The position numbers and the translations under genes are program-made. Source: Clostridia bacterium (GTDB lineage Bacteria > Bacillota > Clostridia > RGIG6154). Taken from it: a stretch of DNA of 64,000 nt. Below are positions 1 through 64,000 of this stretch, in pieces. Location of the stretch: NCBI GenBank assembly GCA_017410375.1, contig JAFQQW010000021.1, positions 1 to 64,000 of the forward strand. Reading direction: 5' to 3'. How positions within the stretch are numbered: the stretch's first letter is position 1; each line of letters begins with the position of its first letter. The notes below the pieces were generated by a model. That model saw only the letters and a list, made by a program, of their open reading frames with translations. It had not been told where the DNA came from and searched no databases.

Positions 1-16
1 GGAAAAAATGTTTGGA

Positions 17-106
17 ATGGACAAACTGAGCCCAAACCGCGATATAGCGCGGTTTGGGGTTACCCGAAGGCGTACAAAGGTACGTCGAGAGGCGAAGTTT
101 GTTCAT
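17..106. repeat. Three-stem palindromic element with CGTAC hairpin (copy 1)
   Basis: Three nested inverted repeats are visible. A closing stem pairs 17-27 with 96-106, with one G-U pair. A perfect 11-bp hairpin pairs 31-41 with 48-58, and a small hairpin, CGTAC-AAAG-GTACG, lies at 71-84. Folded as RNA this would be a three-way junction. The small hairpin and its flank (GGCGTACARAGGTACG) recur at 15118-15132 inside a different closing stem. It could be a small non-coding RNA, a REP/MITE-like palindrome or part of a leader. The upstream context lies outside the window, so the class is not assigned. Confidence 0.5.
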
Positions 107-126
107 AGCAAAAACGCATTTATCAA

Positions 127-160
127 AAGAAAACACGCAAAGTTTTGCGTGTTTTCTTCA
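127..160. terminator. Hairpin terminator-like structure
   Basis: A 15-bp perfect stem (127-141 with 144-158) closes on a 2-nt loop and is A-rich on the left and T-rich on the right. It probably ends a transcript coming from outside the window or the palindromic element just before it. The rest of 161-261 is AT-rich with no convincing gene; the open frame at 8-307 has no family resemblance and overlaps these structures. Confidence 0.5.
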
Positions 161-261
161 TTTGGTGTTGTTCTTGTAAGTTTGTACAAACTTTGTTTGC
201 CTTTATACTCGCGTTTTTGCGGTCCGGACTTTTTTTACATTCCCTTTTTTAAAAATTTCTG

Positions 262-290
262 TTGTCAAAAGCAGATTTGTGTGTTAGAAT
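262..290 (+). promoter_or_regulatory. Sigma-A promoter of cysK
   Basis: TTGTCA at 262-267 and TAGAAT at 285-290 are separated by 17 bp. The predicted start point lies about 25 bp before the cysK ribosome site. No T-box or other long leader fits between promoter and gene. Confidence 0.65.
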
Positions 291-323
291 ATAGTATATA
301 TATTTAATGAGGTGAACAGCAAC

Positions 324-1253
324 ATGATATGCAATAATATTCTAGAAGCAATGGGGAATACGCCCATCATTCGTCTTTCAAATATGACAGATGGCGAAAG
401 TGCTGAGATTTTAGTCAAATTTGAAGGATTGAATGTGGGTGGCTCCATCAAAACCCGAACGGCATATAATATGATTTTGGATGCCGAGAAAAAGGGCTTG
501 ATACATAAAGATACAATTATTGTAGAACCTACAAGCGGAAATCAGGGTATCGGACTTGCGTTGGTTGGCGCGGTTCGGGGATACAAAACCAAAATTATTA
601 TGCCGGATTCTGTAAGCGAAGAACGCAGAAAGCTTGTTCAGCATTACGGCGCAGAAGTGGTTCTGATTCATGATGCAGGCAACATCGGTGCATGTATCGA
701 AGAATGTTTAGAGACAGCACTCCGTATGCAGAGAGAGAATAAAAATGTATTTGTACCTCAGCAGTTCGAAAATCCTGCAAACGTTGCGATACAAAGAGAA
801 AGAACCGGTGTTGAAATTTTAGAACAGGTTGGAAAGCCGATTCACGGTTTTTGCTCGGGCATCGGCACAGGCGGTACCATTACCGGCATTGGCGAAACGT
901 TAAAAAGCAAAAATCCTGATATCGAAATCTGGGCAGTTGAGCCTGAGCATGCTGCAATGCTCTCGGGTGGATCTATCGGTACCCATTTGCAAATGGGCAT
1001 CGGCGACGGTATCATTCCTGCCATTTTAAATCAGGAAATTTATAACGATATCTGTATTATTAAAGATGAAGAAGCCATTCAGACCTCCAAGGATTTAGCA
1101 TCCAAAGAAGGAATAATGTGTGGCATCTCCAGCGGCACAAATGTGGCGGCAGCAATGAAGCTTGCCCAAAAATTAGGCAAAGGCAAAACCGTTGTAACCG
1201 TTCTTCCCGATACCGCTGAACGATATTTCTCTACACCACTTTTTGAAGATTGA
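324..1253 (+). CDS. cysK: Cysteine synthase A family (O-acetylserine sulfhydrylase)
   Basis: A PLP-dependent beta-substitution enzyme of 309 residues, expected to make cysteine from O-acetylserine and sulfide in the cytoplasm. The PLP lysine is K43 in GGSIKTR, where the family usually has SVKDR. The substrate loop is PTSGNQG at 69-75, with Gln74 where Thr is usual. The phosphate-binding loop GTGGTITG and the C-terminal ERYFSTPLF are typical of CysK. The ATG at 324 is chosen because GAGGTG (309-314) sits correctly before it; a GTG at 312 would overlap that site. The gene is monocistronic, with its own promoter and terminator. The loop changes leave some doubt about exact substrate. Its partner cysE lies at 42976. 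Confidence 0.85.
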   Translation: MICNNILEAMGNTPIIRLSNMTDGESAEILVKFEGLNVGGSIKTRTAYNMILDAEKKGLIHKDTIIVEPTSGNQGIGLALVGAVRGYKTKIIMPDSVSEERRKLVQHYGAEVVLIHDAGNIGACIEECLETALRMQRENKNVFVPQQFENPANVAIQRERTGVEILEQVGKPIHGFCSGIGTGGTITGIGETLKSKNPDIEIWAVEPEHAAMLSGGSIGTHLQMGIGDGIIPAILNQEIYNDICIIKDEEAIQTSKDLASKEGIMCGISSGTNVAAAMKLAQKLGKGKTVVTVLPDTAERYFSTPLFED

Positions 1254-1254
1254 A

Positions 1255-1282
1255 AAACGAAGGCATATGCCTTCGTTTTTTT
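1255..1282. terminator. Bidirectional terminator between cysK and the LuxR-type gene
   Basis: An 11-bp hairpin (AACGAAGGCAT / ATGCCTTCGTT) is followed by a run of T and preceded by a run of A. It lies between two convergent genes and can serve both. Confidence 0.8.
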
Positions 1283-2309
1283 ATTTATAATATTCTTTTA
1301 AAGACTTAACAAGCTCTTGCTTGGAAACTTTTCCGGTAATCTCCAAAAATTTCTTTGCACGGTATTTTACCGAGCTTTCCGAAATAAAACATTTTTCTGA
1401 AATTTGCGCATAGTTTTTTCCATCTAATACAAGTCTTAAAATCTGAATATCAAGCTCATCGCAATGCTTCAACAGATTATCTATTTTTAGCAAGTTCATC
1501 ATCTCATCATCCTGGTAAAACGGGAAAGATGGTGCTTCTGTTTTTAAAACAGAAGCCGTTTGTGTGCTTGGAAATATATCAGTTTTGTAGCTTTGTGTAA
1601 TGGTCATACATGAAATATTGTTCTGATTTCTACATGCATCTGCTATTAAAAGCGCTGCTTGTCCTAATGTATCATACTGCGTATCAATCGATATAATTTG
1701 CTTTGAAAGCTCTGCATTCTCAAAATTTTTTGTACAGGAAATAATTGTAATTTTATCTGAAATCTCCGGAAATGATGCATTCAGCTTTTGTGCAAGCGAG
1801 GTCGCAGCCAAACCGTTAACGCATATCACGGTATTCACGTTACCAATATAAGGTACAAAAGAAGCAAAGCATTTATCCAGCGAACCCAAGTTATAAAAAA
1901 CAGGAGCATCCGGTGAAAATCGGTTAAAACCTTCTAAACGCACCGTGTCAGAAACAGAATCCGGGTTTACACCGTAAAGCGCAACATTTCCGGGAAAGCA
2001 TTGCAAAAGGTGCTCCATCAGACAATTTAAATCCGTATATACACTGTGATACTTTCCGTTTATTTGTTGTGTGCGCGGTGCAAAAAGAACAGGCGTTACG
2101 CCAAGCGAATTAGCGTAACAGACAATGTTGTTAAGCCAAACCGGGTTTGTTCCTAAAACAAAAAGAGTATCTTTTTTCATCAAACCGGATTCAGATTGTA
2201 TTTCTGTGTATTTTTTTCTTCTTTTTTTCAGTGCGGAAAGCAATCCACTCAGAATCTCTTCGCACCATACGCTTTGACGGAAAGGCGTCTCACATATAAT
2301 TCTGAACAT
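1281..2309 (-). CDS. Transcriptional regulator: periplasmic-binding-like domain plus C-terminal LuxR-type HTH
   Basis: A 342-residue protein with no signal peptide. The C-terminal ~65 residues (LDIQILRLVLDGKNYAQISE onward, then SVKYRAKKFLE) read as a LuxR/GerE helix-turn-helix. Residues ~45-240 alternate hydrophobic strands and helices (TLFVLGTNP, GNVALYGVNP, NTVICVNGLAATSLA) like the LacI/periplasmic-binding fold. A ligand domain in front of a LuxR HTH is the reverse of the LacI layout. The start at 2309 has GAGGCGGTG before it. The gene is divergent from the sugar-acid dehydratase operon and probably controls it in response to a small molecule. The domain assignment of the middle part is by eye. 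Confidence 0.6.
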   Translation of the reverse strand: MFRIICETPFRQSVWCEEILSGLLSALKKRRKKYTEIQSESGLMKKDTLFVLGTNPVWLNNIVCYANSLGVTPVLFAPRTQQINGKYHSVYTDLNCLMEHLLQCFPGNVALYGVNPDSVSDTVRLEGFNRFSPDAPVFYNLGSLDKCFASFVPYIGNVNTVICVNGLAATSLAQKLNASFPEISDKITIISCTKNFENAELSKQIISIDTQYDTLGQAALLIADACRNQNNISCMTITQSYKTDIFPSTQTASVLKTEAPSFPFYQDDEMMNLLKIDNLLKHCDELDIQILRLVLDGKNYAQISEKCFISESSVKYRAKKFLEITGKVSKQELVKSLKEYYK

Positions 2310-2329
2310 GGTATCACCGCCTCTTTTCT

Positions 2330-2358
2330 ATTTTATCACATACAAAAAAGTTCGTCAA
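2330..2358 (-). promoter_or_regulatory. Sigma-A promoter of the LuxR-type regulator
   Basis: Read on the minus strand, TTGACG (2358-2353) and TAAAAT (2335-2330) are 17 bp apart and lie just upstream of the regulator's ribosome site. Confidence 0.6.
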
Positions 2359-2402
2359 GGCGAAAAAGTTTGTTGCGAATTGCTGAAAAATAGTATTGTT
2401 TC

Positions 2403-2435
2403 TTGTAAATATATGCGTTACTCTATATTATAGAG
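2403..2435 (+). promoter_or_regulatory. Promoter with overlapping palindromic operator before the dehydratase operon
   Basis: TTGTAA at 2403-2408 and TATTAT at 2426-2431 are 17 bp apart. The -10 lies inside a perfect 15-bp palindrome, CTCTATA-T-TATAGAG, at 2421-2435. A dyad centred on the -10 is a natural repressor site; the divergently encoded LuxR-type regulator is the obvious candidate to bind it. Binding is inference. Confidence 0.5.
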
Positions 2436-2455
2436 ATAAATTAAGGAGTGATATC

Positions 2456-3607
2456 ATGAAAATAACAAAGCTGGAACTCATCCATGTTAAGCCGCGCTGG
2501 ATGTTTCTTAAAATGCATACAGATAAAGATATTATTGGTCTTGGTGAACCGATTTTAGAAGGACATGCACATTCAGTAGAAGCGGTTATACATGAATTTG
2601 AAGACTACCTCATCGGGAAAGACCCGATGCAAATCGAACACCATGTGCAAGCATTATACCGGGGTGGTTTTTATCGGGGCGGTCCTTTGATGCTTTCTGC
2701 AATTAGCGGTATTGAACAAGCAATGTGGGATATCAAGGGAAAATATTACAATTGTCCCGTTTACGAAATGTTAGGCGGAAAATGTCGCGATAAAATCCGC
2801 ATGTATACTCACATCAAGCTTGCAGGTGTTGCAGGAGAATTTCCTATTGAGCAAATGCTTTCCATGGCAGATGAACGATTAAAAGAAGGATATACCGCAC
2901 TAAAATATTCTATTATTCCACCTATCAAACAAATCGAAACACCCGAAAACATGCAAAAGCATGTAGAACGTTTTAAAAAAGTGCGCGAAAGAATCGGAAA
3001 CAGTGTAGACCTTGCAATTGATTTCCATGGCAGAGTATCTCCTGCACTTTCCACTCGCTTGGCGGAAGAATTGAAACCTTATTATCCCATGTTCATCGAA
3101 GAACCCTGTCTGCCTGAAAATGTGGACAGTATGGTCACAATTGCCCGTTCAACCTCTATTCCCATTGCGGCTGGAGAACGCCTGTTTGGGAAATGGCAGT
3201 ACAGAGAGTTGATTGAAAAGCAGGCAGTCAGTGTCATTCAGCCTGATTTGTGCCATGTTGGCGGCATATTTGAGGCAAGAAAGCTTGCATCCATGATTGA
3301 AATGTATTACGGCACCATTGCACCGCACAACCCATTAGGACCTATTTCGCTTGCATCGTGCTTACAGTTAGATGCCTGCGTCCCGAATTTTCTTGTACAG
3401 GAGCATCCGGGCAATCCGGATAAATCCGATTTGGGTGTTGGCTACATTAAAAAGCCCTTTGAAGTTAAAGGCGGATATATTGATGTGCCGGTTGGCCCCG
3501 GTCTTGGTGTTGAGCTTGATGAAGATGCTTTGAAAGACAAATTGTACGACGGAAAATGGACAACGCCGCGTCAATATTATGAAGACGGCAGCAACGCTGA
3601 GTGGTAA
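2456..3607 (+). CDS. Sugar-acid dehydratase of the enolase superfamily (galactonate dehydratase-like)
   Basis: A 383-residue mandelate racemase/muconate lactonizing family enzyme, closest in motif order to D-galactonate dehydratase (DgoD). Metal ligands are readable as D189 (AIDFHGR), E215 (FIEEP) and E241 (AAGERLF). General acid/base histidines are H191 and H291 (APHNPLGP). Spacing matches DgoD with a constant shift of six residues. It would dehydrate an acid sugar to a 2-keto-3-deoxy acid in the cytoplasm. The ATG at 2456 follows AAGGAGTG; the longer frame from 2396 overlaps the promoter. It forms an operon with the SDR gene 10 bp downstream. The exact sugar acid cannot be read from sequence. 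Confidence 0.75.
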   Translation: MKITKLELIHVKPRWMFLKMHTDKDIIGLGEPILEGHAHSVEAVIHEFEDYLIGKDPMQIEHHVQALYRGGFYRGGPLMLSAISGIEQAMWDIKGKYYNCPVYEMLGGKCRDKIRMYTHIKLAGVAGEFPIEQMLSMADERLKEGYTALKYSIIPPIKQIETPENMQKHVERFKKVRERIGNSVDLAIDFHGRVSPALSTRLAEELKPYYPMFIEEPCLPENVDSMVTIARSTSIPIAAGERLFGKWQYRELIEKQAVSVIQPDLCHVGGIFEARKLASMIEMYYGTIAPHNPLGPISLASCLQLDACVPNFLVQEHPGNPDKSDLGVGYIKKPFEVKGGYIDVPVGPGLGVELDEDALKDKLYDGKWTTPRQYYEDGSNAEW

Positions 3608-3617
3608 GGAGAAACAT

Positions 3618-4382
3618 ATGAATAAATCAGTTTTTGTAACAGGAGCAGCATACGGCACAGGATATACAATCGCAGAAACCTTTGCCAAAGAAGGATATAA
3701 TGTTTTTATCAGTGGCAGAGTTTCGGAAAAAGTAGATTCTGCAGTACAAACATTAAAAGATACCTATGGTGTGTATGTAAAAGGATATCAAACCATTACC
3801 TTTGATCAGAAAGAAACCACCGCTATATTTGAAGACATCCGTAAAAACGGCTTTTTATTGGATGTTTTGGTATTGAATGCTGCAAATCTTGGTATCGGAC
3901 AAAACAGCCTTGAAGTGGATATCGAAGCGTTTATGGATGTTTACCGCATCAATGTCGCCTGGAATTTTATGATGTCAAGAGAAGCAGCAAAACAAATGAA
4001 AGAAAAGCAAAAAGGTTCTATTGTTTTTATTACATCCAATTCTGCTTTGCGCGTAACCGAAAACCGATGTGCGTACTGTTCATCTAAAAGCGCTATTCTT
4101 GCTATGTCCAAATCCTTTGCAGTGGACTGGGGGAAATATGGTATTCGCTCCAATTGCGTGCTTCCCGGCATGATAAAAACAAGTCGGTGGTACAACAATG
4201 AAAACGATGTAAAAAACTCACTTGCAAACAAAACACCAATTCGTGATATAGCAGAGTTTCAGGATATCGCAGATGCTGTTATGTACTTTGCATCCGATAT
4301 GTCCCGTAATACTACCGGTGCTGAGCTTGTGGTTGACGGTGGTATGCTCGCACAGCTTACGCCGAATTTGAATAACCAATAG
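3618..4382 (+). CDS. Short-chain dehydrogenase/reductase (classical SDR)
   Basis: A 254-residue NAD(P)-dependent oxidoreductase. The N-terminal nucleotide motif reads TGAAYGTGY (family TGxxxGxG), the structural motif is LNAAN (family NNAG), and the active-site pair is Y153 and K157 in YCSSK, with the catalytic serine in ITSNS. The C-terminal GAELVVDGG is typical of the class. The start at 3618 is preceded by AAGGAG and lies 10 bp after the dehydratase stop, so the two are co-transcribed. It probably oxidises or reduces a sugar or sugar acid in the same pathway. Confidence 0.8.
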   Translation: MNKSVFVTGAAYGTGYTIAETFAKEGYNVFISGRVSEKVDSAVQTLKDTYGVYVKGYQTITFDQKETTAIFEDIRKNGFLLDVLVLNAANLGIGQNSLEVDIEAFMDVYRINVAWNFMMSREAAKQMKEKQKGSIVFITSNSALRVTENRCAYCSSKSAILAMSKSFAVDWGKYGIRSNCVLPGMIKTSRWYNNENDVKNSLANKTPIRDIAEFQDIADAVMYFASDMSRNTTGAELVVDGGMLAQLTPNLNNQ

Positions 4383-4383
4383 C

Positions 4384-4412
4384 TTGATTTTCGAATTAAA
4401 TTGTGTTATACT
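4384..4412 (+). promoter_or_regulatory. Sigma-A promoter of the UPF0291 gene
   Basis: TTGATT (4384-4389) and TATACT (4407-4412) with 17 bp between. The -35 begins two bases after the SDR stop codon, so the small gene has its own transcript. Confidence 0.6.
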
Positions 4413-4440
4413 AAACTAAACATAGTTTGAGGTGATTTTT

Positions 4441-4671
4441 ATGACAGAACTGATTAAAAGAATCAATGAATTGGCTAAAAAGTCCAGAGAAGAAGGGTTA
4501 ACCGAAACGGAAAAGGATGAACAAGCAGAGCTTCGCCAAAAATACATTCAGGCATTCCGTCAGGGTTTTACAAATACCATGGAAAGTGTCTATATTATGG
4601 ACGAACATGGCAACAAAAAGAAAGTGGAACGCAAAGGTAAAAAGCATACCGGCGTTAACAAAAAACAATAA
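4441..4671 (+). CDS. ynzC: UPF0291 / DUF896 family protein (YnzC-like)
   Basis: A small 76-residue highly charged helical protein with the family pattern: RINELAKKSREEGLTETEK, then ELRQKYIQAFRQGF, then a lysine-rich tail. It matches the YnzC/UPF0291 family of Firmicutes, whose biochemical role is not established (B. subtilis ynzC is in the SOS-regulated yneA operon). There is no SOS box that I can see here. The ATG at 4441 is set by GAGGTG at 4429-4434; a GTG at 4432 lies inside that site. Confidence 0.75.
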   Translation: MTELIKRINELAKKSREEGLTETEKDEQAELRQKYIQAFRQGFTNTMESVYIMDEHGNKKKVERKGKKHTGVNKKQ

Positions 4672-4689
4672 AGTAAACTTTATACAAGA

Positions 4690-4721
4690 AAGGTCGTAGC
4701 ATTTTGCTACGACCTTTTTTA
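4690..4721. terminator. Bidirectional terminator between ynzC and argH
   Basis: An 11-bp stem (AGGTCGTAGCA / TGCTACGACCT) with a TTT loop, followed by six T and flanked by A on the other side, between convergent genes. Confidence 0.85.
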
Positions 4722-4723
4722 AG

Positions 4724-6100
4724 TTAAAATTTACTTAAAAACGCTTTACCGTTTTGAATAGCTGTTTCAACTGCTTCTTTTGCGGGACCTCCGTAAATCT
4801 TTCTTTCATTTACACAAGTCTCCAACGAAATGGCATCATACACATCCTCTTCAATCAGAGGGGAGAATTCTTTAAATTCGTCAATGGTCAAATCCTCTAG
4901 AGCTTTATCTTTTGAAATGCAGTAAAAAACAGTTTTTCCTGAAATGCTGTGTGCTTCTCTGAACGGAATACCTTTTTTTACCAGATAATCCGCATAGTCG
5001 GTGGCATTTGTGAATCCGCCCGCCGCACCTTTTCTTAAATTATCTTTCTTTAAGGTGATGGTTGCGAGCATATCGGTGAACACAGGCAGACACATTTTAA
5101 TGGTGTCTACACCATCAAAAATTGCTTCCTTGTCTTCCTGCATATCTTTGTTGTATGCAAGCGGAATGCCTTTCATAACCGTAAGAAGTGTCATTAAATC
5201 ACCAAATACGCGTCCCGATTTGCCGCGTACAAGCTCTGCAATATCAGGATTCTTCTTCTGCGGCATAATAGACGAGCCGGTTGAAAATGCATCGTCCATT
5301 TCTACATAAGAAAATTCATGAGAATTAAACAGAATCATTTCTTCACTCATACGACTTAAATGAACCGAAATCAAAGACAAAGCAGAAAGCAATTCAATGG
5401 CAAAATCTCTGTCCGAAACACCGTCTAAGCTGTTTTCGGTTATGGAAGCAAACCCCAACTGTTCTGCCACAAACAAACGGTCGAGCGGGAAGGTTGTTCC
5501 TGCAAGCGCCCCCGAGCCTAAAGGCATAACATCTGTTCTTTTATACACATCCTGCAACCGTTCAAGGTCACGCTTGAACATCTGAAAATATGCCATTAAA
5601 TAATGGGCAAATGTGATGGACTGAGCTTTTTGCAGATGGGTATAACCTGCCATAATGGTGTCCTTGTTTTTGTCTGCCATATCCAGAATGGTTTCTAAAA
5701 GCTTTTTAAGCATCCCTGAAATTTCAACAATTTCATCCTTTACATACATACGGATATCCAAAGCTACCTGATCGTTTCTGCTTCTGCCGGTGTGCAGTTT
5801 TTTACCCACATCACCAATGCGCTCAATCAGAATGGTTTCTACGTTCATGTGAATATCTTCAGCGTCAATCATGAATTCTACTTTACCGGCTTCTACATCT
5901 GCAAGAATTTCTTTTAACGTTTTGCAAATCAGAGCACTTTCGTCTTCGGAAATAATGCCCACTTTGCCAAGCATGGTAGCATGTGCAATCGACCCTGTGA
6001 TATCCTGCTTATAAAGGCGAGCATCAAAGGAGATAGAGGAATTAAAATCATCCACCTTTTTATCGGTTGCTTTGTTAAACCGACCGCCCCAAAGTTTCAT
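4724..6100 (-). CDS. argH: Argininosuccinate lyase
   Basis: A 458-residue fumarase/aspartase-superfamily enzyme that splits argininosuccinate into arginine and fumarate, the last step of arginine synthesis. It begins MKLWGGRFNKATD, the standard ArgH N terminus, and carries the signature loop GSSIMPQKKNPD with the catalytic serine. The TTG-initiated longer frame from 6118 is rejected because AAAGGA before the ATG at 6100 fits. The gene follows argG by 57 bp on the same strand, with a hairpin terminator in the gap, so argH is probably expressed at a lower level by readthrough or from its own weak promoter. Confidence 0.95.
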   Translation of the reverse strand: MKLWGGRFNKATDKKVDDFNSSISFDARLYKQDITGSIAHATMLGKVGIISEDESALICKTLKEILADVEAGKVEFMIDAEDIHMNVETILIERIGDVGKKLHTGRSRNDQVALDIRMYVKDEIVEISGMLKKLLETILDMADKNKDTIMAGYTHLQKAQSITFAHYLMAYFQMFKRDLERLQDVYKRTDVMPLGSGALAGTTFPLDRLFVAEQLGFASITENSLDGVSDRDFAIELLSALSLISVHLSRMSEEMILFNSHEFSYVEMDDAFSTGSSIMPQKKNPDIAELVRGKSGRVFGDLMTLLTVMKGIPLAYNKDMQEDKEAIFDGVDTIKMCLPVFTDMLATITLKKDNLRKGAAGGFTNATDYADYLVKKGIPFREAHSISGKTVFYCISKDKALEDLTIDEFKEFSPLIEEDVYDAISLETCVNERKIYGGPAKEAVETAIQNGKAFLSKF

Positions 6101-6117
6101 AACAATCGTTCCTTTCA

Positions 6118-6150
6118 ATAAAAAAGCGGAACGAAAGGGTTCCGCTTTTC
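6118..6150 (-). terminator. Intercistronic hairpin between argG and argH
   Basis: An 11-bp stem (6122-6132 with 6139-6149) with a 6-nt loop, followed on the minus strand by a T run. It looks like a factor-independent terminator reading from argG towards argH and may attenuate the downstream gene. Confidence 0.6.
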
Positions 6151-6157
6151 AAAGCTA

Positions 6158-7372
6158 TTATTTTTTATTTCTCTTAAGCATGGTTGCACGGACTTTAAGC
6201 GGCAAACCAAACAGATTGATAAAGCCTGCAGAATCCTTCTGATCGTAAACTTCATCTTCAGAGAAGGTTGCGATATCTTCATCGTACAGAGAGTACGGAG
6301 ATTTTGCACCGGCAGGCATACAGTTGCCTTTGTAAAGCTTCATGCGAACGGTACCGGTTACAGTCTTCTGGGTTTCATCCACAAAGGCAGAAAGCGCTTC
6401 GCGTAAAGGTGTGTACCACAAACCGTCATATACCAAATCTGCAAACTTGTTTGCAACGTCTGCTTTATAGTGAAGAGTCTGCTTGTCTAAGCAGAGATAT
6501 TCAAGCTCTTTGTGTGCAGCATACAGAAGTGTACCACCGGGAGTTTCATAAACACCACGGCTCTTCATACCAACCAGACGGTTTTCAACGATATCATCAA
6601 TACCAACACCGTTTGCACCTGCAAGCTCGTTTGCTTTTTTCAAAAGCTCAACGGGGGAGTCATATTTAACACCGTCGATTGCTACCGGAACACCTTCTAC
6701 AAATTCGATTTCAGTGTATGTAGGAGTGTCGGGAGCAGATTCGGGAGAAACCATAAGCTTTAACAGCTTTTCATACTGGGGCTCGTTCCAGGGATTTTCC
6801 AAATCCATACCTTCGTGGGAAAGGTGCCAGATGTTTCTGTCCATGGAGTAGTTATCTTCTTTGGTAACAGGTACCGGAATACCGCGTGCTGCCGCATAAT
6901 CAATTTCTTCTTCACGGGATTTGATATCCCAGATTCTCCAGGGAGCTATAATCTTAAGATGCGGTGCCAGTGCTTTAATGGTCAGTTCAAAACGAACCTG
7001 GTCATTCCCTTTACCGGTACAGCCGTGGCAAATTGCGGTTGCGCCCTCGGCTTCTGCAATTTCAACCAAACGCTTTGCAATACACGGACGGGCATGAGAG
7101 GTACCTAAAAGATATTTTCCTTCATAAACTGCACCTGCTTTTAAAGTAGGCCAGATAAAATCTTTAACATATTCTTCCTGCAGATTCTCGATGTAAAGCT
7201 TGGATGCACCGGTCTTGAGTGCTTTTTCTTCTAGGCCTTCGGTTTCTTTACCCTGACCAACGTCACCGCAAACTGCGATAACCTCATAGTCGTAATTTTC
7301 TTTCAGCCACGGAATGATAATAGAAGTATCCAGACCGCCTGAATACGCAAGAATAACTTTTTCTTTTGACAT
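6158..7372 (-). CDS. argG: Argininosuccinate synthase
   Basis: A 404-residue ATP-pyrophosphatase that joins citrulline and aspartate to argininosuccinate. The PP-loop is AYSGGLDTS at residues ~9-17, and [13 protein letters not shown] and [10 protein letters not shown] are family signatures. Length is normal. The ATG at 7372 has CGGAGGAAA before it. It is first in an argGH transcript with a clear promoter 90 bp upstream. No argF, carbamoyl-phosphate synthase or argR gene is in the window. Confidence 0.95.
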
Positions 7373-7394
7373 ATTGCATTTCCTCCGATTTTTT

Positions 7395-7420
7395 GGTAAA
7401 ATAGTAATTGATGTTTTACC
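7395..7420. promoter_or_regulatory. Inverted repeat in the argG leader
   Basis: GGTAAAA (7395-7401) and TTTTACC (7414-7420) form a 7-bp inverted repeat between the argG promoter and its ribosome site. It may be a regulator site or an mRNA hairpin. It does not match an ARG box I can defend. Confidence 0.3.
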
Positions 7421-7461
7421 TTTTTAATATCTTTCGACATTTTTTAAATTGTCTAAAGATG

Positions 7462-7490
7462 ATTATACAACACTTTTTACAAAAAATCAA
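7462..7490 (-). promoter_or_regulatory. Sigma-A promoter of argG
   Basis: Read on the minus strand, TTGATT (7490-7485) and TATAAT (7467-7462) are exactly 17 bp apart. Confidence 0.75.
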
Positions 7491-7547
7491 GGGTTAATTT
7501 TAATTTTTTATACATTTTTTGAAAAAATATACACTCGAGGTGCATAA

Positions 7548-8039
7548 ATGAGAATATTAGGAATTGATCCCGGGGTTGCAATTGTGGGGTATGGTGTGAT
7601 AGAATATACAAGTAATCAGTTTAAAGTGATTGATTACGGCAAAATCACAACACCTGCACACACTCCCTTGCCCAAGCGTTTAAAAATGGTATACGACAGC
7701 ATGACACAGCTGATTGCAACCTTTAATCCGGATGTGGTTGCCATTGAAGAGCTTTTCTTTAATACCAATGTTACTACTGCGATTGCAGTCGGTCATGCAA
7801 GAGGCGTGCTGGTCTTAGCAGCAGAAAACGCAAGCAAGCCAGTGGCAGAATACACACCGCTTCAGATAAAACAGGCGGTAGCCGGATATGGCAGAGCCGA
7901 TAAAAATCAGGTTCAGCAAATGGTGAAAATGTTTTTAAAATTAAATGAAATTCCAAAGCCCGACGACACAGCGGATGCATTGGCGGTGGCAATTTGCCAT
8001 GCGCACTCTGCATCTCTTTCAAATAAGCTTGGTCTTTAA
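7548..8039 (+). CDS. ruvC: Crossover junction endodeoxyribonuclease RuvC
   Basis: A 163-residue Holliday-junction resolvase. Catalytic acidic residues are readable: D7 in LGIDPG, E67 in VAIEEL, and D140 and D143 in KPDDTADALA. It cuts four-way junctions moved by RuvAB during recombination repair. GAGG sits 7 bp before the ATG. First gene of ruvC-ruvA-ruvB, with gaps of 16 and 12 bp. Confidence 0.95.
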   Translation: MRILGIDPGVAIVGYGVIEYTSNQFKVIDYGKITTPAHTPLPKRLKMVYDSMTQLIATFNPDVVAIEELFFNTNVTTAIAVGHARGVLVLAAENASKPVAEYTPLQIKQAVAGYGRADKNQVQQMVKMFLKLNEIPKPDDTADALAVAICHAHSASLSNKLGL

Positions 8040-8055
8040 CAAATAGGAGGTTTTT

Positions 8056-8643
8056 ATGTACGCATTTATAAGTGGAACTCTTGAATATGCAGGAAACGGA
8101 TATGTTATTTTAGACAATAACGGAATCGGATACAGAATCCACGTTCCTGCATCGGTGCTTTCAAAGCTTCCGTCCATCGGAAAGCTCGTGAAGCTTTATA
8201 CATATCATCATGTCCGCGAGGATGCAATGGAATTGTTCGGTTTTCTTTCTATGGACGACAAAGAAATATATGAAGTTCTCATTTCCGTATCGGGTGTCGG
8301 TCCGAAGGTCGGACTTGCCATTCTTTCGGCAGTTGAACCCAATGCATTGATTACAGCAGTATTAAGTGGCGATGTTAAAACCATAACCAAAGCGCCCGGG
8401 GTAGGTCCTAAACTTGCACAAAGAGTCATTTTAGAGCTGAAAGATAAATTTAAAGGCTTCGGAGTAGAAGGTGTCGTTTTGCAAAGCGAGCCTGAAACAG
8501 CTTCTGTCAATAATGAAGCGATTGAAGCGTTAACTGCACTGGGGTATACCCAAAGTGAAGCAGCAAAAGCTGTTGTTGGTCTTGAAGGTACGGTAGAGCA
8601 GATTGTAGGTGCAGCTCTGCGAAACTTAATGCGTAACAGATAA
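8056..8643 (+). CDS. ruvA: Holliday junction DNA helicase subunit RuvA
   Basis: A 195-residue junction-binding protein. The N-terminal OB fold starts MYAFISGTLEYAG, two helix-hairpin-helix motifs follow (SVSGVGPKVGLAIL and KAPGVGPKLAQRVI), and the C-terminal three-helix domain (NEAIEALTALGYTQSEA) binds RuvB. AGGAGG precedes the ATG. It targets RuvB to Holliday junctions. Confidence 0.95.
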   Translation: MYAFISGTLEYAGNGYVILDNNGIGYRIHVPASVLSKLPSIGKLVKLYTYHHVREDAMELFGFLSMDDKEIYEVLISVSGVGPKVGLAILSAVEPNALITAVLSGDVKTITKAPGVGPKLAQRVILELKDKFKGFGVEGVVLQSEPETASVNNEAIEALTALGYTQSEAAKAVVGLEGTVEQIVGAALRNLMRNR

Positions 8644-8655
8644 GGAGAAAAATAA

Positions 8656-9657
8656 ATGGAAGACAGAATCATCACATCTACATATACAACGGATGACCAG
8701 GACATAGAAGTCTCTCTTCGCCCACGGAAATTGGACGAATATGTGGGGCAGAGTAAAGCCAAGGAAAACTTAAAAATCTTTATTGAGGCGGCAAAAATGC
8801 GTAACGAACCGCTTGACCATGTTTTGCTTTACGGACCGCCCGGACTCGGCAAAACAACCCTTGCGAGTATCATTGCCAACGAAATGGGTGTCAGCATCCG
8901 TGTAACCTCTGGTCCTGCAATCGAACGCCCCGGTGACCTTGCGGCAATCATTTCAAATCTAAATGAAAACGATATTCTGTTTATTGACGAAATTCACAGA
9001 CTTTCCAGAAGCGTGGAAGAAATTCTCTATCCCGCAATGGAGGATTTTGTCATTGATATTGTGTACGGCAAAGGCGTTTCTGCCAAAACCGTTCGTGTCG
9101 CTTTGCCGAAATTCACTTTAATTGGTGCAACCACAAGAGCAGGTCTTTTATCTGCACCTCTTCGTGACCGATTTGGGTATATCAGTCGCTTGGAAATGTA
9201 TACCACCGAAGAACTTACCGATATTATAAAACGTTCTGCATCTATTTTAGATGTTATTTTGGAGGAGGATGGTGCAATCGAAATTGCCAAGCGTTCCCGT
9301 GGTACTCCTCGTATTGCAAATCGCCTGTTAAAACGTGTACGCGACTTTGCGCAAATCAAATCCAATTCAATCATTTCAAAGCAGGTGGCAGACGAAGCTT
9401 TAAACAGCATGGAAGTGGATAAGCTTGGCTTAGACACTATGGACAGAAGAATGCTGGATACCATCATTCATTCTTTTGGTGGTGGTCCCGTAGGACTTGA
9501 AACCATTTCTGCATCTATTGGCGAAGAAAGCAATACTATCGAAGATGTATGCGAGCCGTATTTACTCCAGCTGGGCTTCATCAGTCGCACTCCCAGAGGG
9601 AGAGTCGCAACCAAGCTTGCCTATGATTATTTCGGAATTCCTTATAACGGAGAATAA
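8656..9657 (+). CDS. ruvB: Holliday junction branch-migration ATPase RuvB
   Basis: A 333-residue AAA+ motor. Walker A is GPPGLGKTT, Walker B is [10 protein letters not shown], sensor 1 lies in GATTRAG, and the C-terminal winged helix ends [18 protein letters not shown]. Length and motifs are standard. A two-component sensor gene starts 3 bp after its stop codon, so the ruv transcript probably continues into it. Confidence 0.95.
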
Positions 9658-9660
9658 TAT

Positions 9661-11454
9661 ATGAAGAAAATCAATCTGAAAAAATACAAATTGCGTATTC
9701 AGATGACCGTAACCAACACGCTGATTGCGATTTTAACGGTTGTTCTTTTCAGTGTTATTACATATCATGTGTTCGAGCAGGACAGTAATGAGCTTGTGAC
9801 CGAATCCTTAACATCCAACTTCGAGCTGATGGCAGACCGTATGGATGAATATTTTAATACCGTAAACACACTCACCGACGTTTTTTCGAAAGATGAAGAG
9901 GTTCAGTCTGTTTTAAGCCAGACGGATATGTTTATTGCAGATTCCGACTCGGAAATGCTCAGTGCACAGCTTCAGAATGTCATTTTGCTGAACCCAACCA
10001 TTCGCGAAGGATATGTGGTAACCAACCGTAACGAAATTATCAGTGCTTCAAACGGGGCGGATACAAGCTTTTTACACAATCTTTTAAAGAAAGAACAGGT
10101 GGATTTTGATAACGGCGCGTTTCTTGCGATTGAAAGTAAAAATAATCAGAATCAGATAGCGGCTGTTAAGACTATAAAAAGCTTTGACACGGGTAAAAAA
10201 CTCGGATATGTCGTTATGCTTGCGGACAAGCAAAGATTACTTCAGATTTTCGAGACAGATTTATATGATGGAAAAGAACGTTTTTTACTGCTCGATTCCT
10301 CCGGAAATCTTGTTTTTCAACCGGAACACGATGAAAAGATTCCTGTCTTATCCATGCATGAAAGTATGCCCGAGGGTACGGATTCCTATGTTTCAACCAT
10401 TGAGATTGATGGTGACGCATATAAGTATAACATCAAACGCTCAGCCGAAAGTGGCTGGGAGGTTGTAGTTATGGTGCCGGAAGAGGTGCTTTACAGTCAT
10501 AGCGTAACGGTCGGGAACACTATTTTAGTGTATATTATCATTATTATTGTTTTGGGTATGATTTTTACAACCATCACCAACATGAGCATCACAAAACCCA
10601 TTACACGCCTTGCAGAGGCAATTGACCGCGTTGCATCCGGTGACTTTAAGCACAAAATCGCTTTTTCGGCAAAAAACGAGGTTACATTTATCGCAGATAA
10701 TTTTAACAATATGGTCGATGAGATTCAAGGCCTTACAAAAAAGATTTTCTCCACACAACAACGTCTGTATGAAACAGAGCTTGAACGTAAGCAATTTGAA
10801 TTAAGCCTTCTGCAGTCACAAATCAATTCTCATTTTCTGTACAATACCTTAAGCTGTATTCGGGCGATGTCCCGTAAAGGGGCAACCGAAGAGGTGTCAA
10901 ATATGATCAGCAGTCTTGTGCATATGCTCCGTTATGCTTCCAATATGCAGGACAAGACGGTGCTTCAGGATGAGTTTACAAATATCAGGCATTATGTATA
11001 CATCCAAAGAATGCGACTTGGAGAACAATTACAGTTGATTTTTGATGAAAATGATGATATAATGAACAGCGAAGTGCCTAAAATGATTTTACAACCTGTT
11101 GTTGAAAATTCTATTTTGCACGCGTTTAATACTAAAAAAGGAGAGTGGAGTATCCGCGTTTCCGCAAAGCGAAAGGACGACAATCTTACGATACTGATAA
11201 CCGACAACGGTTGTGGCATGTCTGCAAAAGAGATGGAAAAACTCAGTTTATCCTTAAAAGAGAAAAAGAGCATCTATGATACAAATGATGCCAAAAACAG
11301 TATCGGACTTGTAAATATTCAGAACAGAATACGTTCCCTTTACGGAGATGGCTACGGTGTCCGGGTAAGAAGCTGGAAAAATATAGGCACCGCAGTTGCG
11401 ATACAAATACCCTATAAAAGAAGTGATGAATATGTATTCCGTACTTTTAATTGA
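9661..11454 (+). CDS. YesM-type sensor histidine kinase (His_kinase family with HAMP)
   Basis: A 597-residue membrane kinase. A transmembrane segment at ~16-37, an extracellular sensor region at ~40-280 (dCache-like by size), a second segment at ~286-308 and a HAMP linker (ITKPITRLAEAIDRVASGDF) lead to the YesM-type domain. H391 in QINSHFLYNTL is the phosphorylation site, and the ATPase part carries the N box (ILQPVVENSILHAF) and G box (DNGCGMS). Partners of this class usually sense extracellular carbohydrates in glycan-using Firmicutes. It overlaps the response-regulator gene by 23 bp. No transporter adjoins the pair, so the signal is unknown. Confidence 0.85.
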   Translation: MKKINLKKYKLRIQMTVTNTLIAILTVVLFSVITYHVFEQDSNELVTESLTSNFELMADRMDEYFNTVNTLTDVFSKDEEVQSVLSQTDMFIADSDSEMLSAQLQNVILLNPTIREGYVVTNRNEIISASNGADTSFLHNLLKKEQVDFDNGAFLAIESKNNQNQIAAVKTIKSFDTGKKLGYVVMLADKQRLLQIFETDLYDGKERFLLLDSSGNLVFQPEHDEKIPVLSMHESMPEGTDSYVSTIEIDGDAYKYNIKRSAESGWEVVVMVPEEVLYSHSVTVGNTILVYIIIIIVLGMIFTTITNMSITKPITRLAEAIDRVASGDFKHKIAFSAKNEVTFIADNFNNMVDEIQGLTKKIFSTQQRLYETELERKQFELSLLQSQINSHFLYNTLSCIRAMSRKGATEEVSNMISSLVHMLRYASNMQDKTVLQDEFTNIRHYVYIQRMRLGEQLQLIFDENDDIMNSEVPKMILQPVVENSILHAFNTKKGEWSIRVSAKRKDDNLTILITDNGCGMSAKEMEKLSLSLKEKKSIYDTNDAKNSIGLVNIQNRIRSLYGDGYGVRVRSWKNIGTAVAIQIPYKRSDEYVFRTFN

Positions 11455-12904
11455 TGATGAATCCTGGGTCTTGGAGGATATAAAAAGCCTCCTGGACTGG
11501 GAAAAGCTAGGCTTTAAAATTGTCGGCGAGGCAAATGACGCTGAAAGCGCAAAACAACTGATAGAATCCGAAAGACCGGATGTTGTAATCAGTGATATCC
11601 GTATGCCGGGCTTAAGTGGCATACAGTTGCTTGAAAGCTATGCATCGTCAGATATTTCGTTTAAAAGTGTTTTTGTAACCGCTTACGGCAAATTTGAATA
11701 TGCCAAAAAAGCACTCGATCTTGGTGCAGATGGCTATTTGTTAAAACCTGTCGAGTCAGAAGAACTTGTGTCGACATTGAACAAAATCAAAAAGCAACTG
11801 GATGAACAGGCCGGTGTTTCAGATCAGATGCGCAAGTGGGACAAAGCGCAAAAGCTGTATCTGCTTTTAGACGGTGCCGATGATGAACAAACGCAAAAAG
11901 AACTGATTAACGATATTGGCGTTCCCCATGTTTCTGATGCCTTTGTTCTGGCGATTGCAAAAGAACCGTCCGAAACCATGCAGAATCTGCTGTCGGATTT
12001 TCCGATGCACCTGACGGTTTTACCGCTGTCTGGCAAACAATGTCTTCTTTATATTCAAAGTCAATCGGGCATTTTTAATCTGATTACCTACAAAAACATG
12101 TTTGCTTACCTGAGAGATTTCTGTGAAGCTCATTCCGTGTATTTGGGCTTAAGTCGGATTATGCGACAGAAAAGAAAATTCCGTTCTGCATTTATCCAGG
12201 CTGAAAACGCATTGGACGCCGCGTTTGTTACAAACCAAAAACTGAATGCTTATTATTTCAATGATGTCAACGTTCAGGAAATATTAAATATGGTTTCCAG
12301 ACAGAAGTCAATTGCGAACAAAAATGAGTTGCTTAAAATTTTACCTGACGAATTTCGCAAACAGCGCGTAACCGGAGATAAACTTTCGGAGGTGTTAAAA
12401 AATATCGCGATACACTTTGAACTGGATGATGACTTAAAAGATGCTGATGTCAAAAACCTGGCAATCCAATTCGGCTCGCTTGATGCGTATTTTGCGTATC
12501 TTACACAGTGTCTGGGTGAAACAAACAGAAAACGCTCCGGAAAAACAAGCTCTCGTGCTATTGTGAAAGAAATTGCAGACTATATTCAGGAAAATTATGA
12601 CCGCAAAATCATGATAAATGATCTGGCACAGCAATTCTTTTTAAATCCGAGTTATTTAAGCAATCTGTTTAAAGTGGAAACCGGCAAATCGTTTACTGCG
12701 TATCTCGTAGAGTGTCGCTTAAAAAAAGCTAAGGAGCTTTTGGAAAATACCGATCTTTCTCTTTATGAAATCAGCGCCAACGTCGGATATGAAGATTATT
12801 TCCATTTCAGTAAACTGTTTAAAAAGCATATGAATATTTCGCCTGCGAACTATCGTAAAAACAAACTTGAAAACACCGCTTCACATGATTCTGAAACGGA
12901 ATAA
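11432..12904 (+). CDS. YesN-type response regulator with AraC DNA-binding domain
   Basis: A 490-residue protein. The receiver domain occupies residues 1-~120, with the acidic pair in LIDDE, the phospho-acceptor D55 in ISDIRMPG, a switch threonine (FVTAYG) and the lysine in LLKPV. A long linker leads to a C-terminal AraC double helix-turn-helix (IQENYDRKIMINDLA, FSKLFKKHMNISPANYRK). The ATG at 11432 begins MYSVLLIDDE; another ATG lies 6 bp upstream in frame. It is paired with the preceding kinase and followed by a terminator. Targets are not evident in the window. Confidence 0.85.
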   Translation: MYSVLLIDDESWVLEDIKSLLDWEKLGFKIVGEANDAESAKQLIESERPDVVISDIRMPGLSGIQLLESYASSDISFKSVFVTAYGKFEYAKKALDLGADGYLLKPVESEELVSTLNKIKKQLDEQAGVSDQMRKWDKAQKLYLLLDGADDEQTQKELINDIGVPHVSDAFVLAIAKEPSETMQNLLSDFPMHLTVLPLSGKQCLLYIQSQSGIFNLITYKNMFAYLRDFCEAHSVYLGLSRIMRQKRKFRSAFIQAENALDAAFVTNQKLNAYYFNDVNVQEILNMVSRQKSIANKNELLKILPDEFRKQRVTGDKLSEVLKNIAIHFELDDDLKDADVKNLAIQFGSLDAYFAYLTQCLGETNRKRSGKTSSRAIVKEIADYIQENYDRKIMINDLAQQFFLNPSYLSNLFKVETGKSFTAYLVECRLKKAKELLENTDLSLYEISANVGYEDYFHFSKLFKKHMNISPANYRKNKLENTASHDSETE

Positions 12905-12918
12905 CAGAGCATAAAGTT

Positions 12919-12959
12919 ATACACACCTGCATATCTATTTGCAGATGTGTATATTTTTT
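12919..12959 (+). terminator. Terminator after the response regulator
   Basis: A 13-position stem with one mismatch (12919-12931 paired with 12940-12952) is followed by ATTTTTTG. It ends the ruvCAB-sensor-regulator transcript. Confidence 0.7.
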
Positions 12960-12980
12960 GGGAAATTTTTCAATAAGGTA

Positions 12981-13008
12981 TTGACAAATTTGTAAAATAG
13001 TGTAAAAT
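12981..13008 (+). promoter_or_regulatory. Sigma-A promoter of groESL
   Basis: TTGACA (12981-12986) and TAAAAT (13003-13008) with a 16-bp spacer. The CIRCE operator begins 8 bp after the -10, so it covers the start point. Confidence 0.7.
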
Positions 13009-13015
13009 AGTATTA

Positions 13016-13349
<334 letters not shown>

Positions 13350-13370
13350 TTTTAATGAAAGGTGGAGTAA

Positions 13371-15008
<1,638 letters not shown>

Positions 15009-15014
15009 AAAATT

Positions 15015-15040
15015 AAACGGAAAGCATTTGCTTTCCGTTT
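15015..15040 (+). terminator. groEL terminator hairpin, copy without T run
   Basis: A perfect 12-bp stem (AAACGGAAAGCA / TGCTTTCCGTTT) with a 2-nt loop, directly after groEL. CAGCG follows instead of T. A near copy with the T run occurs at 15285-15313, on the far side of the repeat block. Confidence 0.6.
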
Positions 15041-15070
15041 CAGCGTGTCGATAAACCTATCGACACGCTG
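15041..15070. repeat. Perfect 13-bp hairpin abutting the groEL stem-loop
   Basis: CAGCGTGTCGATA (15041-15053), loop AACC, then its exact complement (15058-15070). It begins at the base after the first groEL hairpin. It belongs to the non-coding repeat block 15015-15313 and its function is unknown. Confidence 0.5.
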
Positions 15071-15095
15071 TCAGAGCGCGAAAAAGGAAGTTATA

Positions 15096-15153
15096 TTTTG
15101 TCAATTTGAATTCGTCGGCGTACAGAGGTACGGTAGAGTTCAAATTGACAAAA
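15096..15153. repeat. Palindromic element with CGTAC hairpin (copy 2)
   Basis: A perfect 15-bp closing stem (15096-15110 with 15139-15153) encloses the hairpin CGTAC-AGAG-GTACG at 15119-15132. The hairpin and the GGCG before it match the element at 17-106, while the closing stem is a different sequence that still pairs. Conserved core with changed but paired arms suggests a family of small structured elements. Confidence 0.5.
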
Positions 15154-15285
15154 AGCAAGCAATGGAGCGGAATCCTCGATAGATTCCGCTCCATTCAACA
15201 TCTGTTCAAACCGGAGATTCTTCGCTTCGCTCAGAATAACAAATAGTTCTTTGCTTGCGGTAGAACGACTTTTTCGACAGTCTGA
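15150..15285 (-). repeat. 136-bp dispersed repeat, copy 1
   Basis: Its reverse complement matches 24134-24269 with about four differences by eye. It contains a 14-bp hairpin (AATGGAGCGGAATC and complement) and the motif GATTCTTCGCTTCGCTCAGAAT, which is widespread in intergenic DNA of many bacteria and gives spurious SEAKNL-type translations. It lies next to a terminator hairpin in both copies. No coding potential or transposase. It is probably a non-autonomous mobile or REP-like element. The whole of 15009-15385 holds only this block and the next promoter. Confidence 0.8.
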
Positions 15286-15313
15286 AACGGAAAGTATTTG
15301 CTTTCCGTTTTTT
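15285..15313 (+). terminator. Second copy of the groEL terminator, with T run
   Basis: AAACGGAAAG pairs with CTTTCCGTTT and is followed by TTTTAT. It is nearly identical to 15015-15040, so the repeat block 15041-15284 is flanked by two copies of one terminator stem. Confidence 0.65.
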
Positions 15314-15326
15314 ATATACAAAGTTC

Positions 15327-15355
15327 TTGCAGATTTTGTCAAAATATGATATACT
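15327..15355 (+). promoter_or_regulatory. Sigma-A promoter of the 15386 gene
   Basis: TTGCAG (15327-15332), 17 bp, TATACT (15350-15355). Confidence 0.55.
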
Positions 15356-15385
15356 GAATAAAAAGTAAAATCAAGGAGAAAAACA

Positions 15386-15874
15386 ATGGAAAATATAACA
15401 GAAGTTTTGGTAAAGAAAAAGAAAAACGGAACAGATGAATTGAAATCGTTTTTTGTAGTGCTTTTAGGATTTATTTTGGTGGCTGTATCCGCAAAATATC
15501 TTGGCGCTTTCAGTGTAATCGCTGTTGCTCTGATTATTTATCTCGCATATCGTCTTTTGCTTTCTTTTGATATGGAATTTGAATATTGCCTTGTGGATAA
15601 AGAAATTCGTGTAGATAAAATTTTGAGCAAGAAAAAAAGAAAAGATTACATCCGTGTTGAAGGGGATGAAATTGAATACATTGCTAAGCTTTCTGATGTG
15701 GGTGAAAGTGAACTGAAAAACACAAAAATTTATATGGCATCCGAGTTCATGAACGCTTCGGATAACTATGTTGTAAAAGCGAACAAGGGCGGAGTAGCTA
15801 TGAGCGTAGTGATAAAAGGTGATGAACGCGTTTTGGCACATTTAAAACGTGTTATGCCGGGTAAGGTGAGATAA
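15386..15874 (+). CDS. Small membrane protein, DUF6106-like
   Basis: A 162-residue protein with two adjacent hydrophobic segments (about residues 20-55: SFFVVLLGFILVAVSAKYLG and FSVIAVALIIYLAYRLLL). A charged soluble domain follows, containing EFEYCLVDKEIRVDKI and SKKKRKD. This arrangement, with an F-E-Y strand after the membrane part, resembles a conserved Clostridia family I know as DUF6106; the match is by memory. The function is unknown. AAGGAG precedes the ATG. nnrD starts 1 bp after its stop, so the two are co-transcribed. Confidence 0.6.
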   Translation: MENITEVLVKKKKNGTDELKSFFVVLLGFILVAVSAKYLGAFSVIAVALIIYLAYRLLLSFDMEFEYCLVDKEIRVDKILSKKKRKDYIRVEGDEIEYIAKLSDVGESELKNTKIYMASEFMNASDNYVVKANKGGVAMSVVIKGDERVLAHLKRVMPGKVR

Positions 15875-15875
15875 A

Positions 15876-16742
15876 ATGCAATTAACGCATGAACTGATTA
15901 AAAACAATCTTCCTGTGCGATTTTCGCACCAGAACAAAGGTGATTTCGGACATGTTCTTGTAATTGGCGGCAGCTACGGAATGGCAGGTGCTGTTTGTAT
16001 GACGGCACAAAGCGCCCTGAAATCCGGTGCAGGGCTTGTGACTGTCGCAGTTCCTGAAAGAATTGCGGACATCGTTTCTGTGAAGCTGACAGAGTGTATG
16101 GTTTTGCCATTGCCGGATGAAAATGGTATGCTTTCCGCTTCGGCAAGACAGACAATAAAAAGTTTTTTACCGAAAGTAAATACCGTTGTGTTTGGTATGG
16201 GTGCAAGAAAATGTGCAGGCACAGCCGCCATTCTTGAATTTTTACTGCAGACTTTTACCGGCACGTTGGTTTTGGATGCGGATGCGTTGAATGTACTGGC
16301 GGAAAATCCTGAGCTTTTTCACATCAAACGAAAATGCATGTTGATTTTAACACCACACCCCGGAGAAATGGCTCGGTTGATGAATCTGGAAATCTCCTTC
16401 GTGCAGGCAGAACGTGAAAATAACGCAAAAAAATACGCACAAACGAACAATCTGGTTTTGGTTTTAAAAGGAGAAGGCACTGTTATATCGGACGGTGAGA
16501 AGTTTTTTTTGAATCCTACGGGCAATGTGGGAATGGCAACAGGTGGTTCGGGAGATGTTTTGGCAGGTGTTATCGGCGGTTTGGCAGCACAGAAAATTAC
16601 GCCGCTTCACGCCGCATTCTGCGGATGCTATCTGCATGGACTTGCGGGAGATATTGCGTTAAAGGAAAAGACATATTTTTCTCTTACGGCTTGTGATTTA
16701 ATCACATATCTGCCCGAAGCATTCCGTGAAATTTTACTTTAG
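15876..16742 (+). CDS. nnrD: ADP-dependent NAD(P)H-hydrate dehydratase
   Basis: A 288-residue ribokinase-like repair enzyme that returns hydrated NAD(P)H to NAD(P)H. Signatures are GHVLVIGGSYGMAGA near residue 27, LDADALN near 133, LTPHPGEM near 157 and the catalytic GGSGDVLAG near 225. Many bacteria fuse this domain to an N-terminal NAD(P)HX epimerase; here it stands alone and no epimerase lies next to it. It is second in an operon with the membrane protein before it. No clear terminator follows. Confidence 0.85.
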   Translation: MQLTHELIKNNLPVRFSHQNKGDFGHVLVIGGSYGMAGAVCMTAQSALKSGAGLVTVAVPERIADIVSVKLTECMVLPLPDENGMLSASARQTIKSFLPKVNTVVFGMGARKCAGTAAILEFLLQTFTGTLVLDADALNVLAENPELFHIKRKCMLILTPHPGEMARLMNLEISFVQAERENNAKKYAQTNNLVLVLKGEGTVISDGEKFFLNPTGNVGMATGGSGDVLAGVIGGLAAQKITPLHAAFCGCYLHGLAGDIALKEKTYFSLTACDLITYLPEAFREILL

Positions 16743-16843
16743 ATGTATGAATTGGAAACTTGCGGTAAACAATATCTTTGAAGATTATGTTGTGAGGTGA
16801 GTTTCCTATGTAACATTTTTCAAGAATTGTCATAATATTGGTA

Positions 16844-16872
16844 TTGACCGAGTCCTTTCAAAATGGTATAAT
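16844..16872 (+). promoter_or_regulatory. Sigma-A promoter of the mazEF-like module
   Basis: TTGACC (16844-16849), 17 bp, TATAAT (16867-16872). The predicted start point is near 16879, so the transcript begins too late to encode a longer antitoxin N terminus than the ATG at 16917 gives. Confidence 0.75.
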
Positions 16873-16889
16873 GAATTGTGGTTTTATCA

Positions 16890-16903
16890 CAAATTATAAT
16901 TTG
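16890..16903. promoter_or_regulatory. 14-bp perfect palindrome in the mazEF leader
   Basis: CAAATTATAATTTG reads the same on both strands and lies about 10-25 bp after the predicted start point, just before the ribosome site GAGAGG. It is a candidate operator; what binds it is unknown because the neighbouring antitoxin has no DNA-binding domain. Confidence 0.4.
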
Positions 16904-16916
16904 AGAGGTCCCGGAT

Positions 16917-17093
16917 ATGTGCAGCAGAAAGAAAAAGAAAACAGAAGCTGCATCTTTAAAAGAAATGCAGCAAGCGTTAAAACAGGGATATATTGAATCC
17001 GGCGCTGTTAACTTAGAATATGCCGAAATGTGTTTGGTTGCTGAAAATGAAGCTTTTGCAACCTGTGAGGAAAAACTTTCGGAGTGTGAGTAA
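16917..17093 (+). CDS. Reduced MazE-like antitoxin: toxin-binding tail without ribbon-helix-helix
   Basis: A 58-residue ORF starts with ATG after GAGAGG and ends 3 bp before mazF. Its second half (LKQGYIESGAVNLEYAE then AENEAFATCEEKLSE) resembles the C-terminal toxin-neutralising segment of Firmicute MazE/EndoAI antitoxins, whose pattern is RRGYMEMAKINL followed by an acidic helix. The usual ~45-residue N-terminal ribbon-helix-helix is absent and replaced by a basic stub (MCSRKKKKTEAAS). No frameshifted remnant lies upstream, because the promoter occupies that space. Inferred role: neutralise MazF without self-repressing transcription. The family assignment is by eye. Confidence 0.65.
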   Translation: MCSRKKKKTEAASLKEMQQALKQGYIESGAVNLEYAEMCLVAENEAFATCEEKLSECE

Positions 17094-17096
17094 AGC

Positions 17097-17468
17097 GTGA
17101 ATGTTAAGCGTGGCGATATTTATTATGCGGACTTAAGTCCGGTTGTCGGTTCGGAGCAGGGTGGTGTACGTCCCGTGCTTATTATACAGAACAATATCGG
17201 CAACAAGTACAGCCCGACAGTTATTGTAGCAGCAATCACTTCACAAATCAACAAAAATAAGATGCCGACGCATGTGGAGCTGGATGCTGTAAGATATGGG
17301 CTTGCAAAAGATTCTGTGGTTCTTCTGGAGCAGGTAAGAACCTTGGATAAAAAAAGATTAAAAGAAAAAATCGGTTCTGCAGACTTAAAGATGATGGAAA
17401 AAGTAGATATTGCTCTTGAAATCAGTTTCGGCTTAAGCGAGGGAATACTGCGAACCAAGGAGGAATGA
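17097..17468 (+). CDS. mazF: MazF/NdoA-type endoribonuclease toxin
   Basis: A 123-residue sequence-specific mRNA interferase. It opens [20 protein letters not shown] and continues [14 protein letters not shown], nearly the same as B. subtilis NdoA (EndoA). The active-site arginine lies in GVRPVL and the conserved threonine in AAITSQ. The start is GTG at 17097, 3 bp after the antitoxin stop, so translation is coupled. It overlaps the next gene by 4 bp (ATGA). Length and motifs are intact, so the toxin should be active. Confidence 0.92.
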
Positions 17469-17881
17469 ATGTGAAAAAAAGAAATGTGCTTATTGGATTG
17501 GTGGTAGCAGGTCTTGCCGTTACATATGCTGTTGCGGCAACTCCCGGCAGTGATTCTGATCCGGTTATCTCTTTAAGCTACTTGACCGAGGTTTTTAAGC
17601 CGGAAATCAGGCAGGAAACACAGTATCAGCTTGTTAACCTTTCCGCGGGACAGAAGTTGGTTGGCGGTATGGGTGCAGAAATGATTCTTCGCATGGGAAG
17701 CGCAAATGTGATTGCAACAGATTTAGGAGGCATATCCGATGTCACTTTAGGCTATGATCTTTCGGGTGGCGTTGCTGTTCCGGCAAATCATCATCTCATT
17801 GTTCCGCGTGATGACGGAAGAGGTGTTGTTGCAACCGCTGACTGCATCTTTATGGTTAAAGGAACGTATCAAATTCAATAA
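17465..17881 (+). CDS. Conserved exported protein of unknown function
   Basis: A 138-residue protein with an N-terminal signal or anchor ([21 protein letters not shown]) and a predicted cleavage after VAA. The mature part has [14 protein letters not shown], then [28 protein letters not shown] and VPRDDGRG. I recognise the pattern as a recurring exported Clostridia protein without a named function. Its start overlaps the mazF stop (ATGA), so it is translated with the toxin gene and ends the operon before a terminator. Confidence 0.6.
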
Positions 17882-17884
17882 ATA

Positions 17885-17916
17885 AAAAAAAGAACCACAA
17901 AGTGGTTCTTTTTTTT
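17885..17916. terminator. Bidirectional terminator
   Basis: AGAACCAC-AAA-GTGGTTCT flanked by runs of A and T, between the convergent exported-protein gene and the giant secreted-protein gene. Confidence 0.85.
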
Positions 17917-17918
17917 AT

Positions 17919-20900
17919 TTATTTTTCTGCAGGATAAATTTTCAGCTCGAATTTATATGATCCGCTATCGGATGTAGCATAGTTAGAAAGGGGGACGTTT
18001 GACGGGTTCTCAATTACAATTGTAACCGATGCTTCGTCCCGGTTTTCCACATCAGTAATAAATGTTTCTATTTTAATTTCCTTGTCGCCGTCTTTCAGAA
18101 CACCACGAACGGGAAGTCCGGTCATGTCCTGTGCAGTACAGGAAACTGGAATTGCGGACTTATTAACCACAAAACGTATTTTGTTGAGCGGAACTTTCGA
18201 GCCCTGGAAGGTGTATTTCAGGTCAAAAGGATCAAAATTTGTTAATGACCCTTTGTATTCGGGCATTTCAACAGCTTCTGCTTCTTCAGATTCAGCCGTT
18301 TCAGTGAATTTAATTTCTTTTTCATCAGAAAGCGCACGGGTCATCAGCATACTGCCGCCCATATCTTTTTTCTCGCCTGAAACTGTTTCTGCTTCAATGG
18401 TGTATTTGAATTCCGAATCGGCATTCTCAACCTTAACAATAAATTCATAAGGGTACTGGGTGGTTGTAGCACTTTCGGTTTTGCCGTCTGCAGTGTATGT
18501 GAGTGTTACAGATTTCACATCCTTAGGTAAGCTTGTGATGTAAACATAAGCATAATAACTTTCGGGATGAATCTGCAGAACATACCCTTTTCCTGATTTA
18601 TGTGTCGATACGGTTGCACCTAATTCATAAGTGCCGTCTAAAGTATAACTGCTCTTTGCAAATGCAGGTGCTTTGATATCGGGCAATGCAATGGTTACAG
18701 CAACCAGATCCTTTGCAGGAACAGTTACATCAAATTTGCCGTCTGTAACCGTAATTCCGGATTTTTCGCCTTTTTCGTTGAATAAGGTTGCTTTACCGCT
18801 GTATGCTGTACCGCCAGGAATGCCTTCAAGCAGTGAAACGGTGGTTGTGACGTCTTTGTTGCTCTCATTCATGAGGGCGACGCCTAACAATCCGTCTTTT
18901 TTAGCCGCCATCCAGTCAATCTGAAGATTGCCGGAATCAATCGTGTTTTCTGCAAGATAGGGCCACATGTTGTCTTCACCGTAGAATGTGCCCGGCGCAT
19001 GACCGTATTGATGTGAGTTGAAGTAAGCATATCCTTGCTGGCGCAGAGCAGGGAAGCTGATGTTGCCATCAGACCATGCCATGGTCTGGGAAATTAAGAA
19101 TTCTTCCAGCATTGCCAGGAATGGCGGAATATGATGCCAGTAAATGGACGTGAAGTCAGGACCTTCGTACATATACTCGGGGAACTGTTCGTAGTCAGAG
19201 TAGAATGTGCGGTAATAGCCCGAATATGTGCCGAATCTGCCGATAATCGCATTTCTTGCAGCGGTTTCGTAAATGTCATTGCCGGTGTATGCGGAAAGTC
19301 TCACAAAATCACCTGCCCAATATTGCATGATGATGTTAGCAGAATCTCTGTCAAAGGTAGAGCTTTGTTCAAGACCTAAGCCGACTCTTGAGGAAATCCA
19401 CGCAGGCTTTAAGGCTTTCTTTTCGCGCAAAGGTGTGTTAAACCCTTCTGCACCGCGTTCACTGCCTACACGATAATGTTTGTCATCATACCAGAACATA
19501 CTTTCGGATTCTTTGTATTCAATACCGCCACCAACGTGCACAACCATCTCGGGATGGTCAATGTCGTTTGTCATAAGCTCTGTATTGCGTTTTTCACCGT
19601 CAATACCGGGAACCCATAACGCGGTTAACATTTTTTGCGCCACATGTTCCGCCGCGTCTAAATACTTTTTGTCCTTTGTCACATCGTAAATATCCATTAA
19701 GGATGCGATGTTTGGATAGTAGGAAATATAAATAAACGATTCCCATGCAGGCAAAGTTTCCGAAGTGCTGTATACATTTTTCTCTATAAATGTATCCGCT
19801 TTTTCAATGGCATTATCCAAATACTGTTTGTCACCTGTGAAAATATAAAGATTTAAATCGTTAGAGAAGTTTGCAACCGAGCCGTATTCGTTCACAACGC
19901 CTCTTTTGCCTTTTTCCAAACCTATACTGTAAAGGTAAGGAACGTTACCTCTCGTCATTTCGTACAAGCCGGCTGTAACGTTTAAATTGTATCCGTTTCG
20001 CGGTGTACCGATGACATCCGGATCTTTTTCAATTCGCTCCCAGTTACTGTTAGAGCCAAACTTTACTGTACCGTTGTTAAAATGCAGAGACGGTCTGGTT
20101 AAAAATGCCGCTAAAGTTGGAATAGCTCTTCTTTCGAGCATTTCTTCGTCCTCGGAAAGGAGATATGCCTGCAGGGCAATCATAGGATTAGCTTCTGAAA
20201 CGGTTGTAACCGATTCCATATTATAATGCCCTTTCATTTCGTTATCCCAACCACTTTGCTTATCGTCAAGCATTAAGTTTCTGGTGTTGAAAATGGCATC
20301 ATTCAACGTAAAATAGGTATTTTGACGGTAATCGTCCACATCATATAAGCTTTCGGTGATGAATCTGTAATTTTCAAACCAATCCGAAACCGAGCTGATG
20401 ACACGGTATTTTAAAGTATGTGTTTCGCCTGCCGAAAGATTTGATGCTTCGCTGCCCAAAAGCGGTGCGAAAAGTGTACCCTTAAAGGTATTGCTCGGCG
20501 TTTTCATGTTGATACCAAACAGATTATTAAAGGGACGAATCCAGCGAAGCGGTATGTAGTCAGGTTCAACCACAACACCTTTGGTTATGGGCAAAGCACC
20601 ATATTTGTTGTTTTCAGCTAAAGTATAACACCCCATAGGTGTAAACAAAAACTGTTCGGAAATCAGACTGATTTCGTCGTGAATTCGTTTTTCGATGGTA
20701 CGGAACGGCGCAACTGCATCGGTAAACTCTTCGTACCCGAAATCGCCGCCTTCCCAGCAAGCAACCGAATAAAAACCATCATCCTTTGCTGTGATGCTTA
20801 CACTGACCAAAGGAGCTTCTGTTTCATCTAAAGTCCATGTGGAGGAAAGTGTAGCACCGTTTTCTTCACCAAAATATAATGTTACGTAATTTCCGTTTTG

Positions 20901-23216
20901 TGTGTAATCGGTGGGTACATACCATTTGCCGTTTCCCGCCTGATATGGATTTAAACCGAAATAATGTTCGCTTGTTCCGTCGGGCAGATTGCGTGTTGTT
21001 TCAAACGAAATCAAATCAGAAGCACCGTTGCTTTTAGCTTTGTCTGCACGCAAAACATAGTGTCCGAGCTCTTCATTTCTTGCATTAGTCATAACCCAAC
21101 TGCCGTCAGGGGCTTTGCTGTAAATTTCGTTTTGCACAACCTGACCTTTAGAGGTGGGAACCTTATAAAATACAACCTTAACCTTATCATTTTCTAAAAC
21201 AGCCGATTCGGTGGGCTGATTCTGTTCGGTCGCGTATTTCGGGAATGCCAGAACCGCCTTGTTGACCATAGATACGGGAGCAGCCATTGTTTTTAAGGTC
21301 GTAAAGTTTTCGGGAGGCAGGAAGGTGTCACTCTTACACAACAAAATAGAATCACATCTTGCGTAAAAGCCCGAGCTGTCAATTAAGGATAAAGTGTGCT
21401 TACCGGGTGTAAGTGTTACTTTTTCAGGTGCCTTTGCCCATCTGTAACCGTCACCACCGTGGGTACCGAATTTGTGTGAAACAACTTTGTCATCAATGCC
21501 AACGTTGAAAAATCTGTCGCCCTGCTGATTGGTGGAAAAGTCTCTGGAGCGCACCCATACATTGTATTCGCCGCCGTCTGTAATTTCAAATCCCGCTTTT
21601 GCAGGCTTAGCGCTGGAAGCGTCAGCATCTTTAATGGTTGAGCCGGTTGCAAGGCCTTGGAAAGCAGTGGTTTCAAAGGCACCGGTTGCGTTTAAATCAA
21701 ATGTCCATGTTCCAAGCTCTGTAAAAGAGGAAGGTCTGAACCACAGCATTTCTTCGGGGATTGTCGCTAAAATGGTTACTGTATTTGTGTTTCCGTTCCA
21801 GTCAACAGATGCTCCAAGAGCTTCCGAAACAAAGCGGAGAGGAACCATTGTTCTGGAATTTACTAAGGTTGCAGGCTGGTCCAGTGTAACTGACTTGTCT
21901 TTAACCTGCGCCTGAGTGTCGTCAATAGTAAGACGGATGGGTGTACCGTTTCGATATCCGGTTGCAGTCTGAGATTCGTCATCCCATGAAACTGTACATC
22001 CCAATGCTTCAAAAATGGCACGGAAAGGTACCATGGTACGGTCGTTTATCAGTAAAGGATCTACATCAAAGTGCATATATTCTCCGTTTAATTTAACCGC
22101 AATCTCACTATCCGGTCTGTCAGCATCCGGAACAGAGGATTTTTGAGGTGCTTCATACATGCCGTCTTTGTAATTATTCTTTTTCAGATATTTAAACGCC
22201 TCAGGAGTATCAATAGGCGAAAAATCCGGATCATCTGTAATAATCAGCATGGACCATCTTGCATAGTGTGCTGAACTGTCCACAAGTTCTAATTCATATT
22301 CATCGCCAAAAATCGGAATAAAATCCGAGGTTTCCCAAAACCAGCCGTCATTGGTATGCGCTCCGAAAGTGTATTCCGTTGTACCGAGTTTAAAATCAAA
22401 ATAACGGGACCCCGGCTCTGATGTGTAATCCCGGCTTAAGCAATGTAATTTGTAGTTTCCGTCTTTTGGAATGACAATTTTTGTTTTTGCGGAAGCCGGT
22501 GCGGTGTTTCTGTCACTCTTACCTTTTAAGTAAAAATCCACATAACCGCCTGCATCATTTACGCCAACCTTCGTCCAGGTGCCAAGCTCGCCGAAATTGT
22601 CAGGTGTTACGGTAATATACGTCTTATCATCCTTAAAAGTGAGCGGATTTTCCAACGTATCAATAATGGTTATATCGGTTGCATCAAGCAAAGCCTTCAT
22701 GCCTGCGTGGTCGGAGGGTGGCGTTAAGCCTTGGTTTGTGGAAAGGATAATCCCCTGTACGCGTGCCCAGTATGCACCGGTGTCAGCAATCTTAAGAATA
22801 TTTTCTCCGGGTTTCAACTCCACTGTACCGGCTTTTATCCAGCTCCATGTATTCGAGCCGGTGTTTCCGATTTTTGTGTCCAGAAGCGTGCCGTTTACTT
22901 CAATATTGCAGTATCTGGTATCGGGTGCTTCGGTAAAATCGCGGGTTAATGCCCAAAGAGTATATGTGCCGGGATTCGGTGCTTCAAACCGAAGGGTGGC
23001 AGGCTCTGTTTTTTCAGGCTTCCTGTCCGGCGTTCCGACTAAAACCTCCAACATGGCCCCTTTGTCTGTTTCGTTCAAAATGCGCCAGGTTCCAAGACTC
23101 TCTTTAAAATCATTACCTCTGATGAAAATAGTGGTTTCATCGCTTGCAGACGCAGGAATACAAAGTAAAGATGTCAAAAAGCAAACGACCAGAAGTAACG
23201 CAACACTTTTTTTCAT
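17919..23216 (-). CDS. Giant secreted multidomain protein, probable polysaccharide-active enzyme
   Basis: A 1765-residue protein. A signal peptide (1-25, ending PASAS) is followed by two similar beta-sandwich-like modules at ~26-165 and ~190-330. A copper-amine-oxidase-N-like stalk domain sits at ~367-488 (RTMVPFRAIFEALG and RTMVPLRFVSEALG). A third copy of the first module spans ~490-627. A ~850-residue helical core (about 650-1500) suggests an (alpha/alpha)6 glycosidase- or lyase-like fold, and beta-rich domains lie at the C terminus. The modules share LGTW, RDF/RDY, RYF/RFF and a closing Y/FAR motif, as carbohydrate-binding domains do. The MKK start at 23216 follows AGAGGG; the frame extends 64 codons upstream without an RBS. 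It is divergent from an AraC gene. The catalytic family and substrate are not identified. Confidence 0.65.
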   Translation of the reverse strand: MKKSVALLLVVCFLTSLLCIPASASDETTIFIRGNDFKESLGTWRILNETDKGAMLEVLVGTPDRKPEKTEPATLRFEAPNPGTYTLWALTRDFTEAPDTRYCNIEVNGTLLDTKIGNTGSNTWSWIKAGTVELKPGENILKIADTGAYWARVQGIILSTNQGLTPPSDHAGMKALLDATDITIIDTLENPLTFKDDKTYITVTPDNFGELGTWTKVGVNDAGGYVDFYLKGKSDRNTAPASAKTKIVIPKDGNYKLHCLSRDYTSEPGSRYFDFKLGTTEYTFGAHTNDGWFWETSDFIPIFGDEYELELVDSSAHYARWSMLIITDDPDFSPIDTPEAFKYLKKNNYKDGMYEAPQKSSVPDADRPDSEIAVKLNGEYMHFDVDPLLINDRTMVPFRAIFEALGCTVSWDDESQTATGYRNGTPIRLTIDDTQAQVKDKSVTLDQPATLVNSRTMVPLRFVSEALGASVDWNGNTNTVTILATIPEEMLWFRPSSFTELGTWTFDLNATGAFETTAFQGLATGSTIKDADASSAKPAKAGFEITDGGEYNVWVRSRDFSTNQQGDRFFNVGIDDKVVSHKFGTHGGDGYRWAKAPEKVTLTPGKHTLSLIDSSGFYARCDSILLCKSDTFLPPENFTTLKTMAAPVSMVNKAVLAFPKYATEQNQPTESAVLENDKVKVVFYKVPTSKGQVVQNEIYSKAPDGSWVMTNARNEELGHYVLRADKAKSNGASDLISFETTRNLPDGTSEHYFGLNPYQAGNGKWYVPTDYTQNGNYVTLYFGEENGATLSSTWTLDETEAPLVSVSITAKDDGFYSVACWEGGDFGYEEFTDAVAPFRTIEKRIHDEISLISEQFLFTPMGCYTLAENNKYGALPITKGVVVEPDYIPLRWIRPFNNLFGINMKTPSNTFKGTLFAPLLGSEASNLSAGETHTLKYRVISSVSDWFENYRFITESLYDVDDYRQNTYFTLNDAIFNTRNLMLDDKQSGWDNEMKGHYNMESVTTVSEANPMIALQAYLLSEDEEMLERRAIPTLAAFLTRPSLHFNNGTVKFGSNSNWERIEKDPDVIGTPRNGYNLNVTAGLYEMTRGNVPYLYSIGLEKGKRGVVNEYGSVANFSNDLNLYIFTGDKQYLDNAIEKADTFIEKNVYSTSETLPAWESFIYISYYPNIASLMDIYDVTKDKKYLDAAEHVAQKMLTALWVPGIDGEKRNTELMTNDIDHPEMVVHVGGGIEYKESESMFWYDDKHYRVGSERGAEGFNTPLREKKALKPAWISSRVGLGLEQSSTFDRDSANIIMQYWAGDFVRLSAYTGNDIYETAARNAIIGRFGTYSGYYRTFYSDYEQFPEYMYEGPDFTSIYWHHIPPFLAMLEEFLISQTMAWSDGNISFPALRQQGYAYFNSHQYGHAPGTFYGEDNMWPYLAENTIDSGNLQIDWMAAKKDGLLGVALMNESNKDVTTTVSLLEGIPGGTAYSGKATLFNEKGEKSGITVTDGKFDVTVPAKDLVAVTIALPDIKAPAFAKSSYTLDGTYELGATVSTHKSGKGYVLQIHPESYYAYVYITSLPKDVKSVTLTYTADGKTESATTTQYPYEFIVKVENADSEFKYTIEAETVSGEKKDMGGSMLMTRALSDEKEIKFTETAESEEAEAVEMPEYKGSLTNFDPFDLKYTFQGSKVPLNKIRFVVNKSAIPVSCTAQDMTGLPVRGVLKDGDKEIKIETFITDVENRDEASVTIVIENPSNVPLSNYATSDSGSYKFELKIYPAEK

Positions 23217-23249
23217 TTTAATCCCTCTTTCTTTTTTATTCTTATTTTC

Positions 23250-23278
23250 ATTATAATAAAAAAATATTCTGTTTTCTA
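23250..23278 (-). promoter_or_regulatory. Promoter of the giant secreted-protein gene, weak -35
   Basis: Minus-strand TATAAT at 23255-23250 has no good -35 at 17 bp, as is usual for activator-dependent promoters. Direct repeats at 23287 and 23308 lie just upstream. Confidence 0.45.
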
Positions 23279-23308
23279 TTGCATTTTGTGACTTGTTTAT
23301 GTTAAAAT
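23279..23308 (+). promoter_or_regulatory. Promoter of the AraC-type gene
   Basis: TTGCAT (23279-23284), 18 bp, TAAAAT (23303-23308). One of the two TGTGACTTG repeats lies in the spacer and the other begins at the last base of the -10, so the product could repress its own gene. Confidence 0.45.
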
Positions 23309-23316
23309 GTGACTTG
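23287..23316. promoter_or_regulatory. Direct repeats TGTGACTTG, candidate AraC-type binding site
   Basis: Two exact 9-bp copies (23287-23295 and 23308-23316) lie 21 bp apart, two turns of the helix. They sit at about -44 to -73 for the minus-strand giant gene and overlap the AraC gene promoter. AraC-family proteins usually bind such same-face direct repeats. Confidence 0.5.
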
Positions 23317-23328
23317 AGGTGAAGTGAG

Positions 23329-24102
23329 TTGAAAGAGCTAAACAGAACAACAAGACTGCAAAACAAACATTTTAAGGATTTGAATCCGCTGGTTTTCGGG
23401 GAACACATCTGTCCGCCCGGACATTCCTCAAATGGCGAATCACCGTCTTACTTGCTGATTCATTATGTGATTTCGGGCAAAGGAACACTTTTTGCAGGTG
23501 ATAAAACCTATGAAATTTCTGCAGGGCAAGCCTTTATCAAACGACCGCATGAGGATGTCATTTATACCGCCGATGAAAAGAACCCCTGGCACTATTACTG
23601 GATTATTTTTGACGGGGAAATGAGCAGGCGCTTTCATGAAATGGAGCATGTCTTTTCTTGTCCGTCTTATGTTTTTGAAAACATGTCTAAAGTGTTTTCT
23701 TTAGATTCCTTACAGGAAGAACATTTAGCCTCGGGACTTTTTTCTCTGTACCGGGAAGCTTTTAAAGATAAAGAAGCAGACAATCCGGTTTTAAAAATCA
23801 AAAACTACATTGAGTTGTATTTTAATCAGCCCATCCGGGTTGAACACCTTGCCGAAATTGTAAATTTGAACCGAAACTATCTTTCGCGTATTTTTCATAA
23901 AGAAACCGGCATGAGTATGAAGGAATATTTAACGGATATACGCATGAAATATGCTGTCGAATGCTTAAAACATGGTATGTCGGTAGGCGAGACGGCTTCT
24001 GCACTGTCCTATACCGATCAGTTCATTTTCTCAAAAGCTTTTAAAAAGCATTACGGCGTTTCGCCCGTGGATTACCGCAAGCAGGCAAAACAAATGCTTT
24101 AA
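23329..24102 (+). CDS. AraC family transcriptional regulator (cupin sensor)
   Basis: A 257-residue protein. The N-terminal cupin-type ligand domain contains HYVISGKGTLFAGDKTYEISAGQAFI, and the C-terminal double helix-turn-helix reads RVEHLAEIVNLNRNYLSRIF then FSKAFKKHYGVSPVDYRKQ. The start is TTG at 23329, with GAGG nine bases upstream; no ATG fits. It is divergent from the giant secreted-protein gene and probably activates it in response to a sugar. It ends in a hairpin followed directly by a dispersed repeat. Confidence 0.85.
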   Translation: MKELNRTTRLQNKHFKDLNPLVFGEHICPPGHSSNGESPSYLLIHYVISGKGTLFAGDKTYEISAGQAFIKRPHEDVIYTADEKNPWHYYWIIFDGEMSRRFHEMEHVFSCPSYVFENMSKVFSLDSLQEEHLASGLFSLYREAFKDKEADNPVLKIKNYIELYFNQPIRVEHLAEIVNLNRNYLSRIFHKETGMSMKEYLTDIRMKYAVECLKHGMSVGETASALSYTDQFIFSKAFKKHYGVSPVDYRKQAKQML

Positions 24103-24108
24103 AATAAA

Positions 24109-24134
24109 ACAGACCGCCATTTTAGGCGGTCTGT
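24109..24134 (+). terminator. Hairpin after the AraC gene
   Basis: A 10-bp stem (ACAGACCGCC / GGCGGTCTGT) with a 6-nt loop. It lacks a T run; the 136-bp repeat starts at its last base. Confidence 0.55.
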
Positions 24135-24269
24135 CAGACTGTCGAAAAAGTCGCTTAACCGCAAGCAAAGAACTATTTGTTATTCTGAGCGAAGCGAAGA
24201 ATCTCCGGTTTGAACAGATGTTGAATGGAGCGGAATCCATCGAGGATTCCGCTCCATTGCTTGCTTTTT
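24134..24269 (+). repeat. 136-bp dispersed repeat, copy 2
   Basis: The reverse complement of 15150-15285, with about four differences. The internal hairpin here is 15 bp (AATGGAGCGGAATCC and complement) and is followed by a T run. It may therefore work as a terminator on the plus strand. Both copies abut a gene-end hairpin with the same edge (CAGACTGTCG). Confidence 0.8.
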
Positions 24270-24284
24270 TGCACTCTGTTTTGT

Positions 24285-25034
24285 TTATTCGTAATCGACA
24301 ACGTCAATCCAGCTAAGCAGAAACTCCCGTTCTTCTTCTTTGCCTTTAGAAAGCTGAGATGCTGCTACAATCGGAATCCATTTTTGTACATACTGTTTTG
24401 CAATGTCGTTTTTCAGACAAAAAGCGTTTAAATATTTTTCCGCACCCTGAATGTCTTTTTTTAACCAGAACAAAAGGTAGGTGCGCGCCGCATCTGCGGA
24501 AGCATTGCCTTGTGTCACATGCGACCAGTCAATCACATATTCCTTGTCATCGGGAGTAATAATCACGTTGGAAGGATTCAAATCTCCATGACATACCTTT
24601 TTGTGCTTAGGCATCCCGTCAAGTCTGGTGTGAAGCTCGTACCGCGTAGTTGCATCTAAATCGGTAGAATTGATTTTTGCATGCATTTTATCCTTTAATT
24701 TGTTCAGCATGCTTACTCGCATAGAAAGAATGTCAGCCTGCACTTTAACCAGTCGCTGAATATAAACATCCTTGTTTTCGGGATCTTCTTCCATCAACTC
24801 AGCAAGGGTTTTGCCTTCTACATATTCTAAAACAATTGCCCATTTGCCGTCAATTTTGGTTACTTCCAACAATTTTGGTACATTAAGTGTTGTCTCTTCA
24901 ATGCGCGCCTGATTTAAAGCTTCGTTTAAAATGTTGGCTTTGGAATAGTTTTCCTCAAATACCTTAACCGCTTTGTCACCTACACGATAAATGGTTTTAT
25001 CAGGTCTTTTTGCAATAATGGTTTCTAATTTCAT
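24285..25034 (-). CDS. APH/choline-kinase family phosphotransferase
   Basis: A 249-residue small-molecule kinase-like protein. The phosphotransferase core is readable: lysine in DKAVKVFEE, the catalytic loop CHGDLNPSNVI and the metal aspartate in VIDWSHV. It resembles the group annotated as TIGR02172 (Fibrobacter succinogenes paralogous family). The substrate is unknown and antibiotic resistance is not implied. It overlaps the end of adhE by 4 bp (ATGA), so it is translated from the adhE transcript. Confidence 0.75.
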   Translation of the reverse strand: MKLETIIAKRPDKTIYRVGDKAVKVFEENYSKANILNEALNQARIEETTLNVPKLLEVTKIDGKWAIVLEYVEGKTLAELMEEDPENKDVYIQRLVKVQADILSMRVSMLNKLKDKMHAKINSTDLDATTRYELHTRLDGMPKHKKVCHGDLNPSNVIITPDDKEYVIDWSHVTQGNASADAARTYLLFWLKKDIQGAEKYLNAFCLKNDIAKQYVQKWIPIVAASQLSKGKEEEREFLLSWIDVVDYE

Positions 25035-27643
25035 GCTCGTTTCCCTCCGTAATAAGCATTTAAATACATTTCCTTGATTTCACGCATCAAGGGATATCTT
25101 GGGTTTGCACCTGTGCACTGATCATCAAATGCCTGCTCCGTCATATCATCCAGAGATTTTAAGAATGTATCTTCATCAATGCCATAATCCTGTATTGTCT
25201 TTTTAATGCCAACCTTTTCTTTAAGCGCATCAAGAGCCTGAAGCAGGTTTTCTAATTTTTCGTTATCGTCTTTACCACCCAAGCCCAAGGCATCTGCAAT
25301 TTCGGCATAGCGCGAAAGGGTGTGCGGATGGTCGTACTGGGAAAATGTGCCCATTTTTGCAGGGGCTTCGGAAGCGTTAAAACGAACAACCTCATTAATC
25401 ATCAACGCGTTTGCAACACCGTGAGGCAGATGGTGAAATGCACCCAATTTATGCGCCATGGAGTGGCATACGCCCAAAAATGCATTGGCAAATGCCATAC
25501 CGGCAACTGTTGCCGCGTTTGCCATTTTTTCTCTGGCTTCCACATCGGTAAGACCGTTTTCGTAAGCGCGGGGGAGATATTTGAAAATGATTTTAAGCGC
25601 CTGCAATGCCAACCCGTCTGTGTAGTCTGTGGCAAGCATAGAAGCATAAGCTTCCATTGCATGGGTCACAGCATCAATGCCCGATGCTGCAGTTAACCCT
25701 TTGGGTGCTGTCATGTGTAAATCGGTGTCCACAATTGCCATGTTAGGCAAAAGTTCGTAGTCCGCCAAAGGATATTTTACACCACTCTGCTCGTCGGTGA
25801 TTACCGCAAAGGGGGTAACCTCAGAGCCGGTACCTGCCGAGGTGGGAATTGCGATGAAATACGCCTTTTCTCCCATTTTCGGGAATGTGTATACACGTTT
25901 ACGAATGTCAATAAAGCGCATTGCCATGTCCATAAAATCTGCTTCGGGATGTTCATAAAGCACCCACATGATTTTTGCCGCATCCATTGCAGAACCGCCG
26001 CCAAGTGCGATGATGGTGTCGGGCTTAAAGGCCTGCATCTGCTCAGCGCCTGCTTTTGCACATGCTAAGGTTGGATCGGGTTCCACTTCAAAGAAAGTGG
26101 TGTGTTGGATGCCAAGCGCATCCAATTTATCGCAAATTGCCTTTGTGTGACCGTTTTCATAAAGAAAGGAATCGGTTACAATAAAAGCCTTTTTCTTGCC
26201 CATAACCGTCTTTAACTCGTCAAGTGCCACAGGCAGACAGCCTTTTTTGATATAAATCTTTTCAGGAGCTCTGAACCACAGCATATTTTCCCTTCTTTCT
26301 GCAACCGTCTTAATGTTTAAAAGATGCTTAACACCTACGTTTTCGGATACCGAGTTGCCGCCCCAGGAGCCACACCCCAATGTCAGCGAGGGAGCCAGCT
26401 TAAAGTTGTACAAATCGCCAATACCGCCATGCGATGAGGGGGTGTTTAATAAGATTCGGCAGGTTTTCATCCGCGCACAGAAAGCATCAAATTTATCTTT
26501 TGCAAGTCCGGGATTTAAATATACCGATGCTGTATGTCCGTATCCGCCGTCTGCTATTAGCTGTTCAGCTTTTTGAAGGGCTTCTTCAAAGGTTTTGACT
26601 TTATACATTGCAAGAACAGGGGAGAGCTTTTCGTGGGCAAACTCTTCGGAAATCTCAACAGATTCCACTTCGCCAATCAGGATTTTTGTGGTTTCGGGAA
26701 CATCTACGCCTGAAAGTGTCGCAATTTTATGGGCGGATTGTCCTACGATTTTAGCATTCAACGCACCGTTAATCAAAATGGTTTTGCGTACCTTTTCTGT
26801 TTCTTCCGGATTCAGGAAATAACAGCCTCGTGTTGCAAATTCTGCCTTTACTGCATCGTAAACGTTTTCAAGTACTAAAACGCTTTGTTCGGAAGCACAA
26901 ATCATGCCGTTATCAAAAGTTTTAGAATGGATAATGGAATTGACCGCAAGCAGAATATCCGCTGTGTCATCTATAATTGCAGGGGTGTTGCCTGCGCCTA
27001 CGCCAAGAGCGGGCTTGCCGGAGGAATATGCTGCCTTAACCATACCCGGACCGCCGGTTGCGAGTATGATGTCCGCTTCTTTCATAACCGTGTTGGTCAT
27101 ATCCAGTCCCGGTACATCAATCCAGTCCACAATGCCTTCGGGCGCGCCGGCTTTAACCGCCGCTTCCAGTAAGATTTTTGCCGCCGCAACAGTAGCATTC
27201 TTTGCTCTCGGATGCGGGGAAATGATAATAGCATTTCTTGTTTTAAGTGCCAGAAGAATTTTGAAAATTGCAGTAGAAGTGGGATTGGTTGTAGGAATAA
27301 CCGCCGCAATAACGCCGATAGGCTCTGCGATTTTCTGAATTCCGAACGCCTTGTCCTCTTCAATTACACCGCAGGTTTTGGTGTCTTTATATGCGTTGTA
27401 AATGTATTCAGCTGCATAGTGGTTTTTGATAACCTTGTCTTCTACAACACCCATACCGGTTTCCTCAACCGCAAGCTTTGCAAGCGAAATACGAGCTTTG
27501 TTTGCCGCTGTTGCCGCCGCTAAGAAGATTTTGTCTACTTGTTCCTGGGAATAGGTCGCAAATTTTTTCTGCGCTTTGCGTAAATTTTCAAGCGCGTTTT
27601 CCAAGGCTTCAATACTGTCTACTGTCATTCTTTTGTCATTCAT
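25031..27643 (-). CDS. adhE: Bifunctional acetaldehyde/alcohol dehydrogenase
   Basis: An 870-residue fusion. The N-terminal CoA-acylating aldehyde dehydrogenase (~1-440) has catalytic C249 in GMICASEQS and GAGNTPAIID before it. The C-terminal iron-dependent alcohol dehydrogenase (~450-870) has ALGGGSAMDAAK and the metal-binding histidines in GVCHSMAHKLGAFHHLPHG. It reduces acetyl-CoA to ethanol, regenerating NAD+ in fermentation. AAGGAGG precedes the ATG. It is first in a two-gene transcript with the APH-family gene. A LysR-type gene lies upstream on the same strand, and a palindrome it shares with the lysR promoter sits near -65. Confidence 0.95.
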   Translation of the reverse strand: MNDKRMTVDSIEALENALENLRKAQKKFATYSQEQVDKIFLAAATAANKARISLAKLAVEETGMGVVEDKVIKNHYAAEYIYNAYKDTKTCGVIEEDKAFGIQKIAEPIGVIAAVIPTTNPTSTAIFKILLALKTRNAIIISPHPRAKNATVAAAKILLEAAVKAGAPEGIVDWIDVPGLDMTNTVMKEADIILATGGPGMVKAAYSSGKPALGVGAGNTPAIIDDTADILLAVNSIIHSKTFDNGMICASEQSVLVLENVYDAVKAEFATRGCYFLNPEETEKVRKTILINGALNAKIVGQSAHKIATLSGVDVPETTKILIGEVESVEISEEFAHEKLSPVLAMYKVKTFEEALQKAEQLIADGGYGHTASVYLNPGLAKDKFDAFCARMKTCRILLNTPSSHGGIGDLYNFKLAPSLTLGCGSWGGNSVSENVGVKHLLNIKTVAERRENMLWFRAPEKIYIKKGCLPVALDELKTVMGKKKAFIVTDSFLYENGHTKAICDKLDALGIQHTTFFEVEPDPTLACAKAGAEQMQAFKPDTIIALGGGSAMDAAKIMWVLYEHPEADFMDMAMRFIDIRKRVYTFPKMGEKAYFIAIPTSAGTGSEVTPFAVITDEQSGVKYPLADYELLPNMAIVDTDLHMTAPKGLTAASGIDAVTHAMEAYASMLATDYTDGLALQALKIIFKYLPRAYENGLTDVEAREKMANAATVAGMAFANAFLGVCHSMAHKLGAFHHLPHGVANALMINEVVRFNASEAPAKMGTFSQYDHPHTLSRYAEIADALGLGGKDDNEKLENLLQALDALKEKVGIKKTIQDYGIDEDTFLKSLDDMTEQAFDDQCTGANPRYPLMREIKEMYLNAYYGGKRA

Positions 27644-27689
27644 TTAAAATGCCTCCTTACAAGATTTGGAAATTTCTTGCTTCGGTATC

Positions 27690-27718
27690 ATTATACCAAA
27701 CGGTTGCATAAATTTGAA
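27690..27718 (-). promoter_or_regulatory. Promoter of adhE
   Basis: Minus-strand TATAAT at 27695-27690 with a poor -35 (TTCAAA) at 17 bp. The predicted start point near 27683 puts the palindrome centre at about -65. Confidence 0.55.
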
Positions 27719-27736
27719 ATATAAATTTGTCATTTC

Positions 27737-27758
27737 GTCATATCACTTTTGATATGAC
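27737..27758. promoter_or_regulatory. 22-bp palindrome upstream of adhE, candidate LysR site
   Basis: GTCATATCA-CTTT-TGATATGAC is a perfect 9-4-9 inverted repeat. Its core, ATATCA-N4-TGATAT, recurs in the lysR promoter at 28821-28836. The position near -65 is the usual recognition site for LysR-type activators. Confidence 0.6.
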
Positions 27759-27802
27759 CTAAACAAAAAATACTGAAAAAACAGAGAAAAAGCGTAAAAG
27801 TA

Positions 27803-27831
27803 TAAAAAATCACCCCCGAAAAAGGGGTGAT
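27803..27831 (-). terminator. Terminator of the LysR-type gene
   Basis: ATCACCCC pairs with GGGGTGAT, with six T following on the minus strand. It separates lysR from adhE. Confidence 0.8.
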
Positions 27832-27870
27832 CATTCAATTTTGATATAAGGGCATGCGAAATTTACATGT

Positions 27871-28794
27871 CTATTCTTCGGTCATGACTCTTTTTTGCGC
27901 TTCGTAAACTTCATCTAAGAATTTTTTATCCAACTCAGAGAGTTTATAACCCTCCTGATAGATTAAGACATCCTTGTATTTTTTGCCGGGCTTGGTGCAT
28001 TTTGCAGTACAAAGACCAAAACGGTCAAGCTGTGCTTTCGGGATAGGCGAGGTCCACATATAAGAATGGGGAATACTGCTTAATATTTCAAACTGGCTTC
28101 CGCGCTCGTATAAGTGGAATTTTTTAACCGGCTTTTTGGTCTGACTTTGCTGACCCGGCTGATGATAAGGCACAATGGTATCACCGTGCACGATTTCGAT
28201 GCAGTTTTGTAAATCTTCCTGGTGCAGTAAGCCGTCTGTAAGATAGGGGTTGTTTACCGAAGTGATAATCCGTCTTTCAAATTCCCACACCGTTTCGGCA
28301 GTCAGCTTTTTGGTGTTTAAATAGTCCTCAAAGTAACGCTCGTTGGTTAAGCGGTAGCGGATGATGGCAATATTGTGTCTGCCCTCTGCCACGTTACTGA
28401 TAGATTGCATGGAATTGGTTTCCTGCAGGTCAACATCTACCGTCTGGCTTGGGTCTAACGTTTTTAAAAAGGAAACCAAAGCATCAGAAATGTAGCTGGC
28501 TCGGGGAATAGACACATTAAAAACCTGCGCATCACTTACATCCTGAATAGACAGATGGCTCATTTTCTCTAACTGCTGAACAATGTTATGCGCATAGGTC
28601 AAAAATTCAGTACCTTTGGCGGTAGGCACAACGCCTTTTGTGGTGCGCTCGAAAATAGGAAAGCCTAAAGTTTCTTCAATCTCTTTAATGGCACGGCTCA
28701 GGTTCGGTTGACCCATGTAAAGGTTTTCTGCCGCCTGGGTAATGGAACGGGTGCGCTCGACCTCGATGACATATTTAAAATACTGTGTGTTCAT
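27871..28794 (-). CDS. LysR family transcriptional regulator
   Basis: A 307-residue regulator. The winged helix-turn-helix at 1-60 reads SITQAAENLYMGQPNLSRAIKEIEETLG, and a two-lobed effector domain follows. The start at 28794 has GGAGG nine bases upstream; the longer frame from 28827 would begin inside the promoter. It lies upstream of adhE on the same strand and ends at its own terminator. The shared palindrome suggests it represses itself and activates adhE. The effector is unknown; redox state or an acyl-CoA intermediate would make sense for this pathway. Confidence 0.85.
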   Translation of the reverse strand: MNTQYFKYVIEVERTRSITQAAENLYMGQPNLSRAIKEIEETLGFPIFERTTKGVVPTAKGTEFLTYAHNIVQQLEKMSHLSIQDVSDAQVFNVSIPRASYISDALVSFLKTLDPSQTVDVDLQETNSMQSISNVAEGRHNIAIIRYRLTNERYFEDYLNTKKLTAETVWEFERRIITSVNNPYLTDGLLHQEDLQNCIEIVHGDTIVPYHQPGQQSQTKKPVKKFHLYERGSQFEILSSIPHSYMWTSPIPKAQLDRFGLCTAKCTKPGKKYKDVLIYQEGYKLSELDKKFLDEVYEAQKRVMTEE

Positions 28795-28817
28795 ACATTT
28801 AAGCCTCCTTTGTTTTG

Positions 28818-28846
28818 AGTATATCACATTTGATATGAAAATGCAA
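28818..28846 (-). promoter_or_regulatory. lysR promoter with the palindrome between -35 and -10
   Basis: Minus-strand TTGCAT (28846-28841), 17 bp, TATACT (28823-28818). ATATCA-N4-TGATAT (28821-28836) fills the spacer and overlaps the -10, an arrangement expected for autorepression. Confidence 0.6.
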
Positions 28847-28913
28847 GAATTTCTCTTTTAACTAAATATTATAAACGTTTGTTCCTTGAAACGCAACGCT
28901 TGTGCCGTGAGGG

Positions 28914-28942
28914 TTGACAGCATGTTTTGTGTTTGATATAAT
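28914..28942 (+). promoter_or_regulatory. Full-consensus sigma-A promoter
   Basis: TTGACA (28914-28919), exactly 17 bp, TATAAT (28937-28942). The most consensus-like promoter in this half of the window; it drives the SLH-domain protein. Confidence 0.85.
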
Positions 28943-28964
28943 TTAATCAGAAAGGATGGGAATG

Positions 28965-30731
28965 ATGAAAAAAGTTTTATCAATGTTTCTTTTGGGTGCT
29001 TTGATTATAACCTTATATGTTCCTGTGTCTGCTGTAACACTAAAGGATGAAATTACTAAGCAATTTTTGTTTAGTTATCCTGACGAGGTGCAGACAAATG
29101 TGAAAAATATAATATCAAATAGTACGATTGACGAATACCCTCTTTGGCAATACATGATGAAAAAATTCCCGAGTGCTCGTACTCAATATGGTGATAAAAC
29201 AAAGGTTGCATATGAATATATATATTTTACTTATGTGGTAGATTTTTGTGAGAATAGAACAGAAAAGCATAATTATTATACGCTTTATGATGCGATTCAT
29301 TATGCTCAAAACGGAGAATTTGATTTGCTGATAGGAGAAAAAGGTTATTGGGAAGTGCCCATATATATGGGTGGGCAGATGACCTCAACAGGTGATTTGG
29401 TTTGGGGTCCTGTTACCACAGCATGGATTGACGATGAAAAGCTAAATGTGGTGAATCCAGTATCCTATTATGATAGTTACAATACATTTTCTTTTGTGGA
29501 GGAAATTTCAAAGTTAGAAGTATTTGAAGGATTAAACAATATCGAAAAAGCATGTTTTGTTCGTCATGGGAAAATACTGTATCTGTACATTAAAGCAGAT
29601 GGTGTTGATTATGCAATTCCTTATGTTTGCGGAAGAGACGACCTCCGCTATCCTGGATATGCTTCCACGATTACATTCAAATTAGATAACGGCAGTTTGT
29701 ATCGCGTAGAAGATATGTATACCATCATGCTGGAGCAACTGCGGGAAAATCATGTAAAAATCATGTCATTGAATCCTCTTTATGTGGAATCTAATATTAA
29801 GTTGGCATATGATAAATATTTTGAAGCCCCTAAAGAAAATATTGCGGCAACATCCGGTGAAATGGCAGAAAAAATGAAACAGGTTGGCTTAATAAAGGGA
29901 AATGGCGAAGATTTGATGTTATTTGATAATCTAACCCGCGCCGAGGGCATTACAATGTTACTTCGTATGATTGGCGAAGAGGAAAACGCAAGCCAAGCAC
30001 AGACAATGAATATTTTTTCGGACGTGGACGAAAGTCATTGGGCGTTTGATAACATTTCGTATGCGTATTCAGAAGGCTTGACCAAAGGAACAAGCGAAAC
30101 TACATTTTCTCCGGAAGAGAAATTGTCTGCACCGCAGTTTATGGTAATGTTGCTTCGTGCGATGGGATATGACAGTTACGAGGGGGAAACACTGACTTTG
30201 GAAAATGCGAGTGAAATCGCTAAAAAAGTCGGTTTTAATACAGATTTTTATGACGTGCAGGATTTAAAACGCGGTCATATGGCAGCAATTGCATCCCGTG
30301 CCTTGAATGTGGTTACAGCAAATGGCAAAACAGTCGCAGAAAATTTGCTTGATGAAGGTGTTATTACTGCTAATCAGTTTGAAACAATCAGCACGTCCGA
30401 TTTTTACACCGTACCATACGAGGAAAAGGAATCTTGGAAAATTGAAGGGTATCCCGCTTTTCCGGATGTAACACAAAAGCATTATGCCATTTACAAAGAA
30501 GCGACACGCGACAACCGCACAGAAGTGGCATTTTTTGATATTGAAAATGAACAAGAAGGCGATTGCCTGGTTTATGACGGATCTTCGTTAACTTTGTCCG
30601 ACAACGCGCGTTATATCAACAGCGTGAAGTATGTTTTAAGCGGAAACACCTGGATTAAATTTGAGGAAGGCTATCCTGCAATCAGTAATTATGCTTCCGA
30701 AGTGCTGGCATCAGATTTAGATATTAAATAA
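28965..30731 (+). CDS. Secreted protein with S-layer homology (SLH) domains
   Basis: A 588-residue protein. The signal peptide is about 1-20 (KKVLSMFLLGALIITLYVPV then SAV). An N-terminal region of ~280 residues is rich in Tyr and Trp and unknown to me. Two or three SLH repeats follow: LTRAEGITMLLRMIG near 315, FSDVDESHWAFDNISYAYSEG near 349 and a weaker LKRGHMAAIASRALN near 430. SLH repeats anchor proteins to cell-wall polymers. Three ATGs occur at the start; 28965 is best spaced from AAAGGA. It is followed 22 bp later by a small exported protein. Confidence 0.7.
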   Translation: MKKVLSMFLLGALIITLYVPVSAVTLKDEITKQFLFSYPDEVQTNVKNIISNSTIDEYPLWQYMMKKFPSARTQYGDKTKVAYEYIYFTYVVDFCENRTEKHNYYTLYDAIHYAQNGEFDLLIGEKGYWEVPIYMGGQMTSTGDLVWGPVTTAWIDDEKLNVVNPVSYYDSYNTFSFVEEISKLEVFEGLNNIEKACFVRHGKILYLYIKADGVDYAIPYVCGRDDLRYPGYASTITFKLDNGSLYRVEDMYTIMLEQLRENHVKIMSLNPLYVESNIKLAYDKYFEAPKENIAATSGEMAEKMKQVGLIKGNGEDLMLFDNLTRAEGITMLLRMIGEEENASQAQTMNIFSDVDESHWAFDNISYAYSEGLTKGTSETTFSPEEKLSAPQFMVMLLRAMGYDSYEGETLTLENASEIAKKVGFNTDFYDVQDLKRGHMAAIASRALNVVTANGKTVAENLLDEGVITANQFETISTSDFYTVPYEEKESWKIEGYPAFPDVTQKHYAIYKEATRDNRTEVAFFDIENEQEGDCLVYDGSSLTLSDNARYINSVKYVLSGNTWIKFEEGYPAISNYASEVLASDLDIK

Positions 30732-30753
30732 TTTTATTATAGGAGTGAATGAT

Positions 30754-31233
30754 ATGAAAAAGAATATTCTGATATGTTGTTTGGTTGTTGCACTTGCACT
30801 TGAAACAATAGTGATTTTCGCGTTTGCGAATAAGAATTCGTGTGATACCCGAAACATATACAGGGGAGAGATTACGGTCGGGACGGTAGATAAAGACGGT
30901 AATTCAAAATTTGTTAAAGGAAATAAGGATTATTTTGAGTGGAATTATGGGTGTTCGGCACCGTTTCCTTTAGGCATTTATCCTATGGCGGAAGAAGACA
31001 GAACGTGTATTTCTTATGAGCGCGCAGTTGGCATTGCTAAAAATGCAGTAGATGAAAACTGTGGTGCATACTGGAGTTTGGAAGAGATCTATCATCCGAT
31101 TGTATATGATTGTGTAGATAATAGTGTGTTTGTCGTGAATTTTGGATTTACAGATAAGGATGTGCTAGGTGAAATCGCAGCTGTTGTTATGAACAAATAT
31201 ACCGGTACAATTTTGTATTGCGGAACATTATAA
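30754..31233 (+). CDS. Small exported or membrane-anchored protein, unknown function
   Basis: A 159-residue protein with an N-terminal hydrophobic segment (KKNILICCLVVALALETIVIF). A globular part follows, with five cysteines (for example SCDTRN, YGCSAP and NCGAYW). The end (VFVVNFGF, GEIAAVVMNKYTGTIL) is loosely like PepSY or NTF2-type domains, but I cannot assign it. AGGAG precedes the ATG at 30754. It is co-transcribed with the SLH protein and ends at a strong terminator. Confidence 0.55.
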   Translation: MKKNILICCLVVALALETIVIFAFANKNSCDTRNIYRGEITVGTVDKDGNSKFVKGNKDYFEWNYGCSAPFPLGIYPMAEEDRTCISYERAVGIAKNAVDENCGAYWSLEEIYHPIVYDCVDNSVFVVNFGFTDKDVLGEIAAVVMNKYTGTILYCGTL

Positions 31234-31236
31234 AAA

Positions 31237-31277
31237 AATTTATGCCCCGTTACCATTTTGGTAACGGGGCATTTTGT
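31237..31277. terminator. Bidirectional terminator
   Basis: A perfect 13-bp stem (TGCCCCGTTACCA and complement) with a 3-nt loop, an A run to its left and T-rich sequence to its right. It serves the exported-protein gene and convergent nagB. Confidence 0.85.
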
Positions 31278-32000
31278 TTAACCGTTATAAGCTTCTTTAT
31301 CGCAGATGAGGATAACGTCGGGATGAACTTTGAGCATGGTTGCGGGGGTGGCGGTGGTGATTTTTTCGTTCAGCATCGCTTTTACCGCTTCATGCTTGGA
31401 TTTTCCGCTTGCCAAGATTACAATCTTTTTGGATTTTAAGATGGACGCGATACCCATGGTGAGTGCTTTGGTGGGCACTTCCGAAATATCATTGAAGAAA
31501 CGGGCGTTTGCTTCAATGGTGCTTTGGGTAAGGTCCGTGATGTGCGTATCTGCAATCAAGGCATCATCCGGCTCGTTAAAACCGATGTGACCGTTTACGC
31601 CTACACCTAAAAGCTGTAAGTCAATTCCATCTGTTGAAGCAATCTTTTCTTCGAAAGCTTTACATTCGGCATTGGGGTCATCGGCAAGTCCGTCAATGAT
31701 GTTTGTATTTTCAGGCTTGATGTTGACCTTGCTGAAAAGATGTTCGTTCATGAAATAATGATAGCTCTGGTCGTTATCGGGCGCTAAGGGGTAATACTCG
31801 TCTAAATTAAAGGTGGTTATTTCTGAAAAATCAAGCTCGCCTTTTTTATAAAGCTCTGCAAGCTTTTCATATACAACGATAGGTGTAGAGCCGGTTGCAA
31901 GACCCAATACGCTGTTTTTCTTTGTACGGATTTGTTCGGCAAAAATTTCGGCACATTTTTCAGACATGTCTGCATAGTTGTCACATAAAATCAATTGCAT
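31278..32000 (-). CDS. nagB: Glucosamine-6-phosphate deaminase
   Basis: A 240-residue enzyme that converts glucosamine-6-phosphate to fructose-6-phosphate and ammonia. The phosphate loop LATGSTP, FNLDEYYPL with the catalytic aspartate and GVGVNGHIGFNEP with the ring-opening histidine are all present. It is the short form typical of Firmicutes. It ends the minus-strand cluster after nahK (27 bp), linking amino-sugar salvage to glycolysis. No nagA is in the window. Confidence 0.93.
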   Translation of the reverse strand: MQLILCDNYADMSEKCAEIFAEQIRTKKNSVLGLATGSTPIVVYEKLAELYKKGELDFSEITTFNLDEYYPLAPDNDQSYHYFMNEHLFSKVNIKPENTNIIDGLADDPNAECKAFEEKIASTDGIDLQLLGVGVNGHIGFNEPDDALIADTHITDLTQSTIEANARFFNDISEVPTKALTMGIASILKSKKIVILASGKSKHEAVKAMLNEKITTATPATMLKVHPDVILICDKEAYNG

Positions 32001-32027
32001 TAAAACCGCTCCTGTTCATTTGATATT

Positions 32028-33098
32028 TTAAAGGCTTTCCAATACGGAATGCATTTCGGAAAGTTTGTTTTCGATATCCGCAACCAGCTTAAACTGCGTT
32101 CTTGCACGGTCTAAGTTGTGGGTTGCGTATTTGGTTTTAAAATATGTATCGCCGTTTAAGTAGTCACCTAAGAAACGAATACCACATTCATAGGTTAAAA
32201 TTTTAACGGATTCGGGCAACAGTTTGAATTCGCTTTCTGTAATAGAATCCTTTGTTTCTGCTAAAAAGCCTTGGGCAAAGGATTTGAACAGTCTTAAGTC
32301 AAAGTAAACCTTATCTAAATCCTGTTCATCTTCAGCAGCAGGTGTACCGCCGGTACGAAGCGCATCGCCGAAGTCATACAGCATAGAACCGGGCATAACA
32401 GTATCTAAGTCGATTACGCAAACGGGAGAAAAGGTTTCGGGTTCTAACAGCACATTATTGATTTTTGTGTCGTTATGGGTAACGCGAAGCGGAATAGAGC
32501 CGTTTAAAATGCCTTCGTGAATAATTCCGCAGGATTCACCACGGCTTAACGCGAACTTAATTTCTTCCTTTGCAAATGCAGCTCTGCCAAATGCGTCGTT
32601 TTCTACCGCTTGTTTAAAATCTTCAAAACGTTTGGGGGTGTTATGGAAATCTTTAATGGTTTCCACAAGCTTTTCGGCGGGGAAGTCTTTTAACTGCTTC
32701 TGGAATCTGCCGAACGCTTTGCCCACTGCTTCGAGCTGTTTGCGGTTTTCGGGTTGCTGCAGAGTAACCGTATCTTCAATAAAGATATAAAGGCGATAGC
32801 AGTTTCCGTCTTTAGCTCTGTAGTAAGGCTTATTGTCTACAGTAGGCACAACTGTTAAGGTTTCGCGATCCGGATTTCCGTTTTCTGCTTTGATGATGTC
32901 TCGCAGATATTTGGTAACAAGCTGAATGTTATTCATCAAGCCGTTCGGGTCTGTGAAAATTTTTGTGTTGATGCGCTGTAAGATGTAACGCGGTTTACCG
33001 GAGGTTACATAAGTGTCATTGATATGACCGTTTCCATAGGGTGCAAAGTTGGTCTCGATGTCAAAATGTGAAAAAATTTCATTAAGATCTGTCTGCAT
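32028..33098 (-). CDS. nahK: N-acetylhexosamine 1-kinase-like phosphotransferase
   Basis: A 356-residue APH-fold kinase very like Bifidobacterium NahK (LnpB), which phosphorylates the anomeric carbon of GlcNAc or GalNAc. Shared stretches include YGNGHINDTY, YILQRINT, NTPKRFEDFK, LRVTHNDTKINN, IDLDTVMPGSMLYDFGD and ECGIRFLGDYL. The ATG at 33098 follows AAAGGA, and the gene overlaps the nucleotidyltransferase before it by 17 bp. The pairing with a nucleotidyltransferase and nagB supports an amino-sugar-1-phosphate pathway. Substrate preference is inferred from the family. Confidence 0.8.
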   Translation of the reverse strand: MQTDLNEIFSHFDIETNFAPYGNGHINDTYVTSGKPRYILQRINTKIFTDPNGLMNNIQLVTKYLRDIIKAENGNPDRETLTVVPTVDNKPYYRAKDGNCYRLYIFIEDTVTLQQPENRKQLEAVGKAFGRFQKQLKDFPAEKLVETIKDFHNTPKRFEDFKQAVENDAFGRAAFAKEEIKFALSRGESCGIIHEGILNGSIPLRVTHNDTKINNVLLEPETFSPVCVIDLDTVMPGSMLYDFGDALRTGGTPAAEDEQDLDKVYFDLRLFKSFAQGFLAETKDSITESEFKLLPESVKILTYECGIRFLGDYLNGDTYFKTKYATHNLDRARTQFKLVADIENKLSEMHSVLESL

Positions 33099-33948
33099 GA
33101 TACATTCCTTTCTCAATCATGGCTTTTAAAGCCGATTTTACATAATCGGCGTCTTCTTTATAGGTAACGCCGTACCATTTGTCATCTGTTTCAAGAACCT
33201 TTAAATGTTCACCGTTATTTTTAAGCGCTTTATCGATTACGGCAGGCAGGAAAAATTCGTCCTTTGCGGGATTTTGTAAATTCTGAAGGAAAGGCTCAAA
33301 GTTTTCGTTCAGATAAGTAAAGATTCTGGGGTTTAAACCAAATAGGTTCATGGAAACAACCGTGTCGGGTGCAAAGGGGGAGTTTTTGTCAAGCGCCGTA
33401 TGCTCTGTGATGGATTTTAAATATCCGTTTTCCACTTCGCAAACACCGCGCGCAACGGTACCATTATCGGTAAGGGTGTTTTTGAGTTTGAATCCGCACA
33501 TGCAGAATTCATCACTTGTGGTTAAGTGTTCGTAAAGTGCTTTGTAACCGTTTTTGCCGTAATAGTCATCGGCATTGATTACCGCAAAGGGCATATCCTT
33601 CAATGCATCCTCTGCGCAAAGGATTGCATGACCTGTACCCCAGGGCTTTGCTCTGTCAGCGATTAAATGCTGATAAGCAGACGGAATTTTTGCATCCTTT
33701 TCCTGAAACACGTATTCGGTATCCGCCATTTTTTCGGCACGTTTACCAACTGCTTCTCTGAAATCCTTTTCGATTTCCTTTTTGATAATAAATACAAATT
33801 TGTTGAATCCGCTCTCCAAAGCATCATGCAAGGAAAAATCTAAGATGGTTCTTCCGTCGTTGGTCATGGGGGTGATTTGTTTTAAACCGCCGAAACGGCT
33901 ACCCATGCCTGCTGCCATAATGGCGAGTGCCACATTATTTTTTTTCAT
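33082..33948 (-). CDS. Sugar-1-phosphate nucleotidyltransferase
   Basis: A 288-residue NTP-transferase-fold enzyme. The activating loop MAAGMGSRFGGLKQ lies at residues ~11-24, the metal site is in FAVINADDYYG, and the substrate part includes SKNPxPD-like SPFAPDTVVSMN. Its place before nahK suggests it makes a UDP- or other NDP-activated amino sugar from the kinase product. It takes the place of the different uridylyltransferase (LnpC) found in the Bifidobacterium pathway. GGAGTG precedes the ATG. It is divergent from an AraC regulator. Confidence 0.75.
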   Translation of the reverse strand: MKKNNVALAIMAAGMGSRFGGLKQITPMTNDGRTILDFSLHDALESGFNKFVFIIKKEIEKDFREAVGKRAEKMADTEYVFQEKDAKIPSAYQHLIADRAKPWGTGHAILCAEDALKDMPFAVINADDYYGKNGYKALYEHLTTSDEFCMCGFKLKNTLTDNGTVARGVCEVENGYLKSITEHTALDKNSPFAPDTVVSMNLFGLNPRIFTYLNENFEPFLQNLQNPAKDEFFLPAVIDKALKNNGEHLKVLETDDKWYGVTYKEDADYVKSALKAMIEKGMYHADRS

Positions 33949-33966
33949 AAAAAATCACTCCTGAAC

Positions 33967-33995
33967 TTGACAAAATAAAAATGTCATTTTATAAT
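33967..33995 (+). promoter_or_regulatory. Full-consensus sigma-A promoter of the AraC-type gene
   Basis: TTGACA (33967-33972), 17 bp, TATAAT (33990-33995), on the plus strand. Confidence 0.75.
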
Positions 33996-34023
33996 ATACT
34001 TAATTATACTATATCTGATTTTA

Positions 34024-34060
34024 AATTTAAATAGGAATTTGGCTCTATTTTATTTAAATT
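34024..34060. promoter_or_regulatory. Inverted repeat in the AraC gene leader
   Basis: AATTTAAATA (34024-34033) and its complement TATTTAAATT (34051-34060) lie between the promoter and ribosome site. It may be an operator or mRNA hairpin. AT-rich composition makes chance possible. Confidence 0.3.
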
Positions 34061-34080
34061 CAGCTACACGGAGGGAAAAT

Positions 34081-34902
34081 ATGTATAGTGCGTGCAAAGC
34101 GGATAAAAATGTACAGCTTCATTCTGTGCTGACTTTTTTTAACTGCCTTTTGGAAAAGGATCACTATTTTTCGGGCGAAACGCATGATTTCTGGGAAATC
34201 GTGTGCGTTTTAAGCGGCAAAGTGGGTATAACCGCCGGAAAAGACGTATATCTTTTAGAGGGTGGAAACGCAGTCGTGCATGAACCCTTGGAATTTCATA
34301 GCATCTGGTCTGAAAGCGGTACTGCACCCGAAGTGGTTATTTTCTCCTTTTATGCCGAAAAAATGCCCGAGACTGACGGTCGTCTTTTTAATCTGAATAC
34401 TGAAGTGACCGAACGCTTAAGGCGTCTTGCACTTAAGGCAAAGACTGTGTTTTCTTACGAGAACAGTCAAATAGAAATCACAAACGTGTTGCATGGGAAG
34501 GAACGGGATGCGAGCCTTATTTTTACAGAGCTTGAAAGTCTGATTCAGATGATTCTGATGGAAAAAAAGGCTAATCTTTCTGTTCACCAGTCCCAAAGTG
34601 CAAAAAATTATATGAATGTCTTAGCAGTGCTGGAAGATAATCTTTATAAAAAACTGACCGTTTCGGAAATCGCGAAGCTTTGTAATACCAGCGAATCCAA
34701 TTTGAAGAAAATTTTTTTCAAATATGCTAACCGTGGTGTTATGAATTATTTTAACACCATAAAAATAAAAAAAGCGGCTGAATTGATCGGGGCCGGCATG
34801 GCGATTAAGGAAGCGGCGAATCTTTTAGGGTTTACCGATCAGAATTATTTCAGTACCGTTTTTAAGCGTGTAACTGGCGTTTCGCCTGCAAAATACAAGT
34901 GA
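34081..34902 (+). CDS. AraC family transcriptional regulator
   Basis: A 273-residue protein. The N-terminal cupin-like sensor has HDFWEIVCVLSGKVGITAGKD and the C-terminal AraC helix-turn-helix pair reads LTVSEIAKLCNTSESNLKKIF then FSTVFKRVTGVSPAKYK. The ATG at 34081 follows GGAGGG; the frame open from 34039 has no ribosome site. It is divergent from the nucleotidyltransferase-nahK-nagB operon and is its likely regulator, with an amino sugar as the plausible signal. Confidence 0.85.
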   Translation: MYSACKADKNVQLHSVLTFFNCLLEKDHYFSGETHDFWEIVCVLSGKVGITAGKDVYLLEGGNAVVHEPLEFHSIWSESGTAPEVVIFSFYAEKMPETDGRLFNLNTEVTERLRRLALKAKTVFSYENSQIEITNVLHGKERDASLIFTELESLIQMILMEKKANLSVHQSQSAKNYMNVLAVLEDNLYKKLTVSEIAKLCNTSESNLKKIFFKYANRGVMNYFNTIKIKKAAELIGAGMAIKEAANLLGFTDQNYFSTVFKRVTGVSPAKYK

Positions 34903-34951
34903 TTTGGAATGAGTTTTTACTATTATATTTGCATAAATTTTAAAAAAAGTG

Positions 34952-34980
34952 TTGACAGATTGAATTTTCTGAATTATTAT
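34952..34980 (+). promoter_or_regulatory. Sigma-A promoter of the 35107-42852 operon
   Basis: TTGACA (34952-34957), 17 bp, TATTAT (34975-34980). The leader from here to the first ATG is about 120 nt. Confidence 0.7.
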
Positions 34981-34998
34981 TGATAAAGGAGAAAGAAA

Positions 34999-35106
34999 AT
35001 TTCTTTATTTTTAAAGCAAGGTGCTTGCTGTGTTTTTCATGTAGAAAGGCGGGTACTTTGTTTTTCTCTGCCCGTTTTATTTATATTGATGCTTGGGAGT
35101 GTGTGA
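34999..35106 (+). other. Possible 35-codon leader ORF with ATT start
   Basis: AAAGGAG at 34985-34991 is seven bases before an ATT codon that opens a frame of 35 sense codons ending TGA at 35104-35106, directly followed by the ATG of the RNA methylase gene. The peptide is hydrophobic towards its end (VLCFSLPVLFILMLGSV). ATT starts are rare, so this may be a chance frame in the leader; the exact TGA-ATG junction is why it is listed. Confidence 0.2.
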
Positions 35107-35874
35107 ATGGTCATCGAAAGTCCTTCCAATCCTTTGGTGAAAAATTTAAAAAAACTGAAGGATAAGAAATATCGCAAATTGACAGGTGAATATTTAATTG
35201 AAGGTGTAAACCTTTGTCAGGAGTGTATTGCATACCGTCCGGATTTGATTTCTTCCGCGGTTGTTACACCTGAAAAGCAAGATTTGGCAAAAGGTATTGA
35301 CAATGTTTATGTGGTTTCTGAAAAGGTCATGCTGAGTCTTGGGGAAACCGAAACCCCGCAGGGAATAATTCTTGTGGGTAAAATGGAGCATGTCAACCCC
35401 GATGTTTCTGAAATGAAACGGGTTTTGTATCTTGACCGTGTAAAAGACCCCGGAAATGTCGGCACACTGATTCGGTCTGCGGATGCGTTCGGTGCGGATA
35501 TGGTTGTGCTTTCGGCAGGATGTGCGGATTTGTATAACCCTAAAACCGTTCGGGCAACTATGGGCTCGATGTATCATTTGCCTGTGGTTTGTGAAAATGT
35601 GTATCTTGAATGGATTTCTTTATTTAAAGAGCAGAATTTTGAGATTGTTACGGGTAGCCTTGATACAAAAACAGCTCCATCGGATGTGGATTTCGCAAAT
35701 CAAAAGACCGTAATCTGTCTGGGTAATGAAGCGCACGGTGTGTCGGACGAGTTGGTTTCAAAAGGCGTTACAAAGGTTAAAATACCGATGCCCGGGAATG
35801 CAGAGTCTTTAAATGTTGCAATCGCCGGATCTGTATTACTGTATGAAGCGATCAGGAGGAATTCCGATGGTTGA
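35107..35874 (+). CDS. TrmH/SpoU family RNA 2'-O-methyltransferase
   Basis: A 255-residue SPOUT methylase that modifies ribose in rRNA or tRNA. The N-terminal substrate domain reads NPLVKNLKKLKDKKYRKLTGEYLIEG. The knot motifs are LDRVKDPGNVGTLIRSADAFG, CLGNEAHGVS and IPMPGNAESLNVAIAGSVLLYE. GGGAG precedes the ATG. It resembles YsgA-type proteins; the target nucleotide is not known. It heads a housekeeping operon and overlaps dprA by 8 bp. Confidence 0.88.
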   Translation: MVIESPSNPLVKNLKKLKDKKYRKLTGEYLIEGVNLCQECIAYRPDLISSAVVTPEKQDLAKGIDNVYVVSEKVMLSLGETETPQGIILVGKMEHVNPDVSEMKRVLYLDRVKDPGNVGTLIRSADAFGADMVVLSAGCADLYNPKTVRATMGSMYHLPVVCENVYLEWISLFKEQNFEIVTGSLDTKTAPSDVDFANQKTVICLGNEAHGVSDELVSKGVTKVKIPMPGNAESLNVAIAGSVLLYEAIRRNSDG

Positions 35875-36985
35875 AACTGAGGTTGTATTAAATATCTGGC
35901 TCACAACCGTTTTTGGTTATGGCTCAAAATATCCGGTTGAGTTGATTGAAAAATACGGTTCTGCATATAATGTTTTGGCAATGGGGAAGGATGAACTGCG
36001 CTTTGGTAAAAAGACAGCTGCGGCACAGGAAGCGTTTAAGAATCCCGATTTGACATATGCACAGTACATCTATAACTGTTGTAAAGAAGATGACATTGAA
36101 ATTTTGTGTTATCAGGATGAGCGGTATCCGCATCTGTTAAAGGAAATTCCGAATCCGCCTGCGGTTTTGTTTTATCGGGGTAACATTGATTTGTTAAACC
36201 GCAGAACTTTTACTGTGGTAGGCAGACGCGGTATGACGGTTGAAGGCCGTCGGGTACTGGATGATTTTGTACCTGTGCTTCAAAAAGCCGGGTTTACCAT
36301 TGTTGCAGGTTTTGCAATCGGTGCAGAGGCATATATGCATCGTAACTTTAAAAATACGGTTGCGGTGTTGCCATGTGGCATTAATTTGAATTATCCCACC
36401 GAAAATGCAGGTCTGAAACGCAAAATTGTGGAAAACGGCGGTTTGGTTATAACAGAGTTTATGCATGATACGGCGGCGTATAAAGGCAATTTTCATTTGC
36501 GTAACCGTATTCTGGCAGGCTTGTCTTATGGTGCGTTGGTAACACAGGCAGGCGAAAACAGCGGTACATCCATTACCGCAACCTCGGCAGGCGAATTCAG
36601 CAGACCTGTGTATGTGGTGCCCGGTTCGATTTATGACGCGAGCTATCGCGGGTCGAATGAAATGATACATGTCGGCGCAACAGCGGTGACTTCGCCCTGG
36701 CAGATTGTCGCAGAGTACGCAGATATTTATGAGGATATCCGTATGGATGAAAGCAGAGCACCCGAGCCGGATGCAGGCGTGCTGGACTTAGGTGACAGCC
36801 GTTATGATGACTTGGATGATAACGCGGTTAAAATTTTGAAATGTATTAGCGGAGAGCGGATGCATGCGGATGAGATTGCGATGCGCACCGGACTGAATAT
36901 TTCGGTTGTGAATGCAACACTTTCCGAGCTTGAAATGGAAGATTTGGTTGTCCGTATGGATAACAATTTATATATGTTAAAGTAA
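35867..36985 (+). CDS. dprA: DNA-processing protein DprA (diverged)
   Basis: A 372-residue Rossmann-like protein that loads RecA on incoming single-stranded DNA. Conserved parts are YPHLLKEIPNPPAVLFYRG, AVLPCGINLNYPTEN, LRNRILAGLS, NSGTSITA and a C-terminal winged helix (HADEIAMRTGLNISVVNATLSELE). It deviates where the family has VGSR and GIDxxAH: here VVGRRGMTVEG and AIGAEAYMH. The ATG at 35867 follows AGGAGG inside the end of the methylase gene. It is 13 bp before topA, the usual Firmicute order. Confidence 0.82.
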   Translation: MVETEVVLNIWLTTVFGYGSKYPVELIEKYGSAYNVLAMGKDELRFGKKTAAAQEAFKNPDLTYAQYIYNCCKEDDIEILCYQDERYPHLLKEIPNPPAVLFYRGNIDLLNRRTFTVVGRRGMTVEGRRVLDDFVPVLQKAGFTIVAGFAIGAEAYMHRNFKNTVAVLPCGINLNYPTENAGLKRKIVENGGLVITEFMHDTAAYKGNFHLRNRILAGLSYGALVTQAGENSGTSITATSAGEFSRPVYVVPGSIYDASYRGSNEMIHVGATAVTSPWQIVAEYADIYEDIRMDESRAPEPDAGVLDLGDSRYDDLDDNAVKILKCISGERMHADEIAMRTGLNISVVNATLSELEMEDLVVRMDNNLYMLK

Positions 36986-36998
36986 TTAGGAGGATAAA

Positions 36999-39077
36999 AT
37001 GGCAGATTATTTAGTGATTGTGGAATCCCCGTCCAAAGCGGGAACCATAAAAAAATACCTTGGGAAAAATTATAAGGTTGTTGCGTCTATGGGACATCTG
37101 GTGGACTTGCCAAAAAGTCAGCTGGGTATTGATATTGAAAACAACTTTGAGCCTAAATATATTACCATTCGCGGAAAAGGCGATTTGATGTCTAAACTGA
37201 AAAAAGATGCAAAAGAAGTTAAAAAAGTGTATCTTGCAACTGACCCTGACCGCGAAGGTGAAGCAATTTCCTGGCATCTGGCAAATGTGCTGTCTTTAAA
37301 GCCGGGAGAAAAGAACAGAATTACATTCAATGAAATTACCAAAAATGCGGTTAAAGAAGGTCTGAAGAATCCGCGGGAGATTGATACACAGCTTGTGGAT
37401 GCACAGCAGGCAAGACGTGCCCTTGACCGTATTGTAGGTTATCAGATCAGCCCGTTGCTCTGGAAAAATGTGCGCAAAGGCTTAAGTGCCGGACGTGTAC
37501 AGTCGGTTGTTACAAAAATGATTTGTGACAGAGAAGCTGAAATTAATGCTTTTTGTCCGAAAGAATACTGGACTCTTAATGCGAAACTGCACAAAGAAAA
37601 AGCAAAACAGGTTTTCGAGGCTAAGTTTGTAAGTACGAAAAAGGGAAAAGAAGAAATTGGTACCGAACAAGAGATGCAGGCAATTTTAAAGCATCTTGAA
37701 GATAAAAGTTATAAGGTGCAGACTGTTAAAAAAGGCTTAAAGGAAAGAAAACCGGCGCCGCCCTTTATTACAAGTACGCTCCAGCAGGAAGCGTCCAGAA
37801 AATTAAATTTTGCTTCCAGAAGAACCATGCGAATTGCCCAAAGCTTGTATGAAGGTCTTGAAATCAAAGGTAAAGGCACATTGGGTCTGATTACCTACAT
37901 GCGTACCGATTCATTGCGTATTGCAACAGAAGCGGGTATGGCGTGTAAAGAATATTTGAAAGCAAACTATGATGCAGAATATATTCCGAATTATCTGCCT
38001 CAGTATAAAACAAAAAAAGGTGCACAGGATGCACATGAAGCAATCCGTCCGACAGATGTGTTTATTACACCTGAATCTGTTAAAGATGCATTAAAGCCTG
38101 AACAGTATAAGCTGTACAAACTGATCTGGTCCCGTTTTGTGGCAAGCCAGATGACAAGCGCGGTTTATGAAACAACAACCGCAGATATTGAAGCGGGCGA
38201 TTGTCTGTTCCGTGCAAACGGTTCTAAAATCAAATTCCCCGGCTTTACAGCCATTTATGAAGAATCCGGTGACGAAGCAAAAGCGAAAACCGGTGTGTTG
38301 CCAAGCCTTGAAGATGGAGATGAGCTTTGCTTAAAAGAGCTTTTGCCCAAGCAGAATTTCACTGCTCCGCCTTCCAGATATACCGAAGCAACAATTATTC
38401 GTGCAATGGAAGAGTATGGTATCGGCAGACCTTCAACCTATGCACCGACCATTTCTACCATTTTAGACAGGGGTTATGTAAAAAAAGACGGCAAAGCCCT
38501 TGTGCCTACAGAGCTTGGCGGTATTGTTAATGATATGATGGCAAAGAATTTTGAAGATATTGTTGACGTTGATTTTACTGCAAACATGGAAAAACAACTG
38601 GATGAAATTGAAGAAGGCAGAAAATGGACAGAGGTTTTACGCGATTTCTACGATCCCTTTGCGGAGGTTCTGAAGAAGGCAGAAGATTCTATCGAAAAGG
38701 TTGAAATCAAAGACGAAGAAACGGATATTCCCTGCGAAAAATGTGGTCGGATGATGGTCATCAAACAGGGTAAATTCGGTAAATTCTTAGCTTGCCCGGG
38801 CTTCCCATCCTGCAGAAATACCAAGAGTATTGCGGTTGAACTGGGCATAGATTGTCCGAAGTGCGGCGGCAAGATTCTGATTAAAAAATCGGGACGCGGT
38901 AAGAAATATTTCGGTTGTGAAAACAATCCCACCTGTGATTTTATGACCTGGGATGAGCCTACCGTACAAAAATGTCCCAAATGCGACAGTATGCTTTTAA
39001 GAAACGTTTTCCGTGGCGCGAGAAAATTAAAATGCGCAAATGAACAGTGTGATTTTGTACAGAAAGAGGAGAAATAA
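36999..39077 (+). CDS. topA: DNA topoisomerase I
   Basis: A 692-residue type IA topoisomerase that relaxes negative supercoils. The Toprim domain starts [17 protein letters not shown] with the acidic triad region [13 protein letters not shown]. The active-site tyrosine is Y300 in ITYMRTDS. Three C-terminal four-cysteine zinc ribbons are visible: [29 protein letters not shown] and CPKCDSM..CANEQC. AGGAGG precedes the ATG. The stop overlaps the trmFO start. Confidence 0.96.
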
Positions 39078-40390
39078 TGACGGTAAATGTCATAGGAGCC
39101 GGTCTTGCAGGCTGTGAATGTGCATATCAGCTCGCAAAACGAGGCATTCATGTAAATTTATATGAAATGAAGCCCGACAAATCTTCGCCGGCGCATCATT
39201 TAGATTCTTTCGCGGAGCTTGTATGCTCTAATTCGCTCCGTGGTGCCGGCATTGAAACCGCACCCGGGCTATTGAAAGAAGAAATGCGAAAGTTAGATTC
39301 GCTTATTATCCGTGCGGCAGATCAGACGGCTGTGCCTGCAGGCGGTGCGCTTGCGGTTGACCGCAACGGTTTTTCGGAAGCAATCACAGATGTGATTCGA
39401 AATCATGAGAACATATCCGTTATTCCGCAGGAAATAACAGATGCGCTTCCAGAGGGAATCACGGTTATTGCAACCGGACCTTTAACCTCCGACGGTTTGT
39501 TTGAACATATTAAAACTTTGACAGGCAACGAAGAATACTTACATTTCTTTGATGCGGCAGCACCTGTTGTAACCGCGGAATCGCTGGATTTTGAAAAAGT
39601 GTTTAAAGCATCCCGTTATGACAAAGGGGAAGCGGCTTACTTAAACTGCCCCATGAACAAAGAGGAATATGAGGCGTTTTATAAGGAACTGATTTCTGCT
39701 GAATGTGTGACCTGGAAAGAATTTGAAAAAATCAATGTGTTTGAAGGATGCATGCCGGTTGAAATTATGGCAGGCAGAGGAGAGCAGACACTCCTTTTCG
39801 GACCTTTGAAGCCCGTCGGCTTAAAAGATCCGAGAAAAGACGAAGAGCCATATGCTGTTGTACAGCTTCGTCAGGATAATAAGGATGCAACCCTTTATAA
39901 TCTTGTAGGGTTTCAGACACATCTGAAATTTGGGGAGCAGAAACGGGTATTTTCTATGATTCCAGGGCTTGAACATGCGGAATTTGTGCGCTACGGTGTC
40001 ATGCACCGTAACACCTATATCAATTCTCCAATGCTTCTGGACGATACCTATCGGATGAAATCCAATCCCGATATTTATTTTGCGGGACAGATTACAGGTG
40101 TGGAGGGCTATATTGAATCGGCGGCATCGGGACTTACGGTTGGTCTGTATCTATCCCAGTTGCTTTTAAACGGAGAGGTTAAAAAGCTTCCAGCTGAATC
40201 TGCGATTGCATCTCTTGCAAATTATATTTCGGATGAAAGTATAACAAAGTTTCAGCCCATGAATATTAATTTTGGTATTGTTCCGCCTCTTGGCTACCGT
40301 GTAAAAGGCAAGAAGCGGGAAAAGAATACGCAGATTGCGTTACGTGCTTTAGACAAAATGGACGAATATGTCAGAATGGAGACAGTATGA
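39077..40390 (+). CDS. trmFO: Folate-dependent tRNA (uracil-54-C5)-methyltransferase TrmFO
   Basis: A 437-residue flavoprotein that makes ribothymidine-54 in tRNA using methylenetetrahydrofolate. The FAD motif is [19 protein letters not shown] at the N terminus, followed by the family stretch [10 protein letters not shown], then [18 protein letters not shown]. The start ATG shares a base with the topA stop, and the topA-trmFO order is common in Firmicutes. The last codons overlap typA by 4 bp (ATGA). Confidence 0.95.
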
Positions 40391-42210
40391 TTACAAGAAA
40401 CGATTTAAGAAACATTGCAATTATTGCACACGTTGACCATGGCAAAACCACCCTGGTGGACGAAATGTTAAAGCAAAGCGGTACATTCCGTGAAAATCAG
40501 GTTGTAGAAGAACGTGTTATGGACTCAAACGATATCGAGCGTGAGCGCGGTATTACGATTTTGGCAAAAAACACATCCATTTACTACAAGGATGTAAAAA
40601 TTAACGTGATTGACACCCCGGGACACGCAGATTTCGGCGGTGAGGTTGAACGTGTCTTAAAAATGGTTGACGGGGTTGTTTTACTGGTGGATGCAGCGGA
40701 AGGTCCAATGCCACAGACACGTTTTGTGCTTGAAAAAGCACTTGAACTTGGTCACAAGCTGATTATTGTTGTAAACAAGATTGACAGACCTGATGCGCGC
40801 TTAAACGAAGTAGGCGATGAGGTTTTAGAATTACTGTTGGAGTTGGATGCGACAGAAGAACAGCTTTACAGCCCGATTATTTACTGTTCTGCAAGACAGG
40901 GTACGGCATCCATTTCCCCGAACGAAGAAGGGGAAAACATGATTCCACTTTTTGAAACCATTTTAGGACACATTCCTGCACCCGAAGGGGATGATGAAGG
41001 TGAATTACAGCTTCTTGTTTCGTCTATTGACTACAATGAATATGTAGGCAGAATCGGTGTTGGACGCATAGAACGCGGTGTGATTAAGCAAAATCAGGAA
41101 GTGGTTGTTTGTGACTGGCATGACGAGAACAAGCGTTATAAGGGTAAAGTTGTAAATCTTTATCAGATAGAAGGCTTAGTGCGTGAATCTGCTACCGAAG
41201 CAAAGGTTGGAGATGTTGTGTGTTTTTCCGGCTTGAACGAAATCACAATCGGCGAAACTCTGTGCTCGGTATCGAACCCTGAGCCGTTGCCTTTTGTGCA
41301 AATCAGTGAGCCTACGGTTGAAATGACCTTTAACGTTAACGACAGTCCCTTTGCCGGCAGAGAGGGCAAGTTTGTAACCTCCAGACAGTTAAGAGACAGA
41401 CTCTACAGAGAGCTTTTAAAAGACGTTTCTTTACGCGTTGCAGATACCGAGTCTACCGACTCCTTTAAGGTTTCGGGACGTGGTGAAATGCATCTTTCTA
41501 TCCTGATTGAAAACATGAGACGTGAGGGATACGAGTTTTCTGTTGGTGCGCCAAAAGTTTTGATGAAAGAAATTGACGGTGTAATGTGCGAACCGATGGA
41601 ACGTCTTTTGGTGGATGTGCCCGAAAATTGCGTGGGTTCTGTTATGGAAAAGATGGGTACCCGTAAAGGCGAACTGGTAACCATGGCACCTATGGGTTCG
41701 AGAATGCGCCTTGAGTTTTCCATTCCGTCCAGAGGGTTATTCGGTTATAAAAACGAATTCTTGACCGATACCAAAGGTGAAGGTATATTAAATTCCGTAT
41801 TCAGCGGTTATAAGCCTGAAAAGGGTGAAATTTCCGGCAGAACAACCGGTTCGCTGGTTGCTTTTGAAACCGGAGAAGCGGTGGCTTACGGCATTTTTAA
41901 TGCACAGGAACGCGGTATGATGTTTGTAGAACCCGGTATGGATGTTTATGAAGGCATGGTGGTCGGCGTTTCCCCGAAAGCTGAAGATATCAATGTAAAT
42001 GTTTGCAAGAAAAAGCATGTTACCAATATGCGTGCGGCAGGCTCTGATGAAGCTTTAAGACTGGTTCCGCCTAAAAAAATGAGTTTGGAAGAAGCGATTG
42101 AATTTATCGGTTCGGACGAGCTGATTGAGGTTACACCTTTAAGCATCAGAGTCAGAAAGAGAATTTTGGATAACAATCTGCGTGCAAAATCCAGAAACAG
42201 AGGACAATAA
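40387..42210 (+). CDS. typA: Ribosome-associated GTPase TypA/BipA
   Basis: A 607-residue translational GTPase. The G motifs are AHVDHGKTT (G1), ERERGITI (G2), DTPGHADF (G3), NKIDRPDA (G4) and a typical EF-G-like III and V plus the BipA-specific C terminus (LNDxxxx replaced here by [19 protein letters not shown]). It assists 50S assembly under stress. The start overlaps trmFO, and trmB follows 3 bp after its stop. Confidence 0.95.
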
Positions 42211-42213
42211 AAC

Positions 42214-42852
42214 ATGAGAATGAGAAGAAAAAAGAATCGGGATTCCCGGTTCGAAAATTGTATAGAATTTGTAGCGACTGAGCCTTTGGAAAATAAAGGA
42301 AAATGGAAAACGTTGTTTGGCAACAACAATCCTGTACACCTGGAAATCGGATGCGGTAAAGGCGGTTTTATTTTAGAGCTTGCAAAACGAAATCCCGACA
42401 TCAATTATGTTGCTATGGAAAAATGCATGGACGCGTTGATTCTGGCATTAGAAAAAGCAAAACGCGATGAACTCAAAAACGTTATTTATATCTGTGATGA
42501 TGCGGAAAAGCTTCCCGATATGTTTGAAAAGGATGAGGTAGAACGCATTTACTTGAATTTCAGCGACCCCTGGAAAAAAGCGCGTCAGGCAAAACGCCGG
42601 CTGACACACAGGCGGTTTCTGGAAAAGTATAGAATGATTCTCTGTGAGAATGGGGAAATTCATTTTAAAACCGATAACCGTCCGCTTTTCGACTTTTCTC
42701 TGGAAGAGTTTGAAGATACCGGTGTAAAGGTTTCTGAACTGACCTTTGACTTGCATAACAGCGAGTATAACGAGGGGAATATTATGACCGAATATGAAAA
42801 GACTTTTTCGGAAAAAGGTTTTACCATCAACCGATGCGTATGTAAATTTTAA
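42214..42852 (+). CDS. trmB: tRNA (guanine-N7-)-methyltransferase
   Basis: A 212-residue Rossmann-fold methylase acting on G46 of tRNA. The SAM motif is LEIGCGKGGFILELAK, and the family stretches YLNFSDPWKKARQAKRRLT and HFKTDNRPLFDFSLE are clear. Last gene of the operon begun at 34952, followed by a terminator. Confidence 0.94.
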   Translation: MRMRRKKNRDSRFENCIEFVATEPLENKGKWKTLFGNNNPVHLEIGCGKGGFILELAKRNPDINYVAMEKCMDALILALEKAKRDELKNVIYICDDAEKLPDMFEKDEVERIYLNFSDPWKKARQAKRRLTHRRFLEKYRMILCENGEIHFKTDNRPLFDFSLEEFEDTGVKVSELTFDLHNSEYNEGNIMTEYEKTFSEKGFTINRCVCKF

Positions 42853-42859
42853 TCCGGCT

Positions 42860-42892
42860 AAAAAGTATTGCGTAAATCGCAATACTTTTTTA
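42860..42892 (+). terminator. Terminator after trmB
   Basis: A 12-bp stem (AAAAGTATTGCG and complement) with loop TAAAT, then a T run. Confidence 0.85.
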
Positions 42893-42912
42893 TTTATTTT
42901 TTCTAAAAAAGG

Positions 42913-42941
42913 TTGCTAAATACGTAAAATTGTGGTACAAT
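42913..42941 (+). promoter_or_regulatory. Sigma-A promoter of cysE-cysS
   Basis: TTGCTA (42913-42918), 17 bp, TACAAT (42936-42941). The leader is only about 25 nt, so there is no T-box before cysE-cysS here. Confidence 0.65.
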
Positions 42942-42975
42942 AAAATGAATTAATTATATCATGAAGAGGTGTAAC

Positions 42976-43623
42976 GTGTTTAAACAGCTAAAAAACGACA
43001 TTCGTACGATCATGGATCGTGACCCTGCTGCAAGAAGCTTCTGGGAAGTGTTCTTTCTGTATCCGGGGTTTAAAGCCATTATGCGACATCGTATTGCACA
43101 TAAATTATATAATAGCGGACACTTCTTTCTGGCTGAAAGGTATGCTAAAATGACCCGAAAAAAGTATGGCATTGAAATTCATCCGGCGGCAAAAATCGGC
43201 AATGGTGTTTTCATAGACCATGGTATGGGCATTGTAATCGGTGAAACCGCAGTTATCGGTGACAACTGTACCATTTACCAGGGCGTCACCTTGGGTGGTA
43301 CGGGTAAGGATAAAGGTAAACGTCATCCCACCATTGGAAACAACGTCCTGATTGGTTGCGGTGCGAAGGTATTAGGTCCTTTTACGGTTGGTGACAATTG
43401 TAAGATTGCGGCAAATGCGGTTGTTTTGCAGGAGGTGCCGCCAAACTGTACATGCGTAGGTATTCCTGCAAGAATTGTGCGCCGTAATAACGAAAAGGTT
43501 GAGACAAATAACTTTGACCATATTCATACACCTGACCCTGTGTCTCAGGAGCTTTGTAAGCTTTTGGTCAGAATTGAGCATCTTGAAAAGCGATTGGAGG
43601 AAAAAGAACATGAAAATATTTAA
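42976..43623 (+). CDS. cysE: Serine O-acetyltransferase
   Basis: A 215-residue left-handed beta-helix acetyltransferase supplying O-acetylserine to CysK. Hexapeptide repeats run from IGNGVFIDHGMGIVIGETAV to GDNCKIAANAVVLQEVPPN, with the active-site histidine in FIDHGMG. The N terminus MFKQLKNDIRTIMDRDPAARS fits family starts. GTG at 42976 is chosen because AGAGGTG lies just before it; the ATG at 42961 has no ribosome site. It overlaps cysS by 14 bp, a common Firmicute pairing. Confidence 0.92.
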   Translation: MFKQLKNDIRTIMDRDPAARSFWEVFFLYPGFKAIMRHRIAHKLYNSGHFFLAERYAKMTRKKYGIEIHPAAKIGNGVFIDHGMGIVIGETAVIGDNCTIYQGVTLGGTGKDKGKRHPTIGNNVLIGCGAKVLGPFTVGDNCKIAANAVVLQEVPPNCTCVGIPARIVRRNNEKVETNNFDHIHTPDPVSQELCKLLVRIEHLEKRLEEKEHENI

Positions 43624-44995
43624 TACATTATCCAGAAGCAAGGAAGAATTTGTTCCCGTAAAAGAAGGGCAGGTCAGCATGTATGTTTGCGGACCTACCG
43701 TTTACAACTACATCCATATCGGTAATGCGCGTCCCATGATTGTATTCGATACGGTTCGCCGTTATTTTGAATATAAGGGCTATGATGTGAAATATGTTTC
43801 CAACTTTACCGATGTAGACGATAAAATTATCAAAAAAGCAATTGAAGAGGGTGTGGATTCTTCTGTCATTTCCGAGCGTTATATTGAAGAGTGCAAAAAA
43901 GATATGGCGGGTATGAATGTAAAAGAAGCAACCGTGCACCCGAAAGCAACCGAAGAGATTGACGGTATGATCGAAATGATTCAGACCTTGATTGATAAAG
44001 GTTTTGCGTATAATGCAAACGGCACTGTATATTTTAAAACCCGTGCTTTTTCGGAATACGGTAAGCTTTCCAAGAAGAATATTGATGAATTGCAGGCAGG
44101 TCACAGAGAAATTCAGGTAACGGGCGAAGAGGGCAAAGAGGATTATTTTGATTTTGTACTATGGAAGCCCAAAAAGGACGGTGAACCGTACTGGACCTCT
44201 CCCTGGTCTGACGGCAGACCGGGTTGGCATATTGAATGCTCTGTTATGTCCAAAAAATATCTGGGTGAAGAAATTGACATCCATGCAGGTGGCGAAGATT
44301 TAATTTTTCCGCATCATGAAAATGAAATTGCACAGTCTGAAGCTGCAAACGGCAAGCTTTTTGCAAAATATTGGTTGCATAACGGCTTTTTGAACATCAA
44401 CAATGTAAAAATGAGTAAATCGCTCGGCAACTTCTTTACCGTTCGCGAAATTGCGGAACAGTATGACTTGCAGGTGCTTCGCTTCTTTATGCTTTCGGCA
44501 CACTACAGAAGCCCGCTGAATTTCAGCGCTGACCTGATGGCAGCATCCAAAAACGGCTTAGAACGTATTTTAAATGCGGTTAGTCGTCTGAAAGAATTAA
44601 AAGGCTCTGACGGTGAAGCAGTTCTTGCAAAAGATGCAGATGCATTTGTAGAAAAATTCGAGCAGGCGATGGAAGATGATTTCAATACAGCTGATGCTGT
44701 ATCTGCTATTTTTGAGCTTGTTAAATTTGCAAACGTGAATGTTTCTGAAGCATCTTCCAATGCGGATATAAAATATGTTCTGGATAAAATCTGCACTTTG
44801 TGTGATGTTTTAGGTATCATTACCGAACAGAAAACAGAACTTTTGGATGCAGATATTGAAGCGTTGATTGAAGAGCGTCAGAACGCAAGAAAAGAAAAGA
44901 ATTTTGCGCGTGCCGATGAAATCCGCAATCAGCTTACTGAAATGGGCATCATCTTAGAAGATACCAAAGAGGGCGTAAAATGGAAGAAGGCTTAA
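43610..44995 (+). CDS. cysS: Cysteinyl-tRNA synthetase
   Basis: A 461-residue class I synthetase. It has the zinc-site cysteine in MYVCGPTVYNY, HIGH as HIGNARP, WHIECSVM, the zinc histidines in GGEDLIFPHHENEIAQ and KMSKS as KMSKSLGN. The ATG at 43610 follows GAGG within the end of cysE; the long upstream extension of the frame is read through cysE. It overlaps mrnC by 16 bp. Confidence 0.96.
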   Translation: MKIFNTLSRSKEEFVPVKEGQVSMYVCGPTVYNYIHIGNARPMIVFDTVRRYFEYKGYDVKYVSNFTDVDDKIIKKAIEEGVDSSVISERYIEECKKDMAGMNVKEATVHPKATEEIDGMIEMIQTLIDKGFAYNANGTVYFKTRAFSEYGKLSKKNIDELQAGHREIQVTGEEGKEDYFDFVLWKPKKDGEPYWTSPWSDGRPGWHIECSVMSKKYLGEEIDIHAGGEDLIFPHHENEIAQSEAANGKLFAKYWLHNGFLNINNVKMSKSLGNFFTVREIAEQYDLQVLRFFMLSAHYRSPLNFSADLMAASKNGLERILNAVSRLKELKGSDGEAVLAKDADAFVEKFEQAMEDDFNTADAVSAIFELVKFANVNVSEASSNADIKYVLDKICTLCDVLGIITEQKTELLDADIEALIEERQNARKEKNFARADEIRNQLTEMGIILEDTKEGVKWKKA

Positions 44996-45396
44996 TTTTT
45001 GACCTGAGCGCCGAGGTAACCGAGGATATCCGTGCGTATTCGCCTCTGACACTTGCGTTTATCGGTGACGGTGTGTATGAGCTTTTTGTACGTACACAGA
45101 TTGTAAAGAACACAAATGCACCCGCAAACCAACTGCATAAGAGATGTGTACATTATGTTCGTGCGCAAGGGCAGTGTGTTGCAATGGATGCAATTCTTCC
45201 GCTTCTGACCGAAGCGGAAACAGATGCGTTTAAGCGCGGGCGGAATGCCAAAATAAACACCAAAGCAAAAAATGCTAGTCTTGCCGAGTACAAAAAAGCG
45301 ACCGGTTTTGAAGCTTTGATTGGGTATCTTTATGTAACAAAACAAACAGAGCGTCTTGAATTGCTGATGCAGAAAGCTTTTTCAGCAATCGAATAA
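44980..45396 (+). CDS. mrnC: Mini-ribonuclease III
   Basis: A 138-residue RNase III catalytic domain without the double-stranded-RNA-binding domain. The acidic motif is LAFIGDGVYELFVR, and FKRGRNAK and ATGFEALIGYLY complete the fold. In B. subtilis this enzyme matures 23S rRNA. It follows cysS with an overlap, as in most Firmicutes. Confidence 0.92.
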   Translation: MEEGLIFDLSAEVTEDIRAYSPLTLAFIGDGVYELFVRTQIVKNTNAPANQLHKRCVHYVRAQGQCVAMDAILPLLTEAETDAFKRGRNAKINTKAKNASLAEYKKATGFEALIGYLYVTKQTERLELLMQKAFSAIE

Positions 45397-45404
45397 AATA
45401 CCTG

Positions 45405-45436
45405 CTTTTTCCGAATACTAACGGAAAAGGCGGTGG
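45405..45436 (+). promoter_or_regulatory. Hairpin covering the yitT ribosome site
   Basis: GCTTTTTCCG pairs with CGGAAAAGGC (one G-T pair); the 3' arm contains the AAGG that serves as the ribosome site of the TTG-started gene. It has no T run, so it is more likely a translation control than a terminator. Confidence 0.35.
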
Positions 45437-45442
45437 CTTAAA

Positions 45443-46270
45443 TTGCAAACAGTTTTATTTGTTTTAGCAGGTACGGCAATTATGGCGTTGGGATTAGATA
45501 TGTTTTTAATCCCGCAAAGAATTGCCATCGGCGGTATCAGCGGTATCGCAACCATTCTGGAAAACTTATTTCAAATTCCGTCATCCGTAACCGTATTTGT
45601 GTTAAACATTCCCATCTTAGTACTTGCGTTTTTATATCTGTCAAGAAAAACATTTTGGTATACACTTTTTGGCACAACTATGTTGTCGGTTTTTCTGCAG
45701 GTTTTCGGGTTTATCGCTCCGGTTTCTGATGATAAGATTTTGTGTGCAATTGCCGGGGGCTTGCTGGTTGGCGTTGGACTTGGAATGGTGTTTTTCAAAG
45801 ATGGCACAACCGGAGGCACCGATGTGGTTGCAAGGCTTTTACAAAAGAAGAAAAGTCATATGCCTATCGGAACACTTGTGATGCTGTCGGACGGCGTGGT
45901 TATTCTGCTTTCCGGTATACTGTTCAAAAGCTTTGAACAGATGATTTATGCATGCATCGCGCTGTTTGTTTCTGCAAAGCTTATTGACTATATTACGGTC
46001 GGCGGCGATTTTGCAAAGCAGGTTACAATCATCAGTAAATTTGCACCTGATATCTCCAGAGAAATTCTGAAAAAGCTTGAACGCGGTGTGACAGGAATCC
46101 GCAGTATCGGAACATATTCGGGCAAAGAATCCCTGATGCTGATGACAGTTGTAAAAAAGAATCAGATTGCAAAAGTAAAGGAAATTGTAAAAAAGTATGA
46201 TATAAACGCCTTTGTGATTGTCTCAAGCGTCAGCGAGGTAATCGGTGAAGGCTTTAATAACAAAAAATAA
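45443..46270 (+). CDS. YitT family membrane protein
   Basis: A 275-residue integral membrane protein. About five hydrophobic segments fill residues 1-180 (DUF161 repeats, with PQRIAIGGISGIATIL and KDGTTGGTDVVARLL). A cytoplasmic DUF2179 domain ends the protein (VTIISKFAPDISREILKKL onward). Its transport role is not established. The start is TTG at 45443. It lies 15 bp before the transketolase gene in what looks like one operon. Confidence 0.85.
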   Translation: MQTVLFVLAGTAIMALGLDMFLIPQRIAIGGISGIATILENLFQIPSSVTVFVLNIPILVLAFLYLSRKTFWYTLFGTTMLSVFLQVFGFIAPVSDDKILCAIAGGLLVGVGLGMVFFKDGTTGGTDVVARLLQKKKSHMPIGTLVMLSDGVVILLSGILFKSFEQMIYACIALFVSAKLIDYITVGGDFAKQVTIISKFAPDISREILKKLERGVTGIRSIGTYSGKESLMLMTVVKKNQIAKVKEIVKKYDINAFVIVSSVSEVIGEGFNNKK

Positions 46271-46285
46271 CGAAGGAGATTTGCT

Positions 46286-47140
46286 ATGGACATTCAAGTG
46301 AAAAACAGATTGAATCTTACTGCTTATAATATTCGCAAAAATGCAGTAAGTGCCGTATTTCACGCAGGTTCCGGACATCCGGGAGGCTCTTTATCCATTG
46401 CGGATATAATGGCTGTTTTGTATTTTGACGAAATGAGAATCGATCCTCAAAACCCCGATTGGGCAGACAGAGACCGTTTTGTACTTTCAAAAGGTCATTG
46501 TGCGCCTGCACTTTATGCAACCCTGGCAGAACGGGGCTACATACCAAAAGAGGATTTAAAAACCTTGCGTAAAACTGCAAGCTATCTGGAAGGACACCCC
46601 GATAAGAAAAAAATCAAGGGCGTGGATATGTCTTCCGGCTCATTAGGACAAGGTATCAGTGCTGCAAACGGCATGGCACTTGCGGGTAAAATAGACAACA
46701 AAGACTACAGAGTTTATACCATTTTAGGTGACGGCGAAATTCAGGAAGGTCAGGTTTGGGAAGCGGCTATGTTTGCGGCACACTACAAGCTTGACAATCT
46801 TGTGGCTTTTGTTGATCATAACGGATTGCAGATTGACGGCCCGATTACCGAAGTTATGTCTCCCGAGCCGATTACCAATAAATTTGAAGCCTTCGGCTGG
46901 CATGTGATTTCGATTGATGCCCATGACGTGGAAGCAATCAAAAATGCTCTGGACGAAGCAAGAACCGTAAAGGGTAAGCCAACTGTGATTGTTGCAAACA
47001 GCACCAAAGGCAAAGGCGTATCTTTTATGGAAAATAATGTATCCTGGCACGGTGCAGCACCGAATGCGGAACAGTATGCGGTAGCAGAAGCAGAACTGGA
47101 TGCAAAAATCAAGGAATTGGAGGAAATATGCAATGGCTGA
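46286..47140 (+). CDS. Transketolase, N-terminal subunit
   Basis: A 284-residue thiamine-diphosphate-binding half of a split transketolase. It has GHPGGSLSIADIMAVLY, SKGHCAPALYATL, the ThDP motif ILGDGEIQEGQVWEA to VDHNGLQ and HGAAPN. With the next gene it transfers two-carbon units in the pentose phosphate pathway. AAGGAG precedes the ATG. It overlaps the second subunit by 8 bp. Confidence 0.92.
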   Translation: MDIQVKNRLNLTAYNIRKNAVSAVFHAGSGHPGGSLSIADIMAVLYFDEMRIDPQNPDWADRDRFVLSKGHCAPALYATLAERGYIPKEDLKTLRKTASYLEGHPDKKKIKGVDMSSGSLGQGISAANGMALAGKIDNKDYRVYTILGDGEIQEGQVWEAAMFAAHYKLDNLVAFVDHNGLQIDGPITEVMSPEPITNKFEAFGWHVISIDAHDVEAIKNALDEARTVKGKPTVIVANSTKGKGVSFMENNVSWHGAAPNAEQYAVAEAELDAKIKELEEICNG

Positions 47141-48074
47141 CAAAATCGCAACAAGAGAATCTTACGGCAAAGCTTTAGCTGAATTCTCCGATAAGTATGA
47201 TATTATTGTTTTGGATGCTGACCTTGCGGCAGCGACTAAAACAGGCATATTTAAAAAGGCATGTCCCGATCGTTTTTTCGACTGCGGTATCGCAGAAGGT
47301 AACATGATGTCCACGGCAGCAGGTCTTGCAACCTGCGGTAAGACTGTGTTTGCAAGCTCCTTTGCGATGTTTGCAGCGGGTCGTTCTTTTGAACAAATCC
47401 GAAATTCCATCTGCTATCCGAATTTAAATGTTAAAATCGGTGCAACCCATGGCGGTATTTCTGTTGGTGAAGACGGTGCTACACATCAGTGCTTAGAAGA
47501 TATCGGTATCATGCGTACCATTCCGAATATGGTTGTCATCAATCCCGCTGACGATGTGGAAGCGAGAGCAGCTGTGGAAGCGGCAATCAAGCATGACGGT
47601 CCTGTGTACTTAAGATTCTGCAGACTCGCAACAGAGGTTATGTACGATAAAGAAAACTTTGAGTTCGAAATCGGCAAGGGTATCACTTTAAAAGAGGGTA
47701 CTGACGTAACGTTGATTGCAAATGGTCTGATGGTTGAAAAGGCGGTTGAAGCAGCTAAGCTTCTGGAAGCAGAGGGCATTTCTGCCGGAGTTTTGGATAT
47801 GCATACCGTTAAACCGATTGACAAAGAACTGGTACTGAAAGCGGCAAAAGAAACCGGTGCAATAGTTACTGCGGAAGAACACAATATTTACGGTGGTTTG
47901 GGCAGTGCTGTTGCTGAGGTTGTTTGCGAAGGCACACCGGTTCCGGTATTGCGTGTGGGTACCGAAGATAAGTTTGGCAAATCCGGTAAGCCTGCTGAAT
48001 TGTTTGAGCTTTACGGCCTGACCGCGGAAAACATTGTAAACAAGGCGAAATGTGCAATTGCACTTAAAAAATAA
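47133..48074 (+). CDS. Transketolase, C-terminal subunit
   Basis: A 313-residue partner carrying the pyrimidine-binding domain (RFFDCGIAEGNMMSTAAGLA) and C-terminal domain (GVLDMHTVKPIDKELV). The ThDP-activating glutamate lies in GIAEGNM. The ATG at 47133 follows TTGGAGG. It sits in an operon with fucose genes 32 bp downstream, linking pentose metabolism to deoxyhexose use. Confidence 0.92.
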   Translation: MADKIATRESYGKALAEFSDKYDIIVLDADLAAATKTGIFKKACPDRFFDCGIAEGNMMSTAAGLATCGKTVFASSFAMFAAGRSFEQIRNSICYPNLNVKIGATHGGISVGEDGATHQCLEDIGIMRTIPNMVVINPADDVEARAAVEAAIKHDGPVYLRFCRLATEVMYDKENFEFEIGKGITLKEGTDVTLIANGLMVEKAVEAAKLLEAEGISAGVLDMHTVKPIDKELVLKAAKETGAIVTAEEHNIYGGLGSAVAEVVCEGTPVPVLRVGTEDKFGKSGKPAELFELYGLTAENIVNKAKCAIALKK

Positions 48075-48106
48075 ACAAATTTTTAAAAAAGAAAGAGGGA
48101 TTTATT

Positions 48107-49939
48107 ATGGCAAAGAACAGATATGTCGGTGATTATCCGGTAATCGGTATTCGTCCGATTGTAGACGGTCGTCGCGGACCCATGAGACTTCGTGAAAGCC
48201 TTGAAGACCAGGTTATGACCATGGCAAAGGCTGCAAAGAAATTATTTGAAGAAAATCTTTTTTATTCAAACGGTGACCCGGTAAAGGTTATCATTGCAGA
48301 TTCCAGCATCGGTCGTGTGCCCGAAGCTGCAGCATGCGCTGATAAATTCAAAAAGGAAGGCGTTGACATCACATTGTCTGTAACACCTTGCTGGTGCTAC
48401 GGCTCCGAAACCATGGACATGGATCCAAATACCATCAAAGGTGTTTGGGGCTTTAACGGTACAGAAAGACCCGGTGCGGTTTATCTTGCTGCAGTTTTAG
48501 CCGGACATGCACAAAAAGGTTTGCCTGCATTTGGCATCTATGGCCACGAAGTACAGGACAGAGACCAGGTTTCTGAAATTCCCGAGGACGTTAAGGAAAA
48601 GCTGTTAAGATTCGGTAGAGCGGCACTTGCTGTTGCAACCATGCGTGGTAAGAGCTATCTGCAGATTGGTTCGCAGTGCATGGGTATTGCCGGCTCTATC
48701 ATGGATCAGGATTTCATGGAATCTTACCTTGGTATGCGTGTTGAATCTGTTGACGAGGTGGAAATTCTCCGTCGAATGGAAGAAGGTATCTATAACGAAG
48801 AAGAATATCAGAAGGCTCTCAAGTGGACAAAAGAACACTGCAAGGAAGGCAGAGACGACAACCCCGAATCTGTTGAATTCCTCGGTGAAGAACGCAGAAT
48901 TAAGTTTACTCCCGAAGAAAAAGAAAAACAGTGGGAGTTTACTGTTAAGATGTATTGCATCATCAAAGATCTTATGGCAGGCAACAAAAACCTTCCTGCA
49001 GGCTTTGAAGAAGAGATGGTTGGTCATAACGCAATCGCAGGCGGTTTCCAGGGTCAGAGACAATGGACAGACCATTGGCCGAACTGCGACTATCCCGAAG
49101 CATTACTCAGCTCTACCTTTGACTATGAAGGCGCGCGTGAACCCTATACTTTAGCTACAGAAAATGACGTTTTGAACGGTTTGGGTATGCTGTTTATGAG
49201 ATTGCTTACCCACAGAGCACAGATTTTTGCTGACGTTCGTACATATTGGTCCGGCGATGCAACCGAAAGAGTTACCGGCTATAAGCTGGAAGGCAAAGCG
49301 AAAGAAAGCGACGGTATTATCCATCTGTTGAATTCCGGTGCAGCATGCTTAGATGCTTGCGGTGAATGCAAGGATGAAAACGGTAATGCAATCATGAAGA
49401 AATGGTGGGAAGTTACCGATGAAGATATCAAGAAGATGACCGATGCGACCGTATGGTGCGAAGCAGGCTTTGATAACTTCAGAGGCGGTGGTTTCTCCAG
49501 CCATTACACCACAAAAGCGGAAATGCCCTGCACAATGATCAGATTGAATCTTGTAAAAGGCTTAGGTCCTGTGCTTCAGATTGCTGAAGGTTGGACTGTG
49601 AACCTGCCGGATGAAGTATCCGACACCCTGATGGAAAGAACCAATCCTACCTGGCCCTGCACCTGGTTTGCTCCCAGATGTGACGGCAAAGAAGGCAGCC
49701 CGTTCAAGACCGCTTACGAAGTAATGCAGAACTGGGGCGCAAATCACGGTGCAATCAGTTACGGTCACATTGGTGCCGACCTTATCACCATGTGCTCTAT
49801 GCTCAGAATTCCGGTTTGCATGCACAACGTTCCCGAAGATCAGATTTTCCGTCCTGCAGCATGGAATGCTTTTGGTATGGATAAAGAAGGTCAGGATTAT
49901 CGTGCTTGCTCCGCTTACGGTCCGCTCTATAAGAAATAA
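48107..49939 (+). CDS. fucI: L-fucose isomerase
   Basis: A 610-residue enzyme that turns L-fucose into L-fuculose (some act on D-arabinose). The N terminus VIGIRPIVDGRRGPMRLRES is the family hallmark. Further on are WCYGSETMD, IYGHEVQDRD and the metal ligands E and D in the ALLSSTFDYEGAREP region and the C-terminal GAISYGHIGADL. Length is normal. GAAAGAGGG precedes the ATG. It lies 22 bp before a kinase gene. Confidence 0.95.
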   Translation: MAKNRYVGDYPVIGIRPIVDGRRGPMRLRESLEDQVMTMAKAAKKLFEENLFYSNGDPVKVIIADSSIGRVPEAAACADKFKKEGVDITLSVTPCWCYGSETMDMDPNTIKGVWGFNGTERPGAVYLAAVLAGHAQKGLPAFGIYGHEVQDRDQVSEIPEDVKEKLLRFGRAALAVATMRGKSYLQIGSQCMGIAGSIMDQDFMESYLGMRVESVDEVEILRRMEEGIYNEEEYQKALKWTKEHCKEGRDDNPESVEFLGEERRIKFTPEEKEKQWEFTVKMYCIIKDLMAGNKNLPAGFEEEMVGHNAIAGGFQGQRQWTDHWPNCDYPEALLSSTFDYEGAREPYTLATENDVLNGLGMLFMRLLTHRAQIFADVRTYWSGDATERVTGYKLEGKAKESDGIIHLLNSGAACLDACGECKDENGNAIMKKWWEVTDEDIKKMTDATVWCEAGFDNFRGGGFSSHYTTKAEMPCTMIRLNLVKGLGPVLQIAEGWTVNLPDEVSDTLMERTNPTWPCTWFAPRCDGKEGSPFKTAYEVMQNWGANHGAISYGHIGADLITMCSMLRIPVCMHNVPEDQIFRPAAWNAFGMDKEGQDYRACSAYGPLYKK

Positions 49940-49961
49940 TATCGAAAGGTGATTTTCGTTT

Positions 49962-51419
49962 ATGAAAAAAATGTTAGCGTTTGACTTTGGTGCAAGCTCA
50001 GGCAGAGCGATTTTGGGTACCATTGAAAACGGAAAATTAACCACTAAAGAAATGCACCGCTTCAGCAACGACCCCGTTGAAGCGGCAGGCGTTTTCCAAT
50101 GGGATATCCTGCGTTTGTTTTTTGAAATCAAGCAGGGCATCTTAAATTGCGTAAACAACGGCGAAAAGGATATTGATTCCATTGGTATCGATACCTGGGG
50201 CGTTGATGTGGGTTTCTTAGATGACAAAGGCAGATTAATCGGCAATCCTGTACATTACAGAGATTCTATGACCGATAATATGCCGGAAGAAGCATTTGAT
50301 GTTTTGTCCAAAGAAGAAATCTATGCAAAAACAGGTATTCAGTTCTGCAAGTTCAATACACTTTTCCAGTTGCACGCGTTTAATAAACAGAACTACATTC
50401 CTTACAAAAATGCAACAAAAATGCTGTTTGTGCCGGATTTGATGAACTATCTCTTAACTGGTGAAAAGAAAGCAGAGTATACCATTGCGAGTACGTCTAT
50501 GCTTTTAGACCCTGCAAAGCGCGATTGGTCTGAAGATATTTTGAATAGCTTTGAGATTAATCCTGCTATTCTTTGTGATATTGTAAAGCCCGGTACCATT
50601 ATCGGTAAACTTACCAAAGAACTGGCAGATGAGCTTGGCTGTGCGGAGATTCCGGTTGTTGCAGTTGCTTCGCACGACACAGCTTCTGCGGTTGTTTCTG
50701 TCCCGGCTGAAGGTGACGATTATGTTTACATCAGCTGCGGTACATGGTCGCTTTTGGGCGTAGAAACCAAAGAACCGATTTTATCCGATATGGAATTTAC
50801 CAACGAGGGCGGTACAGAAGGCAACATCAGATACCTTAAAAATATCATGGGACTTTGGTTGGTGCAGGAGTGCAAACGTCATTGGGACAGACGAGGTGTT
50901 GGCAAATCCTTTGCTGAGCTTGAAACCCTGGCTCGTGCAGAAAAGCCTTTCTTGTCGTTTATCGACCCTGATGACGACCGCTTCATGGCTCCGAAAGATA
51001 TGCCCGGCAGAATTGCAAAATTCTGTGAAGAGAGCGGTCAGCCTGTTCCTGAAAATCACGGACAGTTTGTACGTTGCATTATGCAGAGCTTAGCCTTTAA
51101 ATATCGCTATGCAATTGAAGGTCTTGAAAAAGCAACCGGCAAGAAGATTTCTACCGTAAATATGGTAGGCGGCGGTATTAAGGATAAAATGCTTTGTCAG
51201 TTTACTGCAAATGCAACCGGCAGAAAGGTTGTTACAGGTCCTACCGAGGCTACCGGTTACGGTAACTTAATGATGCAGGCGTATGCATTGGGTGAAGTGA
51301 AGAATTTACAGGAAATCCGTGATGTAATCCGCAATTCGGAAAATATCACAGAATATTTGCCTGAAGATGTTGACGCATGGAATAATGCGTACGATGCATT
51401 TAAAAAATTCATGAAATAA
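49962..51419 (+). CDS. FGGY sugar kinase, rhamnulokinase type (probable fuculokinase role)
   Basis: A 485-residue carbohydrate kinase. The N-terminal ATPase-fold strand is LAFDFGASSGRAILG, the substrate part includes SIGIDTWGVDVGFLD, and the C-terminal nucleotide part VNMVGGGIKDKMLCQ plus TGPTEATGYGNLMMQA is characteristic of RhaB. RhaB-type kinases in some gut bacteria phosphorylate fuculose as well as rhamnulose. Its place directly after fucI suggests the fuculose role here. No aldolase or permease follows; a hairpin ends the operon. Confidence 0.85.
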   Translation: MKKMLAFDFGASSGRAILGTIENGKLTTKEMHRFSNDPVEAAGVFQWDILRLFFEIKQGILNCVNNGEKDIDSIGIDTWGVDVGFLDDKGRLIGNPVHYRDSMTDNMPEEAFDVLSKEEIYAKTGIQFCKFNTLFQLHAFNKQNYIPYKNATKMLFVPDLMNYLLTGEKKAEYTIASTSMLLDPAKRDWSEDILNSFEINPAILCDIVKPGTIIGKLTKELADELGCAEIPVVAVASHDTASAVVSVPAEGDDYVYISCGTWSLLGVETKEPILSDMEFTNEGGTEGNIRYLKNIMGLWLVQECKRHWDRRGVGKSFAELETLARAEKPFLSFIDPDDDRFMAPKDMPGRIAKFCEESGQPVPENHGQFVRCIMQSLAFKYRYAIEGLEKATGKKISTVNMVGGGIKDKMLCQFTANATGRKVVTGPTEATGYGNLMMQAYALGEVKNLQEIRDVIRNSENITEYLPEDVDAWNNAYDAFKKFMK

Positions 51420-51426
51420 AAGAAAA

Positions 51427-51446
51427 GGGGAGGAGAAATCCTCCCC
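51427..51446 (+). terminator. Hairpin after the sugar kinase
   Basis: GGGGAGGA-GAAA-TCCTCCCC, a perfect 8-bp GC-rich stem with a GNRA loop, followed by ACAGTTTTGATTT. The T run is imperfect, so termination may be partial and pcrA may be partly co-transcribed. Confidence 0.65.
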
Positions 51447-51472
51447 ACAGTTTTGATTTAATAGGTGAAAAA

Positions 51473-53671
51473 GTGAGTACTTTAAACAAAGAACAGTTAG
51501 AGGCGGTACAAACCATAAAAGGCCCTGTTTTAATTTTAGCAGGTGCGGGCAGTGGTAAGACAACCGTTTTAATAAACAGAATTGCCAATATGATTGCAAA
51601 CGGAATTCATCCCTGGAATATTTTGGCAATTACATTTACAAATAAGGCAGCAAAAGAAATTAACGACCGACTTTCTGCATCCTTAGGTGCAGACGGTGAG
51701 GGGGTTTGGGCAAGCACGTTCCATTCTTTGGGCATGCGTATTTTAATGAAGTTTGGCGCAGAAATCGGAATCGGTTCTGGGTTTACCATTTATGATACTG
51801 CCGACCAGAAAACACTCGTGAAAGAGGTTTTGAAAGAATTAAATTACGACGAAAAAATGTTCCCGGTAAACAGCATTATCAGTCACATCAGCGGAGCTAA
51901 AGATAAAATGATATCACCCGAGCAGTATGAAAAAACAGCGGGAAGTGCAGGCTATCACGCGCAACAGATGTCGAAAATTTACAGTCTGTATCAAAAGAAG
52001 CTTCGTAAAAATAACGCGGTGGATTTCGACGATTTGATTACCGAAACGGTGCATTTGTTCGAAAAATGTCCCGAAGTGCTGGATTTTTACCAACGTAAGT
52101 TTTTGTATGTAATGGTGGATGAGTATCAGGATACCTCACACAGCCAGTACAGACTGGTTTCTGCTCTTGCGGAAAAGCATCAGAATATCTGTGTTGTGGG
52201 CGACGACGACCAGTCTATTTACCGTTTCAGAGGTGCGGATGTAACCAATATTCTTGAATTTGAAAAGCAATTCAAAGATGCAAAGGTTATTAAGCTTGAA
52301 CAAAATTACCGTTCTACAACACAGATTTTAGATGTTGCTAACGAAATTATAAAAAACAACAAAGAACGCAAGCAAAAAAGACTGTGGTCAGGAAAAACAG
52401 ATGGTTCGCCTGTTCAGTTGATTACGGTTGAGCATCAGCATATTGAGGCGCATCGCATAGCGGATATTGCAGAGCGTTTGCGCGAGTCAGGAAAGAATTA
52501 TGGGGATATGGCAGTTCTGTTCCGCACAAATGCCCAATCCCGTGTACTGGAAGAAGTGTTCCTGCAAAGAGCGATTCCTTATCGTTTGCTTTCGGGGGTT
52601 AAATTCTATGATCGCAAAGAAATCAAAGATATTATCGCTTATTTGCGTTGCATTAACAATCCGAGCGATGATGTGAGTGTCCGTAGAATTATTAACGAGC
52701 CGAAACGAGGCATTGGTGCTACAACAGTCGATAAACTTTCTGCAATTGCAGCGACCGAAGACAGTTCGATTTTGTATGTTATCAACAACATTATTCAGTA
52801 TGATAACTTGCGTTCAGCAGCTGAAAAACTGATTAAATTCGGCAAAATGATGCGTGATTTTAAGGTTGCATCCGAGAATATGTCGGTTCTGGAGCTTACA
52901 GCAAAAATTCTTTCCGAATCCGGGTATTTAGATGCTTTAAAAGCTGAAAATACCGTAGAATCCGAGACACGCATCGAAAACTTAAAGGAATTTTCAGGTT
53001 TAATCAAAGAATTTGAAGATAACAATCCGGACGGTACTTTGGCAGAGTTTTTAGATGGTGTTTCACTTGTATCTGATATTGATAATTACGATGAAGAGCA
53101 GGATGCAGTGGTTATGATGACGTTGCATAGCTCTAAAGGTCTTGAATTTCCGGTTGTGTTCATGACCGGCATGGAAGAGAGCATTTTTCCTTCGTTTATG
53201 TCTATTACAGAGCCGGGGGGCGTGGAAGAGGAGCGTAGACTTTGCTATGTTGGTGTTACCCGTGCAAAAGAAAAGCTGTACTTGCTTCGTACCAATAGCA
53301 GGACACTGTTTGGTTCTACAACACACAACCCCAAATCCCGCTTTTTAGAAGAAATTCCGGAAGAGTTGCTTCATATTGAAGAACCTGCCAAAATAAGTTT
53401 TTCCGGCACAGATTTTGCATCCAAAAAGAAGGACAGCGAAATGCCAAAAATCTCTAGCACACTTTTTGGGGGTGCAAAAAACACATCTCCGCTGCGCAAA
53501 ACGGGGGATACAAATTTTAAACCGGGAGATCGGGTTTCGCACAAAAAATTCGGTGAAGGTACTGTCCTTTCGGTACTGCCTGTAGGACAGGATGCAAAGG
53601 TTACCATTTCGTTTGACAGTGTCGGTACCAAAAACTTAATGGCTGCTTTGGCAGGCTTAACCAAACTTTGA
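51473..53671 (+). CDS. pcrA: ATP-dependent DNA helicase PcrA
   Basis: A 732-residue superfamily 1A 3'-5' helicase. Motif I is AGAGSGKTT, motif II VDEYQDTS, motif III DDDQSIYRFRGA, motif IV QNYRS, motif V LHSSKGLEFPVVF and motif VI VGVTRAKEKLYLL. A C-terminal Tudor-like end (GDRVSHKKFGEGTVLSV) binds RNA polymerase in relatives. The start is GTG at 51473 with AGGTGA upstream. Length is normal. Confidence 0.96.
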   Translation: MSTLNKEQLEAVQTIKGPVLILAGAGSGKTTVLINRIANMIANGIHPWNILAITFTNKAAKEINDRLSASLGADGEGVWASTFHSLGMRILMKFGAEIGIGSGFTIYDTADQKTLVKEVLKELNYDEKMFPVNSIISHISGAKDKMISPEQYEKTAGSAGYHAQQMSKIYSLYQKKLRKNNAVDFDDLITETVHLFEKCPEVLDFYQRKFLYVMVDEYQDTSHSQYRLVSALAEKHQNICVVGDDDQSIYRFRGADVTNILEFEKQFKDAKVIKLEQNYRSTTQILDVANEIIKNNKERKQKRLWSGKTDGSPVQLITVEHQHIEAHRIADIAERLRESGKNYGDMAVLFRTNAQSRVLEEVFLQRAIPYRLLSGVKFYDRKEIKDIIAYLRCINNPSDDVSVRRIINEPKRGIGATTVDKLSAIAATEDSSILYVINNIIQYDNLRSAAEKLIKFGKMMRDFKVASENMSVLELTAKILSESGYLDALKAENTVESETRIENLKEFSGLIKEFEDNNPDGTLAEFLDGVSLVSDIDNYDEEQDAVVMMTLHSSKGLEFPVVFMTGMEESIFPSFMSITEPGGVEEERRLCYVGVTRAKEKLYLLRTNSRTLFGSTTHNPKSRFLEEIPEELLHIEEPAKISFSGTDFASKKKDSEMPKISSTLFGGAKNTSPLRKTGDTNFKPGDRVSHKKFGEGTVLSVLPVGQDAKVTISFDSVGTKNLMAALAGLTKL

Positions 53672-53684
53672 TTGAGGTGATATT

Positions 53685-54440
53685 TTGGATATTTATCAGG
53701 AGTTTGCATCTGTGTATGATGTTCTGACCGAGGATGTGGACTATGATTCAAATGTAAAGTATTTAGAGCACATTTTAGAAAAGCATCTTGCGTTTAAACC
53801 GCATTTGATTGCAGAGCTTGCCTGTGGAACGGGTAATATAACAAAGCGATTGGCAGACAAAGGGTATGATGTGATTGGTATTGATCTTGCAGAAGACATG
53901 CTCAATGTTGCGCGAGAAAAATGTGACGACTCTGTTTTGCTTTTAAATCAGGATATGACTGATTTTGAACTTTACGGAACTGTTGATGCGGTTTTATGTC
54001 TTCTAGACAGCGTAAACTACATAGAAAGCGAAGAAAAGCTTTTAAAAATGTTCCGTTTGGTTGAAAACTATCTGGAATTCGGCGGTGCATTTGTTTTTGA
54101 TATTAATTCGGGCTACAAATTAAGAGAGGTACTGTCAAATAACACATTTGTACGCGAAACCGAAAAGGTTGTATCTGTCTGGGAAAATGAGCAGGATGAA
54201 GGTTGTGTGCATTTTTACTTGAATTTTTTTCTGGAAACCGATAACGGAATGTACAGACGTTTTTATGAGGAACACACTGAATATGTATACGAAATTGACA
54301 AAATAGTTTTCTTGCTGGAGAAAGCGGGATTTATAAATATAACCTGCTATGCGGAAAACACTTTTCATGCTCCGGATGCAAAAACTGAACGTATTTATTT
54401 CGTTGCAAATAAAAAAGGAAAAAAACTGGAAATAAATTAA
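53685..54440 (+). CDS. SAM-dependent methyltransferase
   Basis: A 251-residue class I methyltransferase. Motif I reads AELACGTGNITKRLADKG, followed by the acidic loop VIGIDLAEDML. The N terminus YQEFASVYDVLTEDVDYD fits the YqeM/SmtA-like group of Firmicutes. Its substrate is unknown. TTG at 53685 follows GAGGTGA and lies 13 bp after pcrA. Confidence 0.82.
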   Translation: MDIYQEFASVYDVLTEDVDYDSNVKYLEHILEKHLAFKPHLIAELACGTGNITKRLADKGYDVIGIDLAEDMLNVAREKCDDSVLLLNQDMTDFELYGTVDAVLCLLDSVNYIESEEKLLKMFRLVENYLEFGGAFVFDINSGYKLREVLSNNTFVRETEKVVSVWENEQDEGCVHFYLNFFLETDNGMYRRFYEEHTEYVYEIDKIVFLLEKAGFINITCYAENTFHAPDAKTERIYFVANKKGKKLEIN

Positions 54441-54446
54441 AATTCC

Positions 54447-54475
54447 CTTGACATTGTGCAAAGTTTATGATATGA
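54447..54475 (+). promoter_or_regulatory. Sigma-A promoter of the cold-shock gene
   Basis: TTGACA (54447-54452), 17 bp, TATGAT (54470-54475). Confidence 0.75.
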
Positions 54476-54481
54476 TGAAAT

Positions 54482-54536
54482 CGTGCTTGAAGCACGAATA
54501 GCAGTACGTTTTTACTGTAGGAAAGGACTGAAAAAA
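54482..54536 (+). promoter_or_regulatory. Structured 5' leader of the cold-shock mRNA
   Basis: Two small hairpins (CGTGC-TTGAA-GCACG at 54482-54496, and CAGTA pairing with TACTG near 54502-54517) precede the ribosome site GAAAGGA. Structured leaders of csp mRNAs can act as cold-responsive switches; here that is inference. Confidence 0.35.
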
Positions 54537-54737
54537 ATGGCTAAAGGTAAGGTTAAATGGTTTAATGCCGAAAAGGGTTATGGCTTTATCGAAAGCGAAG
54601 ACGGTACTGATGTATTTGTACATTTTTCCGCAATCGCAATGGACGGCTATAAAACTTTAGAAGAAGGCGCAGAAGTAACATTTGATGTTAGCGAAGGAGC
54701 TAAAGGACCGCAGGCATCCAACGTTGTTAAAGCGTAA
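54537..54737 (+). CDS. Cold-shock protein (CspA family)
   Basis: A 66-residue single OB fold. RNP1 is KGYGFIE and RNP2 is VFVHFSAI, with the opening [15 protein letters not shown]. It binds single-stranded RNA and acts as an RNA chaperone. The ATG at 54537 follows GAAAGGACTG; the frame extends upstream into the leader but without a ribosome site. Confidence 0.95.
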
Positions 54738-54797
54738 GGCGTGCTCTTGAAAAGCTCTATATGATTATATATAAGCTGTCTTTAATTGAATGAAACT

Positions 54798-54829
54798 TAA
54801 AAAAAGAGACCGATTTCGGTCTCTTTTTT
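54798..54829 (+). terminator. Terminator after the cold-shock gene
   Basis: AAAAAGAGACCGA-TT-TCGGTCTCTTTTT with T run. Confidence 0.85.
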
Positions 54830-54857
54830 GCATATTTTTGTTTTTCGTACATATCTT
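54830..54857 (+). promoter_or_regulatory. Candidate sigma-E-type promoter of spoIIIA
   Basis: GCATATT (54830-54836) matches the sigma-E -35 pattern KMATATT, and CATATCTT (54850-54857) partly matches the -10 CATACANT after a 13-bp spacer. spoIIIA is a sigma-E operon in B. subtilis, which is the main support. The -10 match is imperfect. Confidence 0.4.
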
Positions 54858-54892
54858 GTATTAGGTTTAAGGACAAGGAGTGCAAGATAAGA

Positions 54893-55717
54893 ATGTTCGA
54901 GAGATATTTTCCAAGGGAAATGCTGGATGAATTCAGCAAATTTGATTCGATTCAGGAGATACGCGTGCGTGCGGATTGTGCAGTTTTAGTGACGGATTCA
55001 CAAAAAACACATGTGACACAACATAAAACTTCCTGCGAATTGGTACAGAAAATTTTCACTTCAGTTTGCTCAAATTCCGTATATGCCCTGAAAGAACAGA
55101 TTAAGCAGGGGTTTATTACCATACCAGGAGGCCATCGTGTTGGAATATGCGGCAGATGCGTTTGTGATAAAGGAGAAATCGAGACCATAACAGATATTTC
55201 AAGCCTGAATTTTCGTGTTGCCAGAGAGGTGTTGAATTGCGCGGCACCTATTTTGAAAAAAGTGAATAATATGGCGGAAAATATAGTGATTATTTCACCT
55301 CCGAACAGCGGAAAAACGACTTACTTAAGAGATTTATGCCGCTTATATGCTTTGCGCGGATTTATGGTTGCGATTGTAGATGAAAGAGGCGAACTTGCAC
55401 CGCAAGTAAAAGGAAAATCTGTTTTTTCATTCGGTAAAGGGGTTGACGTGTTACAATATGCCCCGAAAGCCCAAGGGATGATGCTGGCACTTCGAACAAT
55501 GAATCCGCACATTGTTGCAACAGACGAAATTGGAAGTGACGGGGAGGGACATGCGGTAGCTGAAATCGCTAAATGCGGTGTACGGATTATTGCAACCTTT
55601 CATGGAGCAAATTTAGATGATTTTAAAAGGCGGTTTGAAATGTGGCACGTTTTTAAGTATGCTGTTCTTTTAAATCGCGAGAAAAAACCGGAGGCCTTCA
55701 TATGTTTAAATGGATAG
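54893..55717 (+). CDS. spoIIIAA: Stage III sporulation ATPase SpoIIIAA
   Basis: A 274-residue secretion-type ATPase that powers the SpoIIIA-SpoIIQ channel between mother cell and forespore. Walker A is PPNSGKTTYLRDL and Walker B lies in PHIVATDEIG. The stretches PGGHRVGICGR and DERGELA match the family. First of eight closely packed genes. AAGGAG precedes the leader; it overlaps spoIIIAB by 16 bp. Confidence 0.93.
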   Translation: MFERYFPREMLDEFSKFDSIQEIRVRADCAVLVTDSQKTHVTQHKTSCELVQKIFTSVCSNSVYALKEQIKQGFITIPGGHRVGICGRCVCDKGEIETITDISSLNFRVAREVLNCAAPILKKVNNMAENIVIISPPNSGKTTYLRDLCRLYALRGFMVAIVDERGELAPQVKGKSVFSFGKGVDVLQYAPKAQGMMLALRTMNPHIVATDEIGSDGEGHAVAEIAKCGVRIIATFHGANLDDFKRRFEMWHVFKYAVLLNREKKPEAFICLNG

Positions 55718-56202
55718 GTGCGATGCTGATTGTGGCAGGAATGGGCTTAAGTGGCGTTGATTTGTACAAAAAACAAAAGAAAGAACTTGAATTAACAGAA
55801 GCTTTTTTAAAAGTTCTGACTTTTATGAAAGATGAAATGCAATATTCCAAAGCATACCTGGACGCGGTTTTAGAGAAATGTGTGCATGTTACAACCGAAT
55901 CCGCCGATTTTTTTCAAAAAATCGCTACGGGATTACAGCAGGAAGGTGCGTTTAAAAATCTATGGGATGAGTCGGTAAATGATTTGGAAAATCTCAATTC
56001 TGCTGTTAAAGGTGAACTACTGGAAATGGGGAATATTCTTGGAAACACCGATTTGGACTCGCAAAAGAACCTGATTTGCCGCACGGTGGAACAAATACAA
56101 AGCATAAAAGAGGATCAGGAAAAGACTCTGAAGACAAGAGGAACTTTTTATCCGAAAATCGGATTTAGTATCGGGATTTTAGTTGCAATTTTACTTTTCT
56201 AG
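55702..56202 (+). CDS. spoIIIAB: Stage III sporulation protein SpoIIIAB
   Basis: A 166-residue protein with an N-terminal hydrophobic segment (WIGAMLIVAGMGLSGVDLY), a soluble helical domain resembling type II secretion GspF, and a C-terminal hydrophobic end (IGFSIGILVAILLF). GAGG precedes the ATG. Its order after spoIIIAA supports the name. Confidence 0.88.
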   Translation: MFKWIGAMLIVAGMGLSGVDLYKKQKKELELTEAFLKVLTFMKDEMQYSKAYLDAVLEKCVHVTTESADFFQKIATGLQQEGAFKNLWDESVNDLENLNSAVKGELLEMGNILGNTDLDSQKNLICRTVEQIQSIKEDQEKTLKTRGTFYPKIGFSIGILVAILLF

Positions 56203-56210
56203 GAGGAGCA

Positions 56211-56405
56211 ATGGATACAGATGTGATTTTTAAGCTTGCAGCAATCGGACTTTTGGTTGCAATAATTAATCAGCTTCTTGTTAAATCAGGCAGGGATGAG
56301 CAGGGGCTGATTGTTGTGATTTCGGGCCTGATACTTGCTATGCTTCTGATGATTGATCAGATTGACAAGCTGTTTGATGCCGTTCGCTCTACATTTGGCT
56401 TATGA
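56211..56405 (+). CDS. spoIIIAC: Stage III sporulation protein SpoIIIAC
   Basis: A 64-residue protein with two membrane helices (FKLAAIGLLVAIINQLL and LIVVISGLILAMLLMI), the normal size of SpoIIIAC. AGGAGG precedes the ATG. It overlaps spoIIIAD by 4 bp. Confidence 0.9.
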   Translation: MDTDVIFKLAAIGLLVAIINQLLVKSGRDEQGLIVVISGLILAMLLMIDQIDKLFDAVRSTFGL

Positions 56406-56785
56406 TAAAAATTGTTGCATTTCTGCTTTGTTGTGCAGTGCTGGCATCCTTGTTGCATACATATCAAAATGTTTTAGTCATTCCCTTTGTTGTTTGTGCG
56501 GGATGCATCGTCTTCTTATTTGTATTTGAGATGCTTGAGGATACAGTTTTTCAGCTTGAATCCATTTCAGAGCGGATAGGGATACATTCTGTTTATATTA
56601 AAATGTTACTGAAGGTAATCGGCATCTCTTATTTGTGTGAATTTGCGTCCTCGGTCTGCAGAGATTCAGGGAACGCATCGCTTGCAATGAAAATTGATTT
56701 ATCGGCAAAGCTTTTAATTTTAAGTCAATCTTTGCCGATTTTTACGGATTTGTTAAAAATTATTCAGGATATCTTTCCGTTTTGA
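56402..56785 (+). CDS. spoIIIAD: Stage III sporulation protein SpoIIIAD
   Basis: A 127-residue membrane protein with three to four hydrophobic segments and the family stretch GISYLCEFASSVCRDSGN, followed by AMKIDLSAKLLILSQSLPI. It is a relative of SpoIIIAC in the mother-cell membrane complex. Confidence 0.9.
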   Translation: MIKIVAFLLCCAVLASLLHTYQNVLVIPFVVCAGCIVFLFVFEMLEDTVFQLESISERIGIHSVYIKMLLKVIGISYLCEFASSVCRDSGNASLAMKIDLSAKLLILSQSLPIFTDLLKIIQDIFPF

Positions 56786-56797
56786 TGAGGCGGATTT

Positions 56798-57919
56798 ATG
56801 AAAAAAATACTTATGATTTTAGTAATGCTTCTTTTGTCCGGCAACAATGTATATGCCTTGCCGGAGAATGTGCAGGAAATGTATGATGCATCCGGGGCAC
56901 AGGAAATTTTAAGCGTAGACAATTCGTTTTTTGAATCAAATGCGCCCGATAAAATTATTGAAAAGCTTTCAACCGGAGAGGGCTTTGCGGTTTCGTCCGT
57001 ATTCGATGAGATAGTCGCTTTTTTGTTAAAGACTCTTAAAAGAAACGTCGGACTATGTTTTACTGTTATTGCAACAGGCTACATCGTGGGCTTGTATTCA
57101 AACATTCAAAGCGGAGTCGGTGGAAAAGGTGTTTCGGAATGTGGCTTTATTATATCTTATTGTGTCTTTGCAGGCATTCTGACAATAGCGTTTTCAGGAA
57201 TTTCAGACACAGCGTTGGAAATAACAGAAAATCTGTCAGTGATGGTTAAATCGCTGATGCCGATTCTGATTTCACTTCTGATAACGTCAGGCGGTGTTGT
57301 GTCAGGTTCATTACTGTCATCTGTGCTGATCGGGATTGCAAATGTTGTTCTTCTGGTTGTTGAAAATCTTGTTGCACCTTTGATTTACTGCTCTTTTGGA
57401 ATGTCTGTTGCAGGAAACATGTCTGACAAAATCAGACTTACAAAATCTGTTTCGTTTTTGCATAAAATTATAAAATGGGTTTTGCTGTTTGTTATGGCGG
57501 CATTTGGGAGTTTGTTTGGAATTTACGGATTATCGGGGACAACTATGGATGCGACCACAGGAAAGCTTGTTCGTTTTGCAATCGGCTCCGGTGTTCCTTT
57601 GGTCGGTGGCATTGCCGCAGACTCCTTTGAGTCTGTATTAGCGACTCTGGTCGTGAGTAAAAATCTGATTGGCGTTACCGGGGTTGTAGTGATTCTTGTT
57701 GTATTGCTGGGGCCTGTGTTGGAAACTACTGTCATGATGTGGATTTTCAGACTTTGCACAGTTATAATGGAGCCGTTTTCAGACGGACGCATAATACGGC
57801 TTTTAACAGACACTTCGGAATGTATATCCATGCTTTTTGCAGTGCTGATTTCAGTTGGATTGATTTTTATTGGCGGAGTTGGTGTGATTCTCGTTGTTGG
57901 AAATTTTACGATGGGGTGA
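56798..57919 (+). CDS. spoIIIAE: Stage III sporulation protein SpoIIIAE
   Basis: A 373-residue polytopic membrane protein with an N-terminal signal sequence (KKILMILVMLLLSGNNVYA) and about seven later hydrophobic segments. GIYGLSGTTMDATTGKLVRFAIGS and VPLVGGIAADSFE are family signatures. Probably the membrane core of the feeding-tube complex. GAGGCGG precedes the ATG. Confidence 0.92.
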   Translation: MKKILMILVMLLLSGNNVYALPENVQEMYDASGAQEILSVDNSFFESNAPDKIIEKLSTGEGFAVSSVFDEIVAFLLKTLKRNVGLCFTVIATGYIVGLYSNIQSGVGGKGVSECGFIISYCVFAGILTIAFSGISDTALEITENLSVMVKSLMPILISLLITSGGVVSGSLLSSVLIGIANVVLLVVENLVAPLIYCSFGMSVAGNMSDKIRLTKSVSFLHKIIKWVLLFVMAAFGSLFGIYGLSGTTMDATTGKLVRFAIGSGVPLVGGIAADSFESVLATLVVSKNLIGVTGVVVILVVLLGPVLETTVMMWIFRLCTVIMEPFSDGRIIRLLTDTSECISMLFAVLISVGLIFIGGVGVILVVGNFTMG

Positions 57920-57922
57920 AAA

Positions 57923-58336
57923 ATGTATAAAGTGTTTTGGAGCATTGCAAGTATTGTTGTAGTGCTTAATATGTACTTACTGTTTGTACCGGACGGAAAA
58001 TATGAAAAGTATACAGGCTTTGTGGCAGGTCTGCTGATTTTGCTCATATCCGCACAGAATTTTTTGAATCGTGAAACGGATATTTCCTTTCCGCAGCTTG
58101 ATTTTAATTCTGATTTGAACTTTAAAACCACAGAGGTCAGTCGGTTGGCGCTTGAACAGTGGATAGAAGGTATCGCGGAAGGAAACCTGAGCAGCGCAGT
58201 ACGGGTACATGTAAAAAAACAAGGCGAGGAAATCAGAAGTGTGGAGCTGTATTCTGCATCACCGCTCAGGGAGGAGGAAATTATCTGGCTTTCGGAGCAA
58301 TGTGACATTAATCGGGAAAAATTTGTGATAAAATAG
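57923..58336 (+). CDS. spoIIIAF: Stage III sporulation protein SpoIIIAF
   Basis: A 137-residue protein with two N-terminal membrane helices (VFWSIASIVVVLNMYLLFV and YTGFVAGLLILLISA) and a small ring-building-motif-like domain. It starts 3 bp after the spoIIIAE stop. Named mainly by gene order and topology. Confidence 0.85.
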   Translation: MYKVFWSIASIVVVLNMYLLFVPDGKYEKYTGFVAGLLILLISAQNFLNRETDISFPQLDFNSDLNFKTTEVSRLALEQWIEGIAEGNLSSAVRVHVKKQGEEIRSVELYSASPLREEEIIWLSEQCDINREKFVIK

Positions 58337-58344
58337 GTGCTGAA

Positions 58345-58809
58345 ATGAAGAAATTGTGGAAAAGTAAAAAATATATAATAATCGCAATAGTTGGTGTCAT
58401 AATAATGTTAATGAGCAAAGCTTTGACGAACAGAACTGAACAGACTGAAAAAGTGACGACACAGAATTTGGCACATATAGAAATCGAACAGCTTGAAAAT
58501 GTGCTGGAAAATATTCAGGGGGCAGGGGAAATTCAATTGTTTGTAAGTTATGAAGATAACGGATGCAAAGAAATTGCACAGCAAATTGAAAGGGGAGAGA
58601 ACTCTGTTTTAAACATCCCGGAAAGTATAGGGGATACATATTATGTTTTGTCTGAACAAAAGCCGGAGATTGCAGGTGTTTTGGTCACCGCTACCGGTGC
58701 CGGAAATAAAAATGTCCGTAACAGGCTTCTGACGGCGGTGAAACACGCCTTGGGAATTCCTTACTATAAAATCAGTATCCAGATTGGAAGCGGAGGTCGT
58801 AAAGAGTGA
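58345..58809 (+). CDS. spoIIIAG: Stage III sporulation protein SpoIIIAG
   Basis: A 154-residue protein with one N-terminal membrane helix (YIIIAIVGVIIMLMS). The outer domain includes LENVLENIQGAGEIQLFVSYE and PEIAGVLVTATGAGNKNVRNRL, typical of SpoIIIAG, which forms a large ring in the intermembrane space. It overlaps spoIIIAH by 4 bp. Confidence 0.92.
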   Translation: MKKLWKSKKYIIIAIVGVIIMLMSKALTNRTEQTEKVTTQNLAHIEIEQLENVLENIQGAGEIQLFVSYEDNGCKEIAQQIERGENSVLNIPESIGDTYYVLSEQKPEIAGVLVTATGAGNKNVRNRLLTAVKHALGIPYYKISIQIGSGGRKE

Positions 58810-59303
58810 GTTTCAAAAAAATATCAATTCTTTTTTTAGCAGTTCTTTTATGTATATCTATCGGCTTGAATTGGAATTATAATGAGAAAGAAAGTGGTGA
58901 CACAGCTAAGCTTTTGGGGGAAGCGGCATATGTCAGCAGCAACGTAGAAGTGGAAGAAAATGATTATGAAAGTCAGAAAATAAAATGTGAGGTTGCTCGT
59001 GAAAAAGCTCTGGCACTGTTAGAAGAGGTTCTTCAGAACCCTGCTTCCGATAAAAAGCAGTATGATGAAGCACAAGCCAAAAAAGTGGCTATCGCTTCTG
59101 CAATTGAGGCTGAAGCTTTAAGCTGTGTTCAGCTTGAAAGCAAAGGATATGCAGATGCTGTGGTATATATAACTGGGGACGGCGCATCGGTATATCTTCC
59201 GGATACCGAACTGTCTGCAGTTCAGGTTCTTCAGATTCAGGAGATTGTTGCAAGCACAGCAAATCTCTTGCCGGAAAAAATAAAAATCGCATTATATAGT
59301 TGA
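58806..59303 (+). CDS. spoIIIAH: Stage III sporulation protein SpoIIIAH
   Basis: A 165-residue protein with an N-terminal anchor (ISILFLAVLLCISIGLNW), a long charged helix and a YscJ/FliF-like ring domain (ALSCVQLESKGYADAVVYI). It meets SpoIIQ of the forespore in the intermembrane space. The start is GTG at 58806 with GGAGG upstream. Last gene of the spoIIIA operon. Confidence 0.92.
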   Translation: MSFKKISILFLAVLLCISIGLNWNYNEKESGDTAKLLGEAAYVSSNVEVEENDYESQKIKCEVAREKALALLEEVLQNPASDKKQYDEAQAKKVAIASAIEAEALSCVQLESKGYADAVVYITGDGASVYLPDTELSAVQVLQIQEIVASTANLLPEKIKIALYS

Positions 59304-59328
59304 AATTTGATTTTAAATGTGTTATAAT
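59300..59328 (+). promoter_or_regulatory. Sigma-A promoter of the Asp23 gene
   Basis: TTGAAA (59300-59305), 17 bp, TATAAT (59323-59328). It overlaps the last codon of spoIIIAH, so the vegetative gene is uncoupled from the sporulation operon. Confidence 0.7.
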
Positions 59329-59361
59329 AAAGAAAAAGATGCAACAAAAGGAGGATTGGTT

Positions 59362-59733
59362 ATGGCTTTAGATCAGACCAACAAAGGCGGCGATAAATCC
59401 ATACGCATTTCAGATGAGGTTATTGCATCCATTGCAGCGATTGCGATTCAGGATATTGCCGGTGTTGTAAAAAACACGGATTCCGGAAAATTAAATTCTA
59501 AAAAGCTTACAAAAAATGTTAAATCTGAGGTAAAAGACGGCGGCATTGTAGTAGATATGGATGTTGCGGTGGAATATGGAACGAATATACCTGAGATTGC
59601 CTGGGAAATTCAGCGCAAAGTTAAAAAAGCTGTTGAGAGTATGACTGGGTTGTCGGTTCTGCGTGCGAATATTAATGTAAAGGATGTTAAATTGCCTGAA
59701 GAGCTGACCGATGCAGAAGGAAATAAGGAGTAA
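59362..59733 (+). CDS. Asp23/Gls24 family envelope stress response protein (YqhY-like)
   Basis: A 123-residue soluble protein. It has IRISDEVIASIAAIAIQDIAGV and the core EYGTNIPEIAWEIQRKVKKAVESMTGL typical of DUF322. Relatives next to spoIIIA and accBC are called YqhY in B. subtilis and affect fatty-acid synthesis; accB is not next here. AGGAGG precedes the ATG at 59362. Confidence 0.9.
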   Translation: MALDQTNKGGDKSIRISDEVIASIAAIAIQDIAGVVKNTDSGKLNSKKLTKNVKSEVKDGGIVVDMDVAVEYGTNIPEIAWEIQRKVKKAVESMTGLSVLRANINVKDVKLPEELTDAEGNKE

Positions 59734-59761
59734 AAAATACGGCAAAAGCCGTATTTTTTTG
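59733..59761 (+). terminator. Terminator after the Asp23 gene
   Basis: AAAATACGGC-AAAA-GCCGTATTTT with T run. Confidence 0.85.
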
Positions 59762-59771
59762 TTTAAAACCG

Positions 59772-59800
59772 TTGACAAATATATATTTGTGTGTTAATAT
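59772..59800 (+). promoter_or_regulatory. Promoter of arsR-nifS-iscU with possible internal operator
   Basis: TTGACA (59772-59777), 17 bp, TAATAT (59795-59800). A short inverted repeat, ATATT-N8-AATAT, fills the spacer and overlaps the -10, where an ArsR-type repressor commonly binds. Confidence 0.55.
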
Positions 59801-59860
59801 AAATAAAGATGAATATTTAAGATTGTAAATGTTTTTGATGTTGTGTTTTGGAGGTGGGTT

Positions 59861-60181
59861 ATGAGCTGTGCATTAACTGACATATTTAAAGTCTTGTCAG
59901 ATGAAAAACGGCTGAAAATTGTAAAAGCACTTGCAAATGAAAGTGTGTGTGCAAATCAGCTTTTGGAAGGGCTTGATATATCACAGCCGAATCTGTCCCA
60001 TCATATGAAAATTTTAACCGATATCGGGCTTGTGCGAGCAAAAAAAATGCGTACGCAGGTGTATTATGAGCTAAATCGGGAACAAATAAAATGCTTATGT
60101 TGTTTCGTTCGTGAAATCAGCGGAACGGAAAAAACATGTATACATCATCAAAATGTACAGACAAATGAGGAAACGGAGTGA
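59861..60181 (+). CDS. ArsR/SmtB-family regulator rich in cysteine
   Basis: A 106-residue winged helix-turn-helix protein. The recognition part reads VCANQLLEGLDISQPNLSHH and a wing follows. Six cysteines are present (C3, C30, C78, C80, C81, C93), including CLCC and CIHH near the C terminus, enough for a metal or Fe-S sensing site. GGAGGTGGG precedes the ATG. It heads an operon with nifS and iscU, a place where IscR (Rrf2 family) is usual, so it may sense iron, Fe-S status or sulfur. The ligand is inference. Confidence 0.75.
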   Translation: MSCALTDIFKVLSDEKRLKIVKALANESVCANQLLEGLDISQPNLSHHMKILTDIGLVRAKKMRTQVYYELNREQIKCLCCFVREISGTEKTCIHHQNVQTNEETE

Positions 60182-60186
60182 AGAAT

Positions 60187-61377
60187 ATGTGTAATCACGG
60201 AGTTTATTTCGACCACGCAGCGACAACTTTTACACGACCCGAGGTGCTTTCAAAAATGTTGCCGTATTTCGGACAATCCTACGGTAATGCTTCCGGTATA
60301 TATAGCATGGCACGTTTAAGTCGTCAGATAGTAGAGTGGTCCAGAGGCGAAATTGCTAAAGCTATTGGGGCCAAAGAAGATAGAGAGATTTATTTTACGG
60401 CCGGCGGCTCGGAATCAGACAACTGGGCAATCAAAGGTGTTGCGCGTGCTAATAAGACAAAAGGCAATCACATTATAACAAGTAAAATTGAACACCACGC
60501 GGTTTTACACACCCTTAAGACTCTTGAAAAAGAAGGGTTTGAGGTTACGTATCTTGATGTGGACGAATACGGTCGCATTTCTTTGGAGCAGCTGGAAAAT
60601 GCAATTACTGAGCAGACAATTTTGATTACCATTATGTTTGCAAATAATGAAATCGGAACGATTGAGCCTGTTCGTGAAATTGGTGAAATCGCAAGAAAGC
60701 ATAATGTTTATTTTCATTGTGATGCTGTACAGGCTGTTGGGCATGTTCCGGTTCATGTCGAAGAAATGAACATTGATTTACTGTCTATGTCAGGTCATAA
60801 ATTTTACGGTCCTAAAGGCATTGGTGCTTTGTATATCCGTAAAGGCGTCAAAATTCAAAATCTTATTGACGGCGGTGCGCAGGAAAGAAACAAGAGAGCA
60901 GGAACCGAGAACGTTCCGGGAATTGTCGGCATGGCAGAAGCCTTGCGTATTGCTGTTGAAGACATGGATATGCACAATAAACAGCTTGCGCGCATGCGCG
61001 ACCGGATTATTAAGGAAATCACAGAAAATATTCCTTATGTTCGATTGAACGGACATCCCGTAGAGCGTTTGCCGGGCAATGTAAATCTTTCTTTTGAATT
61101 TATCGAAGGTGAATCTTTGTTACTTTCTCTTGATTTGAAAGGGATTGCCGCATCTTCCGGTTCGGCTTGTACATCCGGTTCTCTGGACCCGTCGCATGTT
61201 TTACTTGCCATTGGTTTGTCCCACGAAATCGCACATGGTTCTTTACGCATCACGTTGGGCTATGAAAATACCGATGATGATATTGATTATTTATTTACGG
61301 TGCTTCCTGAAATTGTTGAAAGACTTCGGATGATGTCACCGCTTTACGAAAAAGTCCTGAAAGGAGAAAACAAATAA
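60187..61377 (+). CDS. Cysteine desulfurase (NifS/IscS)
   Basis: A 396-residue PLP enzyme that takes sulfur from cysteine for Fe-S cluster assembly. It has YFDHAATT at the start, the PLP lysine in SMSGHKFYGPKG, and the catalytic cysteine loop SSGSACTSGSLDPSHVL near the end. ATG at 60187 is preceded by GGAGTG; a GTG at 60178 is also possible. It overlaps iscU by one base. Confidence 0.93.
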   Translation: MCNHGVYFDHAATTFTRPEVLSKMLPYFGQSYGNASGIYSMARLSRQIVEWSRGEIAKAIGAKEDREIYFTAGGSESDNWAIKGVARANKTKGNHIITSKIEHHAVLHTLKTLEKEGFEVTYLDVDEYGRISLEQLENAITEQTILITIMFANNEIGTIEPVREIGEIARKHNVYFHCDAVQAVGHVPVHVEEMNIDLLSMSGHKFYGPKGIGALYIRKGVKIQNLIDGGAQERNKRAGTENVPGIVGMAEALRIAVEDMDMHNKQLARMRDRIIKEITENIPYVRLNGHPVERLPGNVNLSFEFIEGESLLLSLDLKGIAASSGSACTSGSLDPSHVLLAIGLSHEIAHGSLRITLGYENTDDDIDYLFTVLPEIVERLRMMSPLYEKVLKGENK

Positions 61378-61814
61378 TGCAGTACACAGAAAAAGTAATT
61401 GATCATTTTACAAATCCCAGAAATGTGGGTGAAATTGAAAATGCCGACGGTGTTGGTGAAGTTGGTAACGCAAAGTGCGGCGATATTATGAAAATGTATC
61501 TCAAAATTGAGGATGAGATTATAACAGACGTTAAGTTTAAAACCTATGGCTGCGGTGCTGCGATAGCAACCAGCTCTGTTGCAACCGAAATGATTAAAGG
61601 TAAAAGTGTTGATGAAGCATTGCGTCTTAAAAACAGTGAGGTTGTGGATGAGCTCGGCGGATTGCCTGATGTGAAAATTCATTGCAGTGTATTGGCTGAA
61701 GAAGCGATTAAAAAAGCAATCGGTGACTATTATGTGAAAAAGGGCATACTCCCGGCAGAACAGCATGAATGTGACGGCTGTTGTGAAGCTTGTAAAAAAC
61801 ACGAACAGGAATAA
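61377..61814 (+). CDS. iscU: Fe-S scaffold protein IscU/NifU N-terminal type
   Basis: A 145-residue scaffold. Cluster ligands are C34 (NAKCGD), C59 (YGCGAAIA) and C103 (IHCSVLAEEA), with the acidic D36. A C-terminal extension adds a cysteine-rich tail (CDGCCEACKKH) seen in clostridial NifU-like proteins. It is translationally coupled to the desulfurase. Confidence 0.92.
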   Translation: MQYTEKVIDHFTNPRNVGEIENADGVGEVGNAKCGDIMKMYLKIEDEIITDVKFKTYGCGAAIATSSVATEMIKGKSVDEALRLKNSEVVDELGGLPDVKIHCSVLAEEAIKKAIGDYYVKKGILPAEQHECDGCCEACKKHEQE

Positions 61815-61850
61815 AAAACAACCGCTCTCAATCGAGAGCGGTTGTTTTTA
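61813..61850. terminator. Bidirectional terminator
   Basis: A 15-bp stem (61815-61829 with 61834-61848), A run on one side and T-rich on the other, between convergent iscU and the binding-protein gene. Confidence 0.88.
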
Positions 61851-63317
61851 TTTTACAGACCATTTTGAAATATCTTCATACAAACTGTTGGCGTATGGCG
61901 AAAATGTGCCGTTTACTTTATCTGAAACTGCAAAAACTTCCTTTTCGTAGTACAGACTGATAATGGGTACATGCTTTAACAAGAGTGCCTGAATCTCTTT
62001 TGCAGAATCCGTTTTTTTCTTTTGCAGTCCGGTTCCGGAAAACTCTGTCAATAAAGCATCCATCTTCTTAACCTTGTAATTCAAGTTATTTTTGGACGAG
62101 TGTAGTAAAAAACTTAAATTTTGGTCAGCGGGGATGATTACTTCTCCGATGTAGGCGGTGTATTCTCCTTTTTCTATTTTCTCGAGGTATTCTTTGTACG
62201 GCAGAGCGGTGATTTGGGAATCAATACCGTTTTCCCGTAATTGCGTGTTGATAAATTCCGCCGTTTTCTTTTTTGAGTCACTTTCTTCATTGATCAGGAT
62301 GCTAAAGGAGGGCACATCTTCTGCGTGGCTTTTTTTCAAATACGCTTTTGCTTTTTCAATATTGAATTGCAAATCTGTTTTATACGCCTTGTCATATGCA
62401 CTTTTGGGTCGGAATGGGGAATTGGTTATGGTCGCATACCCTGCAAGCATGGAATCAACAAGAGCTTGCTTGTCAATCAAATGTGCAATTGCTTTTCTTG
62501 CATACGCATCGGGTAATATTGTTGATGTACAATTAAAACCCAGATAGGTAAATTTGTCCGTTACATAGTCATGCGTAGAAATGTTTGTCATGTTTGATAA
62601 GGTGGAAAGTGCGTTAATATCGCAGGATACCATATCAATGTCGAGTGCATGAAAAGCGTTTGCGGCTGCTTCTTTATTGGGGTAGTACACAACGTGAACT
62701 GTTTTGATTTGAGGTAAAAACTCTTTGTTTGCGTTCTCACCTGTGTTTGCAGTTAATACTAACTTATCATTTGTTTTGTCTGTCAGAATATAAGACCCGC
62801 ACCCCAGAAGAGAGGTCTTGTCTTTGTAAATCGGAAAATTAAGAGTGGAAAGAACACCGAGTCCTTTCTGTTTCAACTTCAGGGTCAAAACATTTCCGGA
62901 AGCAGAACAGGATTCTACATAATCATTGACAGGACTGTATAAGCCGGCGGAGTACTCTTTTAAAGTATCGAGTGCACCCTTGGCATGAATGGCGGTAAGT
63001 GGTGTTCCGTCAGAAAAAACAATGTCGTCGCGCAAGGTGAGCTTCAGAATTGAACCGTTTTTAGAAAAATGCCATTCTGTTGCAAGACAGGGCGTTATGC
63101 TTAAATCTTCATTAACAGTTAAAAGCGGTTTATACAGCATAGAAGAGAGCAAAGAGGCGTTTGTTTTGTATTTCGTAGTTAACGGATTGAGTGTGTCAGG
63201 GGAAAAAGCAAAAAGAGAGATTTCGCCGCTTGCAACCGAAGCATCATTTTTTTCGCCACAGGAAACACAAAGCAAAACCAAAATAAATGTCAGTATTAAA
63301 CAGATTGTTTTTTTCAT
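61848..63317 (-). CDS. Oligopeptide-type ABC transporter substrate-binding lipoprotein
   Basis: A 489-residue family 5 extracellular binding protein. The lipobox is LCVSC with the lipidated cysteine at residue 20. ATEWHFSKNGSILKLTLRDDIVFSDGTPLTA is split over residues ~77-108, and ARKAIAHLIDKQAL near 282 is the usual signature. It binds peptides or other small ligands outside the membrane. No permease or ATPase gene adjoins it; it overlaps the ymdB-like gene by 4 bp. Confidence 0.88.
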   Translation of the reverse strand: MKKTICLILTFILVLLCVSCGEKNDASVASGEISLFAFSPDTLNPLTTKYKTNASLLSSMLYKPLLTVNEDLSITPCLATEWHFSKNGSILKLTLRDDIVFSDGTPLTAIHAKGALDTLKEYSAGLYSPVNDYVESCSASGNVLTLKLKQKGLGVLSTLNFPIYKDKTSLLGCGSYILTDKTNDKLVLTANTGENANKEFLPQIKTVHVVYYPNKEAAANAFHALDIDMVSCDINALSTLSNMTNISTHDYVTDKFTYLGFNCTSTILPDAYARKAIAHLIDKQALVDSMLAGYATITNSPFRPKSAYDKAYKTDLQFNIEKAKAYLKKSHAEDVPSFSILINEESDSKKKTAEFINTQLRENGIDSQITALPYKEYLEKIEKGEYTAYIGEVIIPADQNLSFLLHSSKNNLNYKVKKMDALLTEFSGTGLQKKKTDSAKEIQALLLKHVPIISLYYEKEVFAVSDKVNGTFSPYANSLYEDISKWSVK

Positions 63318-64000
63318 ACAATATTCATCCTTTTTATTTCTTTGGCAAGACCGGTTTTATCGTCTACTGAGATTACCACAGCATTGAATTGGGCAATACC
63401 GTCCGAAAGCTCAAAACGATCTCTTTGGTGATAAGCAAACCGATTGACAATAATTTCGGTTTTGGTACCCAGAATAGAATGGTGTGCACCTGTCATGCCT
63501 ACATCGGTTATAAATGCTGTGCCACCGGGCAGAATTCTTTCATCAGCAGTCTGCACATGTGTATGTGTGCCGACAACCGCAGCCACTTTTCCATCCATAA
63601 AATGTGCCATAGCAGCTTTTTCGCTTGTCGCTTCAGCATGAAAATCGATTAAAATTGCATCCGCCTCATCTTTGATTTTTGCATACTCGGCCATTACAGC
63701 GTCAAAAGGAGAATTAATCGGGTCCAGATAAACCTGTCCCTGTATATTGATTACACCAAGTCTGTAACAGCCAGTGTCATATACCACAGAGCCTTCGCCC
63801 GGCAACGATTTGTTATAATTCGCAGGGCGAATGATGTAATCAAAGTTTTCAAAAACATCTTCAACGTTGCGGTTAAAGGTGTGGTTGCCCATTGTAAAAA
63901 CATCTATGCCTGCATTCCACAACTCCTTTAAAGATGGGATTGTGATACTGTTTCCGTGTGATGCGTTTTCTCCGTTTGCGATGCAGATGTCTATTTTGTT
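63314..64000 (-). CDS. YmdB-like metallophosphoesterase, 5' end outside the window
   Basis: The last 228 codons of a gene that runs off the right edge. It has IANGENASHG, MGNHTFNR, IDFHAEATSEK and VVGTHTHVQTADERIL, the metal-binding motifs of the YmdB/TIGR00282 family (cyclic-nucleotide phosphodiesterases). In B. subtilis YmdB affects biofilm and motility switching. Only the start and first metal motif are missing. It overlaps the binding-protein gene by 4 bp. Confidence 0.88.
   Translation of the reverse strand, partial: NKIDICIANGENASHGNSITIPSLKELWNAGIDVFTMGNHTFNRNVEDVFENFDYIIRPANYNKSLPGEGSVVYDTGCYRLGVINIQGQVYLDPINSPFDAVMAEYAKIKDEADAILIDFHAEATSEKAAMAHFMDGKVAAVVGTHTHVQTADERILPGGTAFITDVGMTGAHHSILGTKTEIIVNRFAYHQRDRFELSDGIAQFNAVVISVDDKTGLAKEIKRMNIV

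What the first reader, a model, noticed from the sequence alone, without database searches (positions are those of the whole stretch)
23217..23328. Direct repeats between the giant secreted-enzyme gene and its AraC neighbour
Two exact TGTGACTTG copies 21 bp apart lie just upstream of a -10 with a poor -35 for the enzyme gene, and at the same time overlap the AraC promoter. This geometry fits activation of the enzyme and feedback on the regulator.
Basis: partly seen in the sequence, partly recalled or inferred. Interest (0 to 1): 0.5.

Follow-up and report, generated by a model that had tools for sequence, protein, structure and literature searches.

The report
AraC operator doubling as regulator's promoter
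The two short repeats are part of a conserved landing site for the neighbouring AraC-type regulator, placed to switch on a large secreted carbohydrate enzyme while covering the regulator's own promoter, and the regulator belongs to a group that normally controls alpha-galactosidase genes.

Summary
Both TGTGACTTG copies are real and exactly 21 bp apart. The interpretation (AraC operator, enzyme activation plus feedback) is supported but imprecise. The conserved unit is a 39-bp tandem site on the minus strand (23313-23275): two half-sites like ACATTWTnnCAWW, 21 bp apart. The exact 9-mers cover only part of it, including its variable edge. A motif learned from 44 other AraC-divergent intergenic regions, without this genus pair, scores the site 30.6 bits; the next best in 64 kb scores 9.4. 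In 25 of 34 such sites (11 families of the class) the divergent gene's -10 lies exactly 19 bp past the site, as here, so the site ends 4 bp inside the -35: AraI-like class II geometry. In 19 of 34 the regulator's own predicted -35/-10 lie inside the site, so binding should shut its own promoter. The regulator nests in a clade whose usual divergent target is a GH4 alpha-galactosidase (26 of 46 targets; three more resemble GH36). Here, and in one sister genome, the target is instead a member of an expanded family of secreted six-hairpin CAZyme-like proteins (41 ORFs in this genome). Effector and expression are untested. Mechanistically a new member of a known kind; the target swap is the interesting part.

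The parts
17919..23216 (-). Large secreted enzyme gene (1765 aa; signal peptide by eye; Cu_amine_oxidN1 domain at residues 376-482; residues 620-1600 model as beta-supersandwich plus six-hairpin barrel)
23222..23228 (-). Enzyme ribosome-binding site AGAGGGA
   Evidence: read from the sequence
23250..23255 (-). Enzyme -10 TATAAT, 19 bp past the operator as in 25 of 34 sites
23273..23278 (-). Enzyme -35 position TAGAAA (4 of 6), overlapped 4 bp by the operator
   Evidence: for the operator end
23275..23313 (-). Operator, 39 bp: GTCACATTTTAACATAAACAAGTCACAAAATGCAATAGA
   Evidence: (30.6 bits, motif trained without it)
23297..23313 (-). Regulator-proximal half-site (GTCACATTTTAACATAA)
23276..23292 (-). 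Enzyme-proximal half-site (GTCACAAAATGCAATAG)
23287..23295 (+). First exact TGTGACTTG of the finding
23308..23316 (+). Second exact TGTGACTTG of the finding
23279..23284 (+). AraC -35 TTGCAT, inside the enzyme-proximal half-site
23303..23308 (+). AraC -10 TAAAAT, inside the regulator-proximal half-site
23316..23322 (+). AraC ribosome-binding site GAGGTGA
   Evidence: read from the sequence
23329..24102 (+). AraC-family regulator (257 aa, TTG start; AraC_binding and HTH_18 domains)

Best explanation
The 112-bp gap holds one operator for a dimer of the divergent AraC-family protein: two half-sites in tandem, 21 bp (two helical turns) apart, 23313-23275 on the minus strand. When its sugar ligand is bound, the dimer sits on both half-sites with its downstream subunit 4 bp into the enzyme's -35 and recruits RNA polymerase to the enzyme promoter (inferred, class II activation as at E. 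coli araBAD). The same 39 bp contain the -35 and -10 of the regulator's own promoter on the other strand, so the bound dimer shuts off its own gene (inferred, steric autorepression). Shown: the site, its conservation across homologous regulators, its fixed distance to the target -10 and its overlap with the regulator's predicted promoter. Inferred: binding, direction of the effect, and ligand. The most likely ligand is an alpha-galactoside or galactose, because the regulator nests in a clade mostly divergent from alpha-galactosidases; the enzyme would then act on a galactose-containing glycan.
For: Motif trained on 44 IGs without the window or G001 scores the site 30.6 bits, next best in 64 kb 9.4; EM total 1066 for real against 454-497 for 8 shuffled sets. 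A profile of 27 sites ranks it first in the 2.77-Mb genome, E 1.5e-5. The target -10 lies at offset 19 in 25 of 34 sites, control 0.41 per offset, in 11 families; the -10 is not part of the motif, and both held-out sites obey. 21-bp self-similarity over 46 IGs: Z 9.15, next spacing 2.57; AraC-free genomes give 0.9-2.7 at 21 bp. AraC -10 at one fixed position inside the site in 19 of 34. Tree: the window AraC lies in a starred 33-row clade with 23 GH4 neighbours. GH4 targets confirmed in 4 of 4 tested by Pfam and NCBIfam, 26 of 46 by phmmer. Nearly invariant ligand-domain residues across the clade.
Against: No binding or expression data. The distal A-box is degraded in G001 (GATACA), and 12 of 46 IGs have no site of 20 bits or more. 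In 9 of 34 the target -10 is not at offset 19 by the strict rule. Seven rows closest to the window in the tree all have non-GH4 targets, so ligand inheritance is uncertain; one of them pairs with a GH36-like gene and one with GH28. The AraC promoter of the window is a weak match (8 of 12), and the strand-wide best promoter in G001 lies outside the site. The sites come from related regulators and are not fully independent.
Confidence: 0.75

Rival explanations
1. The conservation reflects only the regulator's own core promoter; the 21-bp repeat is incidental and no AraC dimer binds there.
For: Much of the motif (TTGCAA/TTGCAT and TAWAAT on the AraC strand) is promoter sequence.
Against: The C and A of the A-box (34 of 34, 34 of 34) lie downstream of the AraC -10, and C at position 25 (32 of 34) lies in its spacer; 21-bp periodicity and the fixed 19-bp distance to the other gene's -10 are not explained by that promoter.
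Confidence: 0.1
2. The AraC protein is a repressor of both genes: the dimer overlaps both promoters and ligand releases it.
For: The site overlaps the enzyme -35 by 4 bp and the AraC promoter completely; the enzyme promoter matches 10 of 12.
Against: A fixed 19-bp spacing, same face and tandem orientation, is demanded by activation and not by repression; -35 hexamers of 28 such target promoters average 3.2 of 6 matches, close to the 2.6 expected by chance.
Confidence: 0.12
3. The TGTGA elements are sites of a CRP/FNR-type regulator.
For: TGTGA is the CRP half-site core (recalled).
Against: The two copies are direct, not inverted. TGTGA-N6-TCACA with up to 2 mismatches has 32 matches in the window, 31.9 expected, and none in the intergenic region.
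Confidence: 0.02
4. A different AraC protein of the genome (115 HTH_18 matches) acts on the site, the neighbour being a bystander.
For: Many AraC proteins, and 21-bp repeats also lie upstream of enzyme paralogs without an adjacent AraC.
Against: The site type follows this AraC clade across families, whatever the target gene, and the divergent gene pair is conserved in G001 with AraC but with another enzyme paralog.
Confidence: 0.07

Closest known systems
E. coli AraC at araBAD (I1-I2 half-sites)
   Same: Two direct-repeat half-sites near -52.5 that partly overlap the -35 (passage in PMC7408454); here the centre of the site is about 51 bp upstream of the presumed start (from coordinates). Divergent regulator gene.
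   Different: No second distant half-site for looping was looked for or seen; regulator and enzyme share one operator, which also holds the regulator's core promoter. NCBIfam AraC equivalog 76.3 bits against cut-off 208.
E. coli MelR / melAB
   Same: AraC-family regulator divergent from a GH4 alpha-galactosidase, the usual arrangement of this clade; autorepression of melR is known from a title in the reference list of PMC12825309, the rest is recalled.
   Different: MelR equivalog model 48.6 bits against cut-off 253. In the window the target is not an alpha-galactosidase but an unassigned secreted six-hairpin protein.
Pseudomonas fluorescens MtlR at PmtlE
   Same: Two similar 15-bp blocks with direct repeats at -72 to -58 and -50 to -36, shown by mutation to be needed for activation (passages in PMC4514859), 22 bp apart.
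   Different: Other phylum, other ligand; no overlap with a divergent regulator promoter was read there.

Membership tests
AraC/XylS family regulator | C-terminal double helix-turn-helix domain | tested here: met
   HTH_18 75.7 bits (cut-off 33.6)
AraC/XylS family regulator | N-terminal AraC-type sugar-binding domain | tested here: met
   AraC_binding 59.1 bits (cut-off 21.1); PDB match of the N-terminal part to BgaR
AraC-type class II activator site | Two half-sites in tandem, about 21 bp apart | tested here: met
AraC-type class II activator site | Downstream half-site overlaps the target -35 at fixed phase | tested here: met
   offset 19 to -10 in 25 of 34, window included
AraC-type class II activator site | Ligand-dependent binding and activation | not testable with these tools
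   needs protein and expression data
E. coli AraC orthology group (NF007860) | Curated model score | tested here: not met
   76.3 against 208 bits
MelR orthology group (NF007693) | Curated model score | tested here: not met
   48.6 against 253 bits
Clade of GH4 alpha-galactosidase-linked AraC proteins of this class | Position in the AraC tree | tested here: met
   33-row clade 100/98 with 23 GH4-linked rows
Clade of GH4 alpha-galactosidase-linked AraC proteins of this class | Divergent GH4 gene | tested here: not met
   The window's divergent gene is the large secreted enzyme
CRP-type site | Inverted TGTGA-N6-TCACA | tested here: not met

The most novel reading that the evidence does not exclude
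In this genus the expansion of a secreted CAZyme-like family (41 ORFs in this genome) went with the capture of ready-made sensor cassettes: AraC gene, operator and built-in divergent promoter lifted from other sugar operons and set in front of enzyme copies, so that different copies answer to different glycans. The window's cassette would come from an alpha-galactosidase operon and predicts a galactosyl-containing substrate.
Probability: 0.35. Interest if true: 0.65.

Novelty: new member of a known kind. Interest (0 to 1): 0.42.

Why it matters
The conserved 39-bp site gives a testable operator for a clade of AraC regulators divergent from alpha-galactosidases in at least 14 families of the class, for which six literature searches brought no description. 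It also offers a regulatory clue (galactosides) to the substrate of an unassigned secreted enzyme family, and a clear example of a regulator keeping its operator and promoter geometry while its target gene is exchanged.

Tried and rejected
CRP/FNR-type site: direct, not inverted, copies; no match in the gap. Exact 9-mer pair as the conserved unit: only one exact pair in the genome with 3 mismatches allowed (two further matches with 3 mismatches, control 1), and the distal copy is not kept in G001. Regulon beyond the neighbour: profile search of the own genome gave the window site first and nothing else convincing (next hit E 0.002, partial, in a stretch with recombinase-like ORFs; only 150 of 2113 first-look candidates were scored). 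Own regulator with the enzyme's closest relatives: the G001 enzyme relative that is 60% identical has no adjacent AraC, and of 80 loci with enzyme relatives in other genomes 15 had any AraC-type gene in the stretch held. Identity of the enzyme: no PDB sequence match; profile search gives weak matches to GH76 and other six-hairpin enzymes, Pfam below cut-off to GH127, fold comparison best Z 16.8 to a galactosaminidase beta-supersandwich region and 16 to epimerase/GH76 barrels: fold only, no family assigned.

A first control failed: 140-bp upstream regions taken from the same loci also showed Z about 8 at 21 bp. Splitting them gave 8.75 for 47 enzyme genes, 5.81 for 28 AraC genes, 5.55 for 102 others and 4.05 for 60 random AT-rich pieces, so the genome is not a neutral background; AraC-free genomes gave 1.34, 1.59 and 1.66 per genome (36, 6 and 32 regions) and 2.67 and 0.90 for pooled halves of 47 and 27. 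The other 14 enzyme/AraC pairs together give Z 5.27 at 21 bp (23 bp: 3.19), but only 4 of 14 exceed z 2 alone, so a 21-bp repeat is not shown for every pair.

Rows dropped: of 71 AraC loci, L208 had no AraC match; of the remaining 70, 46 had a divergent neighbour within 260 bp after removing one double (L013 = L178) and went into the counts. Of 34 sites of 20 bits or more, 27 built the profile R1: window and L005 held out, L148 (near copy), L184, L195, L196 and L204 (more distant) left out.

Full report
1. The observation. TGTGACTTG lies at 23287-23295 and 23308-23316, 21 bp apart start to start, the only exact copies in the window. The gap between the enzyme ATG (23216, minus) and the AraC TTG (23329, plus) is 112 bp and 24% G+C. 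An exact repeat of this quality at exactly 21 bp appeared in 1 of 5000 dinucleotide shuffles, at any spacing in 40 of 5000. So the spacing, not the repeat alone, is unusual.

2. Neighbours. The plus-strand gene is an AraC-family protein with AraC_binding and HTH_18 domains. The minus-strand gene encodes 1765 aa with a signal peptide by eye and a Cu_amine_oxidN1 domain. Its central 981 residues were modelled with 22 sequences (mean pLDDT 86, pTM 0.89): a beta-supersandwich, a six-hairpin barrel and beta domains, fold-like galactosaminidase and GH76/epimerase structures. No CAZy family could be assigned. It is one of 41 related ORFs in this genome (my count of the rows; 48 matching pieces). G001 has many, G002 a few and G003-G005 none. 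Relatives occur in Paenibacillus at about 50% identity.

3. Comparison in related genomes. The AraC homolog of G001 (54%) is also divergent from an enzyme, but from a different paralog, 37-38% identical to the window's. The intergenic block ACATTTTAACATAAAMAWGTCACAAAAYGCAATAGRAAA is kept, while the distal 9-mer is not. The enzyme's own closest relative in G001 (60%) has no adjacent AraC. The operator therefore stays with the regulator.

4. Class-wide footprint. AraC homologs with E at most 1e-30 were found in 56 of 391 genomes. Of 71 loci read, 70 gave an AraC match, and 46 had a divergent neighbour within 260 bp. In 26 of 46 that neighbour is a GH4 enzyme (phmmer); 4 of 4 tested passed the NCBIfam alpha-galactosidase model and Pfam GH4. 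Three more are GH36-like, two of them by Pfam; one is GH28. Over the 46 gaps, self-similarity at 21 bp stands alone (Z 9.15, next spacing 2.57). Without window and G001 it is 8.74.

5. Motif. EM on 44 gaps (window and G001 left out) gave at.ACATTATaACAtATtTtt.t.ACATTaT.CaATtt. with 22.9 bits of information; shuffled sets reach less than half the total score. The window site, minus strand 23313-23275, scores 30.6 bits, and the next best in both strands of 64 kb scores 9.4. A 64-position profile from 27 sites puts the window site first in the own genome (E 1.5e-5; 3.6e-7 in the window). Thirty-four of 46 gaps hold a site of 20 bits or more, in 14 families; 12 do not.

6. Geometry. In 25 of 34 sites a -10 with at least 5 of 6 matches starts exactly 19 bp after the 39-mer, in 11 families; the control is 0.41 per offset. 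The -10 was no part of the motif. Both held-out sites (window, G001) obey. With a 17-bp spacer the operator ends 4 bp inside the -35, here 23278-23275. On the other strand the best promoter of the regulator has its -10 at one fixed position inside the site in 19 of 34 (-35 also inside, 18-bp spacer in nearly all), and at other positions in the other 15, four of them outside the site. In the window these are TTGCAT 23279-23284 and TAAAAT 23303-23308.

7. Descent. In a tree of 59 AraC proteins the window AraC and its G001 partner pair at 100/98. They lie within a 7-row clade without GH4 targets (100/91), which lies within a 33-row clade with 23 GH4 targets (100/98). Most AraC proteins next to other enzyme paralogs fall outside that clade; the label 'enzyme neighbour' needs at least 3 changes on the tree. 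Some of those rows sit on long branches and their places are unsure. Ligand-domain residues such as P20, G24, H45, G50, G52, F69, P86, W87, Y89 and W91 are nearly invariant over the 33 rows, which is why a galactoside ligand is my best guess, not a result.

8. Mechanism, shown and inferred. Shown by sequence: tandem half-sites, conservation, fixed phase to the enzyme -10, coincidence with the regulator's predicted core promoter. Inferred from established AraC-family behaviour: dimer binding, activation of the enzyme by contact with polymerase at the -35, steric repression of the regulator's own promoter. At araBAD two direct-repeat half-sites centred near -52.5 overlap the -35 (passage of PMC7408454); MtlR of P. 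fluorescens uses two 15-bp blocks 22 bp apart (passages of PMC4514859).

9. Against. No experiment; one strand-wide best promoter (G001) lies outside the site; 12 of 46 gaps lack a strong site; the sites are related by descent; a first background control inside this AraC-rich genome was not neutral and had to be replaced by AraC-free genomes; for other enzyme/AraC pairs only 4 of 14 show z above 2 at 21 bp.

10. Literature. Searches (listings only) showed no paper on this operator or on AraC regulators of GH4 alpha-galactosidases in Clostridia; subscription journals are mostly not held, so this is weak evidence. Passages were read in PMC7408454, PMC12825309, PMC4266540 and PMC4514859.

Noticed in passing
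own genome G000 (41 ORFs), e.g. window 17919-23216 and contig C21 66896-71704 just past the window: One genome of 2.77 Mb carries 41 related ORFs of a secreted six-hairpin protein, mostly 1500-2300 aa, plus 115 AraC-type HTH matches.
   Followed up: partly
L103 (G000 C16) 2823-2939: The gap of another enzyme/AraC pair holds the strongest 21-bp repeat seen, TTTTTTGRAACWGATTTAC twice, unlike the window's site.
   Followed up: partly
upstream 140 bp of 47 enzyme genes in G000-G002 loci: 21-bp self-similarity is enriched (Z 8.75; 12 of 47 above z 2) even where no AraC is adjacent.
   Followed up: partly
window 28828-28955: Between a LysR-type gene and an SLH-domain gene two 17-mers 21 bp apart match at 13 of 17 positions (AACGTTTGTTCCTTGAA / AACGCTTGTGCCGTGAG).
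   Followed up: no
L115 (G001 C84), just upstream of 2911: The 60% relative of the window enzyme has its own direct repeat CGGATTGT about 30 bp apart before a TATAAT.
   Followed up: no
L330 (G047 C64 220952-221013) and L208 (G047 C11 19671-19733): Good matches to the operator profile without an AraC match in the stretch held: possible targets in trans.
   Followed up: no
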